Shown here in pieces: positions 1 to 64,000 of a DNA stretch of 64,000 bases. Position 1 is the first letter of the stretch, and the number at the start of each line of letters is the position of its first letter. This DNA comes from Alphaproteobacteria bacterium (GTDB lineage Bacteria; Pseudomonadota; Alphaproteobacteria; RF32; CAG-239). The translations under genes were made by a program, and so were the position numbers. The notes below the pieces were generated by a model. The model saw only the letters and a list, made by a program, of their open reading frames with translations, was not told where the DNA came from and searched no databases. The stretch covers positions 36,916-100,915 of the forward strand of contig SUUK01000006.1 in NCBI GenBank assembly GCA_015062535.1, in the 5' to 3' direction.

Positions 1-1
1 T

Positions 2-1399
2 GCAACTTTAATGTTAAATAACAACCAATATCGAGGGCTATTTATTGATGAGGGCTTAACAAGATTTTACCCTTACAAAGAATACACTGCCCACCCACTT
101 GGTTATGTTGGCTCAGTATCAACCAAAGACTTAGAAACATCTGATGCCCCATTACTACAAGTCCCTGGCTTTAAGATTGGTAAATCAGGCTTTGAAAAGA
201 CCTATGACCTTTCCCTAAGAGGCACCGAAGGAACTCTATCATATGAGGTAAACGCCTATGGTCGTATCATGCAAGAGCTAGAAAAAAAAGAAGGCATCAA
301 AGGAAACGATTTAGACCTAACCATCGATATACGTTTACAAAAAATCGCTTATGATGCATTCAAAAAAGAAGCTGGCGCAGCCGTTGTTATGGATGTACAT
401 ACTGGCGAAATTTTAGCCTTTGTATCTGTACCTGCCTATGACCCAAATTTATTTGTAGATGGCATCTCTGTAAAAAATTGGAATAATCTTTTATATGATG
501 AAAAAACACCACTAACCGACAAGGCTATCTCTGGACAATATTCCCCAGGCTCAACATTTAAAATTGCCGTAGCCTTAGCCGCTCTTGAAGAAGGTGTAAT
601 AGATACCTCAACCACATCATATTGCTCAGGCAAAATGAAACTAGGCAATCACCTATTCCACTGTTGGCGTCACGCAGGTCATGGCAAACAAAACGTTATC
701 GAAGCAATCAAAAACTCATGTGACATTTTCTTCTATGAAACAGCTCTAAAACTTGGCATTGAAAAAATTGCCCAAATGAGCAAAAGACTTGGACTTGGCA
801 AGACCTATGAACTCGGCTTAGAAAATCAAAAAGAAGGTGTAATTCCAGATAAACAATGGAAACTCTCCAAACTAAAATCACCATGGCAACAAGGTGAAAC
901 CGTTATTGCCGGCATTGGTCAAGGATATGTTCTTGTCACCCCACTCCAATTAGCAACTATGCTATCAAGGGTAGTTAACGGGGGCTACGAAGTAGAGCCA
1001 ACTTTCATTAAAAAAGAAACCACCCCAAAATTTCCAAAACTAAACATCAAACAATCATCAATCGATATTGTAAAACAAGGAATGTTTGAGGTAGTAAATG
1101 GCTTAGGTGGCACCGCCGTTGGTGCAAGACCCAAAACTAAAGACCTAAAAATTGGTGGCAAAACTGGAACAACTCAAGTTCGTCGTATATCTTTAAGCGA
1201 AAGACAAAAAGGTATCATAAAAGACGAAGACCTACCTTGGAAATATAGAAACCATGCATGGTTTATGGCTTATGCTCCACACAATTCCCCCAAATATGCC
1301 ATAGCTGTAATTGTTGAGCATGGAAGATCAGGTTCTGCAGTTGCTGCTCCAATCGCATCAAAAATTCTAGAAGAAGCAATCAAATTAGATATAAGGTAG
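2..1399 (+). CDS. mrdA: Penicillin-binding protein 2 (peptidoglycan D,D-transpeptidase), 5' end outside window
   Basis: This is the elongasome transpeptidase that cross-links peptidoglycan on the outer face of the inner membrane. The frame is open to the window edge. The ATG at 11 is probably internal, because the catalytic serine would be residue 181 here against about 330 in E. coli PBP2, so roughly 150 N-terminal residues (membrane anchor and part of the pedestal) are missing. Visible motifs, numbered from the ATG at 11, are S-T-F-K at 181-184 (nucleophile), the S-C-D triad motif near 240, and K-T-G-T at 384-387. rodA follows after 6 bp, the usual mrdA-mrdB pairing, which separates it from the divisome enzyme FtsI. 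Confidence 0.93.
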   Translation, partial: ATLMLNNNQYRGLFIDEGLTRFYPYKEYTAHPLGYVGSVSTKDLETSDAPLLQVPGFKIGKSGFEKTYDLSLRGTEGTLSYEVNAYGRIMQELEKKEGIKGNDLDLTIDIRLQKIAYDAFKKEAGAAVVMDVHTGEILAFVSVPAYDPNLFVDGISVKNWNNLLYDEKTPLTDKAISGQYSPGSTFKIAVALAALEEGVIDTSTTSYCSGKMKLGNHLFHCWRHAGHGKQNVIEAIKNSCDIFFYETALKLGIEKIAQMSKRLGLGKTYELGLENQKEGVIPDKQWKLSKLKSPWQQGETVIAGIGQGYVLVTPLQLATMLSRVVNGGYEVEPTFIKKETTPKFPKLNIKQSSIDIVKQGMFEVVNGLGGTAVGARPKTKDLKIGGKTGTTQVRRISLSERQKGIIKDEDLPWKYRNHAWFMAYAPHNSPKYAIAVIVEHGRSGSAVAAPIASKILEEAIKLDIR

Positions 1400-1405
1400 C
1401 AAAAA

Positions 1406-2539
1406 ATGGCAATAATCTTAAATCAAAACCAAAACCTAACCCTAAAAGAGCGTTTCTTTAACCTAAACTTTATATTCATAGGTATTGTTTGCTTACTTGC
1501 CCTTATCGGTTGTTTAATTTTATATTCTGCAGCCGGAGGAAAGCTCGCCCCATGGGCACTAAATCAAGCCATCCGCTTTGGAATGGGATTAGGTGTAATG
1601 CTTGTTGCCTCAATGATAAGACCAGAATTTTATTTCAAAATTTCTACCCCATTTTATGTTTTCACATTAATACTCTTAATCATTGTAGAAGTAGCAGGCC
1701 ATACCGGTATGGGCGCCCAACGTTGGATAAACTTAGGCTTTTTCAAACTCCAACCATCAGAGCTAATGAAAATTGCCATAGTTTTAGAACTAGCTCGCTA
1801 CTTTAGTCAAACTCCCCTTTCTACAATCAAAACCATAAAGGGTATTATAAAACCCGCCATTATGGTCATAGCCCCTGTTGCTCTAATCATTATGCAACCA
1901 GACCTTGGCACATCATTAATGATATTATTTACTGCCGTTGCACTATTTTATCTAGCCGGAGTACAATGGTATAAATTTGCTTCGTGCATAGGAGCAGTTG
2001 CACTACTTGCCCCAATTTTGTGGCACAAACTACATGCCTACCAACAAAACCGCATCTTAACATTCTTAAATCCCGAAAGAGACCCACAAGGTGCTGGCTA
2101 TCATATCATCCAAGCCAAAATTGCTTTAGGCTCAGGAGGATTAACTGGTAAAGGATTTTTATCAGGCACTCAAAGTCACCTAAACTTCTTACCCGAAAAA
2201 CACACAGACTTTATTTTCACCATGTTCTCAGAAGAATTTGGTATGCTTGGCGGAGTTTTAATCATCATCTTAAACCTAATACTAATCAGCTATGGCTACT
2301 GGTTTGCATTTCGCATCCACCCTGCCAACTATTTTGGCAAAATGGTTATATTAGGACTAAATACCAACTACTTTTTATATGTATTTATCAATATTGCCAT
2401 GGTTATTGGCTTGCTACCGGTTGTTGGCGTACCGCTTCCTTTAATAAGCTATGGCGGTACAGTAATCATTTCGGTTATGGCAAGTTTTGGGATAATGATG
2501 TCATTTTACGTCCACAAAGATAAAGATTTAAGAAAATAG
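1406..2539 (+). CDS. rodA: RodA, SEDS-family peptidoglycan glycosyltransferase
   Basis: RodA polymerises lipid II glycan strands for cell elongation and works with PBP2, encoded just upstream. The 377-residue protein is almost wholly hydrophobic, with about ten membrane spans. SEDS landmarks are G-A-Q-R-W near 103-107, Q-P-S-E-L-M-K about 15 residues later, Q-P-D-L-G-T, the loop L-P-E-K-H-T-D-F-I-F whose Asp is the likely catalytic residue, and S-Y-G-G near the C-terminus. The second SEDS gene in this window (58500-59633) sits in the division cluster and is called ftsW, so pairing with PBP2 supports rodA here. Confidence 0.93.
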   Translation: MAIILNQNQNLTLKERFFNLNFIFIGIVCLLALIGCLILYSAAGGKLAPWALNQAIRFGMGLGVMLVASMIRPEFYFKISTPFYVFTLILLIIVEVAGHTGMGAQRWINLGFFKLQPSELMKIAIVLELARYFSQTPLSTIKTIKGIIKPAIMVIAPVALIIMQPDLGTSLMILFTAVALFYLAGVQWYKFASCIGAVALLAPILWHKLHAYQQNRILTFLNPERDPQGAGYHIIQAKIALGSGGLTGKGFLSGTQSHLNFLPEKHTDFIFTMFSEEFGMLGGVLIIILNLILISYGYWFAFRIHPANYFGKMVILGLNTNYFLYVFINIAMVIGLLPVVGVPLPLISYGGTVIISVMASFGIMMSFYVHKDKDLRK

Positions 2540-2593
2540 CCTATTGAAAAATTACAAATTAAAATTATATCCGTCTTAAAACAAGGAGGATAT

Positions 2594-3004
2594 ATGTTAA
2601 AACAATACGTTACACTACTAACATTTTGCATCACATTATGTTCATGCGCCACTCAAAAAAAATACATCGCTCAACTAAATAACGATATAAACAAATCATA
2701 TTCAGAAATCATAAACCAGTACGGCAACCCAAGCACTACTAAACGCCTTAAAAATGGAGATATGATAATAACCTATGTAAACGTAAACACCGAGCTTTTA
2801 CCAGACCCAAACTATTTTCCAAACAACACCGATTTTCTAACCGAAGATGAAGAATTTTATCCATTCACATATGGTGGAAACGAAATCCCTGTCGGAAATT
2901 TTATGGGTGAAGAAATAACAAACTATTGCCAAACCAAGTTTTACCTAACCAACAATCACGTTACCTCCTGGAGCCTAAAAGGTAATTCATGTGTTGCATT
3001 ATAG
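2594..3004 (+). CDS. Small putative lipoprotein
   Basis: The 136-residue product starts with a type II signal peptide: a hydrophobic stretch followed by a lipobox ending L-C-S-C around residues 15-18. It should therefore be lipid-anchored, either periplasmic or on the outer membrane. A strong ribosome binding site (AAGGAGG, 2584-2590) precedes the ATG. The mature part resembles small SmpA/BamE-like lipoproteins only in size and in the phrase I-N-Q-Y-G-N-P-S-T; this similarity is weak and I do not name a function. Its last 44 bp overlap the end of the convergent ankyrin gene. Confidence 0.75.
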   Translation: MLKQYVTLLTFCITLCSCATQKKYIAQLNNDINKSYSEIINQYGNPSTTKRLKNGDMIITYVNVNTELLPDPNYFPNNTDFLTEDEEFYPFTYGGNEIPVGNFMGEEITNYCQTKFYLTNNHVTSWSLKGNSCVAL

Positions 3005-3674
3005 CCAACTTATCTTCATCATTATCTTTATTTTCAGTTTTTATTTTCACATACGCGTCTTTAATTTTTCCCAAAACTTCATCATTTCGAGCATATTCAA
3101 AAGCATCTTTATCTGTCATATCTTTTAATAAAGGATCAGCACCATGCATAACTAATTTATATGCAATATCACCATATCCCCAATTAGCTGTCGTCATAAG
3201 TGCTGTCATACCAATTTTATTAGTTTCATCAACCTTAGCACCATTTTCAAGCAATATATCGACATAATGCTCAACACCATATTTTGCAGCCCAAATAAGG
3301 GCTGTATTTCCATTAAAGTCATCTTTAGCATTTAAATCTGCCCCATCTTCAATAAATTTCATAAATTTATTAAATTCATTAACATCACTAAAATCAACAT
3401 GAAATCTAATAGAATCAATTAAATCTTTTCCTAATTTTTTTGCATCAATAGGAGATACACGTTTATCTATTGCCCCATTTTCTTCCAATATCCGAGCAAC
3501 TAAATCAAGGTTATTTTCTCTTGCAATACCCAATGCGCTAAAGCCTCTTTTAATACGATTAACATCAACTCCAAGTTTTATCAGCATATCAACTTTTGCG
3601 CATTTTATACGCTCATCCATATCCTTATTTTTTATTATCTCAAACAGCTGCTTTTCTAAAATATCTTCACTCAT
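2961..3674 (-). CDS. Ankyrin-repeat protein
   Basis: The 237-residue protein has no signal peptide. Residues 1-35 form a head (D-I-L-E-K-Q-L-F-E-I-I then I-K-L-G-V-D-V-N) that recurs in most other ankyrin genes of the window. The middle is degenerate, and residues about 120-200 carry at least two clear ankyrin repeats (G-N-T-A-L-I-W-A-A and G-M-T-A-L-M-T-T-A). Ankyrin repeats bind proteins; the partner is unknown. A promoter at 3704-3732 (TTGTAA, 17 bp, TAAAAT, read on the minus strand) matches those of three other ankyrin genes here. The gene converges on and overlaps the lipoprotein gene. Confidence 0.85.
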   Translation of the reverse strand: MSEDILEKQLFEIIKNKDMDERIKCAKVDMLIKLGVDVNRIKRGFSALGIARENNLDLVARILEENGAIDKRVSPIDAKKLGKDLIDSIRFHVDFSDVNEFNKFMKFIEDGADLNAKDDFNGNTALIWAAKYGVEHYVDILLENGAKVDETNKIGMTALMTTANWGYGDIAYKLVMHGADPLLKDMTDKDAFEYARNDEVLGKIKDAYVKIKTENKDNDEDKLAIMQHMNYLLGSRR

Positions 3675-3703
3675 TTTCCACTCTTTCTTTCAAAACATAA
3701 GCT

Positions 3704-3732
3704 ATTTTACTACATTTTCTCCCCTTTTACAA
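3704..3732 (-). promoter_or_regulatory. Sigma70-type promoter of the ankyrin gene 2961-3674
   Basis: On the minus strand the -35 TTGTAA (3727-3732) and the -10 TAAAAT (3704-3709) are separated by 17 bp. Spacing, hexamers and a purine-rich spacer recur ahead of the ankyrin genes starting at 32167, 53175 and 63303. Confidence 0.6.
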
Positions 3733-3759
3733 TAAAAAACTCCCTCCATCATCCTCATT

Positions 3760-3940
3760 CTACTTTGCAACACACACCAAAGCCCTCATCCCTCGATTAC
3801 CAGCAACACACACCTTTCCCTCATCCCTCGATTGCCACACACTCCCCGATGTCATCCCTCAATTACCCGCAACACACACCTTTTCGTCATCCCTCGATTG
3901 CGCTAAGCAATCGTCAAGGAATCTTCAAATTAACCCCCCC
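3760..3940. repeat. Family A palindromic repeat cluster (several partial copies)
   Basis: This gap holds at least four left halves of the motif CATCCCTCGATT, separated by CAACACACACC-like spacers. The last copy is the fullest, with the stem ATTGC/GCAAT followed by GTCAAGGAATCT. The same family occurs at 51240-51345, 53250-53370 and 62490-62545, in each case beside an ankyrin gene. No convincing gene lies in the gap. Confidence 0.7.
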
Positions 3941-3993
3941 CCTTAAAAAAACACTCGTTATACACACCCCAAAATCAAAAAAACACTTTTTTA

Positions 3994-4022
3994 TTGTCAA
4001 ACTTTTTTTTCTTACATATAAT
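3994..4022 (+). promoter_or_regulatory. Sigma70-type promoter of ssb
   Basis: TTGTCA at 3994-3999 and a consensus TATAAT at 4017-4022 are separated by 17 bp. Transcription would begin about 4029, giving a leader of roughly 35 nt before the ssb ATG at 4064. Confidence 0.7.
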
Positions 4023-4063
4023 CCTCCCACAAACAACATTTCATTTAGAAAAGGCAATAAAAA

Positions 4064-4528
4064 ATGGCTGGAAGCATAAATAAAGTAATTTTAGTAGGTA
4101 ATCTTGGTCAAGATCCACGCGTTAGCAACACCCAATCTGGCGCTAAAGTTGTAAACTTCAACCTTGCGACATCAGAATCTTGGCGTGATAAAGCAACTGG
4201 TGAACGCAAAGACCGTACAGAATGGCACAGAGTAGTTATTTTTAACTCAGGCCTTGCAGACACAGCAGAAAGATATCTTCGTAAAGGTTCAAAAGTATAT
4301 CTAGAAGGCGCACTTCAAACTCGTGAATGGGAAGACCAAAATGGTCAAAAACGCTACACAACAGAAGTTGTATTGCAAAACTTCAATAGCTCACTTGTTA
4401 TGCTAGATGGCCGTTCAGATGGTGCACCTCAAGGAAGTGGCGACATTTACGATTCTTCATCAGCTTCAGCTGGTTGGGATGCAACTCCTAGCACATCAGA
4501 TGTAGCAGATGATGATATTCCTTTCTAA
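4064..4528 (+). CDS. ssb: Single-stranded DNA-binding protein
   Basis: SSB coats single-stranded DNA during replication, recombination and repair, and recruits partner enzymes through its C-terminal tip. The 154-residue protein has the usual N-terminal OB fold (residues about 4-110), opening with [14 protein letters not shown] short Ser/Ala/Asp-rich linker follows, and it ends in the classic acidic tip D-D-D-I-P-F. AAAGG lies nine bases before the ATG. The gene has its own promoter and a terminator hairpin, so it is probably monocistronic. Confidence 0.97.
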
Positions 4529-4551
4529 TAAAAACAATTAAATATCTCCCC

Positions 4552-4581
4552 AAACCCTTAAAGCCACCACTTTAAGGGTTT
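4552..4581 (+). terminator. Rho-independent terminator after ssb
   Basis: A perfect 12-bp stem, AAACCCTTAAAG with CTTTAAGGGTTT, encloses a 6-nt loop. It begins about 24 bp after the ssb stop and is followed by a T-rich stretch. Confidence 0.8.
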
Positions 4582-4603
4582 ATTCTTAAAAAAAGGAAAA
4601 AAT

Positions 4604-4821
4604 ATGTTATTTAACAAAATCGCAATCTTAGGTATTGGTTTAATTGGCTCATCACTTGCTAGAAACATCATAGAAAAAAACATCTCCAAAGAGCTTTTGA
4701 AGATTTAATTGCCTTAGAGCGAAATATCCGCTGGGATGAAGGAGATAAACTCTATAATTTATTCTCACGCACACAAAAAATAAGAAAAGATGTCATCGAG
4801 GCAAAAGAGCACCAACCATAA
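4604..4821 (+). pseudogene. tyrA: Prephenate dehydrogenase (tyrA) remnant with large internal deletion
   Basis: Two short pieces look like opposite ends of prephenate/arogenate dehydrogenase. From 4604 the frame reads a Rossmann start, K-I-A-I-L-G-I-G-L-I-G-S-S-L-A-R, and stops at 4706. From about 4693 a different frame reads F-E-D-L-I-A-L-E-R-N-I-R-W-D, then a tail like the TyrA C-terminus (L-F-S-R-T-Q-K-I-R), with a stop at 4819. A working enzyme has about 290-310 residues, so most of the centre is missing and the junction is out of frame. The start still has an AAAGGAAA binding site. Aromatic-pathway loss at this locus is inferred from this piece only. Confidence 0.7.
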
Positions 4822-4899
4822 GCAGAAAAATTATTAAAAGAAACCTTAATTAAATAAAATTTAAATCTTTCCCTCTATATTAAAAAAAGGAGGTTTAAT

Positions 4900-6702
4900 A
4901 TGCAAAAACGCCATAAAAATATACACCTAAATCAAACGGACTTAAAATATCATCAAACATTAAAGAAAGTCTCACGTTTTCTAAAAAATAATTTTTACCT
5001 TTTAATCTCAACAATAGCTGTATTTTTATTTATCTATTTTGGGATTAACCAATGGGATGTATGCTATGGTGATGCAGATGGCTACATGAGAGCTATAAGA
5101 GTAAACAACTGGCATAATAATCCTCTATTCTGGGAGCAAAAAATCTACCAAAGCAACTACCCATTTGGTGAAGTAAATCACTGGACAAGATTTGTAGACA
5201 TTTTATGGCTGATATGTAGCGCCCCATTTTTTAATCAATTTGCCCTAAAAGATGCCCTATTTTTAGGTGGTGCTTTTTTATCCCCTATCGTTGGTATTAT
5301 TGCGGTATCAATGCTAGGTTATGGATTAAAACGCCAGTTCAACATTTTTCTGGCACTTCTTGGATGTTTATTTTTTATGAATATGCACCAAACCCAATTT
5401 GAATTTTCATTTTATAGAGCAGACCATCATTCCGTACTAATGGCTTTAGGCTTATACTCAATGTCAAACCTAATGTGCTACCTAAAAAAACATCAAAATC
5501 GCTATCTTTTTCGCCTAAGTTTATCCTTAAGTTTGATGACTTTTACATCTATTGAGGCAATACTTATCACCCCAATCTTTTTACTCTATTTCATATACCA
5601 ATATGTATTTAAAAATAACTCCTTAAACCCTGCCTATACTATCATAAAATACTACACCATATTTATTGTCATTTTCTTTATCTTAAACCCACCTTTTGAG
5701 GGCTACTTCTACCCAGATAATGGCAGATTATCCATTTTATACATAACTGCCTCCACACTCACATTAATCGCCCTAAAAATACTATGCAGTCAAAGAATAC
5801 ACACAAAGCGCCTCAAAATAGTATCACTTTTGTGTTCCGCATCTGTTATCTTTTTACTTTTAGTTTTAATCTTTTCAAAAGATATTTTGCTTCCACCACT
5901 TGCCCCCGAGATAAAAACAATTTGGAGCAATCGAATTGCTGAGATGAAACATTTTTATGATTTTCCAATCTCGTCAATAATCAACTTATACGCTACATCA
6001 ACAATCGCTTTGTTATTAAACATTATTTTGCTCTTAACATCAAAGCGCCACAAAAAATTACTAATCTTAAATCTAATCATTGGCTTGCCTCTACATGCAT
6101 TATCGCTATATGCCACTCGATTTTATATATACCAACCTATATATATATTTATTCCATTTTTATGCTTTATAGATAAATTATATTATAGTTCAGATTTTCA
6201 TAAGAGAAAAAGCAACGAATTCCCATCAGTTATTTACTCTGCATGTTTAATTATTTTATTGCTAGAAGAATTAATATCTATGCCAATAATACTAGAACAT
6301 AAACCAGATAATAAATCAACTTATTATAGTTCTTTAAGTCAAACAATAAAACTCCACCAAGGAACGCTATTAACAGATACATTTCTATCACCACGCTTTG
6401 TCTATGAATGTGGTGTAAATACTGTTTCAACACCTTACCACAGAAATAAAGAGGGTATAATAGACGGCTATAAAATTTTATTTAGCTCTGATGATTATGA
6501 GCTAATTCCTCTATTATTAAAACACCAAATAACTCAAATTGTACTTTTTGAAAACTATGGTAACAAATTTTATGACCTATCAGAAGAAAATAAACAAAAA
6601 CTATATTATCGCCTCATAAAAAGAGAACGCATCCCCCCTTTCTTAAAAGAAATTCCATCAATTCATTCCAACGTAAGGCACTATAAGGTGTCTACATTAT
6701 AA
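4900..6702 (+). CDS. GT-C-type multipass membrane glycosyltransferase (putative)
   Basis: The 600-residue protein has an N-terminal cytoplasmic stretch, about 11-13 membrane spans, and a soluble C-terminal part of about 130 residues. The first periplasmic loop has D-A-D-G-Y-M-R-A-I-R-V followed by N-H-W-T-R-F-V-D. That layout (an acidic D-x-D-x-Y-M-R motif, then H-W-x-R-x-V-D) is typical of proteobacterial GT-C-fold enzymes that use lipid-linked sugars. A strong AAAGGAGG precedes the ATG. Substrate and acceptor cannot be read from the sequence. It follows the tyrA remnant and ends at a shared terminator. Confidence 0.7.
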   Translation: MQKRHKNIHLNQTDLKYHQTLKKVSRFLKNNFYLLISTIAVFLFIYFGINQWDVCYGDADGYMRAIRVNNWHNNPLFWEQKIYQSNYPFGEVNHWTRFVDILWLICSAPFFNQFALKDALFLGGAFLSPIVGIIAVSMLGYGLKRQFNIFLALLGCLFFMNMHQTQFEFSFYRADHHSVLMALGLYSMSNLMCYLKKHQNRYLFRLSLSLSLMTFTSIEAILITPIFLLYFIYQYVFKNNSLNPAYTIIKYYTIFIVIFFILNPPFEGYFYPDNGRLSILYITASTLTLIALKILCSQRIHTKRLKIVSLLCSASVIFLLLVLIFSKDILLPPLAPEIKTIWSNRIAEMKHFYDFPISSIINLYATSTIALLLNIILLLTSKRHKKLLILNLIIGLPLHALSLYATRFYIYQPIYIFIPFLCFIDKLYYSSDFHKRKSNEFPSVIYSACLIILLLEELISMPIILEHKPDNKSTYYSSLSQTIKLHQGTLLTDTFLSPRFVYECGVNTVSTPYHRNKEGIIDGYKILFSSDDYELIPLLLKHQITQIVLFENYGNKFYDLSEENKQKLYYRLIKRERIPPFLKEIPSIHSNVRHYKVSTL

Positions 6703-6705
6703 AAA

Positions 6706-6729
6706 AAAGAGGAGTAACTACTCCTCTTT
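6706..6729. terminator. Bidirectional terminator between convergent genes
   Basis: AAAGAGGAGTA pairs with TACTCCTCTTT around a 2-nt centre. A-rich and T-rich flanks allow it to work for both the plus-strand gene ending at 6702 and the minus-strand gene whose stop codon (6718-6720) lies inside the hairpin. Confidence 0.7.
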
Positions 6730-7542
6730 ATCTTTAAGTATTCGAACAATCTCCCAAACAAAACCATATGCCACCATAACAAGAGATATAGCACATAAAG
6801 TTATAAGAAAGATATATGGATATGTTCCGCTATATCTCAAAGTTTCAACATCAAACCTTTTAGTTGATACAAAAACTTTTTGGTATTCTGCTACATTAAA
6901 CAAACCATATCGATAAAAATAAACAAAGTCGCCTTTTTTTATTTCTTCATTTGTTGCTATATCAATGTTTTTTGTTAATGGGTATTTAATGCCATTATTA
7001 ATCATTACTTCATTATCTGGCAAAACCTCAAACACCTCACCTCTATCAATTTCAAACAACTTAAAATTAGGTTCATACATAAGAGGTATAATAAGTAATA
7101 AACAAACACCCAAAAAAACTTTTTGATGAACTGGATGTTTAACCAAAATCACCCAATACATAAAAATAGCAGATACTAAAAAAACCAAAAGAATACACCA
7201 AGGATTAAGCAATTTTTCAAATAAGTCCTTTTCCAAAAAACGATTAATCAATTTTGCATCTTCCAATGATATAGTACTAGCAAATATCTCAAACTGATTG
7301 ATATATACAAAAATTTTATTACCAATCTCTAGTTTTTCACCAGATGCCACATCAACCAGCGGAATCTCAAACTCGCGAAAAACTTCTTTGTTATCGATAA
7401 TTTTTACCATGCTTTGTTCTTCATTTATCGAAACAATTCTGCCACAACAAAGAACATCTTTATCACTCTCAACAATTCTAGGAAGAAAAATATATCCTAA
7501 AACCATCAATAATCCGAACGCCACAAAACATAATTTCTTCAT
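6718..7542 (-). CDS. Membrane protein of unknown function with two similar soluble domains
   Basis: I do not recognise a family for this 274-residue protein. It has an N-terminal span (about 4-22), two adjacent spans near 115-160 and one near 245-265. Between the spans are two similar beta-rich segments: one near residues 32-90 (G-R-I-V-S-I-N...G-N-K-I-F-V-Y) and one near 170-225 (G-E-V-F-E-V-L...K-G-D-F-V-Y-F-Y). This suggests an internal duplication with both domains outside the membrane. No Shine-Dalgarno sequence is obvious. It stands alone between a shared terminator and the yejF end. Confidence 0.55.
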   Translation of the reverse strand: MKKLCFVAFGLLMVLGYIFLPRIVESDKDVLCCGRIVSINEEQSMVKIIDNKEVFREFEIPLVDVASGEKLEIGNKIFVYINQFEIFASTISLEDAKLINRFLEKDLFEKLLNPWCILLVFLVSAIFMYWVILVKHPVHQKVFLGVCLLLIIPLMYEPNFKLFEIDRGEVFEVLPDNEVMINNGIKYPLTKNIDIATNEEIKKGDFVYFYRYGLFNVAEYQKVFVSTKRFDVETLRYSGTYPYIFLITLCAISLVMVAYGFVWEIVRILKDKEE

Positions 7543-7652
7543 AATTGTAAATATTTATATTAGACATAATTTTTATAATCACGACTCTATAACTAGAGCG
7601 AAATCACTTTTTTGTCAAACATTTTATAAAAAAATAATCCTAACGTCCCAAA

Positions 7653-9245
7653 CTACAATATTGATGCTCTAATAAGCTCCTTAGAGTATTCACTAATTGG
7701 CTCATTAAATATTTTATCCGCAGAACCATACTCAACAACCCTACCATTCTTCATTACCATAATATCATGAGAAATAGCTTTAATTGCCCTCATATCATGA
7801 GAAATAAACAAATAAGCAATCTTCTTATTTTCTTGAATATTCTTTAGTAGCTTAATAATCTCAGCTTGCACTGTTACATCAAGCGCAGATGTTGGCTCAT
7901 CTAAAATTAAAACCTTAGGATTAACCGCTATTGCCCTTGCTATTGCAATACGTTGCCTTTGACCACCCGAAAATTCATGCGGGTATTTATACAAAACATC
8001 ACTATCAAGCCCCACATCTAAAAGCACTTTTTTAACTTTTTCTTCAAGCTCATCTTTCTTCATCTTAAGATTATGAACCTTAATTCCCTCACCCACAATC
8101 TCTAAAATATTCATTCTAGGATTAAGCGAATTATATGGGTCTTGAAACACAACTTGCACTGCTTTTCTAAAATCTTTCTCACTTCTAACATTAATTGATT
8201 TAGAAGTTAAAATACTTCCCTTATATTTTTGAAGCTCAGCCAAGCACATACCAAGAGTTGTTTTACCACTACCACTTTCGCCAACAACTCCCAAAGTCTT
8301 TCCTTCCATCAAAGAAAAACTAACTCCATCAAGAGCCTTAATTTCTTTAACAACTTTACCAAAAATATTTTTTTTCAAAGCAAAACTAACAGATAAATCC
8401 CTTGCTTCCATAATTTTTCTAGCATTAAAATTGCGCCTTAAAAACTTTTTATCAAACGCTCCCAAAAGTTCTTTGGTATAACTATGAAAAGGTGCATTAA
8501 AAATATTTCCAACACTACCCTCTTCAACAATAACCCCATCTTTCATCACAATCACACGATTTGCAATTTTTCTAACCACTCCCAAATCATGCGAGATAAA
8601 AATAATCGCCATATTAAGCTTTTCTTTTAAATCTAGTAACAACTCTAATATCTGCTTTTGAACAGTCACATCAAGAGCTGTTGTTGGCTCATCTGCAATC
8701 AAAATTTTTGGAGCATTTGCAACCGCCATAGCTATCATCACACGCTGTCTTTGCCCACCCGAAAGCTCAAATGGATAAGCATTAACTCTGTCCTTATAAT
8801 TTTCAATACCAACAAGTTTTAATAAATATCTAGCTCTAGCCATTGCCTTTTTCTTTGAAACTTTTTTATGAACTCTAATAACCTCAGCAATCTGCTCACC
8901 AATTTTCATCAAAGGATTAAGAGAGCTCATTGGCTCTTGGAAAATCATACTAATTTCCCCACCTCTAATCTCTTGCCATTCATTATCAGAAAAAGCTGTT
9001 AGCTCCTTGTTATTATATACAATAGAGTTAGTACTTTTATAAAGAACTTTCCTCTCATCTAAAAGTCCCAAAATAGATAAAGCTGTAACCGATTTACCAC
9101 TACCACTCTCACCAACAATCGCTAAAACTTCACCTTCATGCAACTGAAAACTACTATTATAAACCGCAGAAAAAATACCGCCATTTTCATTAAAAAAGCG
9201 CACATTCAAACTCTTAACATCTAATATTGGCTCTTTAGTTATCAT
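7653..9245 (-). CDS. yejF: YejF-like dual ATP-binding subunit of a peptide/microcin C ABC importer
   Basis: This cytoplasmic protein carries two complete ABC ATPase cassettes in one chain, as in YejF and other fused Opp-type ATPases. Each half has a Walker A (G-E-S-G-S-G-K-S and G-E-S-G-S-G-K-T), a signature (L-S-G-G-Q-R-Q-R and F-S-G-G-Q-R-Q-R) and a Walker B ending in D-E-P-T. A longer frame begins at 9260, but the ATG at 9243-9245 forms an ATGA overlap with the yejE stop, the usual translational coupling, so I chose that start (530 residues). It would power uptake of oligopeptides through the YejE permease encoded upstream. Confidence 0.88.
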   Translation of the reverse strand: MITKEPILDVKSLNVRFFNENGGIFSAVYNSSFQLHEGEVLAIVGESGSGKSVTALSILGLLDERKVLYKSTNSIVYNNKELTAFSDNEWQEIRGGEISMIFQEPMSSLNPLMKIGEQIAEVIRVHKKVSKKKAMARARYLLKLVGIENYKDRVNAYPFELSGGQRQRVMIAMAVANAPKILIADEPTTALDVTVQKQILELLLDLKEKLNMAIIFISHDLGVVRKIANRVIVMKDGVIVEEGSVGNIFNAPFHSYTKELLGAFDKKFLRRNFNARKIMEARDLSVSFALKKNIFGKVVKEIKALDGVSFSLMEGKTLGVVGESGSGKTTLGMCLAELQKYKGSILTSKSINVRSEKDFRKAVQVVFQDPYNSLNPRMNILEIVGEGIKVHNLKMKKDELEEKVKKVLLDVGLDSDVLYKYPHEFSGGQRQRIAIARAIAVNPKVLILDEPTSALDVTVQAEIIKLLKNIQENKKIAYLFISHDMRAIKAISHDIMVMKNGRVVEYGSADKIFNEPISEYSKELIRASIL

Positions 9246-10237
9246 TTTCGTTTGTCCCATGCATCTCTAACACCTTCTCCAATAAAAATCAAAGAAGTGA
9301 GCAATATTGATAAAATAAAAAATATGCTAAGCCCAATCCACGGAGCTTGCAAATTGTCTTTTCCCTGTCTAACCAAATCACCAAGTGATGGATATTCAGC
9401 CCCCAAACCTAATCCCAAAAAATCAAGTGCTGTTAAAGCCACAATAGACCCTGCCAAAATAAATGGTACAAAAGTTATAGTTGTCACCAATGCATTCGGT
9501 AAAATATGCCTCCAAATAATCCTAAAATGTGATACACCTAAAGCACGTGCCGCCTTAACATACTCAAAGTTTCTAGCTCTTAAAAATTCTGCCCTAACAA
9601 GCCCTGTTAATTCACTCCACGAAAAGAGCAACAAAATAAACAACAAAGTCCAAAATGTTGGCACAAAAACACTCGCTACAATAATCAAAACAAACATCTG
9701 AGGCATAGCTTCCCAAATTTCAATAAATCTTTGGAAAATAATATCTGTTTTACCGCCAAAATAACCTTGCACCGCTCCAACGCTAATCCCAATAAAAGAT
9801 GACAGCATCGTCAATATCAAACCAAACAAAAACGATAACCTAACCCCATACAAAATTCGTGCAAAAATATCTCTTCCCTCTTCATCAGTACCAAGCCAAT
9901 GTCTAAAAGATGGAGGAGCTGGAAATGGCTGATTTAATTCATAATCAACTGTATTGTACGAAAAAGGCACAACAGGCATAATCATATACCCATTTTCTTC
10001 AATATTTTCTTTTATAAAACTATCTTTGTAATTTGCTTCAGTTGGGAAATCCCCTCCAAACCTCGCATCTGTATAAACCTTAACAATTGGAAAAAAATAT
10101 TCGCCATCATACTTTACAATAATGGGCTTATCATTTGCAATAATCTCTGCAAACAACGACAATATCAACATAAAACATAAGCTAAAAAAAGCAACCTTAG
10201 CCCTTTTGTTTTTGATATATTTATTAATATTCATCAA
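9242..10237 (-). CDS. yejE: YejE-like inner-membrane permease of a peptide/microcin C ABC importer
   Basis: The 331-residue permease matches YejE closely from memory: an N-terminal span followed by I-A-N-D-K-P-I-I-V-K-Y-D-G and a Y-F-P phrase, then P-P-S-x-R-H-W-L-G-T-D and five further spans of a BPD-type permease domain. The coupling motif lies around A-A-R-A-L-G-V-S-H. AAGG lies 4 bp before the first ATG; a second ATG follows at once. yejB (partner permease) and yejA (binding protein), normally just upstream, are absent; the upstream neighbour is an unrelated membrane protein. Confidence 0.88.
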   Translation of the reverse strand: MMNINKYIKNKRAKVAFFSLCFMLILSLFAEIIANDKPIIVKYDGEYFFPIVKVYTDARFGGDFPTEANYKDSFIKENIEENGYMIMPVVPFSYNTVDYELNQPFPAPPSFRHWLGTDEEGRDIFARILYGVRLSFLFGLILTMLSSFIGISVGAVQGYFGGKTDIIFQRFIEIWEAMPQMFVLIIVASVFVPTFWTLLFILLLFSWSELTGLVRAEFLRARNFEYVKAARALGVSHFRIIWRHILPNALVTTITFVPFILAGSIVALTALDFLGLGLGAEYPSLGDLVRQGKDNLQAPWIGLSIFFILSILLTSLIFIGEGVRDAWDKRK

Positions 10238-10320
10238 TCCTTGCCCATTTTCTTAAAAACAATGCTGTTTTCTAACACACATTTATTGTCAAAGCAAGAA
10301 TTTATTAAACGTTTTTAAGA

Positions 10321-12780
10321 TTAAATATCAAGACTTATCGCACCAACATCTGGTATTTTTACATCAACCTTATCTTTTTTTACTTCAACTTTTTCATCAA
10401 TTTTAGTTTCAACTTCTTTTACACTATCAATAATTTCATTTGCTTTAGATTCTATTGTTTCCTTTGTTTCATTTATTAAAAAATCTGCATCTTTTTTATT
10501 AGCCTCAGAATTTTCTCTAATTTCTTTAAGTTTTGCATCAAGCACTTGTAGTTTATCAATAGCTTTTTCTTCAGCTTCTTTTGTTTTATCTAAAACATCT
10601 TCTTTTTTAGTTTCTAATTCTTCAACTTTAGCTTCAACTTTTTCATCGGCTTTTTTAACTTCCTTTTTTAGCTCTTCAACTTTAGCTTCAACTTTTTCAT
10701 CAGCCTTTTTAACTTCTTTTTTTAGCTCTTCAACTTTAGATTTATTACTGTCATCTTTAGGTAAACCTAATTCATCTAGTTCCAAACCTAAAGCATTAAC
10801 ATCATTACTAAAATCAAAAATATTTTCTTCTAAAACCTTATTATTATCATTTTTTATATCTTTAGCATCTTTTCTTTCAAAAGTAGCCTCTCTTTGATTT
10901 TCTTCATCAATGACTTTTTGCAATTTACCTTGATAATCCAAGCTATTTTTCTTAAATCCTTCATACCAATCTTTGTAATTAACAGCAATTGTTGTAATTT
11001 TGCCCCCTCTAATCACAGAATTATTAATCAAGTTCTTTTTCAAGTTTAAAGCCTCACCTTGATCCATCTTCATATTATCAACACTATAGCAATATTCTTT
11101 TCCTGTAATAAATGTTTTAGTAAAATCACTAGCCAAACATACATTTGCATTAATCAAAAATCTAGGATCTTTTCCTTTTCTAATACCCAAACTAACAAGC
11201 TTATCTGTCACAAAATTATTGTATCTACCACCTGTCATACCACCAAGTTCTCTAAATGGTCCAACACCTTGAACAATAATATCAGTATTCTCAAATTTAT
11301 CAGATTCTTTAATTACATTAATAAATTCTTGCATCTTACCAATAGCGCATTTTGCTTGGTCAACATATGCTTTTCTTTTTTCATCAATTCCGACATTAGC
11401 CAAACTATTATCTTTTAGCGCCACCCATTCTGTCTTTGGTTTAAGATTACAATACTCATCATACATATAAATATCAGACGGCAAATCAACATACACTAAA
11501 TATACTTGCCCATTTCCGTCTTTCAAATATTTGTCAGCCAAATCATCAAATATTCTTGGTGCACCTTCCATAGATACACGTCTGTTTTCAACGGTTACTC
11601 TATGTCCTTTAATTGTTGAATTTCTAGCTATAGATTTAGCATTTGACTTAAGATCTCTTCTATGAGTATTAATTAAAAATTCTGCAAACAATGTATTAAC
11701 ATTTTTCTCAAGAGATGCTTTATTATCATATAATTTGACTGTTTTATATCCCTTTATAACACATCTATCTGTTTTGTATTCATTTTTAGTCATACAAATA
11801 TTAAAGTCATGCACTGGATAAATTGTCACCCCATAACCTTCTTTTGCTAAATAATCATACAATCTATTTTCTTCAAGCCCTAAACGATTAAGCCCACCCT
11901 GGATAAAGTTCCAATCATTAATAAATTCCGCATAACCTCTATCACCACTTGATGCAGAAGTATAATCAACTTGATTAAATATATCTATTATATTTTGGTT
12001 GTGATCATTACTTTCTACAAAGGCATTTGAATAAACTTCAAATCCATTAACAGAAAAGAACCCCAAAATCATATTACGCAAATCTCTAAACCCTGTATCT
12101 TCAATACCGCTCAAAAATTGATATGAAGGAAACTTAGGAAGCATAAAATAAATGATGTTATTATCACGTTTTTGCCCAACATTAGCCCCTAATTCTTTAA
12201 CTTCTACATATTCTTTATTAGCAGATTTTATATCTTCATTTTTCTTAATACCACTAATAAGAGCAAAACCTAAAACAACTGTAAAAAATAAAATACCTAA
12301 ACTCCAATTAAACACCAAATAAATTATACCACCAAACAACAAACCAGTAAGCCATGTAGATGGAATAAAGCAAATAAATGTAAGCCATCCTGCTTTTTTC
12401 TCAAGCCATGGCTCAATAAAATTATTAATATCAAAAACCCCAAATTGATGCATAAATAGCACCACAAAAATCATTGTAAATACCGCGCAAATAACATTTT
12501 GTATAACTTTAGAAAATGAAAACAAAAGCATTAGTACTATTGAAAAGATACCAAAACCACCAAGTATTTGTACAATCGCAGGATTATATACACCATCTTC
12601 CATTAATCTGCCATTAATAGCATAAACAAACATCACAAAATTAATTGCAAAAAGCAAAAATATATAAACACCTCTAAAGATTTTATCCAAAAAGTGATTA
12701 CCTGGACCACCCCAGCTAGCAAAACGCTTTTTCTTGCTTTTTTTTCTTAACATCAATGGTTTATTTACAATATCATCCAT
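10321..12780 (-). CDS. Membrane-anchored sulfatase/phosphatase-superfamily-like protein with coiled-coil tail
   Basis: The 819-residue protein has about five N-terminal membrane spans (residues about 30-175), then a long periplasmic region and a charged C-terminal tail. The periplasmic part resembles membrane-bound sulfatase-like enzymes: L-E-E-N-R-L-Y-D-Y-L-A-K-E-G-Y-G-V-T, then a Y-V-D-L-P-S-D-I-Y-M-Y-D phrase followed by C-N-L-K-P-K-T-E-W. Relatives usually have L-P-H-x-P-Y there, so the metal-binding His seems lost. The last 170 residues are Lys/Glu-rich coiled coil with two near-identical 18-residue units (DNA 10615-10735). GAGG precedes the ATG. Catalytic activity is doubtful. Confidence 0.55.
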   Translation of the reverse strand: MDDIVNKPLMLRKKSKKKRFASWGGPGNHFLDKIFRGVYIFLLFAINFVMFVYAINGRLMEDGVYNPAIVQILGGFGIFSIVLMLLFSFSKVIQNVICAVFTMIFVVLFMHQFGVFDINNFIEPWLEKKAGWLTFICFIPSTWLTGLLFGGIIYLVFNWSLGILFFTVVLGFALISGIKKNEDIKSANKEYVEVKELGANVGQKRDNNIIYFMLPKFPSYQFLSGIEDTGFRDLRNMILGFFSVNGFEVYSNAFVESNDHNQNIIDIFNQVDYTSASSGDRGYAEFINDWNFIQGGLNRLGLEENRLYDYLAKEGYGVTIYPVHDFNICMTKNEYKTDRCVIKGYKTVKLYDNKASLEKNVNTLFAEFLINTHRRDLKSNAKSIARNSTIKGHRVTVENRRVSMEGAPRIFDDLADKYLKDGNGQVYLVYVDLPSDIYMYDEYCNLKPKTEWVALKDNSLANVGIDEKRKAYVDQAKCAIGKMQEFINVIKESDKFENTDIIVQGVGPFRELGGMTGGRYNNFVTDKLVSLGIRKGKDPRFLINANVCLASDFTKTFITGKEYCYSVDNMKMDQGEALNLKKNLINNSVIRGGKITTIAVNYKDWYEGFKKNSLDYQGKLQKVIDEENQREATFERKDAKDIKNDNNKVLEENIFDFSNDVNALGLELDELGLPKDDSNKSKVEELKKEVKKADEKVEAKVEELKKEVKKADEKVEAKVEELETKKEDVLDKTKEAEEKAIDKLQVLDAKLKEIRENSEANKKDADFLINETKETIESKANEIIDSVKEVETKIDEKVEVKKDKVDVKIPDVGAISLDI
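10615..10735. repeat. Tandem 54-bp coding repeat in the coiled-coil tail
   Basis: Two adjacent near-identical units encode the heptad-like segment K-K-E-V-K-K-A-D-E-K-V-E-A-K-V-E-E-L in the sulfatase-like protein. The few differences between the copies are third-base changes. Confidence 0.65.
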
Positions 12781-12905
12781 GGAAGACCTCTAAATTTAAT
12801 AATTTTCATAATATAATCTAACATTTATTATTAAAAAAAAGTTTAAAAACAACACTCTATATAAAAAAAAACTTTAAAAGCAACTTTGCAATCATAACCA
12901 TAAAC

Positions 12906-13045
12906 TAGCACACCCCATTTAAAACCGAACGGCAAAGCCGTTACCTCGGGTGGGATAAAGTGCGGTGCTAGGAGTGACGCCGTAAGCGTAGTGTACAAAC
13001 AAAAGGCGTACATAAGCAAGTGCCGATGCCTCTATGATGGCTATT
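12906..13045. repeat. Family B palindromic element, copy B1
   Basis: About 140 bp, starting TAGCACACC. It contains a small hairpin (AACGGC-aaa-GCCGTT), the conserved block GGGTGGGATAAAG, and a long imperfect hairpin whose loop holds GTGTACA and GCGTACAT. The two long arms match less well than in other copies: the left arm is like copy B5 and the right arm like copy B2. Confidence 0.75.
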
Positions 13046-13196
13046 TAGCACACCCCATTTAAAACCGAACGGCAAAGCCGTTGCCTCGGGTGGGATAAAT
13101 AGATATGCTAGAGGTAGCGCCACGAGCGTAGTGTACATAAAAAGCGTACATGAGCGAGTGCCGATGCCTCTATGATAGCTATTTAGCACACCCCCA
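13046..13196. repeat. Family B palindromic element, copy B2, with start of a third unit
   Basis: A second head-to-tail copy of 138 bp, followed by a truncated third start (TAGCACACC at 13184). Its arms, AGAGGTAGCGCCAC and GTGCCGATGCCTCT, are largely complementary. A reading frame through B1 and B2 exists on the minus strand but only translates the repeat. Confidence 0.75.
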
Positions 13197-13208
13197 CCAA
13201 AATATAGC

Positions 13209-13237
13209 TTGATTTTTATTTGTTAAATGCTTATACT
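13209..13237 (+). promoter_or_regulatory. Sigma70-type promoter of the tmRNA gene
   Basis: TTGATT (13209-13214) and TATACT (13232-13237) are separated by 17 bp. Transcription would begin about 13244, just at a small hairpin (AGCTT-tt-AAGCT, 13245-13257) and before the acceptor piece of tmRNA. Confidence 0.65.
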
Positions 13238-13261
13238 TTTATCAGCTTTTTAAGCTATGAT

Positions 13262-13545
13262 ACGAAAAGCCGTATGGAATAGATATATTGGACCCGGGGG
13301 CGGTACCCGGCACCTCCACCAAAATTTTTAAGGGGGTGAAATAGGTTTGACAGTGTATAGTAAAGATATTTGTGCTGTATTCGGCAAGATACCACCGTTA
13401 TCGGTTCAAATTAAATAAACGCAAATGATAATTTTGCACCAGTTGCTGTAGCTGCTTAATTTAGGCAAAGCAACGAATAAAATCCTTTAGGCATTGGTTT
13501 GCCCAAAGTGGGGGAGAAGCCACCTAGCAACAGAACGGCTTATTT
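13262..13545 (+). ncRNA. ssrA: Transfer-messenger RNA, circularly permuted two-piece form
   Basis: tmRNA frees stalled ribosomes and adds a degradation tag. The order is permuted: the 3' acceptor piece comes first, with a T arm (CCGGG, loop, CCCGG) and CACCTCC-A-CCA ending at 13321. A 10-nt spacer follows, then the 5' piece starting GGGGGTG at 13332. GGGGGTG pairs with CACCTCC and includes the G3-U wobble read by alanyl-tRNA synthetase. The tag frame (13421-13459) reads A-N-D-N-F-A-P-V-A-V-A-A-stop. AAGCCGT near 13267 pairs with ACGGCTT near 13535, closing the two pieces together; outer limits are approximate. Confidence 0.93.
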
Positions 13546-13574
13546 ATTAAACATGAAGGGATAAAGTAAAAGTT

Positions 13575-14036
13575 ATGACAGATTTTGTTAGTGAAATAAA
13601 TTATGATGGCTTGATTGAAAAATCATTAAAACACGTAGTTGTTGAAGCATTAAAAATTGCAGAACGCCAAGGACTACCTGGTGAAAATCATTTTTACATC
13701 ACTTTTAAAACCAATCATCCAGGAACAATAATTCCTCAAGATTTATCAATCCAATATCCAGAAGCAATGACTATTGTCTTGCAACATCAATATTCAAATC
13801 TTGTTGTATCAGATGAAGTTTTCTCTGTTGAACTAAGCTTTGGTGGAAGATTACAACCGCTCATTATTCCTTTTGATGCCATCACCTACTTTGCAGATCC
13901 ATATGCAAAATTTGGATTAAGTTTTTCATTTTATGAAAATGGTGATGTTCATTCACTAGAAGACCTTGAACCAGAAAAGAAAGTTTCTGGCGAAACAGCG
14001 CAAATCATTTCATTTGACAGCTTTAGGAAAAAATAA
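13575..14036 (+). CDS. sspB: SspB-type ClpXP adaptor (alphaproteobacterial form)
   Basis: SspB tethers tmRNA-tagged proteins to ClpXP. The 153-residue protein matches the alphaproteobacterial SspB family: an N-terminal helix with L-K-H-V-V-V-E-A-L, then F-Y-I-T-F-K-T, a Y-P-E-A-M-T-I-V-L strand, V-E-L-S-F-G-G and I-P-F-D-A-I-T-Y-F-A-D-P. Enteric SspB has a longer acidic tail and little sequence likeness. The C-terminus, S-F-D-S-F-R-K-K, is a likely ClpX-contacting tail. It begins about 30 bp after the tmRNA end, so the adaptor and the tag RNA may be co-transcribed. Confidence 0.9.
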   Translation: MTDFVSEINYDGLIEKSLKHVVVEALKIAERQGLPGENHFYITFKTNHPGTIIPQDLSIQYPEAMTIVLQHQYSNLVVSDEVFSVELSFGGRLQPLIIPFDAITYFADPYAKFGLSFSFYENGDVHSLEDLEPEKKVSGETAQIISFDSFRKK

Positions 14037-14038
14037 TC

Positions 14039-14257
14039 TTGAAAAAATATTCTGTAATAATAGCAGGCCAACACTCAACAAGCATTTCACTTGAAGAAGA
14101 TTTTTATCAAGTTCTTCTTGATATTGCTAAAGAAAAAAACACCACCCCATTTGCTTTAATTACAGAGATAGACTTAGCAAGAACAACCCCAAATCTATCA
14201 TCTGCCATAAGAGTTTATATCTTAAAATACTTGCAAGATAAATTAAAACAATTCTAA
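14039..14257 (+). CDS. Ribbon-helix-helix domain protein
   Basis: The 72-residue protein fits the small RHH family common beside sspB in alphaproteobacteria: an N-terminal strand with I-A-G-Q-H-S-T-S-I-S-L-E, then two helices ending N-L-S-S-A-I-R-V-Y-I-L. It is probably a DNA-binding dimer; its target is unknown. The start is a TTG two bases after the sspB stop, with AGGA a few bases upstream inside sspB, so translation is probably coupled. Its end overlaps the convergent acidic membrane protein gene by 15 bp. Confidence 0.8.
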   Translation: MKKYSVIIAGQHSTSISLEEDFYQVLLDIAKEKNTTPFALITEIDLARTTPNLSSAIRVYILKYLQDKLKQF

Positions 14258-15295
14258 CTCGCCATCAAGACTTTTGTTTTCATCACCGCTATTTTTATTT
14301 TCAACAACAGGCAAATCAACAACAAGATTATTAATATCAGGAAGCTCGTTGTCTTGTTTCTTTGCTTGCTCAACTGCATCATCAACTTTTTTTAATTCAT
14401 CAAAAACAACTGCATTGTCATCAGCTTTTTCTAAATTATCGGCACTATATCTGTCATTATTAAGTGTGTCATTTGCGTCAATAATATCTAAAACAGCATC
14501 TAAAACTTCTTTATCTTCCGTCTCATCATCTTCTTTAGCCAAATCATCTTCTGCTTTAGCTTTAGCGTCTTCATCTAAATTATCTTCTGTTTTGACTTCT
14601 TCATCTAGAGTATGAGCCTCATCAACCATAACATCTAAAACATTTATATTTTCTATTTCTTTAACCTCTTCTATTGTTTCAGTACTACTACCAGTTTCAT
14701 CAAGGCTATCTAAAACATTATTAACTTCCTCAATCATTTCTTCTTTGTTTTCTTCTTTTTTAGTTGCAGCCTTTACAAGTGCGCTCAAACCACCAGCTTT
14801 TTCAGCATCTTCAACCAAAGACTTAACTTCTTGGTCAAGCTTATTTACTGCTTCTTTTTTTACAAATCCTTTTTTCTTCTTAATACCAACTGCAACACTT
14901 TCAAATTCATCATCTCTAACAATTTTATCGTTGTAGTTTTCACCTTTAACTCTTAAGCTTTCTTCTTTTTCTTCTTCCGCATTTTTCTTTATTTTTTCTA
15001 CATCTTCAATAATTGTTTTTGGGACAAAACTTGCTTTTCCACTTTCAACCGCTTTTGTTACAACTTCTAGGCGAACATCTGTATATTTCTTCTTATACCA
15101 GTCAACAACCCCACTTATTTCTACTCCATCACTCATTGGGAAATATACTAAAACACCAAGCGCAAGCAAAATAAAGAACAACACCCATAAAGGATGCTTT
15201 AGTATATAAATAATTGCAAATATCGGAAAAGTAATAATACTTAAAACGATATACAAAAACTTAAAAATTCCACTGCGCTCTCTATCCCCACTCAT
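14243..15295 (-). CDS. Acidic membrane protein with long charged tail, unknown function
   Basis: No family is recognised. Two hydrophobic segments (residues about 12-33 and 37-55) are followed by some 290 residues rich in Glu, Asp and Lys, probably coiled coil and disordered. It resembles the Lys/Glu-rich tail of the sulfatase-like protein at 10321 only in composition. The frame extends to a TTG at 15307, but GAGG followed by six bases and ATG selects 15295 (350 residues). It ends in a 15-bp convergent overlap with the RHH gene. Confidence 0.6.
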   Translation of the reverse strand: MSGDRERSGIFKFLYIVLSIITFPIFAIIYILKHPLWVLFFILLALGVLVYFPMSDGVEISGVVDWYKKKYTDVRLEVVTKAVESGKASFVPKTIIEDVEKIKKNAEEEKEESLRVKGENYNDKIVRDDEFESVAVGIKKKKGFVKKEAVNKLDQEVKSLVEDAEKAGGLSALVKAATKKEENKEEMIEEVNNVLDSLDETGSSTETIEEVKEIENINVLDVMVDEAHTLDEEVKTEDNLDEDAKAKAEDDLAKEDDETEDKEVLDAVLDIIDANDTLNNDRYSADNLEKADDNAVVFDELKKVDDAVEQAKKQDNELPDINNLVVDLPVVENKNSGDENKSLDGELELF

Positions 15296-15376
15296 GATAT
15301 ACCTCAAAAAAACACTACGATATATTATACCTTATAAAACATTTTATTTAAAACATATTTAACAAATAGCCCCAAA

Positions 15377-16867
15377 TTATAGTTTTTTTATATTACATTC
15401 TCTCCAATATTCTTCTTTTAGTTCATAAATTCCACTAAATGGAGCTGGTTTATAATATCTATCAAGCAAATCCTTATCAATATAATGCACTATTTCTTTT
15501 CGTCCGCTTTCATCTGCAAACTTATTAAAATAGCTTTTTCCATAAATAAATTTAGGCTTAAGCTCAAATATAATCTTATTAATATTAGGTTTCGGAGCGA
15601 TACCTGTTTTTTCTCCCACCACATCAAGCTGTCCAATCAATTGCCAATAATAGTGAGGATCCTTTCCAAAAATATTATACATTAACCCATTACCATTAAA
15701 CACATAGTCACAAGGAGTAATTCTTTTAGTAATATAATAAGGTAAATACCCCTCATGTCCTTGCTTAGTATTTAGTATATTATTTAAATGAAACATCACA
15801 CCATTATACAAGAAAAACAAACAAATTCCAACAACTACAACCCTAACCAACCTTGTACTTTCATCAATAATTTTTAATAGTGGAATAAACGTTAAAACTG
15901 CAACATACATTAATAACCAATAATAGTATATATATGGAGAAAAGTAATATTTACGTTGCAAAAACTCAACTATAAACAATAAAGCTAAAATTCTCCAATA
16001 TCTGTTTTTGCTACCAATAGCACATCCTGCACCAAGCAACGCACCAACAATAGAAAATATCAATAAGCCATACATTTTTGCAAAACGCCCCATTTCAAAC
16101 CCCTCAACCAAATTAAGATTGAACGTAAAGTTAGAAACAAAGTAAAGTTTCACAATTTTATAATAAGCCAAATAAGCAAAACACCCGCCTATCATTATAA
16201 TAGGAGCAATCAGACTTTTAATAAGATCACTTGTCTTAATTTCTTTCTTATACCAAAAATAAAGCCCACTTAATCCCAAAACAAATAACGGAAATAATGC
16301 CTTTTGTGCAAACAAAAATGCCAAAACAAACCATATAAATGAAACAACTAATTGCTGTGTCTTTTTATCTCTTAAATAACTAAAATAATAATAAATTCCA
16401 GCCATTAATGCAAACACCATATAATTATCAGGCCGAAAATCTATTGCAAATATTTTATACGTTGGAACAATTACCAGCAAAACCGCAACAGTTGCCCAAA
16501 ACTTATCTGCTAAAAATTCTTTTGTAATATTATATACATATACCAAAGATTTCAAAAATACCAAAAAAGAAATAAACAAAAGAATTTCCGCAACTGTTGT
16601 ATCATATGCAAAAATCTTCACAAGTGGTGCAAAAATAAACCAAAGAAGCGGATTATGATGTTGAAAAAAATCACGATAAGGAACATCACCATTTGCCACC
16701 ATAAACGTAGAATGAATATGTTCAATATTATCACCATTTTGAGTTGGTATATTTAAGATAACAAGCACATACAAAAAAACAGAACATAAAATCTCTAAAT
16801 AAATAAAACTATTTACTAAATACTTATAAAAAAACTCTTTCATATCAAGCTTATTTTTCATACTCAT
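15377..16867 (-). CDS. GT-C-like multipass membrane protein, paralogue 2
   Basis: The 496-residue protein has about 11-12 membrane spans. Its first periplasmic loop carries the pattern G-D-N-I-E-H-I-H then D-V-P-Y-R-D-F-F-Q-H-H-N-P-L-L-W, as in PMT/ArnT-type (GT39-like) enzymes that use polyprenyl-phosphate sugars. It is a diverged copy of the next gene upstream, which shares this pattern and a late I-G-Q-L-D-V-V-G-E-K-T-G segment. The two genes overlap by 17 bp, indicating one operon. Two start codons (16867 and 16861) are possible. The transferred sugar is unknown. Confidence 0.7.
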   Translation of the reverse strand: MSMKNKLDMKEFFYKYLVNSFIYLEILCSVFLYVLVILNIPTQNGDNIEHIHSTFMVANGDVPYRDFFQHHNPLLWFIFAPLVKIFAYDTTVAEILLFISFLVFLKSLVYVYNITKEFLADKFWATVAVLLVIVPTYKIFAIDFRPDNYMVFALMAGIYYYFSYLRDKKTQQLVVSFIWFVLAFLFAQKALFPLFVLGLSGLYFWYKKEIKTSDLIKSLIAPIIMIGGCFAYLAYYKIVKLYFVSNFTFNLNLVEGFEMGRFAKMYGLLIFSIVGALLGAGCAIGSKNRYWRILALLFIVEFLQRKYYFSPYIYYYWLLMYVAVLTFIPLLKIIDESTRLVRVVVVGICLFFLYNGVMFHLNNILNTKQGHEGYLPYYITKRITPCDYVFNGNGLMYNIFGKDPHYYWQLIGQLDVVGEKTGIAPKPNINKIIFELKPKFIYGKSYFNKFADESGRKEIVHYIDKDLLDRYYKPAPFSGIYELKEEYWRECNIKKL

Positions 16868-18425
16868 AAAATCCTGTTTTTTCGTTTAGACGACAATTTT
16901 TTCCTTGATATTCTGGCTTAAGTATATAAAGACCTTCTTCATTTTCAACCATATCTATACCACTTTCACCAAACTTAATTTTTTCTTGTTCGCCCATAAA
17001 GTCATAATATTTTCGAATCATCTCAAAATCTAATTTATGAATATAAACCTTATTTCCTTTTAAGTTTTCAAAATAGTCAATAACATTAACAGCACCCAAA
17101 ACTTTTGGTTTATTTTCTTCAATAATTTTATTATAATCATCAATTGGTCTAAGCCCTATTTTTTCTCCAATAACATCAAGTCTTCCCGGAATAAACCAAT
17201 AATAACTCAAATCTTTTCTAAACAAATTATAATTTGTATCAGTTGAATAAATTCTATCACATTTATTCATATTTTTTTCAAAATATTCAAATACTTTAAC
17301 CATATCATTTCTTTTTAATGCAAGCTTTACATCAAAGTTAAAATAATACACTAAAAAACCAACATAAACTTGAACAGCCCCCAAAAGCACATAATAAAAC
17401 ATTTTATTTTCTCTCATTACTCGATAAAGAGCAATCACTCCAACAGGAACTCCAAAATAAAAAGCCTCATACCAATAATAATGATGTGGCGCAAAATAAA
17501 AATATTTTAAGCCAAAAGTTAAAATGAATAACAAGTACAATATTCTAAAATATTTATTTTCTAACTTAAAAAATAATGCTCCAAATACCCCTGCTACAAT
17601 AAACACAGCAGTACCCCAATACCATTCGTTAAACACCAAATTAACCTGATGCTCGCCAAAATGTTCACGCATCACTGTATTAAATACAAAACAACTTTTC
17701 CAATAAAGCTCAAGCATATCCATCTTATATAAAACTAAAATAAGTCCACTTGTACCAATTATAGGCAAAGCTACTGCCCACAAAAAGTCCTTAAAACTCA
17801 TTTCTTTTTTATACAATAAATAACAAACAACACCGCCAAACACCGGATAATACAAAATAGCCTTTTGTATAAATAAAAAGCTAACCCACAAAGCCAAAAA
17901 AGATATTACTAAATCCTTTGTTTTTTTATCTCTCATATAAGAAAATAAATAATAAGCTCCAATCGTTAAAGTTGTAAACATATAATTATCTGGCTTAAAA
18001 TATAGATAATACAACATTACACTAGGGCACAACACCAAAATCACACTAAGAAGCCCAGCTTCCTTATTGCCATTGTCTAAAAATTCAACAACAATCTTGT
18101 ATAAATACCAGCACCCAATCAAAAAAAACAAATATGTCAAATAAGATACTATTCCAACTACCTCAACATTTCCTTCAAATAATTTGACTAGCCACCCAAA
18201 CATATACCACAATAATGGATTATGATGTTCAAAAAAATCTAAATAAGGGACCTCACCAATACCAACCAAATAAGCAACATGAATATGCTCAATAATATCT
18301 CCTTCAGGATACAATTGATATACACTCAAAAGCCCAATATACCCCATCACCACCAAAAGATTTAAAAATAAAATCTTTTGAACAACAGGCTTAAAATTAT
18401 CTTTCAAAAGAAGTCCCTTAAACAT
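16851..18425 (-). CDS. GT-C-like multipass membrane protein, paralogue 1
   Basis: The 524-residue protein has about 11-12 spans and the same signature as its downstream paralogue: E-G-D-I-I-E-H-I-H, then E-V-P-Y-L-D-F-F-E-H-H-N-P-L-L-W, with acidic residues placed as in GT-C catalytic loops. Its ATG shares one base with the malQ stop (TAATG), so it is translationally coupled to the alpha-glucan genes. Whether it works on the same glucan or on surface glycans cannot be told from sequence. Confidence 0.7.
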   Translation of the reverse strand: MFKGLLLKDNFKPVVQKILFLNLLVVMGYIGLLSVYQLYPEGDIIEHIHVAYLVGIGEVPYLDFFEHHNPLLWYMFGWLVKLFEGNVEVVGIVSYLTYLFFLIGCWYLYKIVVEFLDNGNKEAGLLSVILVLCPSVMLYYLYFKPDNYMFTTLTIGAYYLFSYMRDKKTKDLVISFLALWVSFLFIQKAILYYPVFGGVVCYLLYKKEMSFKDFLWAVALPIIGTSGLILVLYKMDMLELYWKSCFVFNTVMREHFGEHQVNLVFNEWYWGTAVFIVAGVFGALFFKLENKYFRILYLLFILTFGLKYFYFAPHHYYWYEAFYFGVPVGVIALYRVMRENKMFYYVLLGAVQVYVGFLVYYFNFDVKLALKRNDMVKVFEYFEKNMNKCDRIYSTDTNYNLFRKDLSYYWFIPGRLDVIGEKIGLRPIDDYNKIIEENKPKVLGAVNVIDYFENLKGNKVYIHKLDFEMIRKYYDFMGEQEKIKFGESGIDMVENEEGLYILKPEYQGKNCRLNEKTGFYEYEK

Positions 18426-20560
18426 TATTTTCTATACCTTTTTACTAGCTCAATATTTCTTTTATAACCAATATCTGTTTCTAAATTCTCCAAATCAACC
18501 GGAAGTCTAGTTCTCCAGTTAGGATGCTCCATATCAGTACCAGGAAGATTTTGCAAACATTGAACATGAAGCATATTTTCAATTTCAATTAAAAATACTT
18601 CACTCTTTGTTTTTGCCATATATTGGTGCACTGCTTCTTCAATACCTTCAGGATAGTTCTCCCCATAAATATAATCACCTTGACGTTTTCTATCCTCTGG
18701 CCATACATTTTCTTCATCAAGAGCTTTTAGTAAATGTATTCTTTCTTTTTCTCTCCACTTATACCCATTACGAGCTTCTTCCTCAGTAAAGAGATTAAGG
18801 CTTCTCATACAAGCAATTTCTTTTCCAAACCACCAAGCTTTTAGAGGTGGCATATCATGAGTACCAATTGAAGCAAAATATCTTCTATCATATTCACTAG
18901 GTTTCTTTAATGTTAAGCCATCTAAATGTCTTTCGCTCCACAAAACACCCAAAAGATAGATATTCTTTTGTTTAAGCATTTCATCAAAACCGCTCTCAAC
19001 ATTACCAATACACTCGCCCACAATCACACACTTATTAAGCCAGCTTTCCAATGCTAAAATATTCATCATATCTTTTACATTATAGCGAATATATGTTCCG
19101 TCTTTTCCCTCATCTGGAATAATATAAAGTCTTGCCATACCCATAACATGGTCAACTCTAAGCGCACCAGCATAACGCATATTGGCTCTCAAAATTCTAA
19201 TAAATGGCTTATAGCATCTTTCTTTTAATTCAAATGGATTAAACGCTCCAAGTCCCCACTTTTGACCTGTTGGGAAATAATTATCTGGAGGAGCACCTGC
19301 GCCACTTCCTTGTACATACAAGTACTTATCACCCCAAACTTCAGCACTATCTTTAGAAACACCAACTGGCAAATCTCTATATAGCCCAACACTTAACTTG
19401 CTCTTTTTAATTTTTTCACCAACAATTTTTAATTGTCTATCAGCTTCAAATTGTAAAAACTTGAAAAATTCAATTTCATCTTTATGTGCTTTTTCAAATT
19501 TTTCAACCCCACTACTTAAAGCACTTTCATATGCTTTCACCCATTCTTTTGAAACATTTTCATTTTGCAAAAATCTATCATGACGAATAGCTTGAAAAAT
19601 AGCCAATCTATTTAATTCACCACTATCGTTTTTCTTAAATTCTTCAAACTCTTTCAAATATTTTGAATCTTTATCTTTTTTTGCCCTTTCAAAAATATTT
19701 TTTAGCGCTTTAAGTTTTGCCCCCATAACCAAAGTATAATCAATTTTTTCTTTTTTCTTTGCCTCATTTATAGCTTTTTCATCTTTATCACCGGCTTCAT
19801 AATAAGGCACTTTTTCAACATCAATATAAATTGGGTTTAAGAACAAACGACTAATCGAACTATAAGGACTTGCCGTTTCTGGATAATCAAGGTTTAACAC
19901 ATTAAGCGGATTAAGCCCAATAACATCTGCCCCACTTTTTTCTGCAATTTTAACCAAATTTTCTAAATCACTAAAGTCACCAACGCCCCAGTTTCTTTTG
20001 CTCTTTAATCCATAAAGTTGCACTGCAAAACCAAATATTTTTTCTTTACCCTTTTTATCCAATCTATAACACTCTAAAGGAGCCACCGCCAAAACTGTTT
20101 TGTACTCTCCTAAAGATGTTTTAACCATCACATCATAGTAATTAGGTTCTAAATCTTCTGTTATAGTAACATTTACTAAAACATACTGGCTCTTACCCTC
20201 AAGCCTTCTTTCTGTCTCACTATATTCTGCTTCAACAGTCTTATATTTTTTGCTACCTTCCAAAGCAACACATACTTCAAATCCATCTTCAAGTTCGCTT
20301 TCTTTTAATACCAAATCAAAAGTTTTGTCATTTACATTTACCACATAAATGGCTTCCATAACTCTTTGCCAACGTTTTTTATCAAGCCTTTCCAAAGAAT
20401 GCTTTACATCCTCCTCATTCTTTGCTTTATACCCCATATTTTCAATAAAAAATCTAAGTTCATCATCACCAACATTAACTGTTTTAAGCTCCCCAGAGCC
20501 ATATGAAAAACAAGTAGAAATATTTAATTTTTCTGCTAATTCTTTTAATAATGAAGTCAT
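18425..20560 (-). CDS. malQ: 4-alpha-glucanotransferase (amylomaltase)
   Basis: MalQ transfers alpha-1,4-glucan segments between maltodextrins in the cytoplasm. The 711-residue protein is of the longer bacterial type, with an N-terminal beta domain (about 1-170) before the GH77 barrel. The nucleophile is D470 in L-R-V-D-H-V-M-G, the acid/base is E516 in V-G-E-C-I-G, and the third acid lies in G-T-H-D-M-P. Barrel signatures such as W-G-V-G-D-F-S-D-L near residue 195 are clear. The gene lies 9 bp after glgX and is coupled to the GT-C genes. Confidence 0.95.
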   Translation of the reverse strand: MTSLLKELAEKLNISTCFSYGSGELKTVNVGDDELRFFIENMGYKAKNEEDVKHSLERLDKKRWQRVMEAIYVVNVNDKTFDLVLKESELEDGFEVCVALEGSKKYKTVEAEYSETERRLEGKSQYVLVNVTITEDLEPNYYDVMVKTSLGEYKTVLAVAPLECYRLDKKGKEKIFGFAVQLYGLKSKRNWGVGDFSDLENLVKIAEKSGADVIGLNPLNVLNLDYPETASPYSSISRLFLNPIYIDVEKVPYYEAGDKDEKAINEAKKKEKIDYTLVMGAKLKALKNIFERAKKDKDSKYLKEFEEFKKNDSGELNRLAIFQAIRHDRFLQNENVSKEWVKAYESALSSGVEKFEKAHKDEIEFFKFLQFEADRQLKIVGEKIKKSKLSVGLYRDLPVGVSKDSAEVWGDKYLYVQGSGAGAPPDNYFPTGQKWGLGAFNPFELKERCYKPFIRILRANMRYAGALRVDHVMGMARLYIIPDEGKDGTYIRYNVKDMMNILALESWLNKCVIVGECIGNVESGFDEMLKQKNIYLLGVLWSERHLDGLTLKKPSEYDRRYFASIGTHDMPPLKAWWFGKEIACMRSLNLFTEEEARNGYKWREKERIHLLKALDEENVWPEDRKRQGDYIYGENYPEGIEEAVHQYMAKTKSEVFLIEIENMLHVQCLQNLPGTDMEHPNWRTRLPVDLENLETDIGYKRNIELVKRYRK

Positions 20561-20569
20561 TACTTTCTC

Positions 20570-22648
20570 CTAGATTTTAATTTCAAAACAAAGAACCGAC
20601 CAAGCTGGCACCCAAATAGTACTTGATGGGCCATATTCACCCTCAAACAGACCAGAGCTATCCAACATCAAAGACCACTTATAAGATTTTTTAAAACTTG
20701 GTAATTTCCATTTTATGTTATTAACGTTTGCATTTAGTATCACCATATAAAGCCTATCTTTTGCATTCACTACATAAGACAAACATCTTCTATTATGTTG
20801 ATACCAATCGCTTTGGCTAAACTCTACGCCAGCCTCCGTATACCATGCCAAATCTTTAATTCCATTTTTCTTATCAATAAATGCACCATTAAAGAAATTG
20901 CGATACGAAAATACCCCCATCTTTTCACGTAACTTAATGAGCTTTTTAACAAATCTAATGCTATTAATTTCCTCGCTATTGATTGCTTCCCAAACCAAAT
21001 AAGAAATCACATTATCTTGGCAATATGCATTGTTATTACCAAACTGGGTATTTAAAAACTCATCACCGGCTCTTATAATCGGTGTACCAAAAGAAAGCAT
21101 CAATGTTGCCATCATAGCTCTAAGTCTATATTTTCTATTATCTAAAATAGCCTTATCTTTTGTTATTCCCTCAAAGCCAGAATTAAAGCTCCAGTTTGCA
21201 TCACTACCATCTCGGTTATCTTCGCCATTTGCCACATTGTGCTTATGATTATAAGAAACCAAATCATTTAAGGTCATACCATCATGCACAGTCACATAGT
21301 TAACCGAGGTCCACATAGAACGTTTTGCCGTCCCAAAAATATCACTAGAGCCAGATACTCTACTTGCAAGCTCCCCAACTTGGCGCTCATCACCTCTCCA
21401 AAAACGTCTAACAACATCTCTATATCTATCATTCCATTCCATAGAGCCTGGATAAAATGCTCCAAGTTGATATCCGCCAATACCAACATCCCAAGGCTCT
21501 GCCACCATTTTCACCAAGCCCAAAACATCATCTTGACGAACCGCCATCATAAAACCACTTGATTGACTAAACTCTTGTTTAACTCTCGCAAGAGATGTTG
21601 CTAAATCAAGCCTAAATCCATCAACGTGCATTTCCTCTACCATATAGCGCATAGAGTCCATAACTAGTCTTAACACATACGGATTTTGCAAATTAAATGA
21701 TGCCCCACAACCTGTACTATCATAGTAATATCTTTTGTTATTACCATCTAATGTATAGTAAGACTCATTATCGATTCCTCGATAGCAAAGTGTAGGACCT
21801 AAATGGTTTCCTTCTAATGTGTGATTATACACCATATCCAAAATAACTTCTAAGCCATTTTTGTGGAATTGTTTTACCATGTTCTTAAAACCGGTATTAT
21901 CACTATCACCATGAAGAGTATAGCTAGGCTCTAATGCAAAGAAGTTTATAGTTTCATATCCCCAAAAGTTAGATTTACCCGAAATATGGCGCTCTGGCAT
22001 ATATGCATTAACTGGCAAAAGTTCCACACTTGTCACCCCAAGCCATTTCAAATAGCCACAAACACTATTAGTTGCAAGCCCCATAAAAGTACCACGTTTT
22101 GCATCTTGAACTTTTGGATGAAGTTTTGTAAATCCTTTAACATGAAGCTCATAAAAAATTGTCTTAGATGCATCAACTTGAGGCGGAACATCTCCCTCCC
22201 AATCAAACAATGATTCGTCCGTTACAACACTCTTTGGAACATATGGAGCACTATCAAGAACAGAAAAAGATAAATCTTGAAGAGGACTATCAATATCATA
22301 ACCAAATATTGCCTTATGCCAAATAAGTCTACCAACAAGTCTTCTCGCATATGGGTCAATCAATAATTTATTTGGGTTAAATCTTTTACCTTTTTGAGGT
22401 TCATAAGGTCCATAAACTCTATATCCATAAACTTGCCCTGGCTTTACCCCTTCAAGATAAATATGCCAAATATTATTTTCACGAGCAGCCATTTCAAAAC
22501 GATGAGTTTCTTTAACCCCCGCTTTATCAAACAAACAAAGCTCAACCTTTAGTGCTCCTTGTGAAAATAGCGCAAAATTAACACCCCACTCATCAGCTGT
22601 TGAACCAAGTGGATATGCTCTACCGTCCCAAACCTTAATACCAGACAT
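20570..22648 (-). CDS. glgX: Glycogen debranching enzyme GlgX
   Basis: GlgX hydrolyses alpha-1,6 branches on limit dextrins. The 692-residue protein has an N-terminal carbohydrate-binding (CBM48-like) domain opening W-D-G-R-A-Y-P-L-G-S-T, then a GH13 barrel. Catalytic residues visible are D348 in G-F-R-L-D-L-A, E384 in V-A-E-P-W-D, and the Asp of T-V-H-D-G-M-T-L. The length is normal for GlgX/TreX. It is first in a minus-strand run with malQ and the two GT-C genes; glgB lies upstream beyond a repeat-filled gap. Confidence 0.94.
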   Translation of the reverse strand: MSGIKVWDGRAYPLGSTADEWGVNFALFSQGALKVELCLFDKAGVKETHRFEMAARENNIWHIYLEGVKPGQVYGYRVYGPYEPQKGKRFNPNKLLIDPYARRLVGRLIWHKAIFGYDIDSPLQDLSFSVLDSAPYVPKSVVTDESLFDWEGDVPPQVDASKTIFYELHVKGFTKLHPKVQDAKRGTFMGLATNSVCGYLKWLGVTSVELLPVNAYMPERHISGKSNFWGYETINFFALEPSYTLHGDSDNTGFKNMVKQFHKNGLEVILDMVYNHTLEGNHLGPTLCYRGIDNESYYTLDGNNKRYYYDSTGCGASFNLQNPYVLRLVMDSMRYMVEEMHVDGFRLDLATSLARVKQEFSQSSGFMMAVRQDDVLGLVKMVAEPWDVGIGGYQLGAFYPGSMEWNDRYRDVVRRFWRGDERQVGELASRVSGSSDIFGTAKRSMWTSVNYVTVHDGMTLNDLVSYNHKHNVANGEDNRDGSDANWSFNSGFEGITKDKAILDNRKYRLRAMMATLMLSFGTPIIRAGDEFLNTQFGNNNAYCQDNVISYLVWEAINSEEINSIRFVKKLIKLREKMGVFSYRNFFNGAFIDKKNGIKDLAWYTEAGVEFSQSDWYQHNRRCLSYVVNAKDRLYMVILNANVNNIKWKLPSFKKSYKWSLMLDSSGLFEGEYGPSSTIWVPAWSVLCFEIKI

Positions 22649-22910
22649 AAAAACTCCTTATTTTCATTTAACTTACATAATAATATCAAATTTTATTTTT
22701 ACTACTACAATTCCATCTTCCCCCACAGAATTATCTTAAATACAAAGTTTAAAAAAACTCTTTAAAAATCTAAAAATTTACAAAAAAAATGACCAAACTT
22801 CGGCCATTTCTCACCATACTCCAAAGCCATCATCCCTCATTTGAACTTCCTTTTTATTTTATCCCCCTTCAAAAGCACATAAAATAGTAATTTTACGATT
22901 ATGACTACGC
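22649..22910. other. AT-rich gap upstream of glgX
   Basis: This stretch is A/T-rich with one partial family A motif (CATCATCCCTCATTTGAAC near 22828-22848). I see no gene in it. The glgX promoter should lie here, but no clear -35/-10 pair stands out. Confidence 0.4.
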
Positions 22911-23045
22911 TTTAGCACATCCCCCCTAAAACCGAAAGCCGAAGGCTTTGCAACGGATGGGATAAAGTGCTGTGCTGGAAGCTTTTTTTCCGACTGCGGT
23001 ATACACAAATTAGTACATAAAGGAGGAAAAAAGAAGCATGACAAT
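22911..23045. repeat. Family B palindromic element, copy B3
   Basis: It starts TTTAGCACAT and has the conserved pieces AACCGAAAGCC, GGATGGGATAAAGTGC and a loop with TATACA...GTACAT. Its variable arms, GCTTTTTTTCC and GGAAAAAAGAAGC, pair with each other and differ from the arms of every other copy. Confidence 0.7.
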
Positions 23046-23066
23046 TCTTATCCTACTTAACAAAAA

Positions 23067-23097
23067 AAGAGAGAAAATTTTGCACTTTCTCTCTCTA
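23067..23097. terminator. Hairpin resembling a terminator
   Basis: AGAGAGAAA pairs with TTTCTCTCT around a short AT-rich loop, with A-runs and T-runs on either side. On the minus strand it lies about 140 bp past the glgB stop, beyond a larger hairpin. Confidence 0.45.
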
Positions 23098-23099
23098 AA

Positions 23100-23235
23100 A
23101 CTCCCAATAAAGGAGGAAAATTTTAGTAGTTAACCGTAGATGTCCCCTAGACGAGCACGAGTGTAGTTAAACCTACACGACGCGAGCGTATGGGGCTTCC
23201 ATCTACGAATTAAATGCTAAAATTTCCCCCTTTAT
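23100..23235. repeat. Large nested hairpin downstream of glgB
   Basis: About 130 bases fold in nested order: AAAGG with CCTTT and ATTTTAG with CTAAAAT outside, CGTAGATG with CATCTACG, CCCC with GGGG, and GTGTAG with CTACAC around a TTAAAC loop. All arms are in register, so the whole block is one palindrome. It could serve as the glgB terminator or be a mobile palindromic repeat. Confidence 0.7.
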
Positions 23236-23237
23236 TT

Positions 23238-25529
23238 TTAGCGGATTTTTTTCAACACAATTGTTGAAAGCGGTGGAAGAGTAATTTCAATAGAATTAGC
23301 TCTACCATTAGCACCTTCATATTTTGAATAAATCTCACCATCGTTCTTCACACCACTACCCCAATAGTTTTTGTCATCACTATTAAAGATTTCTTGATAT
23401 ACACCACCATCTGGCACACCAATCTTATAGTTATGACGAACCACAGGAGTAAAGTTAGAAATAACAATCATGTAGTTGTTATAGTCATGTCCACGACGAA
23501 TATATGAAATAACGCTATCATTAGCATTACCATGGTCAATCCACTCAAAACCTTTAGAGTCGAAATCTTCTTCATAAAAACAAGAATTGCCTTTATACAT
23601 CAAGTTCAAATCTCTAACACAATTTTGCATACCTTTATACATTGGGTAATCGAGCAAATGCCATCTTAAGCTTTCTTCAGCATTCCATTCCCAATCTTGA
23701 CCAAATTCACATCCCATGAACAAAAGTTTCTTACCAGGGTGTGTCCACATAAATCCATAATATGCTCTTAAATTTGCAAATTTTTGCCATTCGTCACCAG
23801 GCATTTTAGAAAGCATACTACCTTTACCATGAACAACCTCGTCATGAGAAATAGGCAAAATAAAGTTTTCATTAAATGCATACAAAAGACCGAATGTTAG
23901 CTTACCATGTTCATATTTACGATAAACAGGGTCTTTGCTAATATAAGATAGAGTATCATTCATCCATCCCATATTCCATTTGTAGCCAAATCCAAGACCA
24001 CCCATAGATGTAGGACGAGAAACCATAGGCCATGCAGTCGATTCTTCAGCACAAGTAATAGTACCTTCAGCATTACCATAGCAAATTTCATTCATTTTAC
24101 GAATAAATGAAATAGCTTCTAAGTTTTCATTACCACCATAGATGTTTGGAATCCACTCACCATCTTTTCTAGAATAGTCGAGATAAAGCATAGAAGCCAC
24201 AGCATCAACTCTCAAACCATCAATATGATATTCTTTGAGCCAATACAAAGCAGAAGAACACAAAACGTTGCTAACTTCTGTTCTACCATAGTTATAAATT
24301 TTTGTACCCCAATCTTTGTGTTCACCTTTTCTAGGGTCTTGGTGTTCATAAAGAGCAGTACCGTCAAACTCAACCAAACCATGACCATCTTTAGGGAAGT
24401 GAGCTGGCACCCAGTCCATAATCACACCAATATTAGCTTGGTGGAATTTATCAATCATATATCTAAAGTCATCAGGAGTACCAAAACGAGAAGTAGGAGC
24501 AAAAAGTCCTGTAACTTGGTAACCCCAAGAACCATCAAATGGGTGTTCACAAACTGGCAAAAATTCCACATGAGTAAATCCCATATTCATAACATAAGGA
24601 ACTAATGTATCAGCAAGTTCTCTATAGCTTAAAAATTCAGAACCATTATTCCCTTTTCTTCTCCAAGAACCAAGGTGTACTTCATAGATACTAGTTGGTC
24701 TATCAAAGCTGTTATGAGCAGCACGATACTTCATCCATTCATTATCATTCCAGTTATAATGATTTAAGTCATAAACGATAGATGCAGTATTTGGTCTTTT
24801 TTCAGCATAAAAAGCCATAGGGTCACTCTTAGTTAAGATATAACCTTCATGAGTTTTAACTTCAAACTTATAGTATTCACCTTCAACAATGTTTGGAATA
24901 AAGATATCCCACACACCACAGTTATAGTGTTTACGCATAACGTTTACACGGCCGTCCCAGTTATTAAATGAACCAACAACAGAAACTCTTTTTGCATTAG
25001 GAGCCCAAACAGAAAAACCAACACCTTTAACGCCATTAATTTCCATAATATGAGCGCCAAGTTTTTTATACAAATCTAAGTGATTACCCTCCGAGAATAA
25101 ATACTCATCAATATCACCTAAAATTGAAGGGAAAGAATAAATATCTTCTTCAATATATTCATTACCATCATGGTTAATAATTTTAAATCTATGTTTAAAA
25201 CCATCGGTATTCAATACCCCCAAATTGATTTGGAAAAAACCACCGTCATGAAGTTTAGTCATCATACCCAAAGAGTTATTATCATAATCTAACAACTCGA
25301 TAGCTCTTGCATTTGGTTTGAATGCTCTAATATAAACTTCTTTGCTACCTTTATCTTTATGAATACCCAAAACGGCCATAACATTTTCATAGTTACCGTC
25401 TATAATACATTCCATTTCACTTTTAGAAAGCAAATTTTTCATCTCATCTCCTTGAGGACCTAAAACTGCCAAATTAAGGCTTGGTTGATTGTCCATTTTT
25501 ACAGTTTGTTTTTTAACTGTGTTGGCCAT
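23238..25529 (-). CDS. glgB: 1,4-alpha-glucan branching enzyme
   Basis: GlgB makes alpha-1,6 branches in glycogen. The 763-residue protein has an N-terminal extra domain (about 30-135), a CBM48 domain (W-A-P-N-A-K-R-V-S-V-V-G-S-F-N-N-W-D near 180) and a GH13 barrel. Catalytic residues are D442 in L-R-V-D-A-V-A-S-M and E495 in C-A-E-E-S-T; their 53-residue spacing equals that of E. coli GlgB (405 and 458). The S-H-D-E-V-V-H-G-K-G motif completes the site. GGGAG precedes the ATG. No glgA, glgC or glgP is in the window. Confidence 0.96.
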   Translation of the reverse strand: MANTVKKQTVKMDNQPSLNLAVLGPQGDEMKNLLSKSEMECIIDGNYENVMAVLGIHKDKGSKEVYIRAFKPNARAIELLDYDNNSLGMMTKLHDGGFFQINLGVLNTDGFKHRFKIINHDGNEYIEEDIYSFPSILGDIDEYLFSEGNHLDLYKKLGAHIMEINGVKGVGFSVWAPNAKRVSVVGSFNNWDGRVNVMRKHYNCGVWDIFIPNIVEGEYYKFEVKTHEGYILTKSDPMAFYAEKRPNTASIVYDLNHYNWNDNEWMKYRAAHNSFDRPTSIYEVHLGSWRRKGNNGSEFLSYRELADTLVPYVMNMGFTHVEFLPVCEHPFDGSWGYQVTGLFAPTSRFGTPDDFRYMIDKFHQANIGVIMDWVPAHFPKDGHGLVEFDGTALYEHQDPRKGEHKDWGTKIYNYGRTEVSNVLCSSALYWLKEYHIDGLRVDAVASMLYLDYSRKDGEWIPNIYGGNENLEAISFIRKMNEICYGNAEGTITCAEESTAWPMVSRPTSMGGLGFGYKWNMGWMNDTLSYISKDPVYRKYEHGKLTFGLLYAFNENFILPISHDEVVHGKGSMLSKMPGDEWQKFANLRAYYGFMWTHPGKKLLFMGCEFGQDWEWNAEESLRWHLLDYPMYKGMQNCVRDLNLMYKGNSCFYEEDFDSKGFEWIDHGNANDSVISYIRRGHDYNNYMIVISNFTPVVRHNYKIGVPDGGVYQEIFNSDDKNYWGSGVKNDGEIYSKYEGANGRANSIEITLPPLSTIVLKKIR

Positions 25530-25686
25530 AATATAACTCCCAAATATAATCTACATTTTTTTACCTTCAAAGTTATAAAAACAAAATAAAAAAAAAGCAA
25601 GCAAAAAAGCGCCCACTTTTTTCATTTTTTTCTTTTAAAAACAACAACGTCACCTTTTAAATATCTTTTAAAAAAATCCTAAAATA

Positions 25687-25995
25687 TTATTCTCTATCAT
25701 ACCCTCTAAACCACATCACAACTATAACAACATCTAGAATAATAAATAAAATCATCTCAAACTGATTAAACCTGCCATCAAGAGCCCCTAAGACCTGATA
25801 CAAAAGCCCAATAAAAACAGCAAAAATAACAGCCACAATTTCCCATATCTTATAAAAAATACTTTTTTCTTCCTTTTCCATTATCGGAAGCTCTTTAACT
25901 TTTTTATCAATAAATTCTTCCATATCTTTTTTTAAGATATCCTCAAGCTCTTTTATCTCTTCTTTTATATGTTTATTTTTCTTTGGCAAAATCAT
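25687..25995 (-). CDS. Small membrane protein, unknown function
   Basis: A product of about 102 residues with a Lys/Glu-rich N-terminal helix (about 1-45) and two C-terminal membrane spans (about 48-68 and 78-96). The frame runs back to a TTG at 26007; the ATG at 25995, just after the stop of the upstream gene and with GGA nearby, is more likely. It probably forms an operon with the ankyrin-like gene upstream. No family is recognised. Confidence 0.55.
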   Translation of the reverse strand: MILPKKNKHIKEEIKELEDILKKDMEEFIDKKVKELPIMEKEEKSIFYKIWEIVAVIFAVFIGLLYQVLGALDGRFNQFEMILFIILDVVIVVMWFRGYDRE

Positions 25996-25996
25996 T

Positions 25997-26548
25997 TTAC
26001 ATTCCAAACAATTTCTTTAATTTAGATATAAAACCTTTACTTGCTTTATCAATTTCTTCATCAACTAAAATTGCTCTTTTTATCATCTCATCAGCGTCAA
26101 CATTTTGAGCATTTTCTCCACCATCGTTTAAGCTAGAAATTCCATCTTTTTGTGCCAAAATTTTAGAAAGTCTGATAGATGCTTTCTTTTGCGCAGGACT
26201 TAAAAAATCTCCCTCAAGCAAAGCTCCATCATTTTGCATTCTTCCCTTAAACATAGTTCTTATTTCTTGTCTTTCATTTTCTTTTTCCATTGAAAGCCTT
26301 GCTATATCTTCAAGAAAATATCCTCTACCTTCTTCTGCAACACTTGCTCCGTTTAAGATTAAATACTTTCTAACTCTTTCATCATCAGTATAAGAAAGTG
26401 CAACTCTGTCGTCTTTATCTTTTACATTAACATCAACACCAAGAGCAACCAAAACTTCAAGTCTTGCAATAACAACATCAACTTCAAAATTATTTTCATT
26501 TTTTACAACTTCAAAAAGTTGAGTTTCTAGAATTTCATTATCTGTCAT
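25997..26548 (-). CDS. Ankyrin-family head protein with degenerate repeats
   Basis: Starting at the ATG at 26548 (AGGAG upstream), the product has about 183 residues. It begins with the same head as the window's ankyrin proteins (E-I-L-E-T-Q-L-F-E-V-V, then V-A-L-G-V-D-V-N), but only one weak repeat follows (D-R-V-A-L-S-Y, then Y-L-I-L-N-G-A-S-V). The rest is a charged helical region ending in I-S-K-L-K-K-L-F-G-M, like the basic tails of its relatives. An earlier in-frame start at 26569 lacks a binding site. Function is unknown. Confidence 0.65.
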   Translation of the reverse strand: MTDNEILETQLFEVVKNENNFEVDVVIARLEVLVALGVDVNVKDKDDRVALSYTDDERVRKYLILNGASVAEEGRGYFLEDIARLSMEKENERQEIRTMFKGRMQNDGALLEGDFLSPAQKKASIRLSKILAQKDGISSLNDGGENAQNVDADEMIKRAILVDEEIDKASKGFISKLKKLFGM

Positions 26549-27041
26549 TTTTTTCACACTCCTGCACAAAATAAATACACTTTTTTATTTCATACAAAAA
26601 ATAAATTTATCTTTTTAAACTTCATTATTACTACATACATTCTCACCATTTAAAAAAAAATTAAAAATTTATTCTTTTTTTTCATTTTTTACTACTTTTT
26701 GCACAAGCTAAAAAAATTTTTTTTATCATATTTTTTTTATCATTTTTTTAAACACAAAACAGCGCCAAAAAATCCATTTAAAATAACAACTTATCTTTTA
26801 AAAATATCACTTTATTTTCAAGCATTTAAAAGGCTTTAAAATTCATCAAAAAAACGCTTTCAAAACCCCGATTTTAAAGCTAAAAATTTTTTTTAATTTC
26901 ACCCCTTTTTTTAAGTTTTTTTTAACATATTTATGTATATAGAATACTTAAAATAAAAATTCGATGAAAATCGTATTTACAAAAAAAAAATTATATTTAT
27001 ACTAAACAATGTTTTATAACAAAATTATTTGGAGAATTGAA
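26549..27041. other. Very AT-rich intergenic region
   Basis: About 490 bp of almost pure A/T with long homopolymer runs. It must hold the divergent promoters of the genes on either side, but the composition produces too many -10-like hexamers to choose one. I see no coding potential and no repeat of the families found elsewhere. Confidence 0.5.
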
Positions 27042-27266
27042 ATGACATTCAATGAAAATTTAATCAGAGAAGCAGCTTACTACAATTGGCAAAATGCTGG
27101 TTGCCCAATGGGTCAAGACGAAATGTTCTGGAACATGGCAATTGAACAAATCTATGGTTCAAAAGCTACTAAATCTTGCTGCAGCAAATCTTCTTCTACA
27201 AAGAAGACAGCTTCTGCAAAAAAAGTTGCTACAAAAACTGCTTCAAAAGCAAAAGCAAAGAAATAA
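27042..27266 (+). CDS. DUF2934-like small protein with basic Lys/Ala tail
   Basis: From the ATG at 27042 (GGAG six bases upstream) the product has 74 residues. The first 40 (N-L-I-R-E-A-A-Y-Y-N-W-Q-N-A-G-C-P, then F-W-N-M-A-I-E-Q-I) match the DUF2934 pattern of small alphaproteobacterial proteins. The last 30 are almost only Lys, Ala, Ser and Thr, like histone H1 tails. A nucleic-acid-binding role is suggested by the tail alone. An upstream ATG at 27009 is in frame but has no binding site. A terminator follows. Confidence 0.7.
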   Translation: MTFNENLIREAAYYNWQNAGCPMGQDEMFWNMAIEQIYGSKATKSCCSKSSSTKKTASAKKVATKTASKAKAKK

Positions 27267-27290
27267 TTTTTCTTTCGATTGTAGATTAGA

Positions 27291-27323
27291 AAAAACCACC
27301 TCAAATTAGCGGTGGTTTTTTTT
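27291..27323 (+). terminator. Rho-independent terminator
   Basis: AAAAACCACC pairs with GGTGGTTTTT (10 bp) around a 10-nt loop and is followed by a long T run. It ends the DUF2934-like transcript. Confidence 0.85.
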
Positions 27324-27404
27324 TATTTTTTATTATAAAACAAAAAAACTTTTCATAGAATTCAAACACATAACAACAAAAAAACATTTTTCATATTTTG
27401 GGTA

Positions 27405-27434
27405 TTGACAGAATTGACAAATTTTGATATTCTA
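27405..27434 (+). promoter_or_regulatory. Sigma70-type promoter of the DHH-like gene
   Basis: TTGACA (27405-27410) and TATTCT (27429-27434) are separated by 18 bp. A second TTGACA nine bases downstream forms a direct repeat. The leader to the ATG at 27466 would be about 25 nt. Confidence 0.6.
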
Positions 27435-27465
27435 CTCCTCATTCGAAAGAGTGTACTAAGAAGTA

Positions 27466-28518
27466 ATGCAAAAAAATAATCTGCATTTAGGCTTAGTAAA
27501 TTTTTTGAAATTGAAAGAAAAAACTATGTCAAATTTTATTTATGTAAACCCTGCATTAATTAACCCAAAAACAAAAGAAAACCAAAGAGAAATTGAAACC
27601 CAAAAACTTCTTAAATTAAAACAAGAAGGCTACACCTTAATAGGTCTTGAGATGACAGAACCTACGCTTGCTTCTCTTTGTGATATAAACATAGACCCTC
27701 AACACACAGATCAAAAAACATCTCAATCTTGTGTTAAAGAAATTTTTCAAAATTTTGAAGAAATCGTCGCTCCTTTAACACCGCTTGAGGATAAAAAAAT
27801 AATCTTTTTAACCAATCGTGTTGACTTAGATTCTATTGCTTCATATGTAGTTTTCAACAAACTAGCTAATAACGAAACAATCTCAACTTTATCTATTAAG
27901 CAGATTAATGCTCACGATACTTTCAAAACTCTTCCATGGGAAAAAGAAAAGAATATAGAAGAGGCATTCAATCCATTTGATAAAACTAAAGCCCTAGCCT
28001 CAACTATAAAACCTTTTATGGTAACAGAAAACAACATAAAAAATGTTGAAACTTTTTTAGACAATGGAAGCGTTGATGAAAACATTATGGCATCATATCA
28101 AGCATCCGAGCAAAATATCATTAATAAAGTTAAAAGCAAAGAAATAAATGTTTCTAAAAAAGGCGGAATTGCTTTTGTAGAAACAACTTTACCTTGTGCC
28201 ACAGATGTTGGATATTGTTATGCACCTATCGTTATTGCAATCAATCCACAAATGAGAAGTGCAGACGGTTACACTTACAGAAAAGTAAGTATCTGCCAAC
28301 ACGAAGAAGGCTATGTAGACCTAAAATCATTAAAAGAAATTCTCCAAGAAAAAGAACAAGGTTGGGGAGGCTCTCCTACATTTATAGGTTCTCCGCAAGG
28401 AACTTCTACAAATATCACTAAAGAAGAACTCCAAAAATTAGTCTACAAACACCTTACCAAAGATTATAAACAAAGGTTAGCTCAAAACCAAAAACAAAAT
28501 ACTTCTATAGAATTATAA
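27466..28518 (+). CDS. DHH-like phosphoesterase domain protein (tentative)
   Basis: The 350-residue cytoplasmic protein has a segment I-I-F-L-T-N-R-V-D-L-D-S-I-A-S near residue 115, similar to the D-x-D-S/G-I-x-S core of DHH phosphoesterases. Near the C-terminus, G-W-G-G-S-P-T-F-I-G-S-P-Q-G recalls the Gly-rich motif of the DHHA1-type domain. The canonical D-H-H triplet is absent, so activity is uncertain. An internal ATG at 27526 could be the real start, but the first ATG sits well behind the promoter. It is monocistronic between a promoter and a terminator. Confidence 0.45.
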   Translation: MQKNNLHLGLVNFLKLKEKTMSNFIYVNPALINPKTKENQREIETQKLLKLKQEGYTLIGLEMTEPTLASLCDINIDPQHTDQKTSQSCVKEIFQNFEEIVAPLTPLEDKKIIFLTNRVDLDSIASYVVFNKLANNETISTLSIKQINAHDTFKTLPWEKEKNIEEAFNPFDKTKALASTIKPFMVTENNIKNVETFLDNGSVDENIMASYQASEQNIINKVKSKEINVSKKGGIAFVETTLPCATDVGYCYAPIVIAINPQMRSADGYTYRKVSICQHEEGYVDLKSLKEILQEKEQGWGGSPTFIGSPQGTSTNITKEELQKLVYKHLTKDYKQRLAQNQKQNTSIEL

Positions 28519-28536
28519 TCTAAAAAAACACTCAAC

Positions 28537-28562
28537 AACCACCCCAACTGGGGTGGTTTTTA
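28537..28562 (+). terminator. Rho-independent terminator
   Basis: AACCACCCC pairs with GGGGTGGTT around the loop AACT and is followed by TTTATTTT. It ends the DHH-like transcript. Confidence 0.85.
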
Positions 28563-28642
28563 TTTTAAATATTCTTTACAAAAAATTAAACTCTATCTAC
28601 TACAATTACTAATATTACAAAATAAAACTTTAAGGGAAAAAT

Positions 28643-29869
28643 ATGAAATCGTTAAACCCATTAAAACGTTTAGATATCGCTTGTTTCTTACGTTCTCAAT
28701 TATATCTTGCTCCAGTTCTTTTACTATTTTACCAACAAAATGGTCTATCAATTGCCGACTTTGTAATGATACAAGGTCTATTCCAATTAACTGGAATATT
28801 TTTTGAGATTCCCTGTGGTTACATAGCAGATATAACCTCCAAGAAAAAAGTTTTAATTTTAGCTTTTTCATGTTTCTTTTTAAGAGCATTCTTATGGCTA
28901 AAATTTAGCGGTGTTTACATCATACTTTTAGGCGAACTTTTTAATGCCCTATCAAGAGCATTTTTATCAGGAGTATATGATAGCTATATTTTTGATTACC
29001 TAAAGTCCAAAAACAAAACCTCACGCATGCTAAAAGAATGTGGTAGAACCAATTTTGCAATGTCATCAGGAGCAATGTTTGCCGCCATTTTTAGCGCCAT
29101 GTTATACAAAGAATATGGCACCTATATTTTGCTATCATTAGAGTTCATTTTAACTCTCATCAGTATTATTATTTTAACAACTCTTCCAAATCCACCATCA
29201 GCACGTCCGCATGCTGTATCACTAAAGGAAAAGTTTACCGAAATAAAACAAACCGCCATCTTCACCCTAAAAAACAAAAACATCAATTTATACATCATCT
29301 ACTCAGCACTGTTATTCTCAACAACATCTCTCTTTTGCTGGTGTTTTCAACCACTCTTAAAAATATCATCTGCACCAGTATTTATGTTTAGCTTTGTATA
29401 TGTTATCAACCATGCGTTACGAGCTGGATTCTCATATTTTGTAAACAACTTAAAGAAGTTTTTTGGCTTCAATCGTCTATTAGTTGTAACCACATTTTTA
29501 TGCCTATACTCATTTGCCTGCATGATATTAAGCTTTTACTTCAAATTGCCAAACGTTGCAATGCTAAGCCTAATTTTTGTATGTATTGGTATCGGCTTCC
29601 AACTTGCCTTTGCGATTGCCAATATCAACCATATTCACTCATATGCCATAGAAGAAACAAGGGCTACAATCTCTTCTGTAAACAATATGTTGCAACAAAC
29701 AATTTCTGGGCTATCACTAATATCATTTAAGTTTGTTATAGCTCCACATGCAAACACCGAGGGCTTAAGTTTCTCAAGCGCCTTTTCAGTATATGGCTTA
29801 TGTTATATGATAGTATTTTCATTCCTTTTATATAAAATTTATGAGCGAAACAAACTTTCCAAAGTCTAA
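28643..29869 (+). CDS. Major facilitator superfamily transporter
   Basis: The 408-residue inner-membrane protein has about twelve spans. The loop after span 2 reads G-Y-I-A-D-I-T-S-K-K-K-V, the MFS cytoplasmic signature G-x-x-x-D-x-x-x-x-K/R. A central charged loop (about 185-205) separates the two six-span halves. It resembles the efflux-like MFS branch with an F-E-I-P-C-G phrase in span 2. The substrate is unknown. AAGGG precedes the ATG. It stands alone. Confidence 0.82.
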   Translation: MKSLNPLKRLDIACFLRSQLYLAPVLLLFYQQNGLSIADFVMIQGLFQLTGIFFEIPCGYIADITSKKKVLILAFSCFFLRAFLWLKFSGVYIILLGELFNALSRAFLSGVYDSYIFDYLKSKNKTSRMLKECGRTNFAMSSGAMFAAIFSAMLYKEYGTYILLSLEFILTLISIIILTTLPNPPSARPHAVSLKEKFTEIKQTAIFTLKNKNINLYIIYSALLFSTTSLFCWCFQPLLKISSAPVFMFSFVYVINHALRAGFSYFVNNLKKFFGFNRLLVVTTFLCLYSFACMILSFYFKLPNVAMLSLIFVCIGIGFQLAFAIANINHIHSYAIEETRATISSVNNMLQQTISGLSLISFKFVIAPHANTEGLSFSSAFSVYGLCYMIVFSFLLYKIYERNKLSKV

Positions 29870-29967
29870 CAAAAAAAAATCTTTTAAATTCATATCCTTA
29901 ACTTTAATTTAATCTTTAAAACTTTAAAATTACCATTAAATAGAAAACTTAAAACAAGGATATATCA

Positions 29968-30405
29968 ATGGATACATGGATTATATTTTTAATTATTGCA
30001 CTGCTATTTTTTATTGCAGAAATTTTTACACCTACAATGTTTTTCCTAAACTTCGCCGCAGCTTCTGCCGTTTGTTCATTTGTAGGAATATTTACAGATA
30101 ACCATAATATTTTAATACCATTATTTGCGATTCTATCAATTTTATTTATTTTATTTTTAAGACCGTTACTAAACATCAACCCTCAAAAAATAAATAACTC
30201 AGCGTTTGAATCTCAATATGTAAATAAAATGGCAACTGCAATTACAAATATTACCCCATACTCTGGTCGTATAAAAATCTATGATGAGAGTTGGGAAGCT
30301 AGAACTTTACCTGAATCTCCAACCGAAATTCCTGAAGGTTCAAAGGTAAAAATCATCAGTCATAATGACTTAACTATGTTCGTTGAAAAGAAAGGAAGAA
30401 AATAA
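29968..30405 (+). CDS. NfeD-like membrane protein
   Basis: This 145-residue protein has an N-terminal pair or trio of spans (about 4-70) and a C-terminal OB-fold domain with G-R-I-K-I-Y-D-E-S-W-E-A-R-T, the hallmark of short NfeD (clan NfeD1b). Such proteins pair with SPFH proteins in membrane quality control. The next gene encodes that SPFH partner and starts at the last base of this stop (TAATG), so the two are translationally coupled. AAGGA precedes the start. Confidence 0.88.
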   Translation: MDTWIIFLIIALLFFIAEIFTPTMFFLNFAAASAVCSFVGIFTDNHNILIPLFAILSILFILFLRPLLNINPQKINNSAFESQYVNKMATAITNITPYSGRIKIYDESWEARTLPESPTEIPEGSKVKIISHNDLTMFVEKKGRK

Positions 30406-31385
30406 TGTCTACTTTATTAATTTTATTAGTCCTAGCAGCTGTATTTATTGCTGTTAAAGGTTGTATCATTGTTGAACAACAAGAAGTTGTAATTGTACAA
30501 CGCCTAGGTAAATACAAAGAAACCTTATCTGCCGGCTTAAACTTTATTGTTCCTTTCATTGATGAACCAAAAATAATTTCTAAAAAAGTAACTGTAAATT
30601 ATCGTGATGGTGGTTCTTCATCATATATGCAAAAAACAACTCGCATTGATTTGCGTGAAACAGTATGTGACTTCCCTCGTCAAAGTGTGATTACAAAAGA
30701 TAACGTTTCAATCTCAATTAATGCCGTATTATACTTCCAAATTTTCAACCCAGAAAAATCAGTTTATGGAGTAGAAAATCTATATGAAGCAATCGAAAAA
30801 TTAACTCAAACAACTCTACGTCAATTAATTGGTAAATTAGACTTACAAGAAACCTTAACTTCTCGTGATAAAATTAATACCGAACTTCGTGAAATCTTAG
30901 ACCAAGCATCAGACAAATGGGGTGTAAAAGTAAATCGTATCGAACTACAAGACATTACTCCTCCATCAGATATCCAAGCTGCGATGGATAAGCAGATGAA
31001 AGCAGAACGTGAAAAACGTGCTATGATTTATGAAGCAGAAGGTCAAAAAGAATCAGCAATTCGTATTGCAGAAGGTCAAAAAGAAGCCGCAATTCGTGCC
31101 GCAGAAGGTGATAAAGAAGCTGCAATCTTAAAAGCCGAAGGTGTTGCTCAAGCTCGTATGGTAGAAGCAGAAGCAGAAAAAGAAGCAATTTCTCGCATCA
31201 TTGAAGCTCTACACACCAAAGGCCAAGCAGATAAATACTTAATTGCCATGAAATACCTAGAAACAATGAAAGAAATGACTTCAGGCAAAGACAATAAGAT
31301 TGTTTATATGCCATATGAAGCATCTGCAGTACTTAGTTCCGTTGATGGTATAAAGGAAATGCTATTAACTAAAAAAGGTGCTTAA
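30405..31385 (+). CDS. SPFH/stomatin-family membrane protein (QmcA-like)
   Basis: The 326-residue protein has an N-terminal anchor (about 1-22), a SPFH/band-7 domain (G-K-Y-K-E-T-L-S-A-G-L-N-F-I-V-P-F near 40-60) and a long helix with repeated A-E-G-Q-K-E-A-A-I units (about 210-260). It matches the QmcA/stomatin group, which forms large oligomeric cages or microdomains in the inner membrane and modulates proteases. The coupled NfeD gene upstream supports this. The chromosomal context gives no hint of a specific client. Confidence 0.9.
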   Translation: MSTLLILLVLAAVFIAVKGCIIVEQQEVVIVQRLGKYKETLSAGLNFIVPFIDEPKIISKKVTVNYRDGGSSSYMQKTTRIDLRETVCDFPRQSVITKDNVSISINAVLYFQIFNPEKSVYGVENLYEAIEKLTQTTLRQLIGKLDLQETLTSRDKINTELREILDQASDKWGVKVNRIELQDITPPSDIQAAMDKQMKAEREKRAMIYEAEGQKESAIRIAEGQKEAAIRAAEGDKEAAILKAEGVAQARMVEAEAEKEAISRIIEALHTKGQADKYLIAMKYLETMKEMTSGKDNKIVYMPYEASAVLSSVDGIKEMLLTKKGA

Positions 31386-31394
31386 AACCTAAAA

Positions 31395-31420
31395 AAAGCC
31401 CCTTTAACGAGGGGCTTTAA
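31395..31420. terminator. Bidirectional terminator
   Basis: AAAGCCCC pairs with GGGGCTTT around an 8-nt loop, with A-rich and T-rich flanks. It lies between the SPFH gene and the convergent ankyrin gene. Confidence 0.8.
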
Positions 31421-31426
31421 TTTTAT

Positions 31427-32167
31427 CTATCTATTGAAAACTTTTTTAATCTTATAAACAAAACTTGTTTCGTTTTTTTCATTTCTTTCTTTCATTGCAT
31501 CAATAATCACTTTTTTCATTTCTTTTTCTGCAATTTTTAGAGCTTTATTACCCTTATCATCACTGTGGTTAACATTAGCCCCATTTAAAACAAGAAGCCT
31601 TGCGCATTCATAAGCATTATTCTGGACTGCAAACATCAACGGAGTTTTTCCTCTCTCATCAAGCATATTAACATCTGCCCCTCTTTGAATCAATAGTTCT
31701 GCAATTTCTTTATGATTAGAATAAACAGCATAAAAAAGCGCTGTTTTACCTGTATCATAACGAAGATTATCATAATACCCACAATCAAGTGCTAAATCAG
31801 TTAATCTATCCTCTTCATACCTTGGACGTACAAACTTCTTATATTCATCAACTTTAGCTCCATTATCAAGCAAATTTCTTACAATATCTAACTCACCATT
31901 CATTGATGCAAGCATCAAAGGTGTGTATCCATCTTTATTTTTCACATTTACATCACACCCAAGTTTTATCAGCATCTCAAGTTTTGCAAGTTTAATCTTT
32001 TCATCCATTTCTTTATTTAATATTATATCAAACATTTGATTATTTAATACTTCATAATCAGATACAAAATCATCTGGAATGCGATGCGCTTCTTTATCTA
32101 AATTTGACGCATTTAGTATCGCTCTAAAAACTTTACTTTCTTTTTCATCAGATGTTTTATCACTCAT
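31427..32167 (-). CDS. Ankyrin-repeat protein
   Basis: The 246-residue cytoplasmic protein has an extra N-terminal segment of about 35 residues, then the family head (L-N-N-Q-M-F-D-I-I, then L-I-K-L-G-C-D-V-N). About four ankyrin repeats follow, with T-P-L-M-L-A-S, T-A-L-F-Y-A-V and T-P-L-M-F-A-V phrases, and a basic tail F-V-Y-K-I-K-K-V-F. Its promoter (32192-32220) is of the shared ankyrin type. GAGG precedes the ATG. Binding partner unknown. Confidence 0.87.
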   Translation of the reverse strand: MSDKTSDEKESKVFRAILNASNLDKEAHRIPDDFVSDYEVLNNQMFDIILNKEMDEKIKLAKLEMLIKLGCDVNVKNKDGYTPLMLASMNGELDIVRNLLDNGAKVDEYKKFVRPRYEEDRLTDLALDCGYYDNLRYDTGKTALFYAVYSNHKEIAELLIQRGADVNMLDERGKTPLMFAVQNNAYECARLLVLNGANVNHSDDKGNKALKIAEKEMKKVIIDAMKERNEKNETSFVYKIKKVFNR

Positions 32168-32191
32168 ATTTACCTCACAATCAATATACCA

Positions 32192-32220
32192 ATTCTACTA
32201 CAAAATCGCCTCATTTTCAA
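32192..32220 (-). promoter_or_regulatory. Sigma70-type promoter of the ankyrin gene 31427-32167
   Basis: On the minus strand TTGAAA (32215-32220) and TAGAAT (32192-32197) are separated by 17 bp. The spacer (ATGAGG then ATTTTGTAG) resembles those before the other ankyrin genes. Confidence 0.6.
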
Positions 32221-32225
32221 CAAAA

Positions 32226-32255
32226 AAAGCACCTATTTCTAGGTGCTTTGATTTA
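32226..32255 (-). terminator. Rho-independent terminator of the methyltransferase gene
   Basis: AAAGCACCTA pairs with TAGGTGCTTT around the loop TTTC. On the minus strand it is followed by a run of seven T. It lies next to the promoter of the following ankyrin gene. Confidence 0.8.
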
Positions 32256-32271
32256 TTAAATAATCTTAAGA

Positions 32272-33156
32272 TTATTTTTTAGCTTTAGGCTTTGGACTAG
32301 CAACCTTTTTAGGTTCTGCTTTCTTTGGTGCTACGACCTTTTTAGCTCCAACCTTTTTAGGAGCTTCAGCCTTTTTAGGTGTTACCACTTTCTTAGCTTC
32401 AGCCTTTTTAGGTGCTACGACCTTCTTAGCTTCAACTTTTTTAGTTTCCACTTTTTTAGGTTCTGCAACTTTTTTAGCCTCAACTTTCTTAAGTTCTACT
32501 TTCTTAGCCTCTGCCAATTTTGTTGCAACTTTTTTAATAACCTTTTTGGCTTCAACTTTTTTATTTTCTTTTGCTTTTTGAGCTGGCTTTTTATAAACAA
32601 AAATCTTCTCTTTAACACCATAAATTGACGATTCGATTTGTTTTACTTCTTCCAAAGCACTCAATGGAAACATTTCAGAAATAACAACAGCCGTTTCCTT
32701 AATTTCTTTAGCTAATTTTTTGCCCAAAGGAACACCTGTTGTTTTGAGAACATAACACATAATAAGGTCCATATCTGAGTGATTTGTTTTCATATAATCA
32801 CCTTTAACAAAAGAAATATTTTTTAATCCTCTTGCTTTGATTTTACCCATAGTCAAAGGCACAACATCCCACTCTAAACCAACAAACTCGTGTTGAGGAA
32901 ATTCCTTTGCCAAAGGCAATAATAAAACCCCACTACCACAACCAAGATCTGTTACTCTCATTTTCTTTTTAGACTTTTTAAGAATAGCTCTTGCTTCATC
33001 TAAAATATCATCTTTAATTTTACCATAAGAAGATACAAAAGGACCATACTTACCGCATCCGCAACGAACAAAAGAATACAATTGATAACAAACAAAAACA
33101 AACGCCATAAATCCGATAACAAGCGCTAAAAATACTAAAATTCCACTACAACACAT
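32272..33156 (-). CDS. Membrane-anchored class I SAM methyltransferase with Lys/Ala-rich tail
   Basis: From the ATG at 33156 (GGAG seven bases upstream) the product has 294 residues; the longer frame to 33189 lacks a site. It has an N-terminal span (about 5-28), then a Rossmann methyltransferase fold with V-T-D-L-G-C-G-S-G-V-L-L-L (SAM motif I) and an acidic L-E-W-D strand end. The last 95 residues repeat K-K-V-E-A-K-K and A-P-K-K-A-E, extremely basic and like histone H1 or DNA-compacting tails. The substrate is unknown. A terminator follows. Confidence 0.72.
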   Translation of the reverse strand: MCCSGILVFLALVIGFMAFVFVCYQLYSFVRCGCGKYGPFVSSYGKIKDDILDEARAILKKSKKKMRVTDLGCGSGVLLLPLAKEFPQHEFVGLEWDVVPLTMGKIKARGLKNISFVKGDYMKTNHSDMDLIMCYVLKTTGVPLGKKLAKEIKETAVVISEMFPLSALEEVKQIESSIYGVKEKIFVYKKPAQKAKENKKVEAKKVIKKVATKLAEAKKVELKKVEAKKVAEPKKVETKKVEAKKVVAPKKAEAKKVVTPKKAEAPKKVGAKKVVAPKKAEPKKVASPKPKAKK

Positions 33157-33249
33157 AATTGTTCTCCACATATTAAAAACTATTGTCAAAATAATTGACT
33201 TAAGCTATCTATAATATAAAATACTTAAGAAATACTTTAAGAGGCTGAA

Positions 33250-33951
33250 ATGAATAAAAAATATCATAGAATTGTTTTCTTAACCGGCGCTGGCATCTCC
33301 CAAGAATCAGGAATACCTACTTTTCGTTCCGAAACAGGTCTATGGAATAACCACAGAGTAGAAGATGTTGCAACCATTGAAGCCTTCTATAAAAATCCAG
33401 ATTTTGTTCATGATTTTTATAACCAAATGCGTAAAGACCTCATAAATAAAACCCCTAATCCCGCCCATCTTGCCCTAACTGAACTTCAAAAAAATTTTGA
33501 TGGCGAAGTCTATATCGTAACCCAAAATATTGACACCCTACATGAAAAAGCCAACTCTCAAAATATCCTCCATATGCATGGTCAAATAAACGAGCTAGTT
33601 TGCCTAAATTGTGGCAAAACACATACCACTTGGGGCGATAGTTCTTCTGAAACGACTTGCCCTTTTTGCGAAAGAGAAGGTTTTATTAAACCAAACATTG
33701 TTTTCTTTGGTGAAATGCCCTTATACATGGATAAAATAGAAACTCTACTTAAAACATGTGACTTATTTGTAAGCATTGGAACATCAGGAGTCGTATACCC
33801 TGCAGCCGGCTTTGTTCAAACCGCCAAATACTATGGTGCAACCACCATCGAAATAAATTTAGATATGGCATCAAACAACTTTTTCTTTGATAAACACATT
33901 TATGGAAAAGCAGGCTTAGAGCTTCCCAAATTTATCAAAACTCTCCTCTAA
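33250..33951 (+). CDS. cobB: Sir2-family NAD-dependent protein deacylase
   Basis: The 233-residue sirtuin removes acyl groups from lysines using NAD. Motifs are G-A-G-I-S-Q-E-S-G-I-P-T-F-R (13-26), T-Q-N-I-D (91-95), catalytic H110 in H-M-H-G-Q, and zinc cysteines C118, C121, C137 and C140. The W-N-N-H-R-V-E-D-V-A-T stretch is like E. coli CobB. CobB and SIRT5 have a Y-x-x-R pair for succinyl-lysine; here Y57 is followed by M60, with Arg one position later, so acyl preference may differ. GAGG precedes the ATG. Confidence 0.92.
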   Translation: MNKKYHRIVFLTGAGISQESGIPTFRSETGLWNNHRVEDVATIEAFYKNPDFVHDFYNQMRKDLINKTPNPAHLALTELQKNFDGEVYIVTQNIDTLHEKANSQNILHMHGQINELVCLNCGKTHTTWGDSSSETTCPFCEREGFIKPNIVFFGEMPLYMDKIETLLKTCDLFVSIGTSGVVYPAAGFVQTAKYYGATTIEINLDMASNNFFFDKHIYGKAGLELPKFIKTLL

Positions 33952-33976
33952 AAAATAGCTTTCAAAACTACCATTT

Positions 33977-34840
33977 TTATTTACAGTTTGCATCCACTAA
34001 ATGTTTGCTAAAATCTTTTGAAAATAAGTTTTTCTCAGCAATTATCTCAACTTTTTTACAAGCATCTGCGCTATAAAATTCTTCCCAGTTACGAGGCATA
34101 AAATATTCACCAATTTTTTGTCTTATAACCTTATTACCTTCTTCAAAATTTTTCACATGATGTTTCAAAGATAAAGGTTCACGCTCCAAAACATCATCAT
34201 TAATTGCCCCAAATTTTGCCCCACTAAATAGCATTCTAACCCAATAATCCCAATCCTCAGAAATCTTTAACTCTTCATCATAAAAAATTTTATGATTTTT
34301 TGCAAAATCACGTCTATACATAATATTTGCATTACCAACCACATTATGCTGAATTAAAAAAGATGCTATTGCATTATGATTTTGTGGCACTCTTGGAAAA
34401 CCTTTTATCTGCCCAACAACCACATCAATTTGAGGATTCTCATCCAAAAACTTCACCTGTTTTTCCATACGTTCATTAAGGCTAAAGTCATCATCATCCA
34501 TTATCATAATATAAGGCGCTCTTGCAAGCCCAAAAGCCCTATTTCTAGAATACGCAATCCCCATATTTTTAGGATTTTTATAATATCTTATACGCTTATC
34601 ATTTCGCTTATATTTTTTTACAACTTCGTCTGTATTATCCAAAGACCCGTCATTTATAATGATAAACTCAAAATCTTTATACGTTTGCGCTAAAACGCTT
34701 TCTATTGCCTTAGAAACAATATCTCCACGTTTATACGTTAACATCACAACCGAAACTTTTGGTACATAAGGGCGATATACTACCGCCCCTATTCCAACAA
34801 CAAAAATCAATAAAAATATAAGAAAATATTTTTTCATCAA
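33977..34840 (-). CDS. Family 2 glycosyltransferase with N-terminal membrane anchor
   Basis: The 287-residue protein has an N-terminal hydrophobic segment (about 4-22), unusual for soluble GT2 enzymes, then a GT-A fold: S-V-V-M-L-T-Y-K-R near 30, I-I-I-N-D-G-S near 60, and M-I-M-D-D-D-D-F near 115 (the nucleotide-sugar and metal site). W-D-Y-W-V-R-M-L near 205 is the usual acceptor-side motif. It starts immediately after the stop of the lipoprotein gene, so the two are an operon. Sugar and acceptor are unknown. Confidence 0.85.
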   Translation of the reverse strand: MMKKYFLIFLLIFVVGIGAVVYRPYVPKVSVVMLTYKRGDIVSKAIESVLAQTYKDFEFIIINDGSLDNTDEVVKKYKRNDKRIRYYKNPKNMGIAYSRNRAFGLARAPYIMIMDDDDFSLNERMEKQVKFLDENPQIDVVVGQIKGFPRVPQNHNAIASFLIQHNVVGNANIMYRRDFAKNHKIFYDEELKISEDWDYWVRMLFSGAKFGAINDDVLEREPLSLKHHVKNFEEGNKVIRQKIGEYFMPRNWEEFYSADACKKVEIIAEKNLFSKDFSKHLVDANCK

Positions 34841-35290
34841 TTATTGAGCAATCACACGGCTAGGGTTACCAAACAACACCATGCAACGTTGACCAACACT
34901 AAGAGCACCATTTGTTCCTTGTGTGATACTAATTACTTGCCCATTATCTAATTTCAAAACATACTCAATAGCAGTTTGAGAGCTCAAACCTTGCTCTGTT
35001 GCATCACCAATCATACCACCCAAAAGAGCACCACCAACAGCACCCAAAGTATGAGCAGTTCTGCCACCACCAATTGTAGAACCAGCAATACCACCAGCAA
35101 CACTACCAACCAAAGTGCCAGCACCACTATCGTTATTAACGCCAACATAACGTACACTCATAACAGTACATTGTGACACAGTAGAAACTCTACCAACCTC
35201 ATTTGTAGAATAATGGTCCGCATTAATGTTTGATTGGCATGCACTAAGCATTGCAGTTGATAAAATTAAAGACAATAAAGTTTTTTTCAT
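34841..35290 (-). CDS. Glycine-zipper outer-membrane lipoprotein (17-kDa antigen/SlyB type)
   Basis: The 149-residue protein has a lipoprotein signal with L-S-A-C at residues 15-18, a Gly/Ala-rich double-glycine-zipper segment (G-S-V-A-G-G-I-A-G-S-T-I-G-G-G, then G-A-V-G-G-A-L-L-G-G, about 62-95) and a C-terminal beta domain (Y-V-L-K-L-D-N-G-Q-V-I-S-I-T-Q). This layout fits the SlyB/PcP and rickettsial 17-kDa antigen group, which sit in the outer membrane and stabilise the envelope. AGGAG precedes the ATG. It is first in an operon with the GT2 gene. Confidence 0.9.
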   Translation of the reverse strand: MKKTLLSLILSTAMLSACQSNINADHYSTNEVGRVSTVSQCTVMSVRYVGVNNDSGAGTLVGSVAGGIAGSTIGGGRTAHTLGAVGGALLGGMIGDATEQGLSSQTAIEYVLKLDNGQVISITQGTNGALSVGQRCMVLFGNPSRVIAQ

Positions 35291-35387
35291 TATAAAATCT
35301 CCTCAAATTTGTTTTACCTAATCTAGTGTTTTTTTTACCACTTGTCAAGAACAAAGAGCGCTCGCCTTTTTGGGACAAAACAAAATA

Positions 35388-35415
35388 TTGACTTTTTTTT
35401 GATTTCTGTTATTAT
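35388..35415 (+). promoter_or_regulatory. Sigma70-type promoter of the small membrane protein at 35447
   Basis: TTGACT (35388-35393) and TATTAT (35410-35415) are separated by 16 bp. The leader to the ATG at 35447 would be about 25 nt. Confidence 0.5.
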
Positions 35416-35446
35416 TACCAAACTTTACATATAATTTAAATATATT

Positions 35447-35653
35447 ATGGAAAAATGTATTATTGGAATTATCGCACTATGTGTATTGCTGTGCGTTGTA
35501 GGAGTTATCATTTCGCTTCTAGTCAGAAATGCAAAAATGAGAAGATTAATCAACCTTCAAAGAGCCGAGATTACAGATCTTAGAAAAAAGCTAAAGAAGG
35601 CCACTTCTTCATCTCTTGCTAAAGATACAGATGAAGGTGTTTCAATACACTAA
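35447..35653 (+). CDS. Small single-span membrane protein
   Basis: The 68-residue product has one N-terminal hydrophobic span (about 4-27), then a basic helical stretch (R-R-L-I-N-L-Q-R-A-E-I-T-D-L-R-K-K-L-K-K) and an acidic end. It looks like a small coiled-coil membrane protein with its soluble part inside the cell. No clear Shine-Dalgarno sequence is seen, but a promoter and a terminator frame it exactly, which supports it as a real gene. No family is recognised. Confidence 0.6.
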   Translation: MEKCIIGIIALCVLLCVVGVIISLLVRNAKMRRLINLQRAEITDLRKKLKKATSSSLAKDTDEGVSIH

Positions 35654-35670
35654 TTCATTCTGCCCTAAAA

Positions 35671-35698
35671 AAAGACCGTCTCAAAACGGTCTTTTTTA
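35671..35698. terminator. Terminator between convergent genes
   Basis: AAAGACCGT pairs with ACGGTCTTT around a short loop, with flanking A and T runs. It can serve the small membrane protein and the convergent DsbA-like gene. Confidence 0.8.
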
Positions 35699-35719
35699 TT
35701 TTCTTTTACTTAAGATAAA

Positions 35720-36679
35720 TTATCTTAAAGAATTAATTTTGTTTTGAAGATCATCAAAACTTCTACCATAGAAAGGTTCGCCATTTATAAACAACATAGG
35801 CACACCATTAATGCCAAGAACTTGAGACAAAGCATCAATATCTTGAACACCTCTACGAATTTTCTTTTCTTCAATCATCTTCTTTACTTCATCAACATCT
35901 AATTCTTCATCAACAAGAATTTGGTTGATTGTTTCTTCATTCATATTAGGCAAAGTCATAATCCCTTCAAACACTGGCAAGAATTTACCTTTTTCAAATG
36001 CCGCCAATGAAACCTTTGCCGCATATTGCGAATGTTCTGTCATAAAGTATAAAGGGTTAAATACAAATTTAACATCATCATTTTTCTTAATAAGTTCAGC
36101 CAAAACAGGTGCTAAAGCCTTACAATGCCCACAAGCAAAATCAAAAAATTCTACAACTGTAATTTTTGCATCCTTAGGACCAATAAATGGAGCAACATCA
36201 CCATTTGCCATCTTATCCCAGTTGTCTTTATACTTTTGATTTTCATCAACCTTATTATTTTCTTCAACATTTGGCTCTTCTGTTACCTCATCTTCTGTTA
36301 CTTCAATTTTCACATTTCCTAATATGAGATTTTTAACTCTCTCATCTTCCATAACCAAATCAGCAATAAAAGAAGCATTATTTCTAACATATTCTTCCAT
36401 TGCTCTAGGATTATTATCAAGATAATTTGCAATTTGTTTTTCTAATTCTTCTACACCAATGGTTGAAAAAGATTTTATTGTTTCACCAAAGTTTTCACTT
36501 TTTGCAATTTTTTCTAAAATAAGCTTTGGATTATTTTCAATATATTGAGCAACTTTTGCTTCAATTAATTTATCTTGCTTTGCTATTCTCTCAGGACATT
36601 TATCATACAAATAAATAGCCCCTCCAGCGATAGCACAAAAAGCAACTCCCATAAACAATGTCTTTAATACTGCTTTCAT
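35720..36679 (-). CDS. DsbA-family thiol-disulfide oxidoreductase with N-terminal helical extension
   Basis: The 319-residue protein is exported or membrane-anchored (hydrophobic segment about 5-25). Residues 40-120 hold repeated helical units (A-Q-Y-I-E-N-N-P-K-L-I-L-E and A-N-Y-L-D-N-N-P-R-A-M-E-E), as in ScsC/Com1-type proteins whose stalk makes oligomers. An acidic linker follows (about 125-150), then a thioredoxin fold with the active site C-G-H-C at 183-186 and a cis-Pro loop G-I-N-G-V-P-M. It probably acts as an isomerase or oxidase in the periplasm. The hairpin array lies upstream. Confidence 0.87.
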   Translation of the reverse strand: MKAVLKTLFMGVAFCAIAGGAIYLYDKCPERIAKQDKLIEAKVAQYIENNPKLILEKIAKSENFGETIKSFSTIGVEELEKQIANYLDNNPRAMEEYVRNNASFIADLVMEDERVKNLILGNVKIEVTEDEVTEEPNVEENNKVDENQKYKDNWDKMANGDVAPFIGPKDAKITVVEFFDFACGHCKALAPVLAELIKKNDDVKFVFNPLYFMTEHSQYAAKVSLAAFEKGKFLPVFEGIMTLPNMNEETINQILVDEELDVDEVKKMIEEKKIRRGVQDIDALSQVLGINGVPMLFINGEPFYGRSFDDLQNKINSLR

Positions 36680-36952
36680 AAATCTAAATCCCTCAAAAAA
36701 AAATAATAAACTACACTAAAAATCTAGCAGATTCGTAAATCATTGCAACCAATTTTATTTTTCTTAAACAAAAAACTTGACTTTTAAAATATTTAATATA
36801 AAACGAAGCTACTTTTGAATTATTCATACATTATTATACATAGAGTATCTAGTTTGCCAAAATAAAATATACTCTACTAACATTTTTATCACAACGCCAA
36901 CATTTTTTGTTTGCTCTTGTGTCGTAAAAATGTGTCTCGAATGGTTAAGAGC
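36680..36952. other. AT-rich leader of the hairpin-array region
   Basis: This non-coding stretch lies between the DsbA-like start and the first hairpin. It holds A/T runs and a TATACA near 36835 that could be a -10, but no well-spaced -35 is evident. No gene or known repeat is seen. Confidence 0.4.
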
Positions 36953-37452
36953 AAAACAGTCCCCTTGTGAAAGGCGACTGTTTTAAAAAGAGATTACAAC
37001 CACATTTTTTAATGTGAATATATATATACCACTGTTTACGTTTTCTGGCCATAAAAAATCATTCTCCTTGTGAAAGGCGACTAATTCACTGATTCAATTT
37101 AGGCATTTTGTTTAATTGTAAAACAGTCCCCTTGTGAAAGGCGACTGTTTTTTCTAAGACTACAATAAAACCAGCAATGGTTACTATATATTTTCTTACT
37201 CTTTCTTGTCACGTTTTTCTAAGTCGTGAGTTTTCATAGTAAAACAGTCCTCTTGTGAAAGCCGACTGTTTTTAAATTAGAGTAATACTATTTTTTTCCT
37301 AGATATAAAACAGCTAGCTTGTGAAAGTTGGCTGTTTTCAAAAGAAACAAATCAACCAGTAATGGTTACAACATATTTTTTGCTCTAGTTCGTTAATGTT
37401 TCAAATCTGTGTTTGAAAATCCAACAGCCCGCTTGTGAAAGTAGGCTGTTTT
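36953..37452. repeat. Array of six 32-nt hairpin repeats with a constant GUGA-capped core
   Basis: Six units start at 36953, 37056, 37120, 37241, 37307 and 37421. All have the core CTTGTGAAAG, which folds as a CUU/AAG stem capped by GUGA, a GNRA tetraloop. Units 1 and 3 are identical over 32 nt. The outer stem is AACAGTC/GACTGTT in units 1, 3 and 4, and AACAGC/GCTGTT in units 5 and 6, so both arms change together; unit 2 has a weak outer stem. Spacers alternate long and short (71, 32, 89, 34 and 82 nt). Several units end in T runs like terminators. No coding frame crosses the array. Confidence 0.85.
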
Positions 37453-37496
37453 TTTTGCTCAATTTTATTTTTTTTAAATCTAAAAAAAATAAACAC

Positions 37497-37862
37497 CTAA
37501 TCCGACCATCCTTTTATGGTAACGATAACATCTTTCATTCTACTAAAAAAAGTTGCTGTACTGCTAAAATACCTGCTTTTTAAATTATTCTTTTCATGAA
37601 TATCACCAATTCCAGGCGCAACATTATACATTCCAAGATAAAGAAAAAAAGAAACCAAACAAACAACAAGCCACCTTAGCTTTTTTCCGAGGGCAAAAAA
37701 CAACAACGAAAAAAACGAAACAACCCCTGCAATAAAATAAACACTATAAATAACAACATTGGCGCTCTTGGTCAATTCTAAATCTTCCATAATAAATAGA
37801 CCAACAACGCCAACTGCCAAAAACTTTAAAAGAAAAAGAGTTATAGTAAGCAAAATAAACAT
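37497..37862 (-). CDS. Small multispan membrane protein, unknown function
   Basis: The 121-residue product has three hydrophobic segments (about 2-25, 34-58 and 64-85) and a soluble C-terminal part of about 35 residues. AAAGGAG precedes the ATG. It lies 28 bp downstream of the GT8 gene and may share its transcript. No family is recognised. Confidence 0.6.
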   Translation of the reverse strand: MFILLTITLFLLKFLAVGVVGLFIMEDLELTKSANVVIYSVYFIAGVVSFFSLLFFALGKKLRWLVVCLVSFFLYLGMYNVAPGIGDIHEKNNLKSRYFSSTATFFSRMKDVIVTIKGWSD

Positions 37863-37890
37863 ATTATATCTCCTTTTCTTTTAAGCTATT

Positions 37891-38961
37891 TTAAGATAGT
37901 TTTGGAAGTGGGGTATAATATTTATACCACAATTTCTGCAACATATAAAAGAAATCAGTTTTTTCAACTTCTATACCAAGAGGTTTTTTAGAAGACGCAA
38001 AGTGAATAATTGTCGCCCCACTAAATACATCTTCATAACTCTTCCAATCTTTGCCATAAAATTCTGCTAATTTACTAATTGGATTATGTGCAAAAAAGAA
38101 ATTCATTGTATTAAATTTCACATCCATAAGTTGAACTTTATCACCCACAACAACATTAAGCGCATCTTGGTCCATATATGTACGGAAGTTATTATTTGTA
38201 TAGTCTTCTAGCTTTTGAATTATACCATCTTTACGAATTTTATCCAAATTCATAAGCATCACACCACTATTAAAATAAAATCCTCTTTCCTCAAGATTTA
38301 ATTCTAATACATGTTTATTTTCAAAAAACCAAGAAGGATCTTTTACAACTGCCAAATAATTGTCACCAAGATTAATTTTATACAGTTCATTTAAATCATG
38401 CAAAACCAAAATATCAGAATCAACATAAAGTGCCTTATCAAGCTCAGGTAATTGCTCTGCGATATAATACTTTAACAAAGATGCTTTAGAAACATGAGTA
38501 TCCCTAATATAGAACAAATCAATTTGTTTTTGCTCTAAAACTCTAACATTAACATTTTCACCTTTAAGAGCTTCCAAAGCTTCTTTATCACCATCTTGAA
38601 GAGCAATAGTCATAACATGAAAATTGTAAACACTATCAGGACACTTTGTCTCTTTTGCAGAATTAATTGCAACTCTTGTAAAGTCCATATAGTTAGCATC
38701 AGTAATCAAAACTATATCAACGTCCCCGCTAACCCCTTCACAATTTTGAGGCTTAATTTTCAAATCAAAATCATAACTTGTATAGTCATCTAAAGAAGAA
38801 ACACTTTCTAGTTTTTCGATATTATCAAGCTCTTGTCTTTTATTCTTACTTGCAATTTTTTCAAAATAAGAAGCTACCAACAAAAGTACCATAATTGCAA
38901 CAAGCAAAATATTTGCAAAAATAACCCATTTCATACCCGGATCTTTTTTTTCGTCACTCAT
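37891..38961 (-). CDS. Family 8 glycosyltransferase with N-terminal membrane anchor
   Basis: The 356-residue protein has an N-terminal span (about 12-33) and then a GT8 domain of the LPS glycosyltransferase/glycogenin type. Evidence: D-I-V-L-I-T-D-A-N-Y near 82, L-Y-V-D-S-D-I-L-V-L near 177 (the D-x-D metal site), F-N-S-G-V-M-L-M-N near 230, M-D-Q-D-A-L-N near 268, and a C-terminal I-I-H-F-A metal/UDP phrase. AGGAG precedes the ATG. GT8 enzymes use UDP-glucose or UDP-galactose; an N-terminal anchor is unusual and is shared with the GT2 and RgpF-like proteins here. Confidence 0.87.
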   Translation of the reverse strand: MSDEKKDPGMKWVIFANILLVAIMVLLLVASYFEKIASKNKRQELDNIEKLESVSSLDDYTSYDFDLKIKPQNCEGVSGDVDIVLITDANYMDFTRVAINSAKETKCPDSVYNFHVMTIALQDGDKEALEALKGENVNVRVLEQKQIDLFYIRDTHVSKASLLKYYIAEQLPELDKALYVDSDILVLHDLNELYKINLGDNYLAVVKDPSWFFENKHVLELNLEERGFYFNSGVMLMNLDKIRKDGIIQKLEDYTNNNFRTYMDQDALNVVVGDKVQLMDVKFNTMNFFFAHNPISKLAEFYGKDWKSYEDVFSGATIIHFASSKKPLGIEVEKTDFFYMLQKLWYKYYTPLPKLS

Positions 38962-38997
38962 AACAAACTCCTAAAATTTTCGATAAATCAAATTAAA

Positions 38998-39765
38998 TTA
39001 CATCTTAAGCTTCAAATTACCCCACCCTGTTTTAGGTTTTTGAGGTTCTTTATTTTCTTCAACTTCTTTAACTTTTTGATCTTCAGCTTGTTTTTGTTTT
39101 TTTTCTAACACATAAGATTCTTCTTCATCTTTAGCTTCAGCATTGGCAACCGTCTGCTTAACAATAGCCGGAGATAAAAATGCTTCTCTTGTTTTATCAA
39201 ACTGCCCAATAACATCATCTATAACAGCCTGTTTTACATTAAAAGATTTATATCTTCCCCCATAAAATATTGTAAACGAAGGACAAGGGCTAGACAATAA
39301 AACATCAACAAAATCAACACCTCTAACAAAACGAAGCATAACTTGAGGCTCGATTCTGCAATTTGCTTTTGTAGTTATGATATTTGGGCTTCTAGTAAAC
39401 AAAGCTTCATAAGATGTCGTAATCACATTATAATCAAGCTCACCGCAATAATCTACAATCTTGTAATTACCAATACTATATCCCGCATCACCTTTTGCCC
39501 TTTTTTCTATATGATAGCAAAACACTTGTTCTGGATTATGTATATTATATGCAGCAACCTCTGGAATAACCTCTATAATTTGTGGGATAATATTTTTTTG
39601 CATACTACGAATAGCATGCTCTGACCTCTCACCCAAAGAATTAAATTCATCTTCAGGCAATAACTCTTCTAAATACTCAAAACCTTGTAGTTCAGAAGGA
39701 ACTTCCGCAACAACATTCTTAGCTCCCATCAAAAGAGCCAACATCATTATTAAAACTTTTAGCAT
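38998..39765 (-). CDS. Exported protein of unknown function
   Basis: From the ATG at 39765 (AAGGAG six bases upstream; an ATG at 39771 directly follows that site) the product has about 255 residues. It begins with a cleavable signal (M-M-L-A-L-L-M-G-A-K-N-V-V-A-E), carries five cysteines in the mature part that could form disulfides, and ends in a charged Lys/Glu tail. I do not recognise the family. It lies 36 bp upstream of the GT8 gene on the same strand, so the two may be co-transcribed. Confidence 0.65.
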   Translation of the reverse strand: MLKVLIMMLALLMGAKNVVAEVPSELQGFEYLEELLPEDEFNSLGERSEHAIRSMQKNIIPQIIEVIPEVAAYNIHNPEQVFCYHIEKRAKGDAGYSIGNYKIVDYCGELDYNVITTSYEALFTRSPNIITTKANCRIEPQVMLRFVRGVDFVDVLLSSPCPSFTIFYGGRYKSFNVKQAVIDDVIGQFDKTREAFLSPAIVKQTVANAEAKDEEESYVLEKKQKQAEDQKVKEVEENKEPQKPKTGWGNLKLKM

Positions 39766-39875
39766 AAACATCTCCTTAAAAGTATACTAAAGCATACTCC
39801 AATTAGAGTTAAAAAAACGTTTAAACTAAAGGCTAAAAATTTTTGTTCATCCTCTTTACTTAAAAAAACTTCACA

Positions 39876-40208
39876 TTATCTTTCTTGGACAACTTCTTTT
39901 GTTTGGCTTTTTTGCTTTTCTTTAGTCTCTTTAATTGCATTAAAAATCACTTTACGAGTTGCTTCATCAGCCATAAAAACAGCACTTCTACCATGTTCGT
40001 TTTTTTGATTAACATCTGCGCCACGTCTTACTAAAAGGTCAACTGTTTCTCTCTTAAAGCAACAAACAGCCGCCATAACCGGTGTCATACCATGTTCATT
40101 ACAAGAATTTATATCAACGCCTTCATCAAGCAACTTTTTAACCACATCAACATTGCCCTCTGCTGCTGCTTTTCTTAATTCTTCATTTTTATCTACACTA
40201 TCAGCCAT
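39876..40208 (-). CDS. Short ankyrin-repeat protein
   Basis: The 110-residue protein has about two and a half ankyrin repeats (A-A-A-E-G-N-V-D-V-V-K-K-L-L-D-E-G-V-D-I, then T-P-V-M-A-A-V and R-G-A-D-V-N-Q-K-N-E-H-G) and a Lys/Glu-rich tail. It lacks the N-terminal head found in the other ankyrin proteins of the window and does not have their shared promoter, so it is a separate branch. GGGAG precedes the ATG. The ligand is unknown. Confidence 0.82.
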   Translation of the reverse strand: MADSVDKNEELRKAAAEGNVDVVKKLLDEGVDINSCNEHGMTPVMAAVCCFKRETVDLLVRRGADVNQKNEHGRSAVFMADEATRKVIFNAIKETKEKQKSQTKEVVQER

Positions 40209-40295
40209 AATCTCTCTCCCACTTTTATCAACTATAACTAATCTATAATATCATATTTTAAAGCCTTTTACAAGACTTTTCGAACCAAAACTTTC

Positions 40296-41297
40296 CTATT
40301 TTGCTAAAAATCTCTTTTTTACCCCAGTATAAACCAAGTGATACATAACCGAAACAAGCAAAGTTATACAAAAAAATGTAAGATATGTAATAGGTTTAGC
40401 CCCATTTACCGGAAAATGATACAAAATAAACGAATGAAACATAAAAATCTCAAGCGTAATCCCCTCAAAAATCAAAAATAAACGCTTTGACAAGATTTTA
40501 CTTACAATTCCATTGGTATAAGCCAAAACCATAACAAGCCCCAAACCAATCCCAACAAAAAATATTCTATATCCCCCATTAAAGAAATAACAACAAACCC
40601 AATAAAGCAAAAACATCAAAACTTGAATAGCGCTAATTTCAAAACCCTTTGCCTTTTCTTTCAAATATTCATTAACCGAATTTTTTGAGCCAAACCAAAC
40701 ACCCAAAATATAAGCCATTGCATAATTTAATGATTGGATAAAAGGATTACAATGTAAATCCAAATACACATACCTTCTTTCATTAATAACCACATATTCA
40801 AAAAACAAGCGCACCACAAAAATAGCCACAAAAAGCATCCAAACTCTCTTTACCCCTTTAACAATACCAGCCAAACCAGGAGTTATCAAATAGCAAAACA
40901 GCAAAGCACTCAAAAACCAAGATACATTATTAAAACTAAACTCCGTATCCACAAACCAAGCATGCAACAAAGAAAGATTTAACCCACCAATAGAAAGCTT
41001 ATACCCTAAAGGTTTTAACACCCAAAATTCCACAAAAAACAACTGCAATAAAAACGTTATCAAATGAACTGGATAAAAACGCCAAAGCTTGCCATAAATC
41101 ACCTTAAACCCACTTAAAAGCGAATAATCTTCAAACTTTTCATGATAGTTATAAGCCATCAAAAAACCCGAAATAATAAACAATATTTCAACCATTCTTG
41201 CACAAAGATCAAATGCCGGTACCAATCCCATATGACAAGCAAGTACCCCAAATACAGCCATAACCTTTAAACCCGATAATGATTGAATACGTCCCAT
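40296..41297 (-). CDS. Acyltransferase 3 family membrane protein
   Basis: The 333-residue protein has about ten spans and matches the acyltransferase-3 family (OafA/WecH/NodX), which O-acylates surface sugars. The start, L-S-G-L-K-V-M-A-V-F-G-V-L-A-C-H, contains the conserved His, and E-I-L-F-I-I-S-G-F-L-M-A (about 33-45) is the family F-F-x-x-S-G-F motif. It has no C-terminal SGNH domain. GGGGG precedes the ATG. It lies with RgpF-like and GT8 genes, consistent with decoration of a surface glycan. Confidence 0.87.
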   Translation of the reverse strand: MGRIQSLSGLKVMAVFGVLACHMGLVPAFDLCARMVEILFIISGFLMAYNYHEKFEDYSLLSGFKVIYGKLWRFYPVHLITFLLQLFFVEFWVLKPLGYKLSIGGLNLSLLHAWFVDTEFSFNNVSWFLSALLFCYLITPGLAGIVKGVKRVWMLFVAIFVVRLFFEYVVINERRYVYLDLHCNPFIQSLNYAMAYILGVWFGSKNSVNEYLKEKAKGFEISAIQVLMFLLYWVCCYFFNGGYRIFFVGIGLGLVMVLAYTNGIVSKILSKRLFLIFEGITLEIFMFHSFILYHFPVNGAKPITYLTFFCITLLVSVMYHLVYTGVKKRFLAK

Positions 41298-41480
41298 TTT
41301 ACCCCCTAAAACACCTAGATAAAATCATAAATTATGCTTTAAGATATTTCTTTTCTAAATAATAGTCAACTTTATCTTTCCAGTACCTTAAAAACACGCA
41401 CCTATTCTTTTATCAACTTTTCCCTAAAGCTCATATCATAACCTAATCACTATAAGAAGCCCCATTTGCCTTTCTCTATA

Positions 41481-42359
41481 TTAAATATTTTTTATAACCC
41501 CGCTCATTTTTATATCATCATAAGTTCTTTTATGATTTTTCTCTAAATACTCTAAAAGTTCGCCCGTTAAATCTCCATTCTTAATTTCCGTACTTAAAAA
41601 GAACTTTCTTTTAATAAACTGATTTTGATATTTTTTTATATACTCTAGCGGATATATGCTAGGATTTGCTAAAACATCTTCATCATCAACCTTCCCAACT
41701 CTTGGCAAATAACTTTTATAATAATACCCCTTTCCTCGAAGATATTGAGTAAACTCCATTTCATATTTTCTAACATAATCAAAGTGTTCTTCTTGATGTT
41801 TAATTGATAAAATAAACTCTCCAAATCCTTTATCATTAAAAACCTCTTTTCTAAACACCATAAAATAGCTTTGAATATGTGGCATACCATACATAGCCAA
41901 ACTATTACCCCAAAAACCAATATTTTTATTCTCACCCATTTTCTTAAACATTGGCTTAAAAGAGCTTATTGGCGCATATGTCGAATCATTTGCCAAAATA
42001 AGTTCATCAGCTTTATCCAAATATCCATTATTCTTAAGCCATACATACCCTCTCTTATAAGAACCCCAGTCATACTCATTATGTCTTTTGTGTTCCATAT
42101 ATAAGATGTTTATGCTGTAAAGTTTTTTTTCTTCACCATCTTTAAGCTTGCTATCTGCAATATAAACAATCCCGTCACAAACCTCATCAAGCCCTTTAAG
42201 ATAAGTTACAACATACGGCTCAATAACCCCATCTTTATTATATCCTGCAAAAACCGCATACCTCTTAGGTTTGTTCATAAAACATAAAATACAAACAACC
42301 GCTATTAAAAGCCCTAATATACCAACAAACAATTTTTGCTTGTTAACAAAAAAGGCCAT
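41481..42359 (-). CDS. RgpF-like polysaccharide biosynthesis protein, paralogue 3
   Basis: The 292-residue protein has an N-terminal anchor (about 10-28) followed by an RgpF (rhamnan synthesis F) type domain: Y-A-V-F-A-G-Y-N-K-D-G-V-I, E-Y-D-W-G-S-Y-K-R-G-Y near 102, and L-I-L-A-N-D-S-T-Y-A-P near 125 with its N-D-S motif. Its ATG shares a base with the stop of the middle paralogue (TAATG). Residues about 32-120 are almost identical to those of the first paralogue, while the rest is diverged. The sugar used is unknown. Confidence 0.82.
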   Translation of the reverse strand: MAFFVNKQKLFVGILGLLIAVVCILCFMNKPKRYAVFAGYNKDGVIEPYVVTYLKGLDEVCDGIVYIADSKLKDGEEKKLYSINILYMEHKRHNEYDWGSYKRGYVWLKNNGYLDKADELILANDSTYAPISSFKPMFKKMGENKNIGFWGNSLAMYGMPHIQSYFMVFRKEVFNDKGFGEFILSIKHQEEHFDYVRKYEMEFTQYLRGKGYYYKSYLPRVGKVDDEDVLANPSIYPLEYIKKYQNQFIKRKFFLSTEIKNGDLTGELLEYLEKNHKRTYDDIKMSGVIKNI

Positions 42360-43282
42360 TATCTTGCTTCCTCTAAATATGGCGACTTAATTTTTTCCAA
42401 ATGACGAAGCAATTCTTTATAAGATTTATGACTATTTTTTCTAAGCCAATTAAACACCAATCGTCTAGGCTCTTTAACAATTAATCTATTCGTAAAAGTC
42501 CGCATTTTTAATAAAGGCAAATTATGTTGAGACAACATCGTCAAAGGATAGCAATGTTTATCATTTAGCTCTAAATAACTCAAACTTTCATAATCAATAT
42601 ATGTTGCATGACTAAAACCTAATTCCTCAAAATACTTCGTAAAAGGCACCTCATATGTATAAGCAACCGCCATTCCATCTCTTTGCTTTTTAACCCCACT
42701 CAAATACTGACTAAATTCATCACTACCATACACCTTAGGACTAAACACCATAAAATAACTTTGAATATGATAAGTCCCATCTTTATTTGCTGTAATCCCA
42801 TAAAAATCTACATCTTTTTCCATCATATCTTTTAGTATTGGCTTAAAAGACGGCTTAACAGCAATCGTCGAATCATTTGCTAAAATAACAAAAGGAGAAT
42901 TAGCATTTTTATCTATCGCCACATTCTTTTTCAAAAACTCAAATCCCCTCTTATAAGACCCCCAGTCATATTCCCCATGTTTGTACGCAATAACATGATT
43001 AACATAAGGTTTTAATTTTCTAATCTCCTTTTTAGATATAGGATTATCTGTTACATAAATAATATTTGGCGATATCTCCTTTAAGCGCCTTAAATAACTA
43101 GTCACATAATCAGAAATCACTCCATCATCAGAATAAGCAGCAAAAATTGTTGTATTTTTATTTGCCTTTAAAGGACTTAGGCTAACATTTACATCTCTAA
43201 CACTAAAATAGTCAACTATAATGCCAACAAGCACAAGCACCATACAAAGTAAAATAATTATTCTATTTTTCAAATAATTCAT
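42359..43282 (-). CDS. RgpF-like polysaccharide biosynthesis protein, paralogue 2
   Basis: The 307-residue middle member of the trio has an N-terminal span (about 7-26) and the RgpF-like phrases G-E-Y-D-W-G-S-Y-K-R-G-F and V-I-L-A-N-D-S-T-I-A, then Y-H-I-Q-S-Y-F-M-V-F. It is clearly more diverged than the flanking two copies. AAGGA precedes the ATG. It is coupled to the next gene by a TAATG overlap. Confidence 0.82.
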   Translation of the reverse strand: MNYLKNRIIILLCMVLVLVGIIVDYFSVRDVNVSLSPLKANKNTTIFAAYSDDGVISDYVTSYLRRLKEISPNIIYVTDNPISKKEIRKLKPYVNHVIAYKHGEYDWGSYKRGFEFLKKNVAIDKNANSPFVILANDSTIAVKPSFKPILKDMMEKDVDFYGITANKDGTYHIQSYFMVFSPKVYGSDEFSQYLSGVKKQRDGMAVAYTYEVPFTKYFEELGFSHATYIDYESLSYLELNDKHCYPLTMLSQHNLPLLKMRTFTNRLIVKEPRRLVFNWLRKNSHKSYKELLRHLEKIKSPYLEEAR

Positions 43283-43283
43283 C

Positions 43284-44171
43284 TTATTTTCCTTGCTTTA
43301 ATAACATATCTTTTAATCTTGGATGCTTAGCCTCAACAATATTTTCATATATTTTAGGAGAATTTACTTTCAAATACTTTAATAACTCCTCAATGTTTTC
43401 CAAAATCATCAATTTTTCAGTAAAAGTTCTGCGCTTTAAAAACTGGTGATTATATTTGCTAATTATTGTTAGAGGATAAGAGTTCTTATCTGAGATAGGA
43501 AGATACCCTAACTTTTTATATGGCATATAGCTATCCCATTTATACCCCAAATTTTGCAAATATGGTGTAAGCTTTGTTTCATACTCTACAATGTAATAAG
43601 AATTATCCGGCTTTGTTGTCACACTCTCAATAAATGGATCAAGCAATCTTGACTTTAAAACAGATTTATTAAACACCAAAAAATAGCTCTGCAAATGTCT
43701 TGTAAATTGAGTATTTTGGCTTGCCCCCCAAAAATCTATCTCTCTTCTTTTCTCCATTTCCTTAAACATTGGCTTAAAAGATGTAATTGGCGCATATGTC
43801 GAATCATTTGCTAAAATAAGCGCACTCGCTTTATCCAAATAACCTTTATCTCTAAGCCATACATACCCTCTCTTATATGACCCCCAGTCATACTCATTAT
43901 GTCTTTTGTGTTCCATATGTAAGATATTTATGCCGTAAAGCTTTTTTTCCTCACCCTCTTTAAGATTGCTATCTGCAATATAAACAATCCCATCACAAAC
44001 CTCATCAAGCCCTTTAAGATAGGTTACAACATACGGCTCAATAACCCCATCTTTATTATATCCTGCAAAAACCGCATAACGAACTGGACGAGTAAAAACA
44101 TACGACAAAACTGTAGCCACTATAACAACAAGCAACAAAACCAGAGCATGAAATATTTTTTTATTAGGCAA
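43284..44171 (-). CDS. RgpF-like polysaccharide biosynthesis protein, paralogue 1
   Basis: The domain is RgpF-like: Y-A-V-F-A-G-Y-N-K-D-G, E-Y-D-W-G-S-Y-K-R-G-Y, L-I-L-A-N-D-S-T-Y, and L-Q-S-Y-F-L-V-F. The frame runs to an ATG at 44231 inside the lpxA end, but a terminator (44178-44201) lies in that extension. A TTG at 44171 behind GGGGG gives P-N-K-K-I-F-H-A-L-V-L-L-L, which lines up with the N-terminus of paralogue 3, so I place the start there (295 residues). It is first of three tandem copies. Confidence 0.72.
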   Translation of the reverse strand: MPNKKIFHALVLLLVVIVATVLSYVFTRPVRYAVFAGYNKDGVIEPYVVTYLKGLDEVCDGIVYIADSNLKEGEEKKLYGINILHMEHKRHNEYDWGSYKRGYVWLRDKGYLDKASALILANDSTYAPITSFKPMFKEMEKRREIDFWGASQNTQFTRHLQSYFLVFNKSVLKSRLLDPFIESVTTKPDNSYYIVEYETKLTPYLQNLGYKWDSYMPYKKLGYLPISDKNSYPLTIISKYNHQFLKRRTFTEKLMILENIEELLKYLKVNSPKIYENIVEAKHPRLKDMLLKQGK

Positions 44172-44177
44172 AATAAA

Positions 44178-44201
44178 CCCCCATCTTTTGTTAGATGGGG
44201 G
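44178..44201 (-). terminator. Terminator after lpxA
   Basis: CCCCCATCT pairs with AGATGGGGG around a 6-nt loop. On the minus strand it is followed by TTTATTTT. It lies about 20 bp past the lpxA stop, separating lpxA from the RgpF-like genes. Confidence 0.8.
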
Positions 44202-44220
44202 TAGTTTAATAAATTTTCTT

Positions 44221-45012
44221 CTATTCTGCAACTAAAACCTGACGACGGCTGTGCATAGCTTCTTTAATAAACTTAATTTGCTCTTGCACCATTTCATTGT
44301 CTTTATATTTAGCTTCAGCTTTTTCAACACGTTCTTCAAAGTTACCATCTGTAGATTTAAAGATATACATATAAGCACGAGTAACAGACTTAACTGTTGC
44401 TTCATCAAAACCGCTACGTTTCAAACCAATCACGTTAAGACCTCTTAGTTTACCTCTATCACCAGTAACCATTGCAAAAGGAATAACATCTCTTGTAACA
44501 CCGGTCAATCCACCAATCATAGCTTTTCTTCCAATTCTAACAAATTGGTGAACAGCAGAGTTACCACCCATAATCACACCATCACCCAAGCGAACGTGTC
44601 CACCAATAACCGCATTGTTAGTCATAATCACATTATCACCAACCACACAGTCATGAGCAACGTGAGAGTTAATCATAAACATACCATTAGAGCCAACTCT
44701 TGTAGTAAGTTCTTCTTTAGGAGTACCAGCATGCATAGTTACATTTTCTCTAATAACATTGTCATTACCAACAATAAGCTTAGCTCCTTCATTAAATTCA
44801 TTACCATGGTCTTGAGGACCACCGCCCAAACAAGCCCCAGGAAAAACAATATTACCACTACCAAGTGTTGTATCACCCAAAATTGTAACTCTTGCAATTA
44901 ATTTACAATTTGCACCAATTTTAGCACGAGATGAGATATAACAAAAAGGTCCAATTTCAGCAGTTTCGTGGATAATTGCGCCTTCTTCAACAACAGCAGT
45001 AGAGTGTATCAT
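44221..45012 (-). CDS. lpxA: UDP-N-acetylglucosamine acyltransferase
   Basis: LpxA adds the first acyl chain to UDP-GlcNAc in lipid A synthesis and works as a cytoplasmic left-handed beta-helix trimer. The 263-residue protein has hexapeptide repeats (I-H-E-T-A-E-I-G-P and so on) through about residue 190, then a helical C-terminal part. The catalytic His is H139 in N-N-A-V-I-G-G-H-V, followed by A-V-H-Q-F. AGGAG precedes the ATG. The usual neighbours lpxD, fabZ and lpxB are absent, so lpxA stands alone beside glycan genes. Confidence 0.96.
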   Translation of the reverse strand: MIHSTAVVEEGAIIHETAEIGPFCYISSRAKIGANCKLIARVTILGDTTLGSGNIVFPGACLGGGPQDHGNEFNEGAKLIVGNDNVIRENVTMHAGTPKEELTTRVGSNGMFMINSHVAHDCVVGDNVIMTNNAVIGGHVRLGDGVIMGGNSAVHQFVRIGRKAMIGGLTGVTRDVIPFAMVTGDRGKLRGLNVIGLKRSGFDEATVKSVTRAYMYIFKSTDGNFEERVEKAEAKYKDNEMVQEQIKFIKEAMHSRRQVLVAE

Positions 45013-45125
45013 TTTTTATTCTCCTATAAATTATTTTTCATATGCAAAAAAGCTATCAGTTCTTTTAAAAGTTGTAAAGAACAGATTTTTTAATTGGCAG
45101 TAAAAAAATATTACGATTTATTTTA

Positions 45126-45800
45126 TTATAAATCACTAGCGCTTAAAACCTTTAGAGCCTTTCCAATAAACTCTATTTCATTAATACCGCTCTCAATAGA
45201 CTTATACTTATTATTATCCGAGATTATCAAGTATTTATCTTTAATTATTTTTTGCACTCTTTTTATTTGAATAACTCCATTATATTTTACAACATATACC
45301 CCATCACCACTAAAGCTGTTTTTACTATCATCAAACAGCACCATATTTAGCTCCTTAATTGTTGGTTCCATACTATCGCCAACTTGTCTTATAATTTTAG
45401 CATTAATCACATTATTAAAATCATAGTCCTTAAAATCATCAATACTAAAGCAAAAACATCCTACCACCTTGTCGAGCCTATCTTTTCCATTAATTGCATA
45501 AATATTAACATTAACAAATTTTTCAAACTCCATCTCGCCAAAAATCTTATTTTTAATTTTAGAACTTTTAGCACTTGTCATCAAAATTTCATCATCCACA
45601 AGCTTTTCTTCATCAATATCAAGCAAAAACGCTATTTTTTTTCTATCAATTTCACTCAAGCGTTTTGGAAAACCATATTTAATATACTGCTGAATGTAAG
45701 AATCTTTTCTTCCAATCTTCAAAGATAAATCACGATATGTAAAACCTTTTTCAATTATAAATTTATTCAAAAGACTACGAATTTCATCAATATTTGCCAT
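45126..45800 (-). CDS. S24/LexA-type repressor with N-terminal helix-turn-helix
   Basis: From the ATG at 45800 (AAGGAG seven bases upstream) the product has 224 residues. Residues 1-60 form an XRE-like HTH (F-T-Y-R-D-L-S-L-K-I-G-R-K-D-S-Y-I-Q-Q-Y). The C-terminal half is an S24 autoproteolysis domain with the nucleophile in V-G-D-S-M-E-P and the partner Lys in V-I-Q-I-K-R-V. Such proteins are cI-like repressors of phages and mobile elements. A promoter and palindrome lie in the divergent intergenic region, and a replication-like operon starts on the other strand. Confidence 0.85.
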   Translation of the reverse strand: MANIDEIRSLLNKFIIEKGFTYRDLSLKIGRKDSYIQQYIKYGFPKRLSEIDRKKIAFLLDIDEEKLVDDEILMTSAKSSKIKNKIFGEMEFEKFVNVNIYAINGKDRLDKVVGCFCFSIDDFKDYDFNNVINAKIIRQVGDSMEPTIKELNMVLFDDSKNSFSGDGVYVVKYNGVIQIKRVQKIIKDKYLIISDNNKYKSIESGINEIEFIGKALKVLSASDL

Positions 45801-45864
45801 ATTAAATCTCCTTTGCATCAAATATTAAAAGTACAATTTTTTTTTGCAAGCACTTATTTTAATA

Positions 45865-45893
45865 TTGACAATATATTATTTATAATATATTAT
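45865..45893 (+). promoter_or_regulatory. Promoter with overlapping palindromic operator
   Basis: TTGACA (45865-45870) and TATTAT (45888-45893) are separated by 17 bp. The spacer is a palindrome with 10-bp arms (AATATATTAT and ATAATATATT, 45870-45891) around TT. It faces the phage-like genes beginning at 46068 and is placed so that the adjacent S24 repressor could block it. A second inverted repeat, ATAGTTGT/ACAACTAT, lies at about 45902-45930. Confidence 0.6.
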
Positions 45894-46067
45894 ACCTACG
45901 AATAGTTGTTTTCTATTTTTTATACAACTATCAGTATTTTGTTTATGCATTATTACAGCATAAATTTGTGACTTTTCAGAACTTATGGACTTTTTTTAAC
46001 CAATTGCACCTACTTGCAATTAAGCAAAACCTATATCAATTACCATATACTTTGAAAGGTACAACAT

Positions 46068-46880
46068 ATGGATATCATCTTAAACACAGACCTAAAACAT
46101 ATTCTCCAAAACCTAAATCTAGAGCAAAAAGGCTTGCTTTTAGATAAACTGCTCAACCAAGACGATACCATAAATGACGATATGGTAAAAAGTTTTTATA
46201 CCTATATCCAAACTCTCCAAGACCAAAAATCAAAGCTCAAAGAAAAAATGAAAAAACTCTCCATTTTAGGGCATCAAAAACGCTGGAATCAAACTTTAGA
46301 ATCCCCACAAAATGCCGAACTTTTGCCGCCGCCATGCCGTAGCCATGCCATAAGAAAAGAACCAAAAGAAGATATAAATAATAATTTAAATATAAAAATA
46401 AATAATATACCAAACGATTCTCTAAAAATTTTAAATTATTCAACTCTTCCGATAATCACTCCGCCCCAAATATCCGAAGTAAACGAATACATCAAAAAAC
46501 ACAACTTCAACGTAGACGCCGAGGTTTTTGTAGATTTCTACACCTCAAGAGGCTGGTGCGTTGGCAAAAGCGAAATAAGAAACTGGCAAGCAATTGTCCG
46601 CTTGTGGCATAAAAGAGCCCCTACAACCAATCAAAAAACATTCACCCAAGCAACAGATGACGAAAAGTACTGGCATGAGCTAAAAGATAAATTCTGGACA
46701 CCCCAAAAAGAAAATAAATATCCCATATCAGAAAAGCCTCCCCCTCCCCAAAATACCCTCATAAACCGGCATCACAAAACCGAACCTGCAACCCCATTTT
46801 CGTATGAGTTGTATCCAAAGTTTTCGTCTCATTTTAGCCGTTTTATGCAAAAAATAGAAGAAAACGATATAAACATTTAA
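46068..46880 (+). CDS. Phage-like replication/primosome protein (putative)
   Basis: The 270-residue protein has an N-terminal helical part (L-E-Q-K-G-L-L-L-D-K-L-L, about 18-65) like the start of phage DUF6291-type proteins, a disordered Asn-rich middle, and a C-terminal motif F-Y-T-S-R-G-W-C-V-G-K near 163 with N-W-Q-A-I-V-R-L-W, seen in phage and plasmid replication organisers. It starts behind GAAAGG, is first of a run of plus-strand genes, and lies opposite an S24 repressor. The exact function is inference. Confidence 0.6.
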   Translation: MDIILNTDLKHILQNLNLEQKGLLLDKLLNQDDTINDDMVKSFYTYIQTLQDQKSKLKEKMKKLSILGHQKRWNQTLESPQNAELLPPPCRSHAIRKEPKEDINNNLNIKINNIPNDSLKILNYSTLPIITPPQISEVNEYIKKHNFNVDAEVFVDFYTSRGWCVGKSEIRNWQAIVRLWHKRAPTTNQKTFTQATDDEKYWHELKDKFWTPQKENKYPISEKPPPPQNTLINRHHKTEPATPFSYELYPKFSSHFSRFMQKIEENDINI

Positions 46881-46891
46881 GGGAGATATAC

Positions 46892-47383
46892 ATGCAAAAA
46901 ATAGACAGCTTTTTACTCAACATCAAATACCTTTATCCAAACTTTAAAAAACCAACTCCATTAGAGCACACCTCATGGGAAGAGCTTATTGCCCCATATA
47001 GTGTTGAAGAAATAATTTTAGCCATAAAAAAGTGGAAAAAATCTCACACCAAAAACGCCTACCCAACCATTCAAGAATTTAAAAATTTTTTACAATACAA
47101 ACAACCTCCATCGTCATCAAGTTCATATAATCTTCCCTTTAATCCCGAAACCTACCTTATGGAGCAAGATATAAAATCTGGACGTTGCAAACACCTCTAT
47201 CCCACCTATTGCAAAGCAGTTAATTATATCCTAAACGACCGCCTAAAAGAATTTTATCCCTATAACGATTTCAAAAAATTCAATTATAGTACAAGATATA
47301 AATTAGCCGTAGATCATGGACTTTTTGCAGATTTTGAAAACACTCTTGATTTCATCAAAGAAAGGACCACCCAACATGGCTAG
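46892..47383 (+). CDS. Unknown protein in phage-like operon
   Basis: The 163-residue product has no signal or span. It opens with a helical region (I-D-S-F-L-L-N-I-K-Y-L) and has W-E-E-L-I-A-P-Y-S-V-E-E-I-I-L-A-I-K-K-W-K near 27-48, which recalls the helical parts of phage replication-accessory proteins such as loaders. No family is certain. GGGAG precedes the ATG 11 bp after the previous stop. It overlaps the next gene by 8 bp. Confidence 0.55.
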   Translation: MQKIDSFLLNIKYLYPNFKKPTPLEHTSWEELIAPYSVEEIILAIKKWKKSHTKNAYPTIQEFKNFLQYKQPPSSSSSYNLPFNPETYLMEQDIKSGRCKHLYPTYCKAVNYILNDRLKEFYPYNDFKKFNYSTRYKLAVDHGLFADFENTLDFIKERTTQHG

Positions 47384-47828
47384 AAAAAAAGACTTTTTCC
47401 TTCTTGAGCGCTATTACAACAATGGCTACCTAGATAAAAAATATTACATAAATAATTCATACTATCAACCATTTAGTGCCTTAGACCGACTTAAAGCTGG
47501 AATATTTTTCTACCAAGATTTTTTAAGTTGGAAAAAAGGCCACCTAAAATCTTTAGACCTTTCCACACCAAAGGTAGATACAAGCTACAAAACTTTTAAC
47601 GACAACATCTCATCAGAACGCTTTCGAAAAAGCTTAAGAAAACTCTCAACTCAATTTGTTTCTGTAATCTACAAAATTGTTATCGAACAATCCGAAATAA
47701 AATCCCCCTACAAAATGAGCAAACGAGAAACCCTCTATTTTAATGACGAGATAAAAACTCTTCTTTGCAGAGGACTAGATGAATTAGTTAGCTACTATAA
47801 GGAGAAAAAAAATGGACCTCAAAAATAA
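47376..47828 (+). CDS. Unknown protein in phage-like operon
   Basis: From the ATG at 47376 (AAAGGA upstream; the frame is open back to 47316) the product has 150 residues. It is basic and rich in Tyr, Phe and Lys, with no span, and contains L-D-R-L-K-A-G-I-F-F-Y-Q-D-F. No family is recognised. It overlaps the preceding gene by 8 bp and the following small gene by 17 bp, so the operon is tightly packed in phage style. Confidence 0.55.
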   Translation: MARKKDFFLLERYYNNGYLDKKYYINNSYYQPFSALDRLKAGIFFYQDFLSWKKGHLKSLDLSTPKVDTSYKTFNDNISSERFRKSLRKLSTQFVSVIYKIVIEQSEIKSPYKMSKRETLYFNDEIKTLLCRGLDELVSYYKEKKNGPQK

Positions 47829-47961
47829 AATTGCTAAAATTAAAGCAAAAATCAAATTAAATGAACTTTCAAACGATAGCTACTACCTATCAAACCAATA
47901 TAAAATCGATACGAAAATTTTAGAAGCACTCGAAAAACAAAAAAATAACTCTACCTCTTGA
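47812..47961 (+). CDS. 49-residue protein in phage-like operon
   Basis: A short frame with a good binding site (AAGGAG, then AAAAAAA, then ATG). The product is charged and helical (N-K-I-A-K-I-K-A-K-I-K-L-N-E-L), with no recognised domain. It overlaps the previous gene by 17 bp and lies 54 bp before the helicase gene. Spacing and the binding site are the main evidence. Confidence 0.55.
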   Translation: MDLKNKIAKIKAKIKLNELSNDSYYLSNQYKIDTKILEALEKQKNNSTS

Positions 47962-48015
47962 CTTTTTTATTTATCGCATTTATTCTCTAAAAAAAGAACA
48001 TAACCGGAACAATAA

Positions 48016-49356
48016 ATGCAAGATACAATACCAGTTGATACTCTAAATTCCCTAAAAGCATTATCTAAATCAGTTAAAGACTTAGATTGCCTCAACCTTG
48101 TCCAACGCAAAATTTTTGACCTTATCGAACACACTCATCAAAACATTTTCATACATGGCCAAGCAGGAACCGGCAAGTCAACTTTCATCAAATACCTAAA
48201 AAATCATTCTAAAAAACGTATCCGCATTATTGCTCCAACTGCTATCGCCGCCCTAAATATTGAGGGTGCAACAATTCACTCTATGTTTTCTTTGCCTCTA
48301 AGTGATTTTTTAATCTTAAAAGATGTACTTGTCACTCGTCGCAAAAAGCTCAAGTCTATCTTAAAAAAGACTGACATTCTCATCATTGATGAAGTGTCAA
48401 TGCTTCGCCCAGATGTTTTAGATACCATAGAGGCACTTTGTTGCCAAGCAAGAGGAAATTTAAGTCTTTTTGGTGGGTTACAAATAATTTTAATTGGAGA
48501 TTTGTGCCAACTCCCCCCAATTATAAAGCAAGATGTAGCCCCCATCTTTAGACAAGAATATAATACTTCTGAGCCCTATTTTTTTGATGCCAAATCATAC
48601 TTAAAAGGTGCTTTTCAAAAGTTTGAACTAACCGAGGTTTATCGCCAAAAAGATGTAACTCTTTTAGGCTTTTTACAAAATTTACGAAACAACGAAAAAC
48701 TAACCGAAACCATAGATTATTTTAACACCAAAGAAACCTATCCAGATGATTTTGTAAAAACTGCCATAACCATCACCCCCTACCGCCAAATTGCCGATAA
48801 TATAAATCAAAATCGCCTCCAAAATTTAACCACCGCAGAAAAAAGTTATGAGGCTAAATTATCTGGCTCATTTGAAAAATTAAAAGACACCCCTTCCCCT
48901 AAAACATTAACCCTAAAAGAAGGCGCATTAGTTGTCTTTAACAAAAATAATTATCCAGATTTCATCAATGGCACATCAGGAATTGTTGAAAAACTAAGTG
49001 ACCGCTACATTGTTGTTCGTACCCTAAATGATAACAAATTCATCACTGTTTATCGCGAGGAGTGGAAGTCATTTGCCTATGACATAGATGAAACATCTGG
49101 CGAAATAATCGAAAAAGAAACTGGAAACTTTATCCAATATCCACTCCAACTTGGCTATGCCCTAACCATCCACAAAGCCCAAGGCAAAACCCTAGATAGA
49201 GTAATTGTAGACATCAATAGAGGCGCTTTTGCACATGGGCAGTTATATGTTGCCTTATCAAGAACCAGAGCCAAAAAAGATATGCTAATTAAAACCACCA
49301 TAACCGAAGATGATATAATTTTCTCACCTCGCATCAAAAGTTTTTTATCCATATAA
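48016..49356 (+). CDS. PIF1/RecD-like superfamily 1 DNA helicase
   Basis: The 446-residue ATPase has Walker A G-Q-A-G-T-G-K-S-T near 51, motif Ia A-P-T-A-I-A-A-L-N, Walker B I-I-D-E-V-S-M-L near 123, motif III G-D-L-C-Q-L-P-P near 162, and C-terminal motifs V and VI (I-H-K-A-Q-G-K-T-L and Y-V-A-L-S-R-T). That is the PIF1 pattern of 5'-3' helicases. It probably unwinds DNA in replication or recombination. It lies at the end of the phage-like module, and whether it belongs to that module or to the chromosome proper is open. Confidence 0.87.
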   Translation: MQDTIPVDTLNSLKALSKSVKDLDCLNLVQRKIFDLIEHTHQNIFIHGQAGTGKSTFIKYLKNHSKKRIRIIAPTAIAALNIEGATIHSMFSLPLSDFLILKDVLVTRRKKLKSILKKTDILIIDEVSMLRPDVLDTIEALCCQARGNLSLFGGLQIILIGDLCQLPPIIKQDVAPIFRQEYNTSEPYFFDAKSYLKGAFQKFELTEVYRQKDVTLLGFLQNLRNNEKLTETIDYFNTKETYPDDFVKTAITITPYRQIADNINQNRLQNLTTAEKSYEAKLSGSFEKLKDTPSPKTLTLKEGALVVFNKNNYPDFINGTSGIVEKLSDRYIVVRTLNDNKFITVYREEWKSFAYDIDETSGEIIEKETGNFIQYPLQLGYALTIHKAQGKTLDRVIVDINRGAFAHGQLYVALSRTRAKKDMLIKTTITEDDIIFSPRIKSFLSI

Positions 49357-49438
49357 GAGGAAAACAAAGCTTTTATCTTTGACTTTCGTATAATTTTCTT
49401 AATATACTTACCCCATATTAATAACGGAGGGTAAAAAC

Positions 49439-51202
49439 GTGAAAAAGACATCACTTAACTTCATATGTTCCATTTTATTAGGATGTGTTGTACTTGTACT
49501 AGCTATTGCATTAAACCACTTTGGTTTAGACATTAACTTAAAATCAAGTTCAGCATTTGCAACACTAGTTGCCATAGTTAGCTATCTACTATTAAGTCCC
49601 ACAATTTTTGAAAAAGTAAAACACTTCCTTAACGACTATGACTGGGCAGAAGAAACCGTTCGTTTTTACCAATCAATCCCTTCTGTTTACAAAAAATCAT
49701 TTTGGATAAGTTTTATTTTCATAAACCTTGCGTTTTTATTCCACACCATAAACTTCATGTGGGGCGCATATGATTGGGATGCCATTCGTTATAGTGTAGA
49801 CAACCTATCAGCCATCAAAGAAGGCAAATTTAGTGCCTTTACTATGCAAAACCTTTTATTTGGTGGTAAGATTTTACCTGTAATAAATAATTTATGGTCT
49901 TTCATTGGCTTAAGCCTTAGTGGTGTTCTCTTAGCCTACTATTGGAATTTACCTAAAAAAACTTTTATATACACCATAACCACCCTCTTTTTAACTATCA
50001 CCCCATACACATTAAGCTGGATGTACCATGCCCAAAATACACTTGGCAACTTATGGCTTGGCACATTTATCATAACAGCTTTAATCCTAAGCCAAAAAAC
50101 ATCAACATCTATAAATAGAAGTTATTTTTACAACTTGCTTGCAATCTTTTTATTCGTACTTTCTTTTGGTACATACTTACCTGTAATCAACTTTTTATTT
50201 GTTGCACTTTTAGGAAATATTTTCTTATCTGTTGCCACCACAAAAGTTTCTTTCAAAGAAGCCTCTTTAAGACAATTACAAGCACTAGCTAATATCACCG
50301 CCTCTATTTTGATATATATATTTGTAATTTTGTTATTAAAAGAATCAAACCAAAACGCTATATCATCTATTAGCTTTACAAACAGCATAACCAACATTCC
50401 AGTACTTATATCATCTATGATAATGCAATTTTCTGCAACATTCCCATTCATAGACTTAAGCTACAAACTAATAACCTTAAGCATTGTTGTAGTAACCTTG
50501 TTTGTTATAATCTACAAATCATCTTCAATCAAATCTGCAGTTATTTGTTTAAGCCTAATTCCATTGTTACTAATATGTAGCAAGTTATCTATTTTATTAA
50601 CCTCAAACTATGCTACACTTAACAATACTCAAATAGATTTTTATGGCTTACCAATATTTTATACTCTAATGTTAGCCTTAATGCTAAAGCTTGATACAAC
50701 TTACTTAAAACGTTTTGCTTATGTTATAAGCATACTTGTAATCTTTATGAGCTTTATCAGAATTTCTTATGCGCTAAAGGTGTGGAAATTTGGTTTTGAT
50801 GCAGAATTAAAACTTGCAGAGCGCATCATCACCCGAATGGAAAAGATGGATAATTTCAACATTGAGCGCCAATATAAATTATACCAAATTGGTTCACAAA
50901 GTTTGCGCCAAAGATATTACTTAAAGAAACAAAATGAGCTAACAAGCGATTCTTTATTATCACTTGCATACTATAATAAAGAAAACGCCAAAAGTGCTTA
51001 TAACTTCTTTTATCAAACAGATTTTGCCTCTCAAAATGCTTCACTTAATGAGCTAAAATCTATACCAGAAATAAAAGATTACATCTTAAACAAAGCTCGC
51101 CCATGGCCACATAAAGAAAGTATCTTTATTCATAACGACCATATCATTTTTGTTTTAGATGAAAAAGAGTTATACGATACTCAAAAATATCTCGGAAACT
51201 AA
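49439..51202 (+). CDS. GtrII-like glucosyltransferase domain membrane protein
   Basis: The 587-residue protein has about 11-12 spans. Its first periplasmic loop, with Y-D-W-D-A-I-R-Y-S and then F-G-G-K-I-L-P-V-I-N-N-L, is the pattern of the GtrII (glucosyl transferase, GT-C-like) family that adds glucose to O-antigen from lipid-linked donors. It starts at a GTG behind GGAGGG. GtrII enzymes are often carried by serotype-converting phages, and this gene follows a phage-like module, though gtrA and gtrB are not seen. Confidence 0.75.
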   Translation: MKKTSLNFICSILLGCVVLVLAIALNHFGLDINLKSSSAFATLVAIVSYLLLSPTIFEKVKHFLNDYDWAEETVRFYQSIPSVYKKSFWISFIFINLAFLFHTINFMWGAYDWDAIRYSVDNLSAIKEGKFSAFTMQNLLFGGKILPVINNLWSFIGLSLSGVLLAYYWNLPKKTFIYTITTLFLTITPYTLSWMYHAQNTLGNLWLGTFIITALILSQKTSTSINRSYFYNLLAIFLFVLSFGTYLPVINFLFVALLGNIFLSVATTKVSFKEASLRQLQALANITASILIYIFVILLLKESNQNAISSISFTNSITNIPVLISSMIMQFSATFPFIDLSYKLITLSIVVVTLFVIIYKSSSIKSAVICLSLIPLLLICSKLSILLTSNYATLNNTQIDFYGLPIFYTLMLALMLKLDTTYLKRFAYVISILVIFMSFIRISYALKVWKFGFDAELKLAERIITRMEKMDNFNIERQYKLYQIGSQSLRQRYYLKKQNELTSDSLLSLAYYNKENAKSAYNFFYQTDFASQNASLNELKSIPEIKDYILNKARPWPHKESIFIHNDHIIFVLDEKELYDTQKYLGN

Positions 51203-51239
51203 AAGCATACAAAAATCTCTCCCTAACCCGTCATCACTT

Positions 51240-51345
51240 AATTACGGTAAGAGCTTTATTTTGTCATCCCTCGATTGCGCCATCCTTTTTTTCTGTCATC
51301 CCTCGTTTTGCTTTAGCAAAACGTCAAGGGATTTACGAGTTAAAA
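51240..51345. repeat. Family A palindromic repeat cluster
   Basis: A truncated left half (GTCATCCCTCGATTGCG) is followed by a full unit: ATCCCT and CGTTTTGC pair with GCAAAACG and AGGGAT, with TTTA in the loop and a TCA bulge. It lies next to the 3' end of the ankyrin gene 51350-52312. Confidence 0.75.
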
Positions 51346-51349
51346 ACCC

Positions 51350-52312
51350 TTATTTATTTAGTCCTAAACTTCTTTTAACTTTCCCCAAAAATGTATTACT
51401 TTTTCTTTCCTCAACAGCCCTAATTATTGCTTTACGTGTTCGTTCATCTCTAGCAAGTTTCATTGCAGTATCACCAGTAACACTTTTTGCATTAACATTT
51501 GCCCCATTTGCTATCAATAAATCAACAACCCATGCATGACCTTCATTTGAGGCCATCATTAAAGCTGTACATCCATTTTTTTTCGTCGCATTAACATCTG
51601 CACCATATTTGATTAAAATCTCCGCAGTATCTCTTCGTCCTCTAACTGATGCAATCATCAAAGCTGTTATACCTTCATCCATGACTTTATGAACATCAGC
51701 CCCATTTTTTATTAACAGCTCTGCAACTTCTTTATGACCATTACATGCAGCACACATTAAAGGAGGCCATACACGTATATTTGTTGTTTCAAATGATGCA
51801 TTAACATCTGCATCTTTTGAAATTAATAACTCAACAACTTCTTTATGTCCTTTCTCAGAAGCCAAATGTATAGCGCTTACCCCGTTATTGGTCTTTGCAT
51901 TAACATCTGCCTCATTTTCTATTAATAGCTTTACAACATCTTTACGACCTTTTCCTGAAGCTTTTATCAAAGCAGTGTTACCCTCATTATCCTTAGCATC
52001 AATTTCTGCTTTATTTTGAATTAATAGCTCTACAATTTCTTTATATCCTTTCTCAGAAGCCAAATGAATAGCTCTTAATCCTTTATCATTCTTTGCATTA
52101 ACATCCGCCCCTTTTGAAATTAAAAACTCAGCAATTTTTTTATGCCCCATTTGGCAAGCTAACATCAAAGCTGTTGTTCTATTTTCATCTCTTGTATAAG
52201 ATTTAACCCCAAGCCTAACAAGCATATCAAGCTTAGCAAGCTTGATATCCTCTGCCATATCCTCATCTTTGATAATATCAATCAATTGACTTTCTAACGT
52301 TACTTCACTCAT
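51350..52312 (-). CDS. Ankyrin-repeat protein (long)
   Basis: The 320-residue protein begins with the family head (T-L-E-S-Q-L-I-D-I-I-K, then D-M-L-V-R-L-G-V), followed by about eight ankyrin repeats of 33 residues (T-A-L-M-L-A-C, A-I-H-L-A-S-E-K-G and similar), and ends in a basic tail F-L-G-K-V-K-R-S-L-G. It starts 5 bp after the previous ankyrin gene's stop, with no separate binding site, so it is translated from the same transcript. It is presumably a protein-binding scaffold; no signal peptide is seen. Confidence 0.9.
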   Translation of the reverse strand: MSEVTLESQLIDIIKDEDMAEDIKLAKLDMLVRLGVKSYTRDENRTTALMLACQMGHKKIAEFLISKGADVNAKNDKGLRAIHLASEKGYKEIVELLIQNKAEIDAKDNEGNTALIKASGKGRKDVVKLLIENEADVNAKTNNGVSAIHLASEKGHKEVVELLISKDADVNASFETTNIRVWPPLMCAACNGHKEVAELLIKNGADVHKVMDEGITALMIASVRGRRDTAEILIKYGADVNATKKNGCTALMMASNEGHAWVVDLLIANGANVNAKSVTGDTAMKLARDERTRKAIIRAVEERKSNTFLGKVKRSLGLNK

Positions 52313-52317
52313 TTATT

Positions 52318-53175
52318 TTAACTTTCAAAAAAATTTCTAATATTTCCAATAAATCGTCCATTTTCTTTTATATTTCTCTTTTTAACAGCATCAATAATTA
52401 CTTTCTTTAACTCATCTGTTGCATATACTATTGCTTTTGCGCCGTAATTATCTTTTTGATTAACATCAGCTCCATTTTGAATTAATAATTCCACAACTTC
52501 CTTATAATCATTTACTGAAGCCTCCATCAAAGCTGTCTTTCCATAATCATCCTTTTGATTAACATCAGCCCTATTTTGAATTAATAACTCCACAACTTCC
52601 TTATGACCACTTCGTGAAGCCCAAATCAAAGCTGTCTTACCATAATCATTTTTTTGATTAACATCAGCCCCATTTTGAATTAAGACCTCTGCAATTTCTT
52701 TATGACATTCTGCTGAAGCCAACATCAAAGCTGTCCACCCTTTATTATTCTCAGCATTAACATCCGCCCCTTTTTGAATTAAAAGCTCCACAACTTCCTT
52801 ATGACCATATCTAGAAGCACACATCAAAGCTGTCCACCCTTTATTATTCTCAGCATTAACATCCGCTCCCATATCTATTAATTCTTCAACGTCTTTTTTT
52901 TCTCCATTTGCACAAACTTCTATTAATTTTTTACCAAGTTCTTTTGCTATTTCTTCATCAAAAATATTTTTTCCCACATTATTTTCCAAAAGCTCAGCAA
53001 CTTTTTCTAAATTATTATCTTTTGCAAACCTTAAAGGTGACCTTGCTCCATACATAGCATTAACGTTACAACCAAGTTTGATGAGCATATCAACCTTGGC
53101 AAGCTTAATATGCTCTGCCATATCCTCATCTTTAATAATTTCAATCAATTGACTTTCTAACGTTACTTCACCCAT
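52318..53175 (-). CDS. Ankyrin-repeat protein
   Basis: The 285-residue protein has the family head (T-L-E-S-Q-L-I-E-I-I-K, then D-M-L-I-K-L-G-C), a degenerate first repeat zone (about 36-90), then five near-identical 33-residue ankyrin repeats (G-W-T-A-L-M-C-A-S-R-Y-G-H-K-E-V and variants). The DNA of these repeats is also nearly identical (52480-52880), a sign of recent expansion. The shared ankyrin promoter is at 53206-53234, and GAGG precedes the ATG. It is first in a two-gene ankyrin operon. Confidence 0.9.
   Translation of the reverse strand: MGEVTLESQLIEIIKDEDMAEHIKLAKVDMLIKLGCNVNAMYGARSPLRFAKDNNLEKVAELLENNVGKNIFDEEIAKELGKKLIEVCANGEKKDVEELIDMGADVNAENNKGWTALMCASRYGHKEVVELLIQKGADVNAENNKGWTALMLASAECHKEIAEVLIQNGADVNQKNDYGKTALIWASRSGHKEVVELLIQNRADVNQKDDYGKTALMEASVNDYKEVVELLIQNGADVNQKDNYGAKAIVYATDELKKVIIDAVKKRNIKENGRFIGNIRNFFES
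52480..52880. repeat. Tandem 99-bp ankyrin-coding repeats
   Basis: About four adjacent 99-bp units differ at few positions (for example the two that end CACCCTTTATTATTCTCAG near 52740 and 52840). Copy number could change by slippage or unequal crossing-over. Confidence 0.75.
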
Positions 53176-53205
53176 TTTTGCCTCATTTTTCCCTAAATAT
53201 AGCCC

Positions 53206-53234
53206 ATTTTATCACAATTTTCCTCACTTTGCAA
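53206..53234 (-). promoter_or_regulatory. Sigma70-type promoter of the two-gene ankyrin operon
   Basis: On the minus strand TTGCAA (53229-53234) and TAAAAT (53206-53211) are separated by 17 bp. The whole upstream stretch is nearly the same as that of the ankyrin gene starting at 63303. Confidence 0.65.
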
Positions 53235-53249
53235 CAAATATCTCCCCCA

Positions 53250-53370
53250 AACATCACCCCTCGTTTTACGCTAGCCTTTTTTTCTGTCATCCCTCGTTTT
53301 GCCCCTGCTTTTTTTCAGTCATCCCTCGTTTTGCGATAAGCAAAACGTCAAGGGATCTACGAATTAAAAA
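53250..53370. repeat. Family A palindromic repeat cluster
   Basis: Two truncated left halves (CCCTCGTTTTACG and GTCATCCCTCGTTTTGCCCC) precede a full unit with CGTTTTGC/GCAAAACG and GTCAAGGGATCTACGAATTA. It lies upstream of the ankyrin operon and beside two family B copies. Confidence 0.75.
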
Positions 53371-53384
53371 AATCATGACAACAC

Positions 53385-53470
53385 TTTAGCATCCCCCATA
53401 AAACCGAAAGCCGTAAAAGCGTACATGAGCATTATGGGACAGGCTTCCATTTGACAATTTGACAGTGCTT
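53385..53470. repeat. Family B palindromic element, internally deleted copy B4
   Basis: It keeps the start (TTTAGCATCCCCC), the AACCGAAAGCCGT piece and the AAAGCGTACATGAGC loop, but has lost the left arm and most of the middle. It is about 85 bp against 140 bp for full copies. Confidence 0.6.
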
Positions 53471-53622
53471 TAGCACATCCCTCATAAAACCAAACGGCAA
53501 AGCCGTTGCAACGGGTGGGATAAAGTGCGGTGCTAGGAGTGACGCCGTAAGCGTAGTGTACAAACAAAAGGGTACATGAGCGAACGCCGACGCTCCTATG
53601 ACCGTGCTTTAGCACATCCCCC
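53471..53622. repeat. Family B palindromic element, copy B5
   Basis: A full unit with AACGGC/GCCGTT, GGGTGGGATAAAGTGC, left arm AGGAGTGACGCCG and right arm CGCCGACGCTCCT (largely complementary), and the start of another unit at 53610. Reading frames crossing it only translate the repeat. Confidence 0.75.
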
Positions 53623-53633
53623 CCATAAAAAAA

Positions 53634-53660
53634 GCCCCCCACTTTTTTCAAAGGGGGGGC
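53634..53660 (-). terminator. Terminator after ftsZ
   Basis: GCCCCCC pairs with GGGGGGC with an AT-rich loop; on the minus strand a run of T follows. It lies a few bases past the ftsZ stop at 53667. Confidence 0.75.
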
Positions 53661-53666
53661 ACCTTC

Positions 53667-55340
53667 TTACCTTCTTCTTAAAAACGATGGTATTTCCAAA
53701 TCATCATCCGTATCATTGGCTTTATCCAAAACATCTTCGATTTCATCAAATTTTGGAGTAATAACTCTTTGAACAACTTTTTCATTGGCATCATTTTTGC
53801 TTAAACTACGACCTAAAATCTTATCCAAGAAAGAACGAGGTTTAGAAGGAGCTTCTTCTTCAACAATTTTAACTTGCTCTTCTCTTAATTTCTTTTCAAA
53901 TGGAAATTCTACTTCACCATGTTCAGGGAAAAGCTCTGGCTCTTCTTCAACAATTTTAACTCTAGAACTTGGTTGAAAAGCTTTTTCTTGTTTAACAGCA
54001 AACAACTCATCTTTAACTTCCACGCTTTCTTCTTCAGCATTAGCAACTATAGGCTTATTAATAATTGCACTAAATAAAGCGCTATTAGAACGAGTTGGCT
54101 CATCTTCTTTAAGTTTCATGTTAGAAAATTCACCTTGCTCAGCAACACCACTTACATCTTTCAAATCGATAATGTTGTCGTTTGCTTTAACTTCTTGAGC
54201 TTCATTATTAATAGCTTCCTCAGTAGTGTTATTTTCCTCAACTTCAATGTTATCGTTTGCATCTAAAACAACATCTTCAATAACTTCAACTTCCTCTTCT
54301 TGTTTAACTTCATTATCAAGGTTAACATAAGAGTTCATTTCTTTATTTTTAAGATATTGTACTTGAGCTTCTTCATCAATACCTGTTACCACGATAGAAA
54401 CTCTAATTTTACCAGACAAACTATCATCATAACTAGAACCAAAAATAAGCTCTGCATTTTCATCAACTTCTTCTTTAATAATATTAACTGCTTCATCAAT
54501 TTCCATCAAAGTAATGTCAGAACCACCAGTAATATTAATTAAAACACCCTTAGCCCCTTTCATAGAGCAATCGTCTAAAATTGGGTTAGAAAGAGCTTGT
54601 TCTGCAGCAATTTTTGCTCTATCTTCACCTTCTGCTTCACCAGTACCCATAATAGCTTTACCTTTGTCAGCCATAATTTTCTTAACATCAGCAAAGTCAA
54701 GGTTAATAAGACCTGGCATAATCATCAAATCTGTAATAGATCTAACACCATCATAAAGAACTTCATCAGCTTTTACAAACGCATCTTTTAGAGTTGTGTT
54801 TTTATCTGCGATTCTAAATAAATTTTGGTTAGGAATAACAATAATACTATCAACTTCATTAATAAAGTTTTCTAAAGCACTTTCAGCATTTTCCATACGT
54901 TTTTTACCTTCAAAAGCAAAAGGCTTTGTAACAACACCAACAGTTAAGATTCCTTTTTCTTTTGCAATCCTAGCAACAACAGGAGCCGCACCACTACCTG
55001 TTCCGCCACCCATACCTGCGGTAATAAACACCATATTAGAATTTGCTAATTCTCTTTCAATATCTTCTCTAGCTTCTTCAGCTGCAAGCTTACCAATTTC
55101 TGGTCTAGCACCAGCACCCAAACCTTGAGTAATCTCAAGACCTAGTTGAATTTTTCTTGTAGCAGGGTTAAGCGCCAAAGCTTGCGCATCAGTATTAGCT
55201 ACCACAAAATCAACACCTTCAAGATTTTTACTCATCATGTTTGAAATAGCATTACCACCGCCGCCACCGACACCGATAACTGTTATTCTTGGTTTTAATT
55301 GAGCTAGTGCCGCATCGCCGACAGAGAGTTTAATTGCCAT
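53667..55340 (-). CDS. ftsZ: Cell division GTPase FtsZ
   Basis: FtsZ forms the Z ring. The 557-residue protein has a GTPase/tubulin fold with the Gly-rich T4 motif G-G-G-T-G-S-G at 111-117 and the T7 loop N-L-D-F-A-D at 213-218, which completes the GTP site of the neighbouring subunit. The region from about 335 to 545 is a long, acidic, poorly ordered linker. The C-terminal peptide [10 protein letters not shown] is the docking site for FtsA and other partners. AAGGAG precedes the ATG. It is last in the division cluster. Confidence 0.98.
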
Positions 55341-55428
55341 ATTTTTATCTCCTTAAATTAAAAAAAAGCTAGAATCCAAATTCTTTAATACGATTCTAGC
55401 TTATAATAAATTAAGTTTTAGTTACCAA

Positions 55429-56682
55429 CTAGCAAGTTTTCTTAAACAATTCCAAAATTTTTGCAAAAACTCCATCAGTATTAGTGCTAACATTAACTTT
55501 TTTCACAATTTTCTTCTCAGAATTATTAACTGCAAACAAAAGAAGACCAAGAGCAGTCGAAAAAGTTGGATTATGAAGCACTTGAGGAATATTTTCGATA
55601 TTACGAGGTCTACCGATTCTCACCTGTTTATCCAAAACCATAGAAGCTACTTCTCTCATACCTGGAAGCTGTGCCGCCCCACCGGTTAAAACCACTCTAT
55701 GAGAAGTTGCATTTTTGTATCCAGCTTCATCAAGTTTTCTACCCACAAGTTCAAAAATTTCTTCGATTCTAGGAGAAATAATATTAATCAAATCAGACTT
55801 ATAGATTTGTTTAATATTGCTATCATCTTCTTCACCAACAGGATAAACATTTATCACTTCTTGCTCATCTTGGCTAATCAAAAAAGCACAACCATGACGA
55901 TTCTTTACTTCTTCAGCATAGTTAAAAGATGTAGTTAATCCCAAAGCAATATCGTTTGTTACATTAATACCGCCCACTGGAATCGAGCCAAAATAAACCG
56001 GATGACCATTCTTAAAGCTTGCAATACTAGTTGTACCGCCACCAATATCAATAATTGTAGCACCAAGCTCTCTTTCATCATCAACCAAACAAGAAAGTCC
56101 AGATGCATAAGCCGAAAATGCTTTCATCTCAACTTCTAAATGAGAACTTTCAACCACAGTTGATAAATTTTTATACATAGGACGAGGATAAAGACCAAGC
56201 AAAATATCAACGCTCAAATTTTCACCAAAAATATTAATCGGATTTTTTACTTCTTCGCCATTATCAACATGATATCCCATAGTTAAAAAGTGAATAGGCT
56301 CATTTCCTTCAACATTAACTTTCAAAAGCCCTTTATCTGTCACTTTTTTAACATCATCTTCCATAACAGGTCTATTTTTATGAATACTAATGCTAGAGCT
56401 TCTAACCACACTTCTAGTTCTATCACCACTAACATTTACAATCACATTTGTAATACGTTCATTAGCCATTTGCTCTGCCGCTTCAACAGCATTACAAACT
56501 GCAATAGTTGCCTGATTAACATCAACCACAACCCCATTCTTAATACCTTTTGCCGCATTATATCCATAACCTAAGATAGACACTCTCTTATCTTTAGTAA
56601 CTCTAGCAATAATACAACATACCTTTGATGTACCAATATCAAGCGCTGCAACAACTGGTGATCTATTAAAAGAATGGTTCAT
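55429..56682 (-). CDS. ftsA: Cell division protein FtsA
   Basis: FtsA is the actin-like anchor that ties FtsZ to the membrane and recruits later division proteins. The 417-residue protein opens with A-A-L-D-I-G-T-S-K-V (phosphate 1), has I-D-I-G-G-G-T-T-S near 213 (phosphate 2) and V-V-L-T-G-G-A-A-Q-L near 335 (adenosine loop). The last residues, V-F-A-K-I-L-E-L-F-K-K, form the amphipathic membrane helix. GGGG lies before the ATG. An 88-bp gap separates it from ftsZ. Confidence 0.97.
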   Translation of the reverse strand: MNHSFNRSPVVAALDIGTSKVCCIIARVTKDKRVSILGYGYNAAKGIKNGVVVDVNQATIAVCNAVEAAEQMANERITNVIVNVSGDRTRSVVRSSSISIHKNRPVMEDDVKKVTDKGLLKVNVEGNEPIHFLTMGYHVDNGEEVKNPINIFGENLSVDILLGLYPRPMYKNLSTVVESSHLEVEMKAFSAYASGLSCLVDDERELGATIIDIGGGTTSIASFKNGHPVYFGSIPVGGINVTNDIALGLTTSFNYAEEVKNRHGCAFLISQDEQEVINVYPVGEEDDSNIKQIYKSDLINIISPRIEEIFELVGRKLDEAGYKNATSHRVVLTGGAAQLPGMREVASMVLDKQVRIGRPRNIENIPQVLHNPTFSTALGLLLFAVNNSEKKIVKKVNVSTNTDGVFAKILELFKKTC

Positions 56683-56695
56683 TTTTTCCCCTTTT

Positions 56696-57538
56696 TTATC
56701 TCTTTAACATCATATCAAAGTACGACTTATCAATGTCTACAACTATTCTATTATCAAACCTTACATCAAAGGAAGTTAATTTACGCTTAAAAATTCCTTG
56801 TCTTTTGTTTAATAATGCAATTTTTTGATATGCTTTAAGAAAATCTTTTTCAGGAAGTTTAACCACCACACCATTACTAAGTGTATCAAAAATTAAATCC
56901 CAACGACGATTAGATACAAAAACCGCCGCTCTTACTCTAGATTTTAACTCCTCATCAGTATCTAAAACTTTTAATAATTCCGCCAAGTTATGAGGTGCGC
57001 CTTCACCAGTTAAAACCAAAAGCCTCTGGTCTGGCTCATAATCTTCAACCTCAATAACATTACCCTCTTCATCAACCGGATAATATCTACCTTCATGTTG
57101 CCAAATTGCTTTTACTTTTCTTTCTTCAATATTAACCAAAATATTATGAGGAAAAAAGCTTCTTTTAACAACGCAACGTCTAACCCAAGTCAATTGCTCA
57201 ATTTTTGTTTGGAGCAAATCAATATCCACCCCTAAAATACTTTCATTTTCACTCAAATTAAGCGCTTGGATTAAATCCTCATACGAGGTTCTATAATTTC
57301 CCTCAACAATCACATCTTCAACATAAAGCCCATGTTTAGAAGAAAAATGATAAAAACTTTTCATCATCTTATCAAATTGAGCAGAAATCACATTATCTCT
57401 AATTGTAACCGCAATCAAACAAAGTGATAAAATAAACAAAAAAATCATCACAACCCCAGTTAACCTATACGCCCACTCACGTTCAGGATAAACAAAGTTT
57501 TCTTTTGATTTCAATGTATTATTTACCACTTCTTTCAT
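56696..57538 (-). CDS. ftsQ: Cell division protein FtsQ
   Basis: FtsQ links the cytoplasmic ring with septal wall synthesis. The 280-residue protein has a short cytoplasmic start, a single span (about 27-47), a POTRA domain (about 62-130; V-E-D-V-I-V-E-G-N-Y near 54-63) and a beta domain to the C-terminus (R-W-D-L-I-F near 213). Similarity across FtsQ proteins is low, so the call relies on this layout plus its place between murB and ftsA. No strong binding site is seen; the start lies 6 bp from murB. Confidence 0.93.
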   Translation of the reverse strand: MKEVVNNTLKSKENFVYPEREWAYRLTGVVMIFLFILSLCLIAVTIRDNVISAQFDKMMKSFYHFSSKHGLYVEDVIVEGNYRTSYEDLIQALNLSENESILGVDIDLLQTKIEQLTWVRRCVVKRSFFPHNILVNIEERKVKAIWQHEGRYYPVDEEGNVIEVEDYEPDQRLLVLTGEGAPHNLAELLKVLDTDEELKSRVRAAVFVSNRRWDLIFDTLSNGVVVKLPEKDFLKAYQKIALLNKRQGIFKRKLTSFDVRFDNRIVVDIDKSYFDMMLKR

Positions 57539-57544
57539 AAACGT

Positions 57545-58474
57545 TTACTTTTTTACCCCCATACGACGAACTTCCCATTCAAGAGTAATAGATGTCTTTT
57601 CTTTTACCTTCTTTACAATCAATTCTCCAAGTTCTTCAATATCTTGGGCGCTCGCATTACCGTTATTGATTAAGAAATTACAATGCTTATCAGATACCTC
57701 TGCATCACCAACTTTAAGTCCTCTGCAACCAGCATCACTAATTAACTTCCAAGCCGCCAAACCATCTGGATTTTTAAAAGTTGAACCAGCAGTTTTTTTA
57801 TTAATTGGCTGATTAGCTGTGCGATATTTTTTGTGTTCATCAATTGTTGCCTTAATCTCTTTTGCATCTTTATGAACACCCTTAAAAGTTGCCTCCAAAA
57901 TAATCCAATTCTCAGGGAACATACTTGATCTATATGAAAAATTAAAGTCAGATTTATCTACATCATAAATCTCACCCCAATCATTCATAATTTTAGCGCT
58001 TTCCAAAACTTCACTAACCGAACCACCAAAGCACCCTGCATTTGTTCTAAGCAAACCACCAATTCTACCAGGAACCGAAACAATAAATTCAAGTCCACCA
58101 ATTTCATTTTCAATCAAAACTTTTTTCAAATCACCATTAATAGCACCAGCGCCAATTTTCACACTTTTGCCATCAACCTTAATTTGCTTAAAAAATGGGC
58201 TATCAAGTTTAATCACAACCCCCAAAATTCCACCATCTCTAACCAAAAGATTAGAACCGCCACCAATCACTGTAACAGGAACAGCACTTGGCTTTTTTAA
58301 TAAAAACATTTTTAAATCTTCATAATCCTCTGGAATAAACATAACCTCAGCCGGTCCCCCAACCCCAAACCAAGTATGTTTTGAAAGCTTTACATTTTCG
58401 ATATATTTACCTCTAACTTCTGGCAAACTATTAATCAACCCTTCTTCTGATTTATTAAAAAAACTTTCAAACAT
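57545..58474 (-). CDS. murB: UDP-N-acetylenolpyruvoylglucosamine reductase
   Basis: MurB reduces enolpyruvyl-UDP-GlcNAc to UDP-MurNAc with FAD and NADPH. An in-frame ATG at 58531 overlaps ftsW, but AAGGAG six bases before the ATG at 58474 sets the start (309 residues). The FAD-binding motif G-G-G-S-N-L-L-V-R-D lies near 68, the catalytic Ser in A-G-S-T-F-K-N-P near 228, and the C-terminal Glu in L-E-W-E-V-R-R. It fits type I/IIa sizes. It lies in the cluster without murC or murG beside it. Confidence 0.95.
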   Translation of the reverse strand: MFESFFNKSEEGLINSLPEVRGKYIENVKLSKHTWFGVGGPAEVMFIPEDYEDLKMFLLKKPSAVPVTVIGGGSNLLVRDGGILGVVIKLDSPFFKQIKVDGKSVKIGAGAINGDLKKVLIENEIGGLEFIVSVPGRIGGLLRTNAGCFGGSVSEVLESAKIMNDWGEIYDVDKSDFNFSYRSSMFPENWIILEATFKGVHKDAKEIKATIDEHKKYRTANQPINKKTAGSTFKNPDGLAAWKLISDAGCRGLKVGDAEVSDKHCNFLINNGNASAQDIEELGELIVKKVKEKTSITLEWEVRRMGVKK

Positions 58475-58499
58475 TTTACTCTCCTTATTATTCTTATTA

Positions 58500-59633
58500 T
58501 TATCCGTTATCTTTATCTTCCGAAACTGCATTCTTTCGAGTTATCGCCAAAAGCATTCCCATTGTCAAACAACTAGCAAGCATAGATGACCCACCATAAG
58601 ACACAAAAGGAAGTGTCATACCTTTAGCCGGCATAAGTTGAAGCGAAGAACACATATTAACAATCGCCTGTCCACCCAAAGAAGCCGCAAGTCCGGATGC
58701 CGCATACATTTGAAACAAGTTATTATCTTTTAGCGAATTAAGCATTGTTCTAACCACAATCACCGCAAAAGAAATCACAATAAGACTTGTAAGCCACACA
58801 CCATACTCTTCACCAGCAAGCGAAAAAATAAAGTCAGTATGCACATCAGGTAAACTCATCTTAACCACACCCTCACCAGGACCACGACCTAGCAAATTAC
58901 CATTTGCAAAAGCATCCATAGATTTTTGAATTTGTGAACCAATCTCGTTTTCTGTTGCCAAAAATCTATCAATTCTATCTCTAACATGTGCTAAAAAGAA
59001 ATAAGACCCAGTAACTAAAACTGCGCCAAGTGTAAACAAAATAGAAATAAGCCAAGCAGGAATTCCTGCCCACACCATTTGAAGCGCCCAAACACCAGAA
59101 ATAAGCACCGTCATACCAAGGTCAGGTTGTCCAAAAACAGCCCCCGCCGTAATCACATACAACACCACCGAAACCGTCATCCCCGGAAAGTCATCTGTTC
59201 TTTTATTTGCATCTAAAAGCCAAGCGGTTACCACAATAAACACCGGCTTAATAAACTCAGAAGGTTGAAGCGAAAAACCCGCAAACTTAATCCAACGTGC
59301 CGCTCCCTTTGTTGCATCACCAACAATATATGTCAAAACGACCCCAACAAAAGCACATAAGAATCCAAAAACTGCCAAGCGCCTAATTGTTCTTAAATTT
59401 TGCATAGAAACGCCAATCATAAGACCAATTCCTGCCAGAATAAAAACACCTTGTTTTTTCACAAATGAAAATTCATCAACAAGTCTATCTCTATGTGCAG
59501 CCGAAGGGCTTGCAGACAACACCAACATAACACCAATAAAAATCAAAAATAAAGCAAGTGAAAAATTAACCTTGTCAACGGTCCACCACCAATTAGAAAT
59601 TTTACTTTTGCTATGTCTTGTAAGTAATCGCAT
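58500..59633 (-). CDS. ftsW: FtsW, SEDS-family septal peptidoglycan glycosyltransferase
   Basis: FtsW polymerises septal glycan with FtsI. The 377-residue protein has about ten spans, with A-A-R-W-I-K-F near 110, Q-P-S-E-F-I-K-P, Q-P-D-L-G-M-T, the loop L-P-D-V-H-T-D-F-I-F with its likely catalytic Asp, and S-Y-G-G-S-S near the end. GGAG precedes the ATG. Its place between mraY and murB marks it as the division copy, in contrast to rodA at 1406. Confidence 0.95.
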   Translation of the reverse strand: MRLLTRHSKSKISNWWWTVDKVNFSLALFLIFIGVMLVLSASPSAAHRDRLVDEFSFVKKQGVFILAGIGLMIGVSMQNLRTIRRLAVFGFLCAFVGVVLTYIVGDATKGAARWIKFAGFSLQPSEFIKPVFIVVTAWLLDANKRTDDFPGMTVSVVLYVITAGAVFGQPDLGMTVLISGVWALQMVWAGIPAWLISILFTLGAVLVTGSYFFLAHVRDRIDRFLATENEIGSQIQKSMDAFANGNLLGRGPGEGVVKMSLPDVHTDFIFSLAGEEYGVWLTSLIVISFAVIVVRTMLNSLKDNNLFQMYAASGLAASLGGQAIVNMCSSLQLMPAKGMTLPFVSYGGSSMLASCLTMGMLLAITRKNAVSEDKDNG

Positions 59634-59642
59634 TAACTTCTC

Positions 59643-60689
59643 CTACAACAAAGAAAGCAAACCTAATATAGATGCAACAAAAGTAACACCCCAAAAACAA
59701 TAAACCACTTTATTTTCACTCCAACCAAGTTGTTCAAAGTGGTGATGAATTGGCGCCATCTTAAAAAATCTTTTTCCGGTTTTCTTAAAATACACAACTT
59801 GAATAACAACAGATAAAGTTTCAAGCACAAAAACAATACCAACAATAGAAAGCACAATTTCATGTTTTAAAATAACTGCAATCACACCAAGCACGGCGCC
59901 AAGTGCAAGAGAACCAGTATCACCCATAAACACACGAGCTTTTTTAAGATTAAACCACAAAAATCCAATCAAGCTACCAACAAGAGCACTACAAACAACA
60001 CTAATTTCATAGCTTTTTGGAATATATGGAATAGATACTTCATTAAACACAGGATAACCTGTTGCAAAAGAAATCACCATAAACACACTAAACACAATAG
60101 CAAGCATACCACCTGCCAAACCATCTAACCCATCACTTAAGTTAACTGCATTAGAAGCACCAGCAATTACAAACAAAGCAAAAGGAATATAAAGCCAAGA
60201 AAGCTCTAAGCTCCACTTAAAATAAGGCACATATAAAGTACTTTCAACAGAGTTTGGAGTAGCTGCCGCAATCACATTAACCGCCAAAACTGCCGCCATA
60301 AATTGAATAAATAATTTCATCTTTGCAGTCATAGCATTTGGAGTTTGTTTTTTTACTTTTACATAATCATCAGCAAAACCGGTTGCCCCATAAACTAAAA
60401 GCACAAGCATAGAAATCCACACAAAGTGAAGTTTCACATTAGCAAACAAAAGCATACTAATAAGCGAAGTTCCCAAAATAAGAAGTCCACCCATGGTTGG
60501 GGTACCTTTTTTCTCTTTAATGTGGCTTTTAGGACCATCACTTCTAATTGGTTGTCCAGATTTGCTCATTGATCTTAAAAATTCGATTAATCTTCCTCCA
60601 AACATCAAAGAAAGTACCAAAGAAACAACAAACGCCATCATAGCTCTACAACAAACATTTTCTGGCTCATAAGATAAAAAAGACCACAT
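59643..60689 (-). CDS. mraY: Phospho-N-acetylmuramoyl-pentapeptide transferase
   Basis: MraY makes lipid I on the inner face of the membrane. The 348-residue protein has about ten spans and the family motifs G-F-A-D-D-Y-V-K near 106 (aspartate pair), N-L-S-D-G-L-D-G-L-A near 183, F-M-G-D-T-G-S-L-A-L near 254, and M-A-P-I-H-H-H-F-E near 312. It is first of the minus-strand cluster; ftsW starts 9 bp after it, with murD missing between them. Confidence 0.97.
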   Translation of the reverse strand: MWSFLSYEPENVCCRAMMAFVVSLVLSLMFGGRLIEFLRSMSKSGQPIRSDGPKSHIKEKKGTPTMGGLLILGTSLISMLLFANVKLHFVWISMLVLLVYGATGFADDYVKVKKQTPNAMTAKMKLFIQFMAAVLAVNVIAAATPNSVESTLYVPYFKWSLELSWLYIPFALFVIAGASNAVNLSDGLDGLAGGMLAIVFSVFMVISFATGYPVFNEVSIPYIPKSYEISVVCSALVGSLIGFLWFNLKKARVFMGDTGSLALGAVLGVIAVILKHEIVLSIVGIVFVLETLSVVIQVVYFKKTGKRFFKMAPIHHHFEQLGWSENKVVYCFWGVTFVASILGLLSLL

Positions 60690-60828
60690 TTTACTAAAAA
60701 AACCTCAAAAATTATAGATTAAACAAACTCGAAAAATATATTTTACCCCATCATAACAGTCAATATCTAAATTAAGTCTTAAAAAAAAACTTTTTTACCC
60801 CTTTTTATCGCGCTTTTTTATATAAAAA

Positions 60829-60865
60829 AAACTCCCCTTATGTATTTCTACATAAAAAGGAGTTT
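60829..60865. terminator. Terminator-like hairpin after the unknown gene 60877
   Basis: ACTCC and TTATGTA pair with TACATAA and GGAGT around TTTC. On the minus strand it follows the stop at 60877 and is flanked by A/T runs. Confidence 0.7.
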
Positions 60866-60876
60866 AATAAGCTAGT

Positions 60877-61782
60877 TTAGAGTCGTTTTCTCAAAACTTT
60901 CAGGTCCTTTAAAAGCCCATCAACATTCATACCCGACTTGTTGTACTTATGGATAAGCCAATGCATCACCTCGATAGAAGTCATAACCGAGTTAAATCGA
61001 TTAATAACAACATCTTTTAATACATCTTCATAAAGCTTCTCATCAAGAGCCACCCAAGAATCACAAAAGCGATGAATAATCCGAAGAAGTGCAATCTCCA
61101 AATCAAGCGAAAGCTTGTTAGTGCCATAGTTTTCATCAATCCACTTAACAGCAGTTTTGCAATCAAAAACAAAACCATTATAGATAAGATGATAACCAAT
61201 CTTCAATGCATCATTGCTTTGGCTTAAGTCGTCAAAAACCAAATCATAGTACTCCGGCCCAACACTAAGCCTAGAAAGCATGCTTTTCGCAAGTTTTTCA
61301 TCAGACTTAACAAGAAGCCTAAACGATTCTACATTAATTGCAAAATTCGATTCTTTAAGCTTGTGATAAGCCTCCATGTACAAGAGATAGCAAAGGTTTT
61401 TAACCTGTTTGTCAGAAGATGCATTTCGTTCATTGTTATAAAAACAAATCATCTGCACCAACGCCGGACCAAAATAGAAAAAAGTTTGAGAGCACTCAAA
61501 GAACTTTAGAACATTTCTACCAACTTGCATTGCCATTTCTTTTTTCTCAAATAATTCTGCAATAATTTGCTTTATTGCCTCAATCAGAAAAGAAAAAGAA
61601 ACAACATTAATAGAAGTTCCCACAACAGCATCTCCAATTTCCTCAAAGTGTTCTGCAAAAAACACATTAAAAGGCTTTAGAGCAACACCATTCTTGATTT
61701 GAAACTCATCATTCAAAATCAAGAGCGCAAAAGACCGATGTTTTTCATCAGTTTTTGCCCCATTTTTTTCTAACTCACTCAT
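60877..61782 (-). CDS. Protein of unknown function, helical
   Basis: No family is recognised for this 301-residue protein. It has no signal peptide and no clear membrane span, and is predicted by eye to be mainly helical with many Phe, Leu and Lys residues. It carries Y-L-L-Y-M-E-A-Y-H-K-L near 131 and a regular Leu pattern like a helical-repeat scaffold. The start lacks a Shine-Dalgarno sequence; a small inverted repeat (AACTAAA/TTTAGTT, 61790-61806) lies just upstream. Its DNA looks less AT-rich than that of the neighbours. It ends at a terminator. Confidence 0.6.
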   Translation of the reverse strand: MSELEKNGAKTDEKHRSFALLILNDEFQIKNGVALKPFNVFFAEHFEEIGDAVVGTSINVVSFSFLIEAIKQIIAELFEKKEMAMQVGRNVLKFFECSQTFFYFGPALVQMICFYNNERNASSDKQVKNLCYLLYMEAYHKLKESNFAINVESFRLLVKSDEKLAKSMLSRLSVGPEYYDLVFDDLSQSNDALKIGYHLIYNGFVFDCKTAVKWIDENYGTNKLSLDLEIALLRIIHRFCDSWVALDEKLYEDVLKDVVINRFNSVMTSIEVMHWLIHKYNKSGMNVDGLLKDLKVLRKRL

Positions 61783-61959
61783 AAACTAAATTTTTTAGTT
61801 AATAATATATAAATAATCACATAAGCTCAATCGTTATATATCAATAAGATAGCATGTCAAGTTTTTTTAAATCAAAAAAAATTCACAAAACTACAAAAAA
61901 TATCTTGACGTTAATTTTTTTTACCCTTATATATAACCACGTTGTCTGATAGACACATT

Positions 61960-62050
61960 GGAGATGTGGCAGAGCTGGTTTAATGCACCTGACTTGAAAT
62001 CAGACGAGGGCGCAAGTCCTCCTGGGGTTCGAATCCCTACATCTCCGCCA
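61960..62050 (+). tRNA. tRNA-Ser (anticodon UGA)
   Basis: The acceptor stem GGAGATG pairs with CATCTCC, followed by G and an encoded CCA at 62048-62050. The anticodon loop is CTTGAAA (anticodon TGA) on a CTGA/TCAG stem. A long variable arm (GAGGGC-GCAA-GTCCTC) is typical of class II serine tRNA, and the T arm has GGTTCGAATCC. Reading frames across it are spurious. Confidence 0.96.
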
Positions 62051-62470
62051 ATAAAAAGAAGCCGTCCCTTGTGGATGGCTTTTTTTTATTGTTGCGAAGT
62101 GTTGGATTTGAACCCCAGGAGAGAGGGGTTCGACTACAAGCGAAAGGCGGACGGAAGAACGCCGGTAAGCCTTAAGGCTTATGAGCGCCAGTGAGATTGA
62201 GCAAAGCGAAATCAATCCCTTTCATCTATCCGCCAATAAAAAGAAGCCGTCCCTTGTGGATGGCTTTTTTTATTGTTGCGAAGTGTTGGATTTGAACCCC
62301 AGGAGAGAGGGGTTCGACTACAAGCGAAAGCGAGACGGAAGTATCGCGGTAAGCCTTAAGGCTTATGAGCGCCAGTGAGATTGAGCAAAGCGAAATCAAT
62401 CCCTTTCATCTATCCGCCAATAAAAAGAAGCCGTCCCTTGTGGATGGCTTTTTTTTATTGTTGCGAAGTT
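62051..62470. repeat. Tandem 184-185-bp repeats with terminator hairpins after tRNA-Ser
   Basis: Units start at 62051, 62236 and 62420 (the last is partial). Each begins with a terminator hairpin (GCCGTCC-cttgt-GGATGGC plus T run) and ends AATCCCTTTCATCTATCCGCCA, much like the 3' end of tRNA-Ser (AATCCCTACATCTCCGCCA). The middle has GGGGTTCGACTAC and a palindrome TAAGCCTTAAGGCTTA. It looks like repeated duplication of DNA joined to the tRNA 3' end. Confidence 0.8.
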
Positions 62471-62489
62471 CATCCTTGATTACATTCCT

Positions 62490-62545
62490 AACTCGTCATC
62501 CCTCGTTTTGCGAGCCGCAAAACGTCAAGGGATCTACAAATTAAC
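62490..62545. repeat. Family A palindromic repeat, single full copy
   Basis: One full unit: GTCATCCCTCGTTTTGC, loop GAGC, then GCAAAACGTCAAGGGATCT. It abuts the 3' end of the ankyrin gene 62548-63303, as at 51240-51345. Confidence 0.75.
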
Positions 62546-62547
62546 CT

Positions 62548-63303
62548 TTATTCTCTCTCAACCCCTTGAATAATCACATTCTCTTCAGTCTTCTCATTTC
62601 TTTTCTTAACCGCATCAATTATTGCTTTTTTTATTTTCTCATCCTTTGCAATTATCAAAGCAGTATCACCAGTAACACTTTTTGCATTAACATCAGCCCC
62701 TTTTTGAATTAAAAGCTCCACAACTTCCTTACGTCCACCACATGAAGCCCTCATCAAAGCTGTATTACCATCCTCATCTTTTTGATTAACATCTGCACCA
62801 TTTCGAATTAATAACTCAACAACTTCTTTATATCCCCAATATGAAGCCCTCATCAAAGCTGTATTACCATTGTTACTTTTTGAATGAACATCAGCCCCAT
62901 TTTGAATTAGAAGCTCAACAACTTCTTTATATCCCCAATATGAAGCCCTCATCAAAGCTGTATTACCATCCTCATCTTTTTGATTTACATCAGCTCCCTT
63001 ATCTATTAATTCTTCAACGTCTTTTTTTTCTCCATTTTCACAAACTTCTATTAAATCCCAACCAAGCTTTTGTGCAATTTCTTCATCAAAAATATCTTTT
63101 GCGCCATTATTTTCTAAAAACTCTATAACTTTTTGATTATTTACCTCATTTGCAAGCTTTAAGGCAGACTTCGCCCCATACATAGCATTAACATCTACGC
63201 CAAGCCTAATTAGCATATCAATCTTGGCAAGCTTAATATTTTCAGCCATTTCTTCATCTTTGATTATATCAAACAATTGGCTTTCTAGGATTTTTTCACT
63301 CAT
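62548..63303 (-). CDS. Ankyrin-repeat protein
   Basis: The 251-residue protein has the family head (I-L-E-S-Q-L-F-D-I-I-K, then D-M-L-I-R-L-G-V-D-V-N), a degenerate zone, then about four ankyrin repeats, three nearly identical (T-A-L-M-R-A-S-Y-W-G-Y-K-E-V). The tail lacks the basic K-I-K-K-L-F motif of some relatives. The shared promoter is at 63334-63362, and GAGG precedes the ATG. Close DNA likeness to the gene 52318-53175 points to recent duplication within the genome. Confidence 0.9.
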   Translation of the reverse strand: MSEKILESQLFDIIKDEEMAENIKLAKIDMLIRLGVDVNAMYGAKSALKLANEVNNQKVIEFLENNGAKDIFDEEIAQKLGWDLIEVCENGEKKDVEELIDKGADVNQKDEDGNTALMRASYWGYKEVVELLIQNGADVHSKSNNGNTALMRASYWGYKEVVELLIRNGADVNQKDEDGNTALMRASCGGRKEVVELLIQKGADVNAKSVTGDTALIIAKDEKIKKAIIDAVKKRNEKTEENVIIQGVERE

Positions 63304-63333
63304 TTTTGCCTCATTTTTTTCAAAACATAGCCT

Positions 63334-63362
63334 ATATTATCACAAAATTCCCCACTTTGCAA
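63334..63362 (-). promoter_or_regulatory. Sigma70-type promoter of the ankyrin gene 62548-63303
   Basis: On the minus strand TTGCAA (63357-63362) and TAATAT (63334-63339) are separated by 17 bp. The leader, including GAGGCAAAAATG, is almost the same as that of the gene starting at 53175. Confidence 0.65.
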
Positions 63363-63371
63363 TAAATATCT

Positions 63372-63515
63372 CCCCCATTTAAAACCGAACGGCTCTGCCG
63401 TTGCCAAGGGTTTGGAGAAGTACTGTGCTGGAAGTAAATTTTAAAACGCGGTGTACATAAAAAGCGTACATAAGTTTTAAAATTTACAATCATGACAGTA
63501 CTTATACAAATCCCC
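63372..63515. repeat. Family B palindromic element, copy B6
   Basis: It has AACGGC/GCCGTT and the loop GCGGTGTACATAAAAAGCG. The arms are GTAAATTTTAAAAC and GTTTTAAAATTTAC, a perfect 14-bp match, with AAGTACTGT/ACAGTACTT outside. The arms are unrelated to those of copies B1, B2, B3 and B5, but again complementary within the copy. Confidence 0.78.
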
Positions 63516-64000
63516 CTACCATTTAATGTGAGCGCCAACCACCCCAATATAATCCTCCACTCCCCTCTTGCCATCAGCATTAAACCTTGTCTCAAACTTA
63601 CCTGATAGAGAAACATTATCACTTGGTTTTGATTTAAAGTACATACCTAAATCATACTCTTTGGCTTCGGGACGAAGAGAGGTCTTGATTTTATTTAAGT
63701 ATGCGCTGTTAGAGTAGTTGTCACGACCTGTTGAATACGTCATAGATGCAGAACCTTTGGCAACACTCATTGGACTTGAAAGCATCAAACCAACTTTATC
63801 ACTTGCATTAAGATTGTATTCTCCAGCAAGCATAAAGCTTTCGGTTTCAAGGTCTGAAATAGATAACATATTGCTATCAAACCCACTTGTATAACCACGA
63901 TAATATGCCGCCAAAAGTGAGATATTATTAGTCAAATTAAGCTTTGCTCTCAAACCCATATAATAAGTTGAGCTATCATTAACATTAAACCCGCCTTCAC
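63516..64000 (-). CDS. C-terminal beta-barrel of an outer-membrane/autotransporter protein, 5' end outside window
   Basis: The frame is open to the window end; the ATG at 63959 is probably internal. The visible part of about 160 residues alternates polar and hydrophobic residues in beta-strand fashion (I-S-L-L-A-A-Y-Y-R-G-Y, F-M-L-A-G-E-Y-N-L, V-G-L-M-L-S-S-P-M, Y-D-L-G-M-Y-F-K-S) and ends in A-H-I-K-W, an aromatic C-terminus typical of Bam-assembled barrels. It resembles the barrel of autotransporter (S8-peptidase type) proteins; the passenger is not in the window. Confidence 0.7.
   Translation of the reverse strand, partial: EGGFNVNDSSTYYMGLRAKLNLTNNISLLAAYYRGYTSGFDSNMLSISDLETESFMLAGEYNLNASDKVGLMLSSPMSVAKGSASMTYSTGRDNYSNSAYLNKIKTSLRPEAKEYDLGMYFKSKPSDNVSLSGKFETRFNADGKRGVEDYIGVVGAHIKW

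What the first reader, a model, noticed from the sequence alone, without database searches (positions are those of the whole stretch)
36953..37452. Array of six GNRA-capped hairpins with constant core and covarying stems
Six 32-nt palindromic units have an invariant core, CTTGTGAAAG (a CUU/AAG stem with a GUGA loop). The outer stems change in both arms together (AACAGTC/GACTGTT against AACAGC/GCTGTT). Spacers alternate long and short (71, 32, 89, 34, 82), and the long spacers share a small hairpin (AACCAGTAATGGTT, or the similar ACCAGCAATGGT). An unchanged core with compensated stems suggests a structured RNA with a bound partner, or tandem small RNAs each ending in a terminator-like stem. No cas genes or coding frame explain it. 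I know of no described RNA family with this layout, but no search was made.
Basis: partly seen in the sequence, partly recalled or inferred. Interest (0 to 1): 0.85.

Follow-up and report, generated by a model that had tools for sequence, protein, structure and literature searches.

The report
Hairpin-bead decoy RNA in Alphaproteobacteria
In a family of uncultured Alphaproteobacteria, strings of two to seven hairpins with one and the same cap lie, in nearly every case, behind a promoter-like site and stop at a terminator-like end; each string is predicted to be a small RNA gene, with no match in the Rfam library, and it likely soaks up an unknown RNA-binding protein.

Summary
In detail: six 32-nt units with the invariant core CTTGTGAAAG lie at 36953-37452 with the stated spacers; unit 2 has a weak outer stem. 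It is not a one-off. Strings of 2-7 such hairpins occur in at least 11 of 18 genomes of the genus and in two other genera of the family, at several different loci. The cap is UU-GNGA-AA (loop GUGA, GCGA or GAGA) and the stems covary strongly. In 18 of 19 units a TTGAC[AT]-N16-18-TA site lies 54-209 nt upstream of hairpin 1 (shuffles: mean 0.8, maximum 4), and the last hairpin has the best or equal-best U-tract in 16 of 17. G-U pairs and GNRA-type loops put the RNA on the + strand. In the window this predicts one RNA from about 36812 to 37456. No Rfam family reaches its gathering score here; CsrA and ProQ were not found in this genome. Hairpin number and spacing vary freely while the cap does not, so I favour a bead-on-a-string decoy for a protein that reads the cap. 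Partner and expression are untested. Lone hairpins of this kind at gene ends elsewhere fit ordinary terminators. Rated a new variant of a known kind.

The parts
36777..36804 (+). predicted promoter: TTGACT, 16 nt, TAAAAC; start of the RNA expected near 36812
   Evidence: same type of site upstream of hairpin 1 in 18 of 19 units; 1000 shuffles mean 0.8, maximum 4; opposite strand 1 of 19. The generic promoter scan did not list it
36880..36933 (+). leader stem (ACATTTTTATCACA / TGTCGTAAAAATGT)
   Evidence: inverted repeat I10, present in the predicted fold
36953..36984 (+). hairpin 1, GUGA cap
   Evidence: fold -14.9 kcal/mol, 0 of 200 shuffles; model R3 43.6 bits
37056..37087 (+). hairpin 2, GUGA cap, degenerate outer stem
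   Evidence: fold -4.8 kcal/mol, 14 of 200 shuffles as good; R3 33.4 bits
37120..37151 (+). hairpin 3, GUGA cap
   Evidence: fold -14.9 kcal/mol; R3 43.6 bits
37169..37182 (+). small spacer hairpin AACCAGCAATGGTT
   Evidence: sequence; shared with the next module
37209..37229 (+). spacer stem TCACG ... CGTGA
   Evidence: sequence, predicted fold
37241..37272 (+). hairpin 4, GUGA cap
   Evidence: fold -10.7 kcal/mol; R3 39.0 bits
37307..37338 (+). hairpin 5, GUGA cap, fully paired stem
   Evidence: fold -17.1 kcal/mol; R3 39.5 bits
37354..37367 (+). small spacer hairpin AACCAGTAATGGTT
   Evidence: sequence
37421..37452 (+). hairpin 6, GUGA cap, predicted intrinsic terminator
   Evidence: fold -14.3 kcal/mol; best U-tract of the six, 8 of 8. 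The strict generic terminator scan listed none
37449..37456 (+). U-tract; predicted end of the RNA
   Evidence: sequence
35720..36679 (-). flanking DsbA-like gene, divergent from the RNA gene
   Evidence: Pfam PF01323 / PF13462
37497..37862 (-). flanking 121-aa protein with hydrophobic stretches (no Pfam match), convergent; the same neighbour stands beside an array of genome G007 (L091)

Best explanation
The stretch is predicted to be one noncoding RNA gene (promoter 36777-36804, end near 37456) whose repeated hairpins, all with the same UU-GNGA-AA cap, likely act as binding beads that soak up an RNA-binding protein. Shown: the hairpins, their constant cap, covarying stems in relatives, promoter-like and terminator-like sites around nearly every unit, and free variation in hairpin number (2-7) and spacing. 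Inferred: transcription; that the cap is read by a protein; that the RNA lowers the free amount of that protein and so releases its targets, as CsrB-type RNAs do for CsrA. The protein is unknown and is unlikely to be CsrA or ProQ.
For: Strings of capped hairpins in at least 11 of 18 genomes of the genus and in G054, G126, G087 and G100 of two other genera. Covariation on 53 hairpins (52 distinct): 163 double-changed cells against 58.5 in shuffles, score 0.660 against 0.239, at most 0.181 when slid. In a count that did not select on pairing, 63 of 64 caps in 18 units have at least 7 of 12 flanking positions pairable; the exception is at a cut contig end. Folding of 17 units: 58 of 138 hairpins carry a GNGA loop and 54 of those 58 are closed by UU/AA; antisense 0 of 130; shuffled 3 of 514 (the units had been chosen for holding the cap). 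Promoter-like site in 18 of 19 units. Last hairpin with 6 or more T in 8 in 16 of 17 units; 31 of 40 internal hairpins have fewer T than the last one of their unit (counted). Strand: + strand 459 of 507 cells paired, - strand 417 of 507. Varying number and spacing of hairpins argue for independent binding beads over a fixed tertiary fold. CsrA and ProQ not found, controls working.
Against: No expression data. No partner identified. No set of strong single-copy sites in this genome on which such a protein would act: beyond the array the best R3 match is 20 bits. In 7 of 18 genus genomes (one of them 65% complete) I recognised no string, only lone weak matches, so the RNA is not needed throughout the genus or has decayed. 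The generic promoter and terminator scan found no excess here (6 promoters against 5.7 expected, 0 terminators). Alignments were partly selected for pairing. Several units come from close relatives (G009/G010) and are not independent. Hfq was not tested. The loop may be favoured just because GNRA loops are stable, though GNAA loops are rare here (4 of 62 GNRA-type loops).
Confidence: 0.45

Rival explanations
1. A trans-acting small RNA that works by base pairing through its single-stranded linkers; the capped hairpins only give stability and termination.
For: Noncoding RNA gene layout is the same. Most known trans-acting bacterial small RNAs pair with mRNAs (established knowledge). Spacer modules in the window share short stretches.
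Against: Linkers are poorly conserved, even inside the dnaG-linked group (mean column identity 55%), whereas the cap is constant; a purely structural role would not need UU/AA next to the loop or a G at loop position 3.
Confidence: 0.25
2. A cluster of tandem intrinsic terminators that keeps neighbouring genes apart, with no function as an RNA.
For: Hairpin 6 and several others end in U-tracts, hairpin 3 with 7 T in 8. Lone hairpins with the same cap stand at gene ends elsewhere in the family.
Against: 18 of 19 units start with a promoter-like site, which an insulator would not need; 31 of 40 internal hairpins have weaker U-tracts than the last; among 339 terminator-like hairpins in 431 kb of fetched DNA the 40 GNGA-capped ones all lie at model matches or in the same strings, so the cap is not the usual terminator loop.
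Confidence: 0.12
3. A self-folding scaffold RNA whose GNRA loops dock into helix receptors of the same or another copy.
For: GNRA loops are known tertiary contact elements (established knowledge); GUGA is such a loop.
Against: Hairpin number (2-7) and spacers (about 17-160 nt) vary between relatives, which fits no single fold; I saw no constant receptor motif but did not search for one systematically.
Confidence: 0.1
4. A mobile or REP-like palindromic repeat, or a DNA-level protein-binding site.
For: Arrays sit at several different loci in different species.
Against: One locus in this genome, all six units in the same direction; no match in plasmids, phages or viral contigs; strand-specific G-U pairs and promoter-like sites.
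Confidence: 0.04

Closest known systems
CsrB / RsmY / RsmZ family (multi-hairpin RNAs that titrate CsrA/RsmA; features recalled, listings seen)
   Same: stand-alone RNA made of many small hairpins with one repeated recognition element, ending in a terminator
   Different: repeated element here is UU-GNGA-AA, not a GGA in the loop; no CsrA gene found in this genome; no Rfam match at gathering score
CrfA sponge and SisA-D of Caulobacter crescentus (PMC12559287, abstract and outline read)
   Same: Alphaproteobacterial RNA that works by soaking up other molecules; SisA-D form a family of sibling RNAs
   Different: CrfA inactivates small RNAs, found by RNA-RNA pairing on Hfq; the abstract mentions no repeated capped hairpins
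GlmY decoy for RapZ (PMC7073468, start of abstract seen in the listing)
   Same: a small RNA called a decoy that acts through an RNA-binding protein
   Different: one partner RNA (GlmZ) is mimicked (recalled); no array of equal hairpins is mentioned in what I saw
L17 downstream element, RF01708 (PMC2864571, passages read)
   Same: simple bacterial motif whose strand was argued from G-U pairs and GNRA loops, as here
   Different: listed for Lactobacillales and Listeria, linked to ribosomal protein L17

Membership tests
CsrB/RsmZ-type CsrA decoys | a CsrA/RsmA partner in the genome | tested here: not met
   PF02599 no match in G000; control found it in 3 of 14 reference genomes
CsrB/RsmZ-type CsrA decoys | repeated GGA motifs in hairpin loops | tested here: not met
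   recurring tetraloops are GUGA/GCGA/GAGA
CsrB/RsmZ-type CsrA decoys | stand-alone transcript with several hairpins and a terminator | tested here: inconclusive
   promoter-like and terminator-like sites; transcription not testable here
any family of Rfam release 15 | match at the family's gathering score | tested here: not met
   none over the array; in 10 relatives' loci only three tRNAs; the permissive scan gave 27 sub-threshold matches, best GibS 33 bits against 115 and BTnc231 30.1 against 80.4
REP / BIME / REPIN elements | many dispersed copies in the genome, often in both directions | tested here: not met
   one locus, six units, one direction
REP / BIME / REPIN elements | a RAYT-type transposase | not tested
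   no genome search was left for it
CRISPR array | near-identical repeats with spacers of uniform length | tested here: not met
   outer stems differ; spacers 71, 32, 89, 34, 82
CRISPR array | adjacent cas genes | tested here: inconclusive
   six neighbouring proteins scanned with Pfam, none matched a Cas family; the wider region was not scanned
Type III toxin-antitoxin (ToxI repeats) | regular tandem repeat directly followed by a toxin gene on the same strand | tested here: not met
   irregular spacing; the downstream gene is convergent
16S rRNA helix 35 mimic | same UU-GUGA-AA tip in the host's own 16S rRNA | tested here: not met
   the one 16S match has TCGTGAGA at that place (helix number recalled)

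The most novel reading that the evidence does not exclude
A lineage-specific global regulatory system: a bead-string RNA, rebuilt again and again from one capped hairpin, that titrates an undescribed RNA-binding protein reading UU-GNGA-AA, in bacteria where no CsrA or ProQ was found. It would be an independent invention of the CsrB/CsrA principle.
Probability: 0.3. Interest if true: 0.8.

Novelty: new variant of a known kind. Interest (0 to 1): 0.58.

Why it matters
If right, a family of uncultured Alphaproteobacteria has a post-transcriptional regulator that rests on a tetraloop code I found no description of, and the bait to fish out the protein is already in hand: any one of these hairpins. 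It would show that titration by hairpin strings evolved more than once. Even without the protein part, this is a covariation-supported RNA candidate that no Rfam family covers at its cut-off and that can be searched for with the models made here.

Tried and rejected
Rfam at gathering score and permissively: nothing credible. CsrB/CsrA: no CsrA. ProQ: none (control found it in 1 of 14). 16S helix 35 mimicry: host 16S differs. Plasmids, phages, viral contigs: no match (by blastn; by one exact pattern). Synteny at the window's own place: the 121-aa neighbour is present in 17 of 18 genus genomes, but an R3 array lies beside it only in G000 and G007; in G009 a contig end leaves only 162 nt to look at. 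Weak R3 matches in L149 (22 bits) and L151 (17 bits) were not counted; L149's looks by eye like an ordinary gene-end stem. Lone hairpins outside strings: many fetched ones stand right after genes and look like terminators; a rough estimate of mine (about 570 tetraloop terminators per genome, 1/64 for G.GA, about 1/16 for UU/AA) gives about 0.5 per genome by chance, so I do not count them. Lone weak matches in the seven genus genomes without a string were rescanned: at most two per genome, those in G011 about 900 nt apart. Class-wide: 15 of 189 other genomes with weak matches, none clustered; only two of the 15 (G201, G319) were fetched. G080 (L082) and G140 (L121), two hairpins each, look similar but were left out of the counts as uncertain. 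Three non-alphaproteobacterial-family pattern hits (L100, L102, L109) showed one lone hairpin each in two and none that passed the pairing filter in the third. Papers: seven searches; nothing in the rows shown describes such an RNA, but three of them listed only part of what they found (20 of 21, 15 of 83, 15 of 143), and subscription journals are not held.

Rows and biases: A2 (40 rows) and A3 (53 rows) were picked mostly by a script that asked for TTG[N][R]AAA and at least 7 of 10 pairs, so their covariation is inflated and the never-varying pairs are partly built in; I left out near-identical copies (five of L042, one of L041, one of L043, three of L050) and strings found later (L110, L111, L114). 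One search is the check without selection on pairing (selection on the cap remains). One search folded 17 of these units. G009 and G010 are close relatives and not independent. Most loci were chosen by the models, so its share of capped terminators is not a genome rate. Promoter sites were first scored within 190 nt with a bare TTGAC[AT] (14 of 19; shuffle mean 2.4, maximum 8; opposite strand 2); after looking further upstream of the dnaG-linked units I used 220 nt and the two-part pattern (18 of 19), with the same 220 nt in its shuffles.

Full report
What is there. Six 32-nt units with the exact core CTTGTGAAAG lie on the + strand at 36953-37452, in the gap between a DsbA-like gene (35720-36679, -) and a 121-aa protein gene with hydrophobic stretches (37497-37862, -), followed by a family 8 glycosyltransferase (37891-38961, -). 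Five units fold as complete hairpins; unit 2 has lost much of its outer stem. The core occurs eight times in the 1.73 Mb genome, six of them here. With the broadest model (R3, E up to 10) the six score 33-44 bits and the next match in the genome 20 bits.

Relatives. A covariance model of these six units plus one relative (R1) gave matches at E up to 1 in 18 of 18 genus genomes, most of them lone and weak, but clustered in several. Reading the fetched stretches shows strings of hairpins with cores such as TTTGTGAAAA, TTTGCGAAAA and CTTGAGAAAA. In six species (G003, G006, G008, G009, G010, G016) the string lies just downstream of a gene I read as the primase gene dnaG and convergent to a long protein gene (844-951 aa as read, some cut); in G006 and G010 the two sides are on separate contigs. 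Others sit elsewhere: G014 (L047), G007 upstream of a rhodanese-like gene (L048; my naming), G007 beside the same 121-aa gene as in the window (L091), G017 and G002 (L114, L111). With G000 that makes 11 of 18 genus genomes; in the other seven (G001, G004, G005, G011, G012, G013, G015) I recognised none. In the family, R2 matched 67 of 126 genomes at E up to 0.05 and R3 71 of 153 genomes of the order sample at E up to 0.01, every one of them in this family; most of these are lone hairpins, and I fetched only part of them (20 stretches, 20). Strings in two other genera: G126 and G054 (between a deaminase-like and an HD-like gene, my reading), G087 (two units in a row) and G100. In the class sample (190 genomes) 15 others had weak matches, none clustered.

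Structure. On 40 hairpins 11 of 13 pairs change on both sides while staying paired; score 0.627 against 0.228 in shuffles. On 53 hairpins 0.660 against 0.239, at most 0.181 for slid partners. The two pairs next to the loop never vary, partly because the core was asked for. Without selection on pairing, 63 of 64 caps in 18 units have at least 7 of 12 flanking positions pairable, and folding 17 units gives 58 GNGA loops among 138 hairpins, 54 closed by UU/AA, against 0 of 130 on the opposite strand and 3 of 514 in shuffles. In G017 and G002 the pair below UU/AA is G-C in two of three hairpins each, where others have C-G or U-A. In the dnaG-linked group the 5' part also has two stems with compensated changes, GTCTG[CT]/[GA]CAGAC and a CAT-GNGA-ATG hairpin (one extra loop base in G003).

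Strand and gene layout. On + 459 of 507 pair cells are standard (55 G-U), on - 417. Units 1 and 6, the two also folded on -, fold about as well there, so energy alone does not decide. A TTGAC[AT]-N16-18-TA site lies 54-209 nt upstream of hairpin 1 in 18 of 19 units (1000 shuffles: mean 0.8, maximum 4; opposite strand 1; G100 is the miss). In the window it is TTGACT-N16-TAAAAC at 36777-36804. The generic scan did not list this site, found no excess of promoters (6 against 5.7 expected) and no terminator by its strict rule; my claim rests on the comparison across units. The last hairpin has 6 or more T in 8 in 16 of 17 units (G009b is the miss) and at least as many as every internal one in 16 of 17, four of them ties (G054 is the miss). 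The longest open frame on + that overlaps the stretch has 56 codons and runs out of it.

How it likely works. Constant cap; drifting stems, linkers, number and spacing: this is what repeated, independent binding sites look like. I therefore read it as a decoy RNA that soaks up a protein recognising UU-GNGA-AA. CsrA and ProQ domains are not found in the genome, with working controls. No second set of strong sites is seen in the genome, which is a real weakness: the targets may carry weaker or single-stranded forms. The best of the weak matches (L134) is the terminator-like end of a 49-codon frame with its own promoter-like site. The rival of a base-pairing small RNA stays open; the insulator and mobile-element readings are much weaker.

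Known relatives. It works like CsrB/RsmZ but fails both defining features that could be tested (GGA loops, CsrA). No Rfam family matches at gathering score. Seven paper searches (I saw listings, one outline with abstract and passages of one paper) showed no description of such an RNA.

Noticed in passing
window 62044-62469: A 184-nt unit repeated 2.3 times (97% match) directly after tRNA-Ser (61960-62050); it seems to carry pieces of the tRNA 3' part.
   Followed up: partly
window 62678-62994: A 99-nt repeat, 3.2 copies at 85%, probably a coding repeat.
   Followed up: no
window 13205-13544: Permuted (two-piece) alphaproteobacterial tmRNA gene, tag ANDNFAPVAVAA.
   Followed up: no
L134 1200-1545 (own genome C14): Promoter-like TTGACA, a lysine-rich 49-codon frame and a UUGUGAAA-capped terminator-like hairpin, beside a gene that resembles the long gene next to the dnaG-linked strings of relatives.
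   Followed up: partly
L118 1650-2300 (-) and L121 1130-1610 (+): In two genomes of another genus, intergenic stretches of about 450 nt start with TTGACAAAATTT and end in a GNGA-capped hairpin; no Rfam match. Possibly another noncoding RNA.
   Followed up: partly
L091 100-330: Repeated short elements around CGCTTCGCTCGCAATGACG upstream of the array in G007.
   Followed up: no
L041, L043, L048, L049, L050: Five of the first ten fetched strings lie at contig ends, so assemblies probably break at the repeated hairpins and copy number is underestimated.
   Followed up: no
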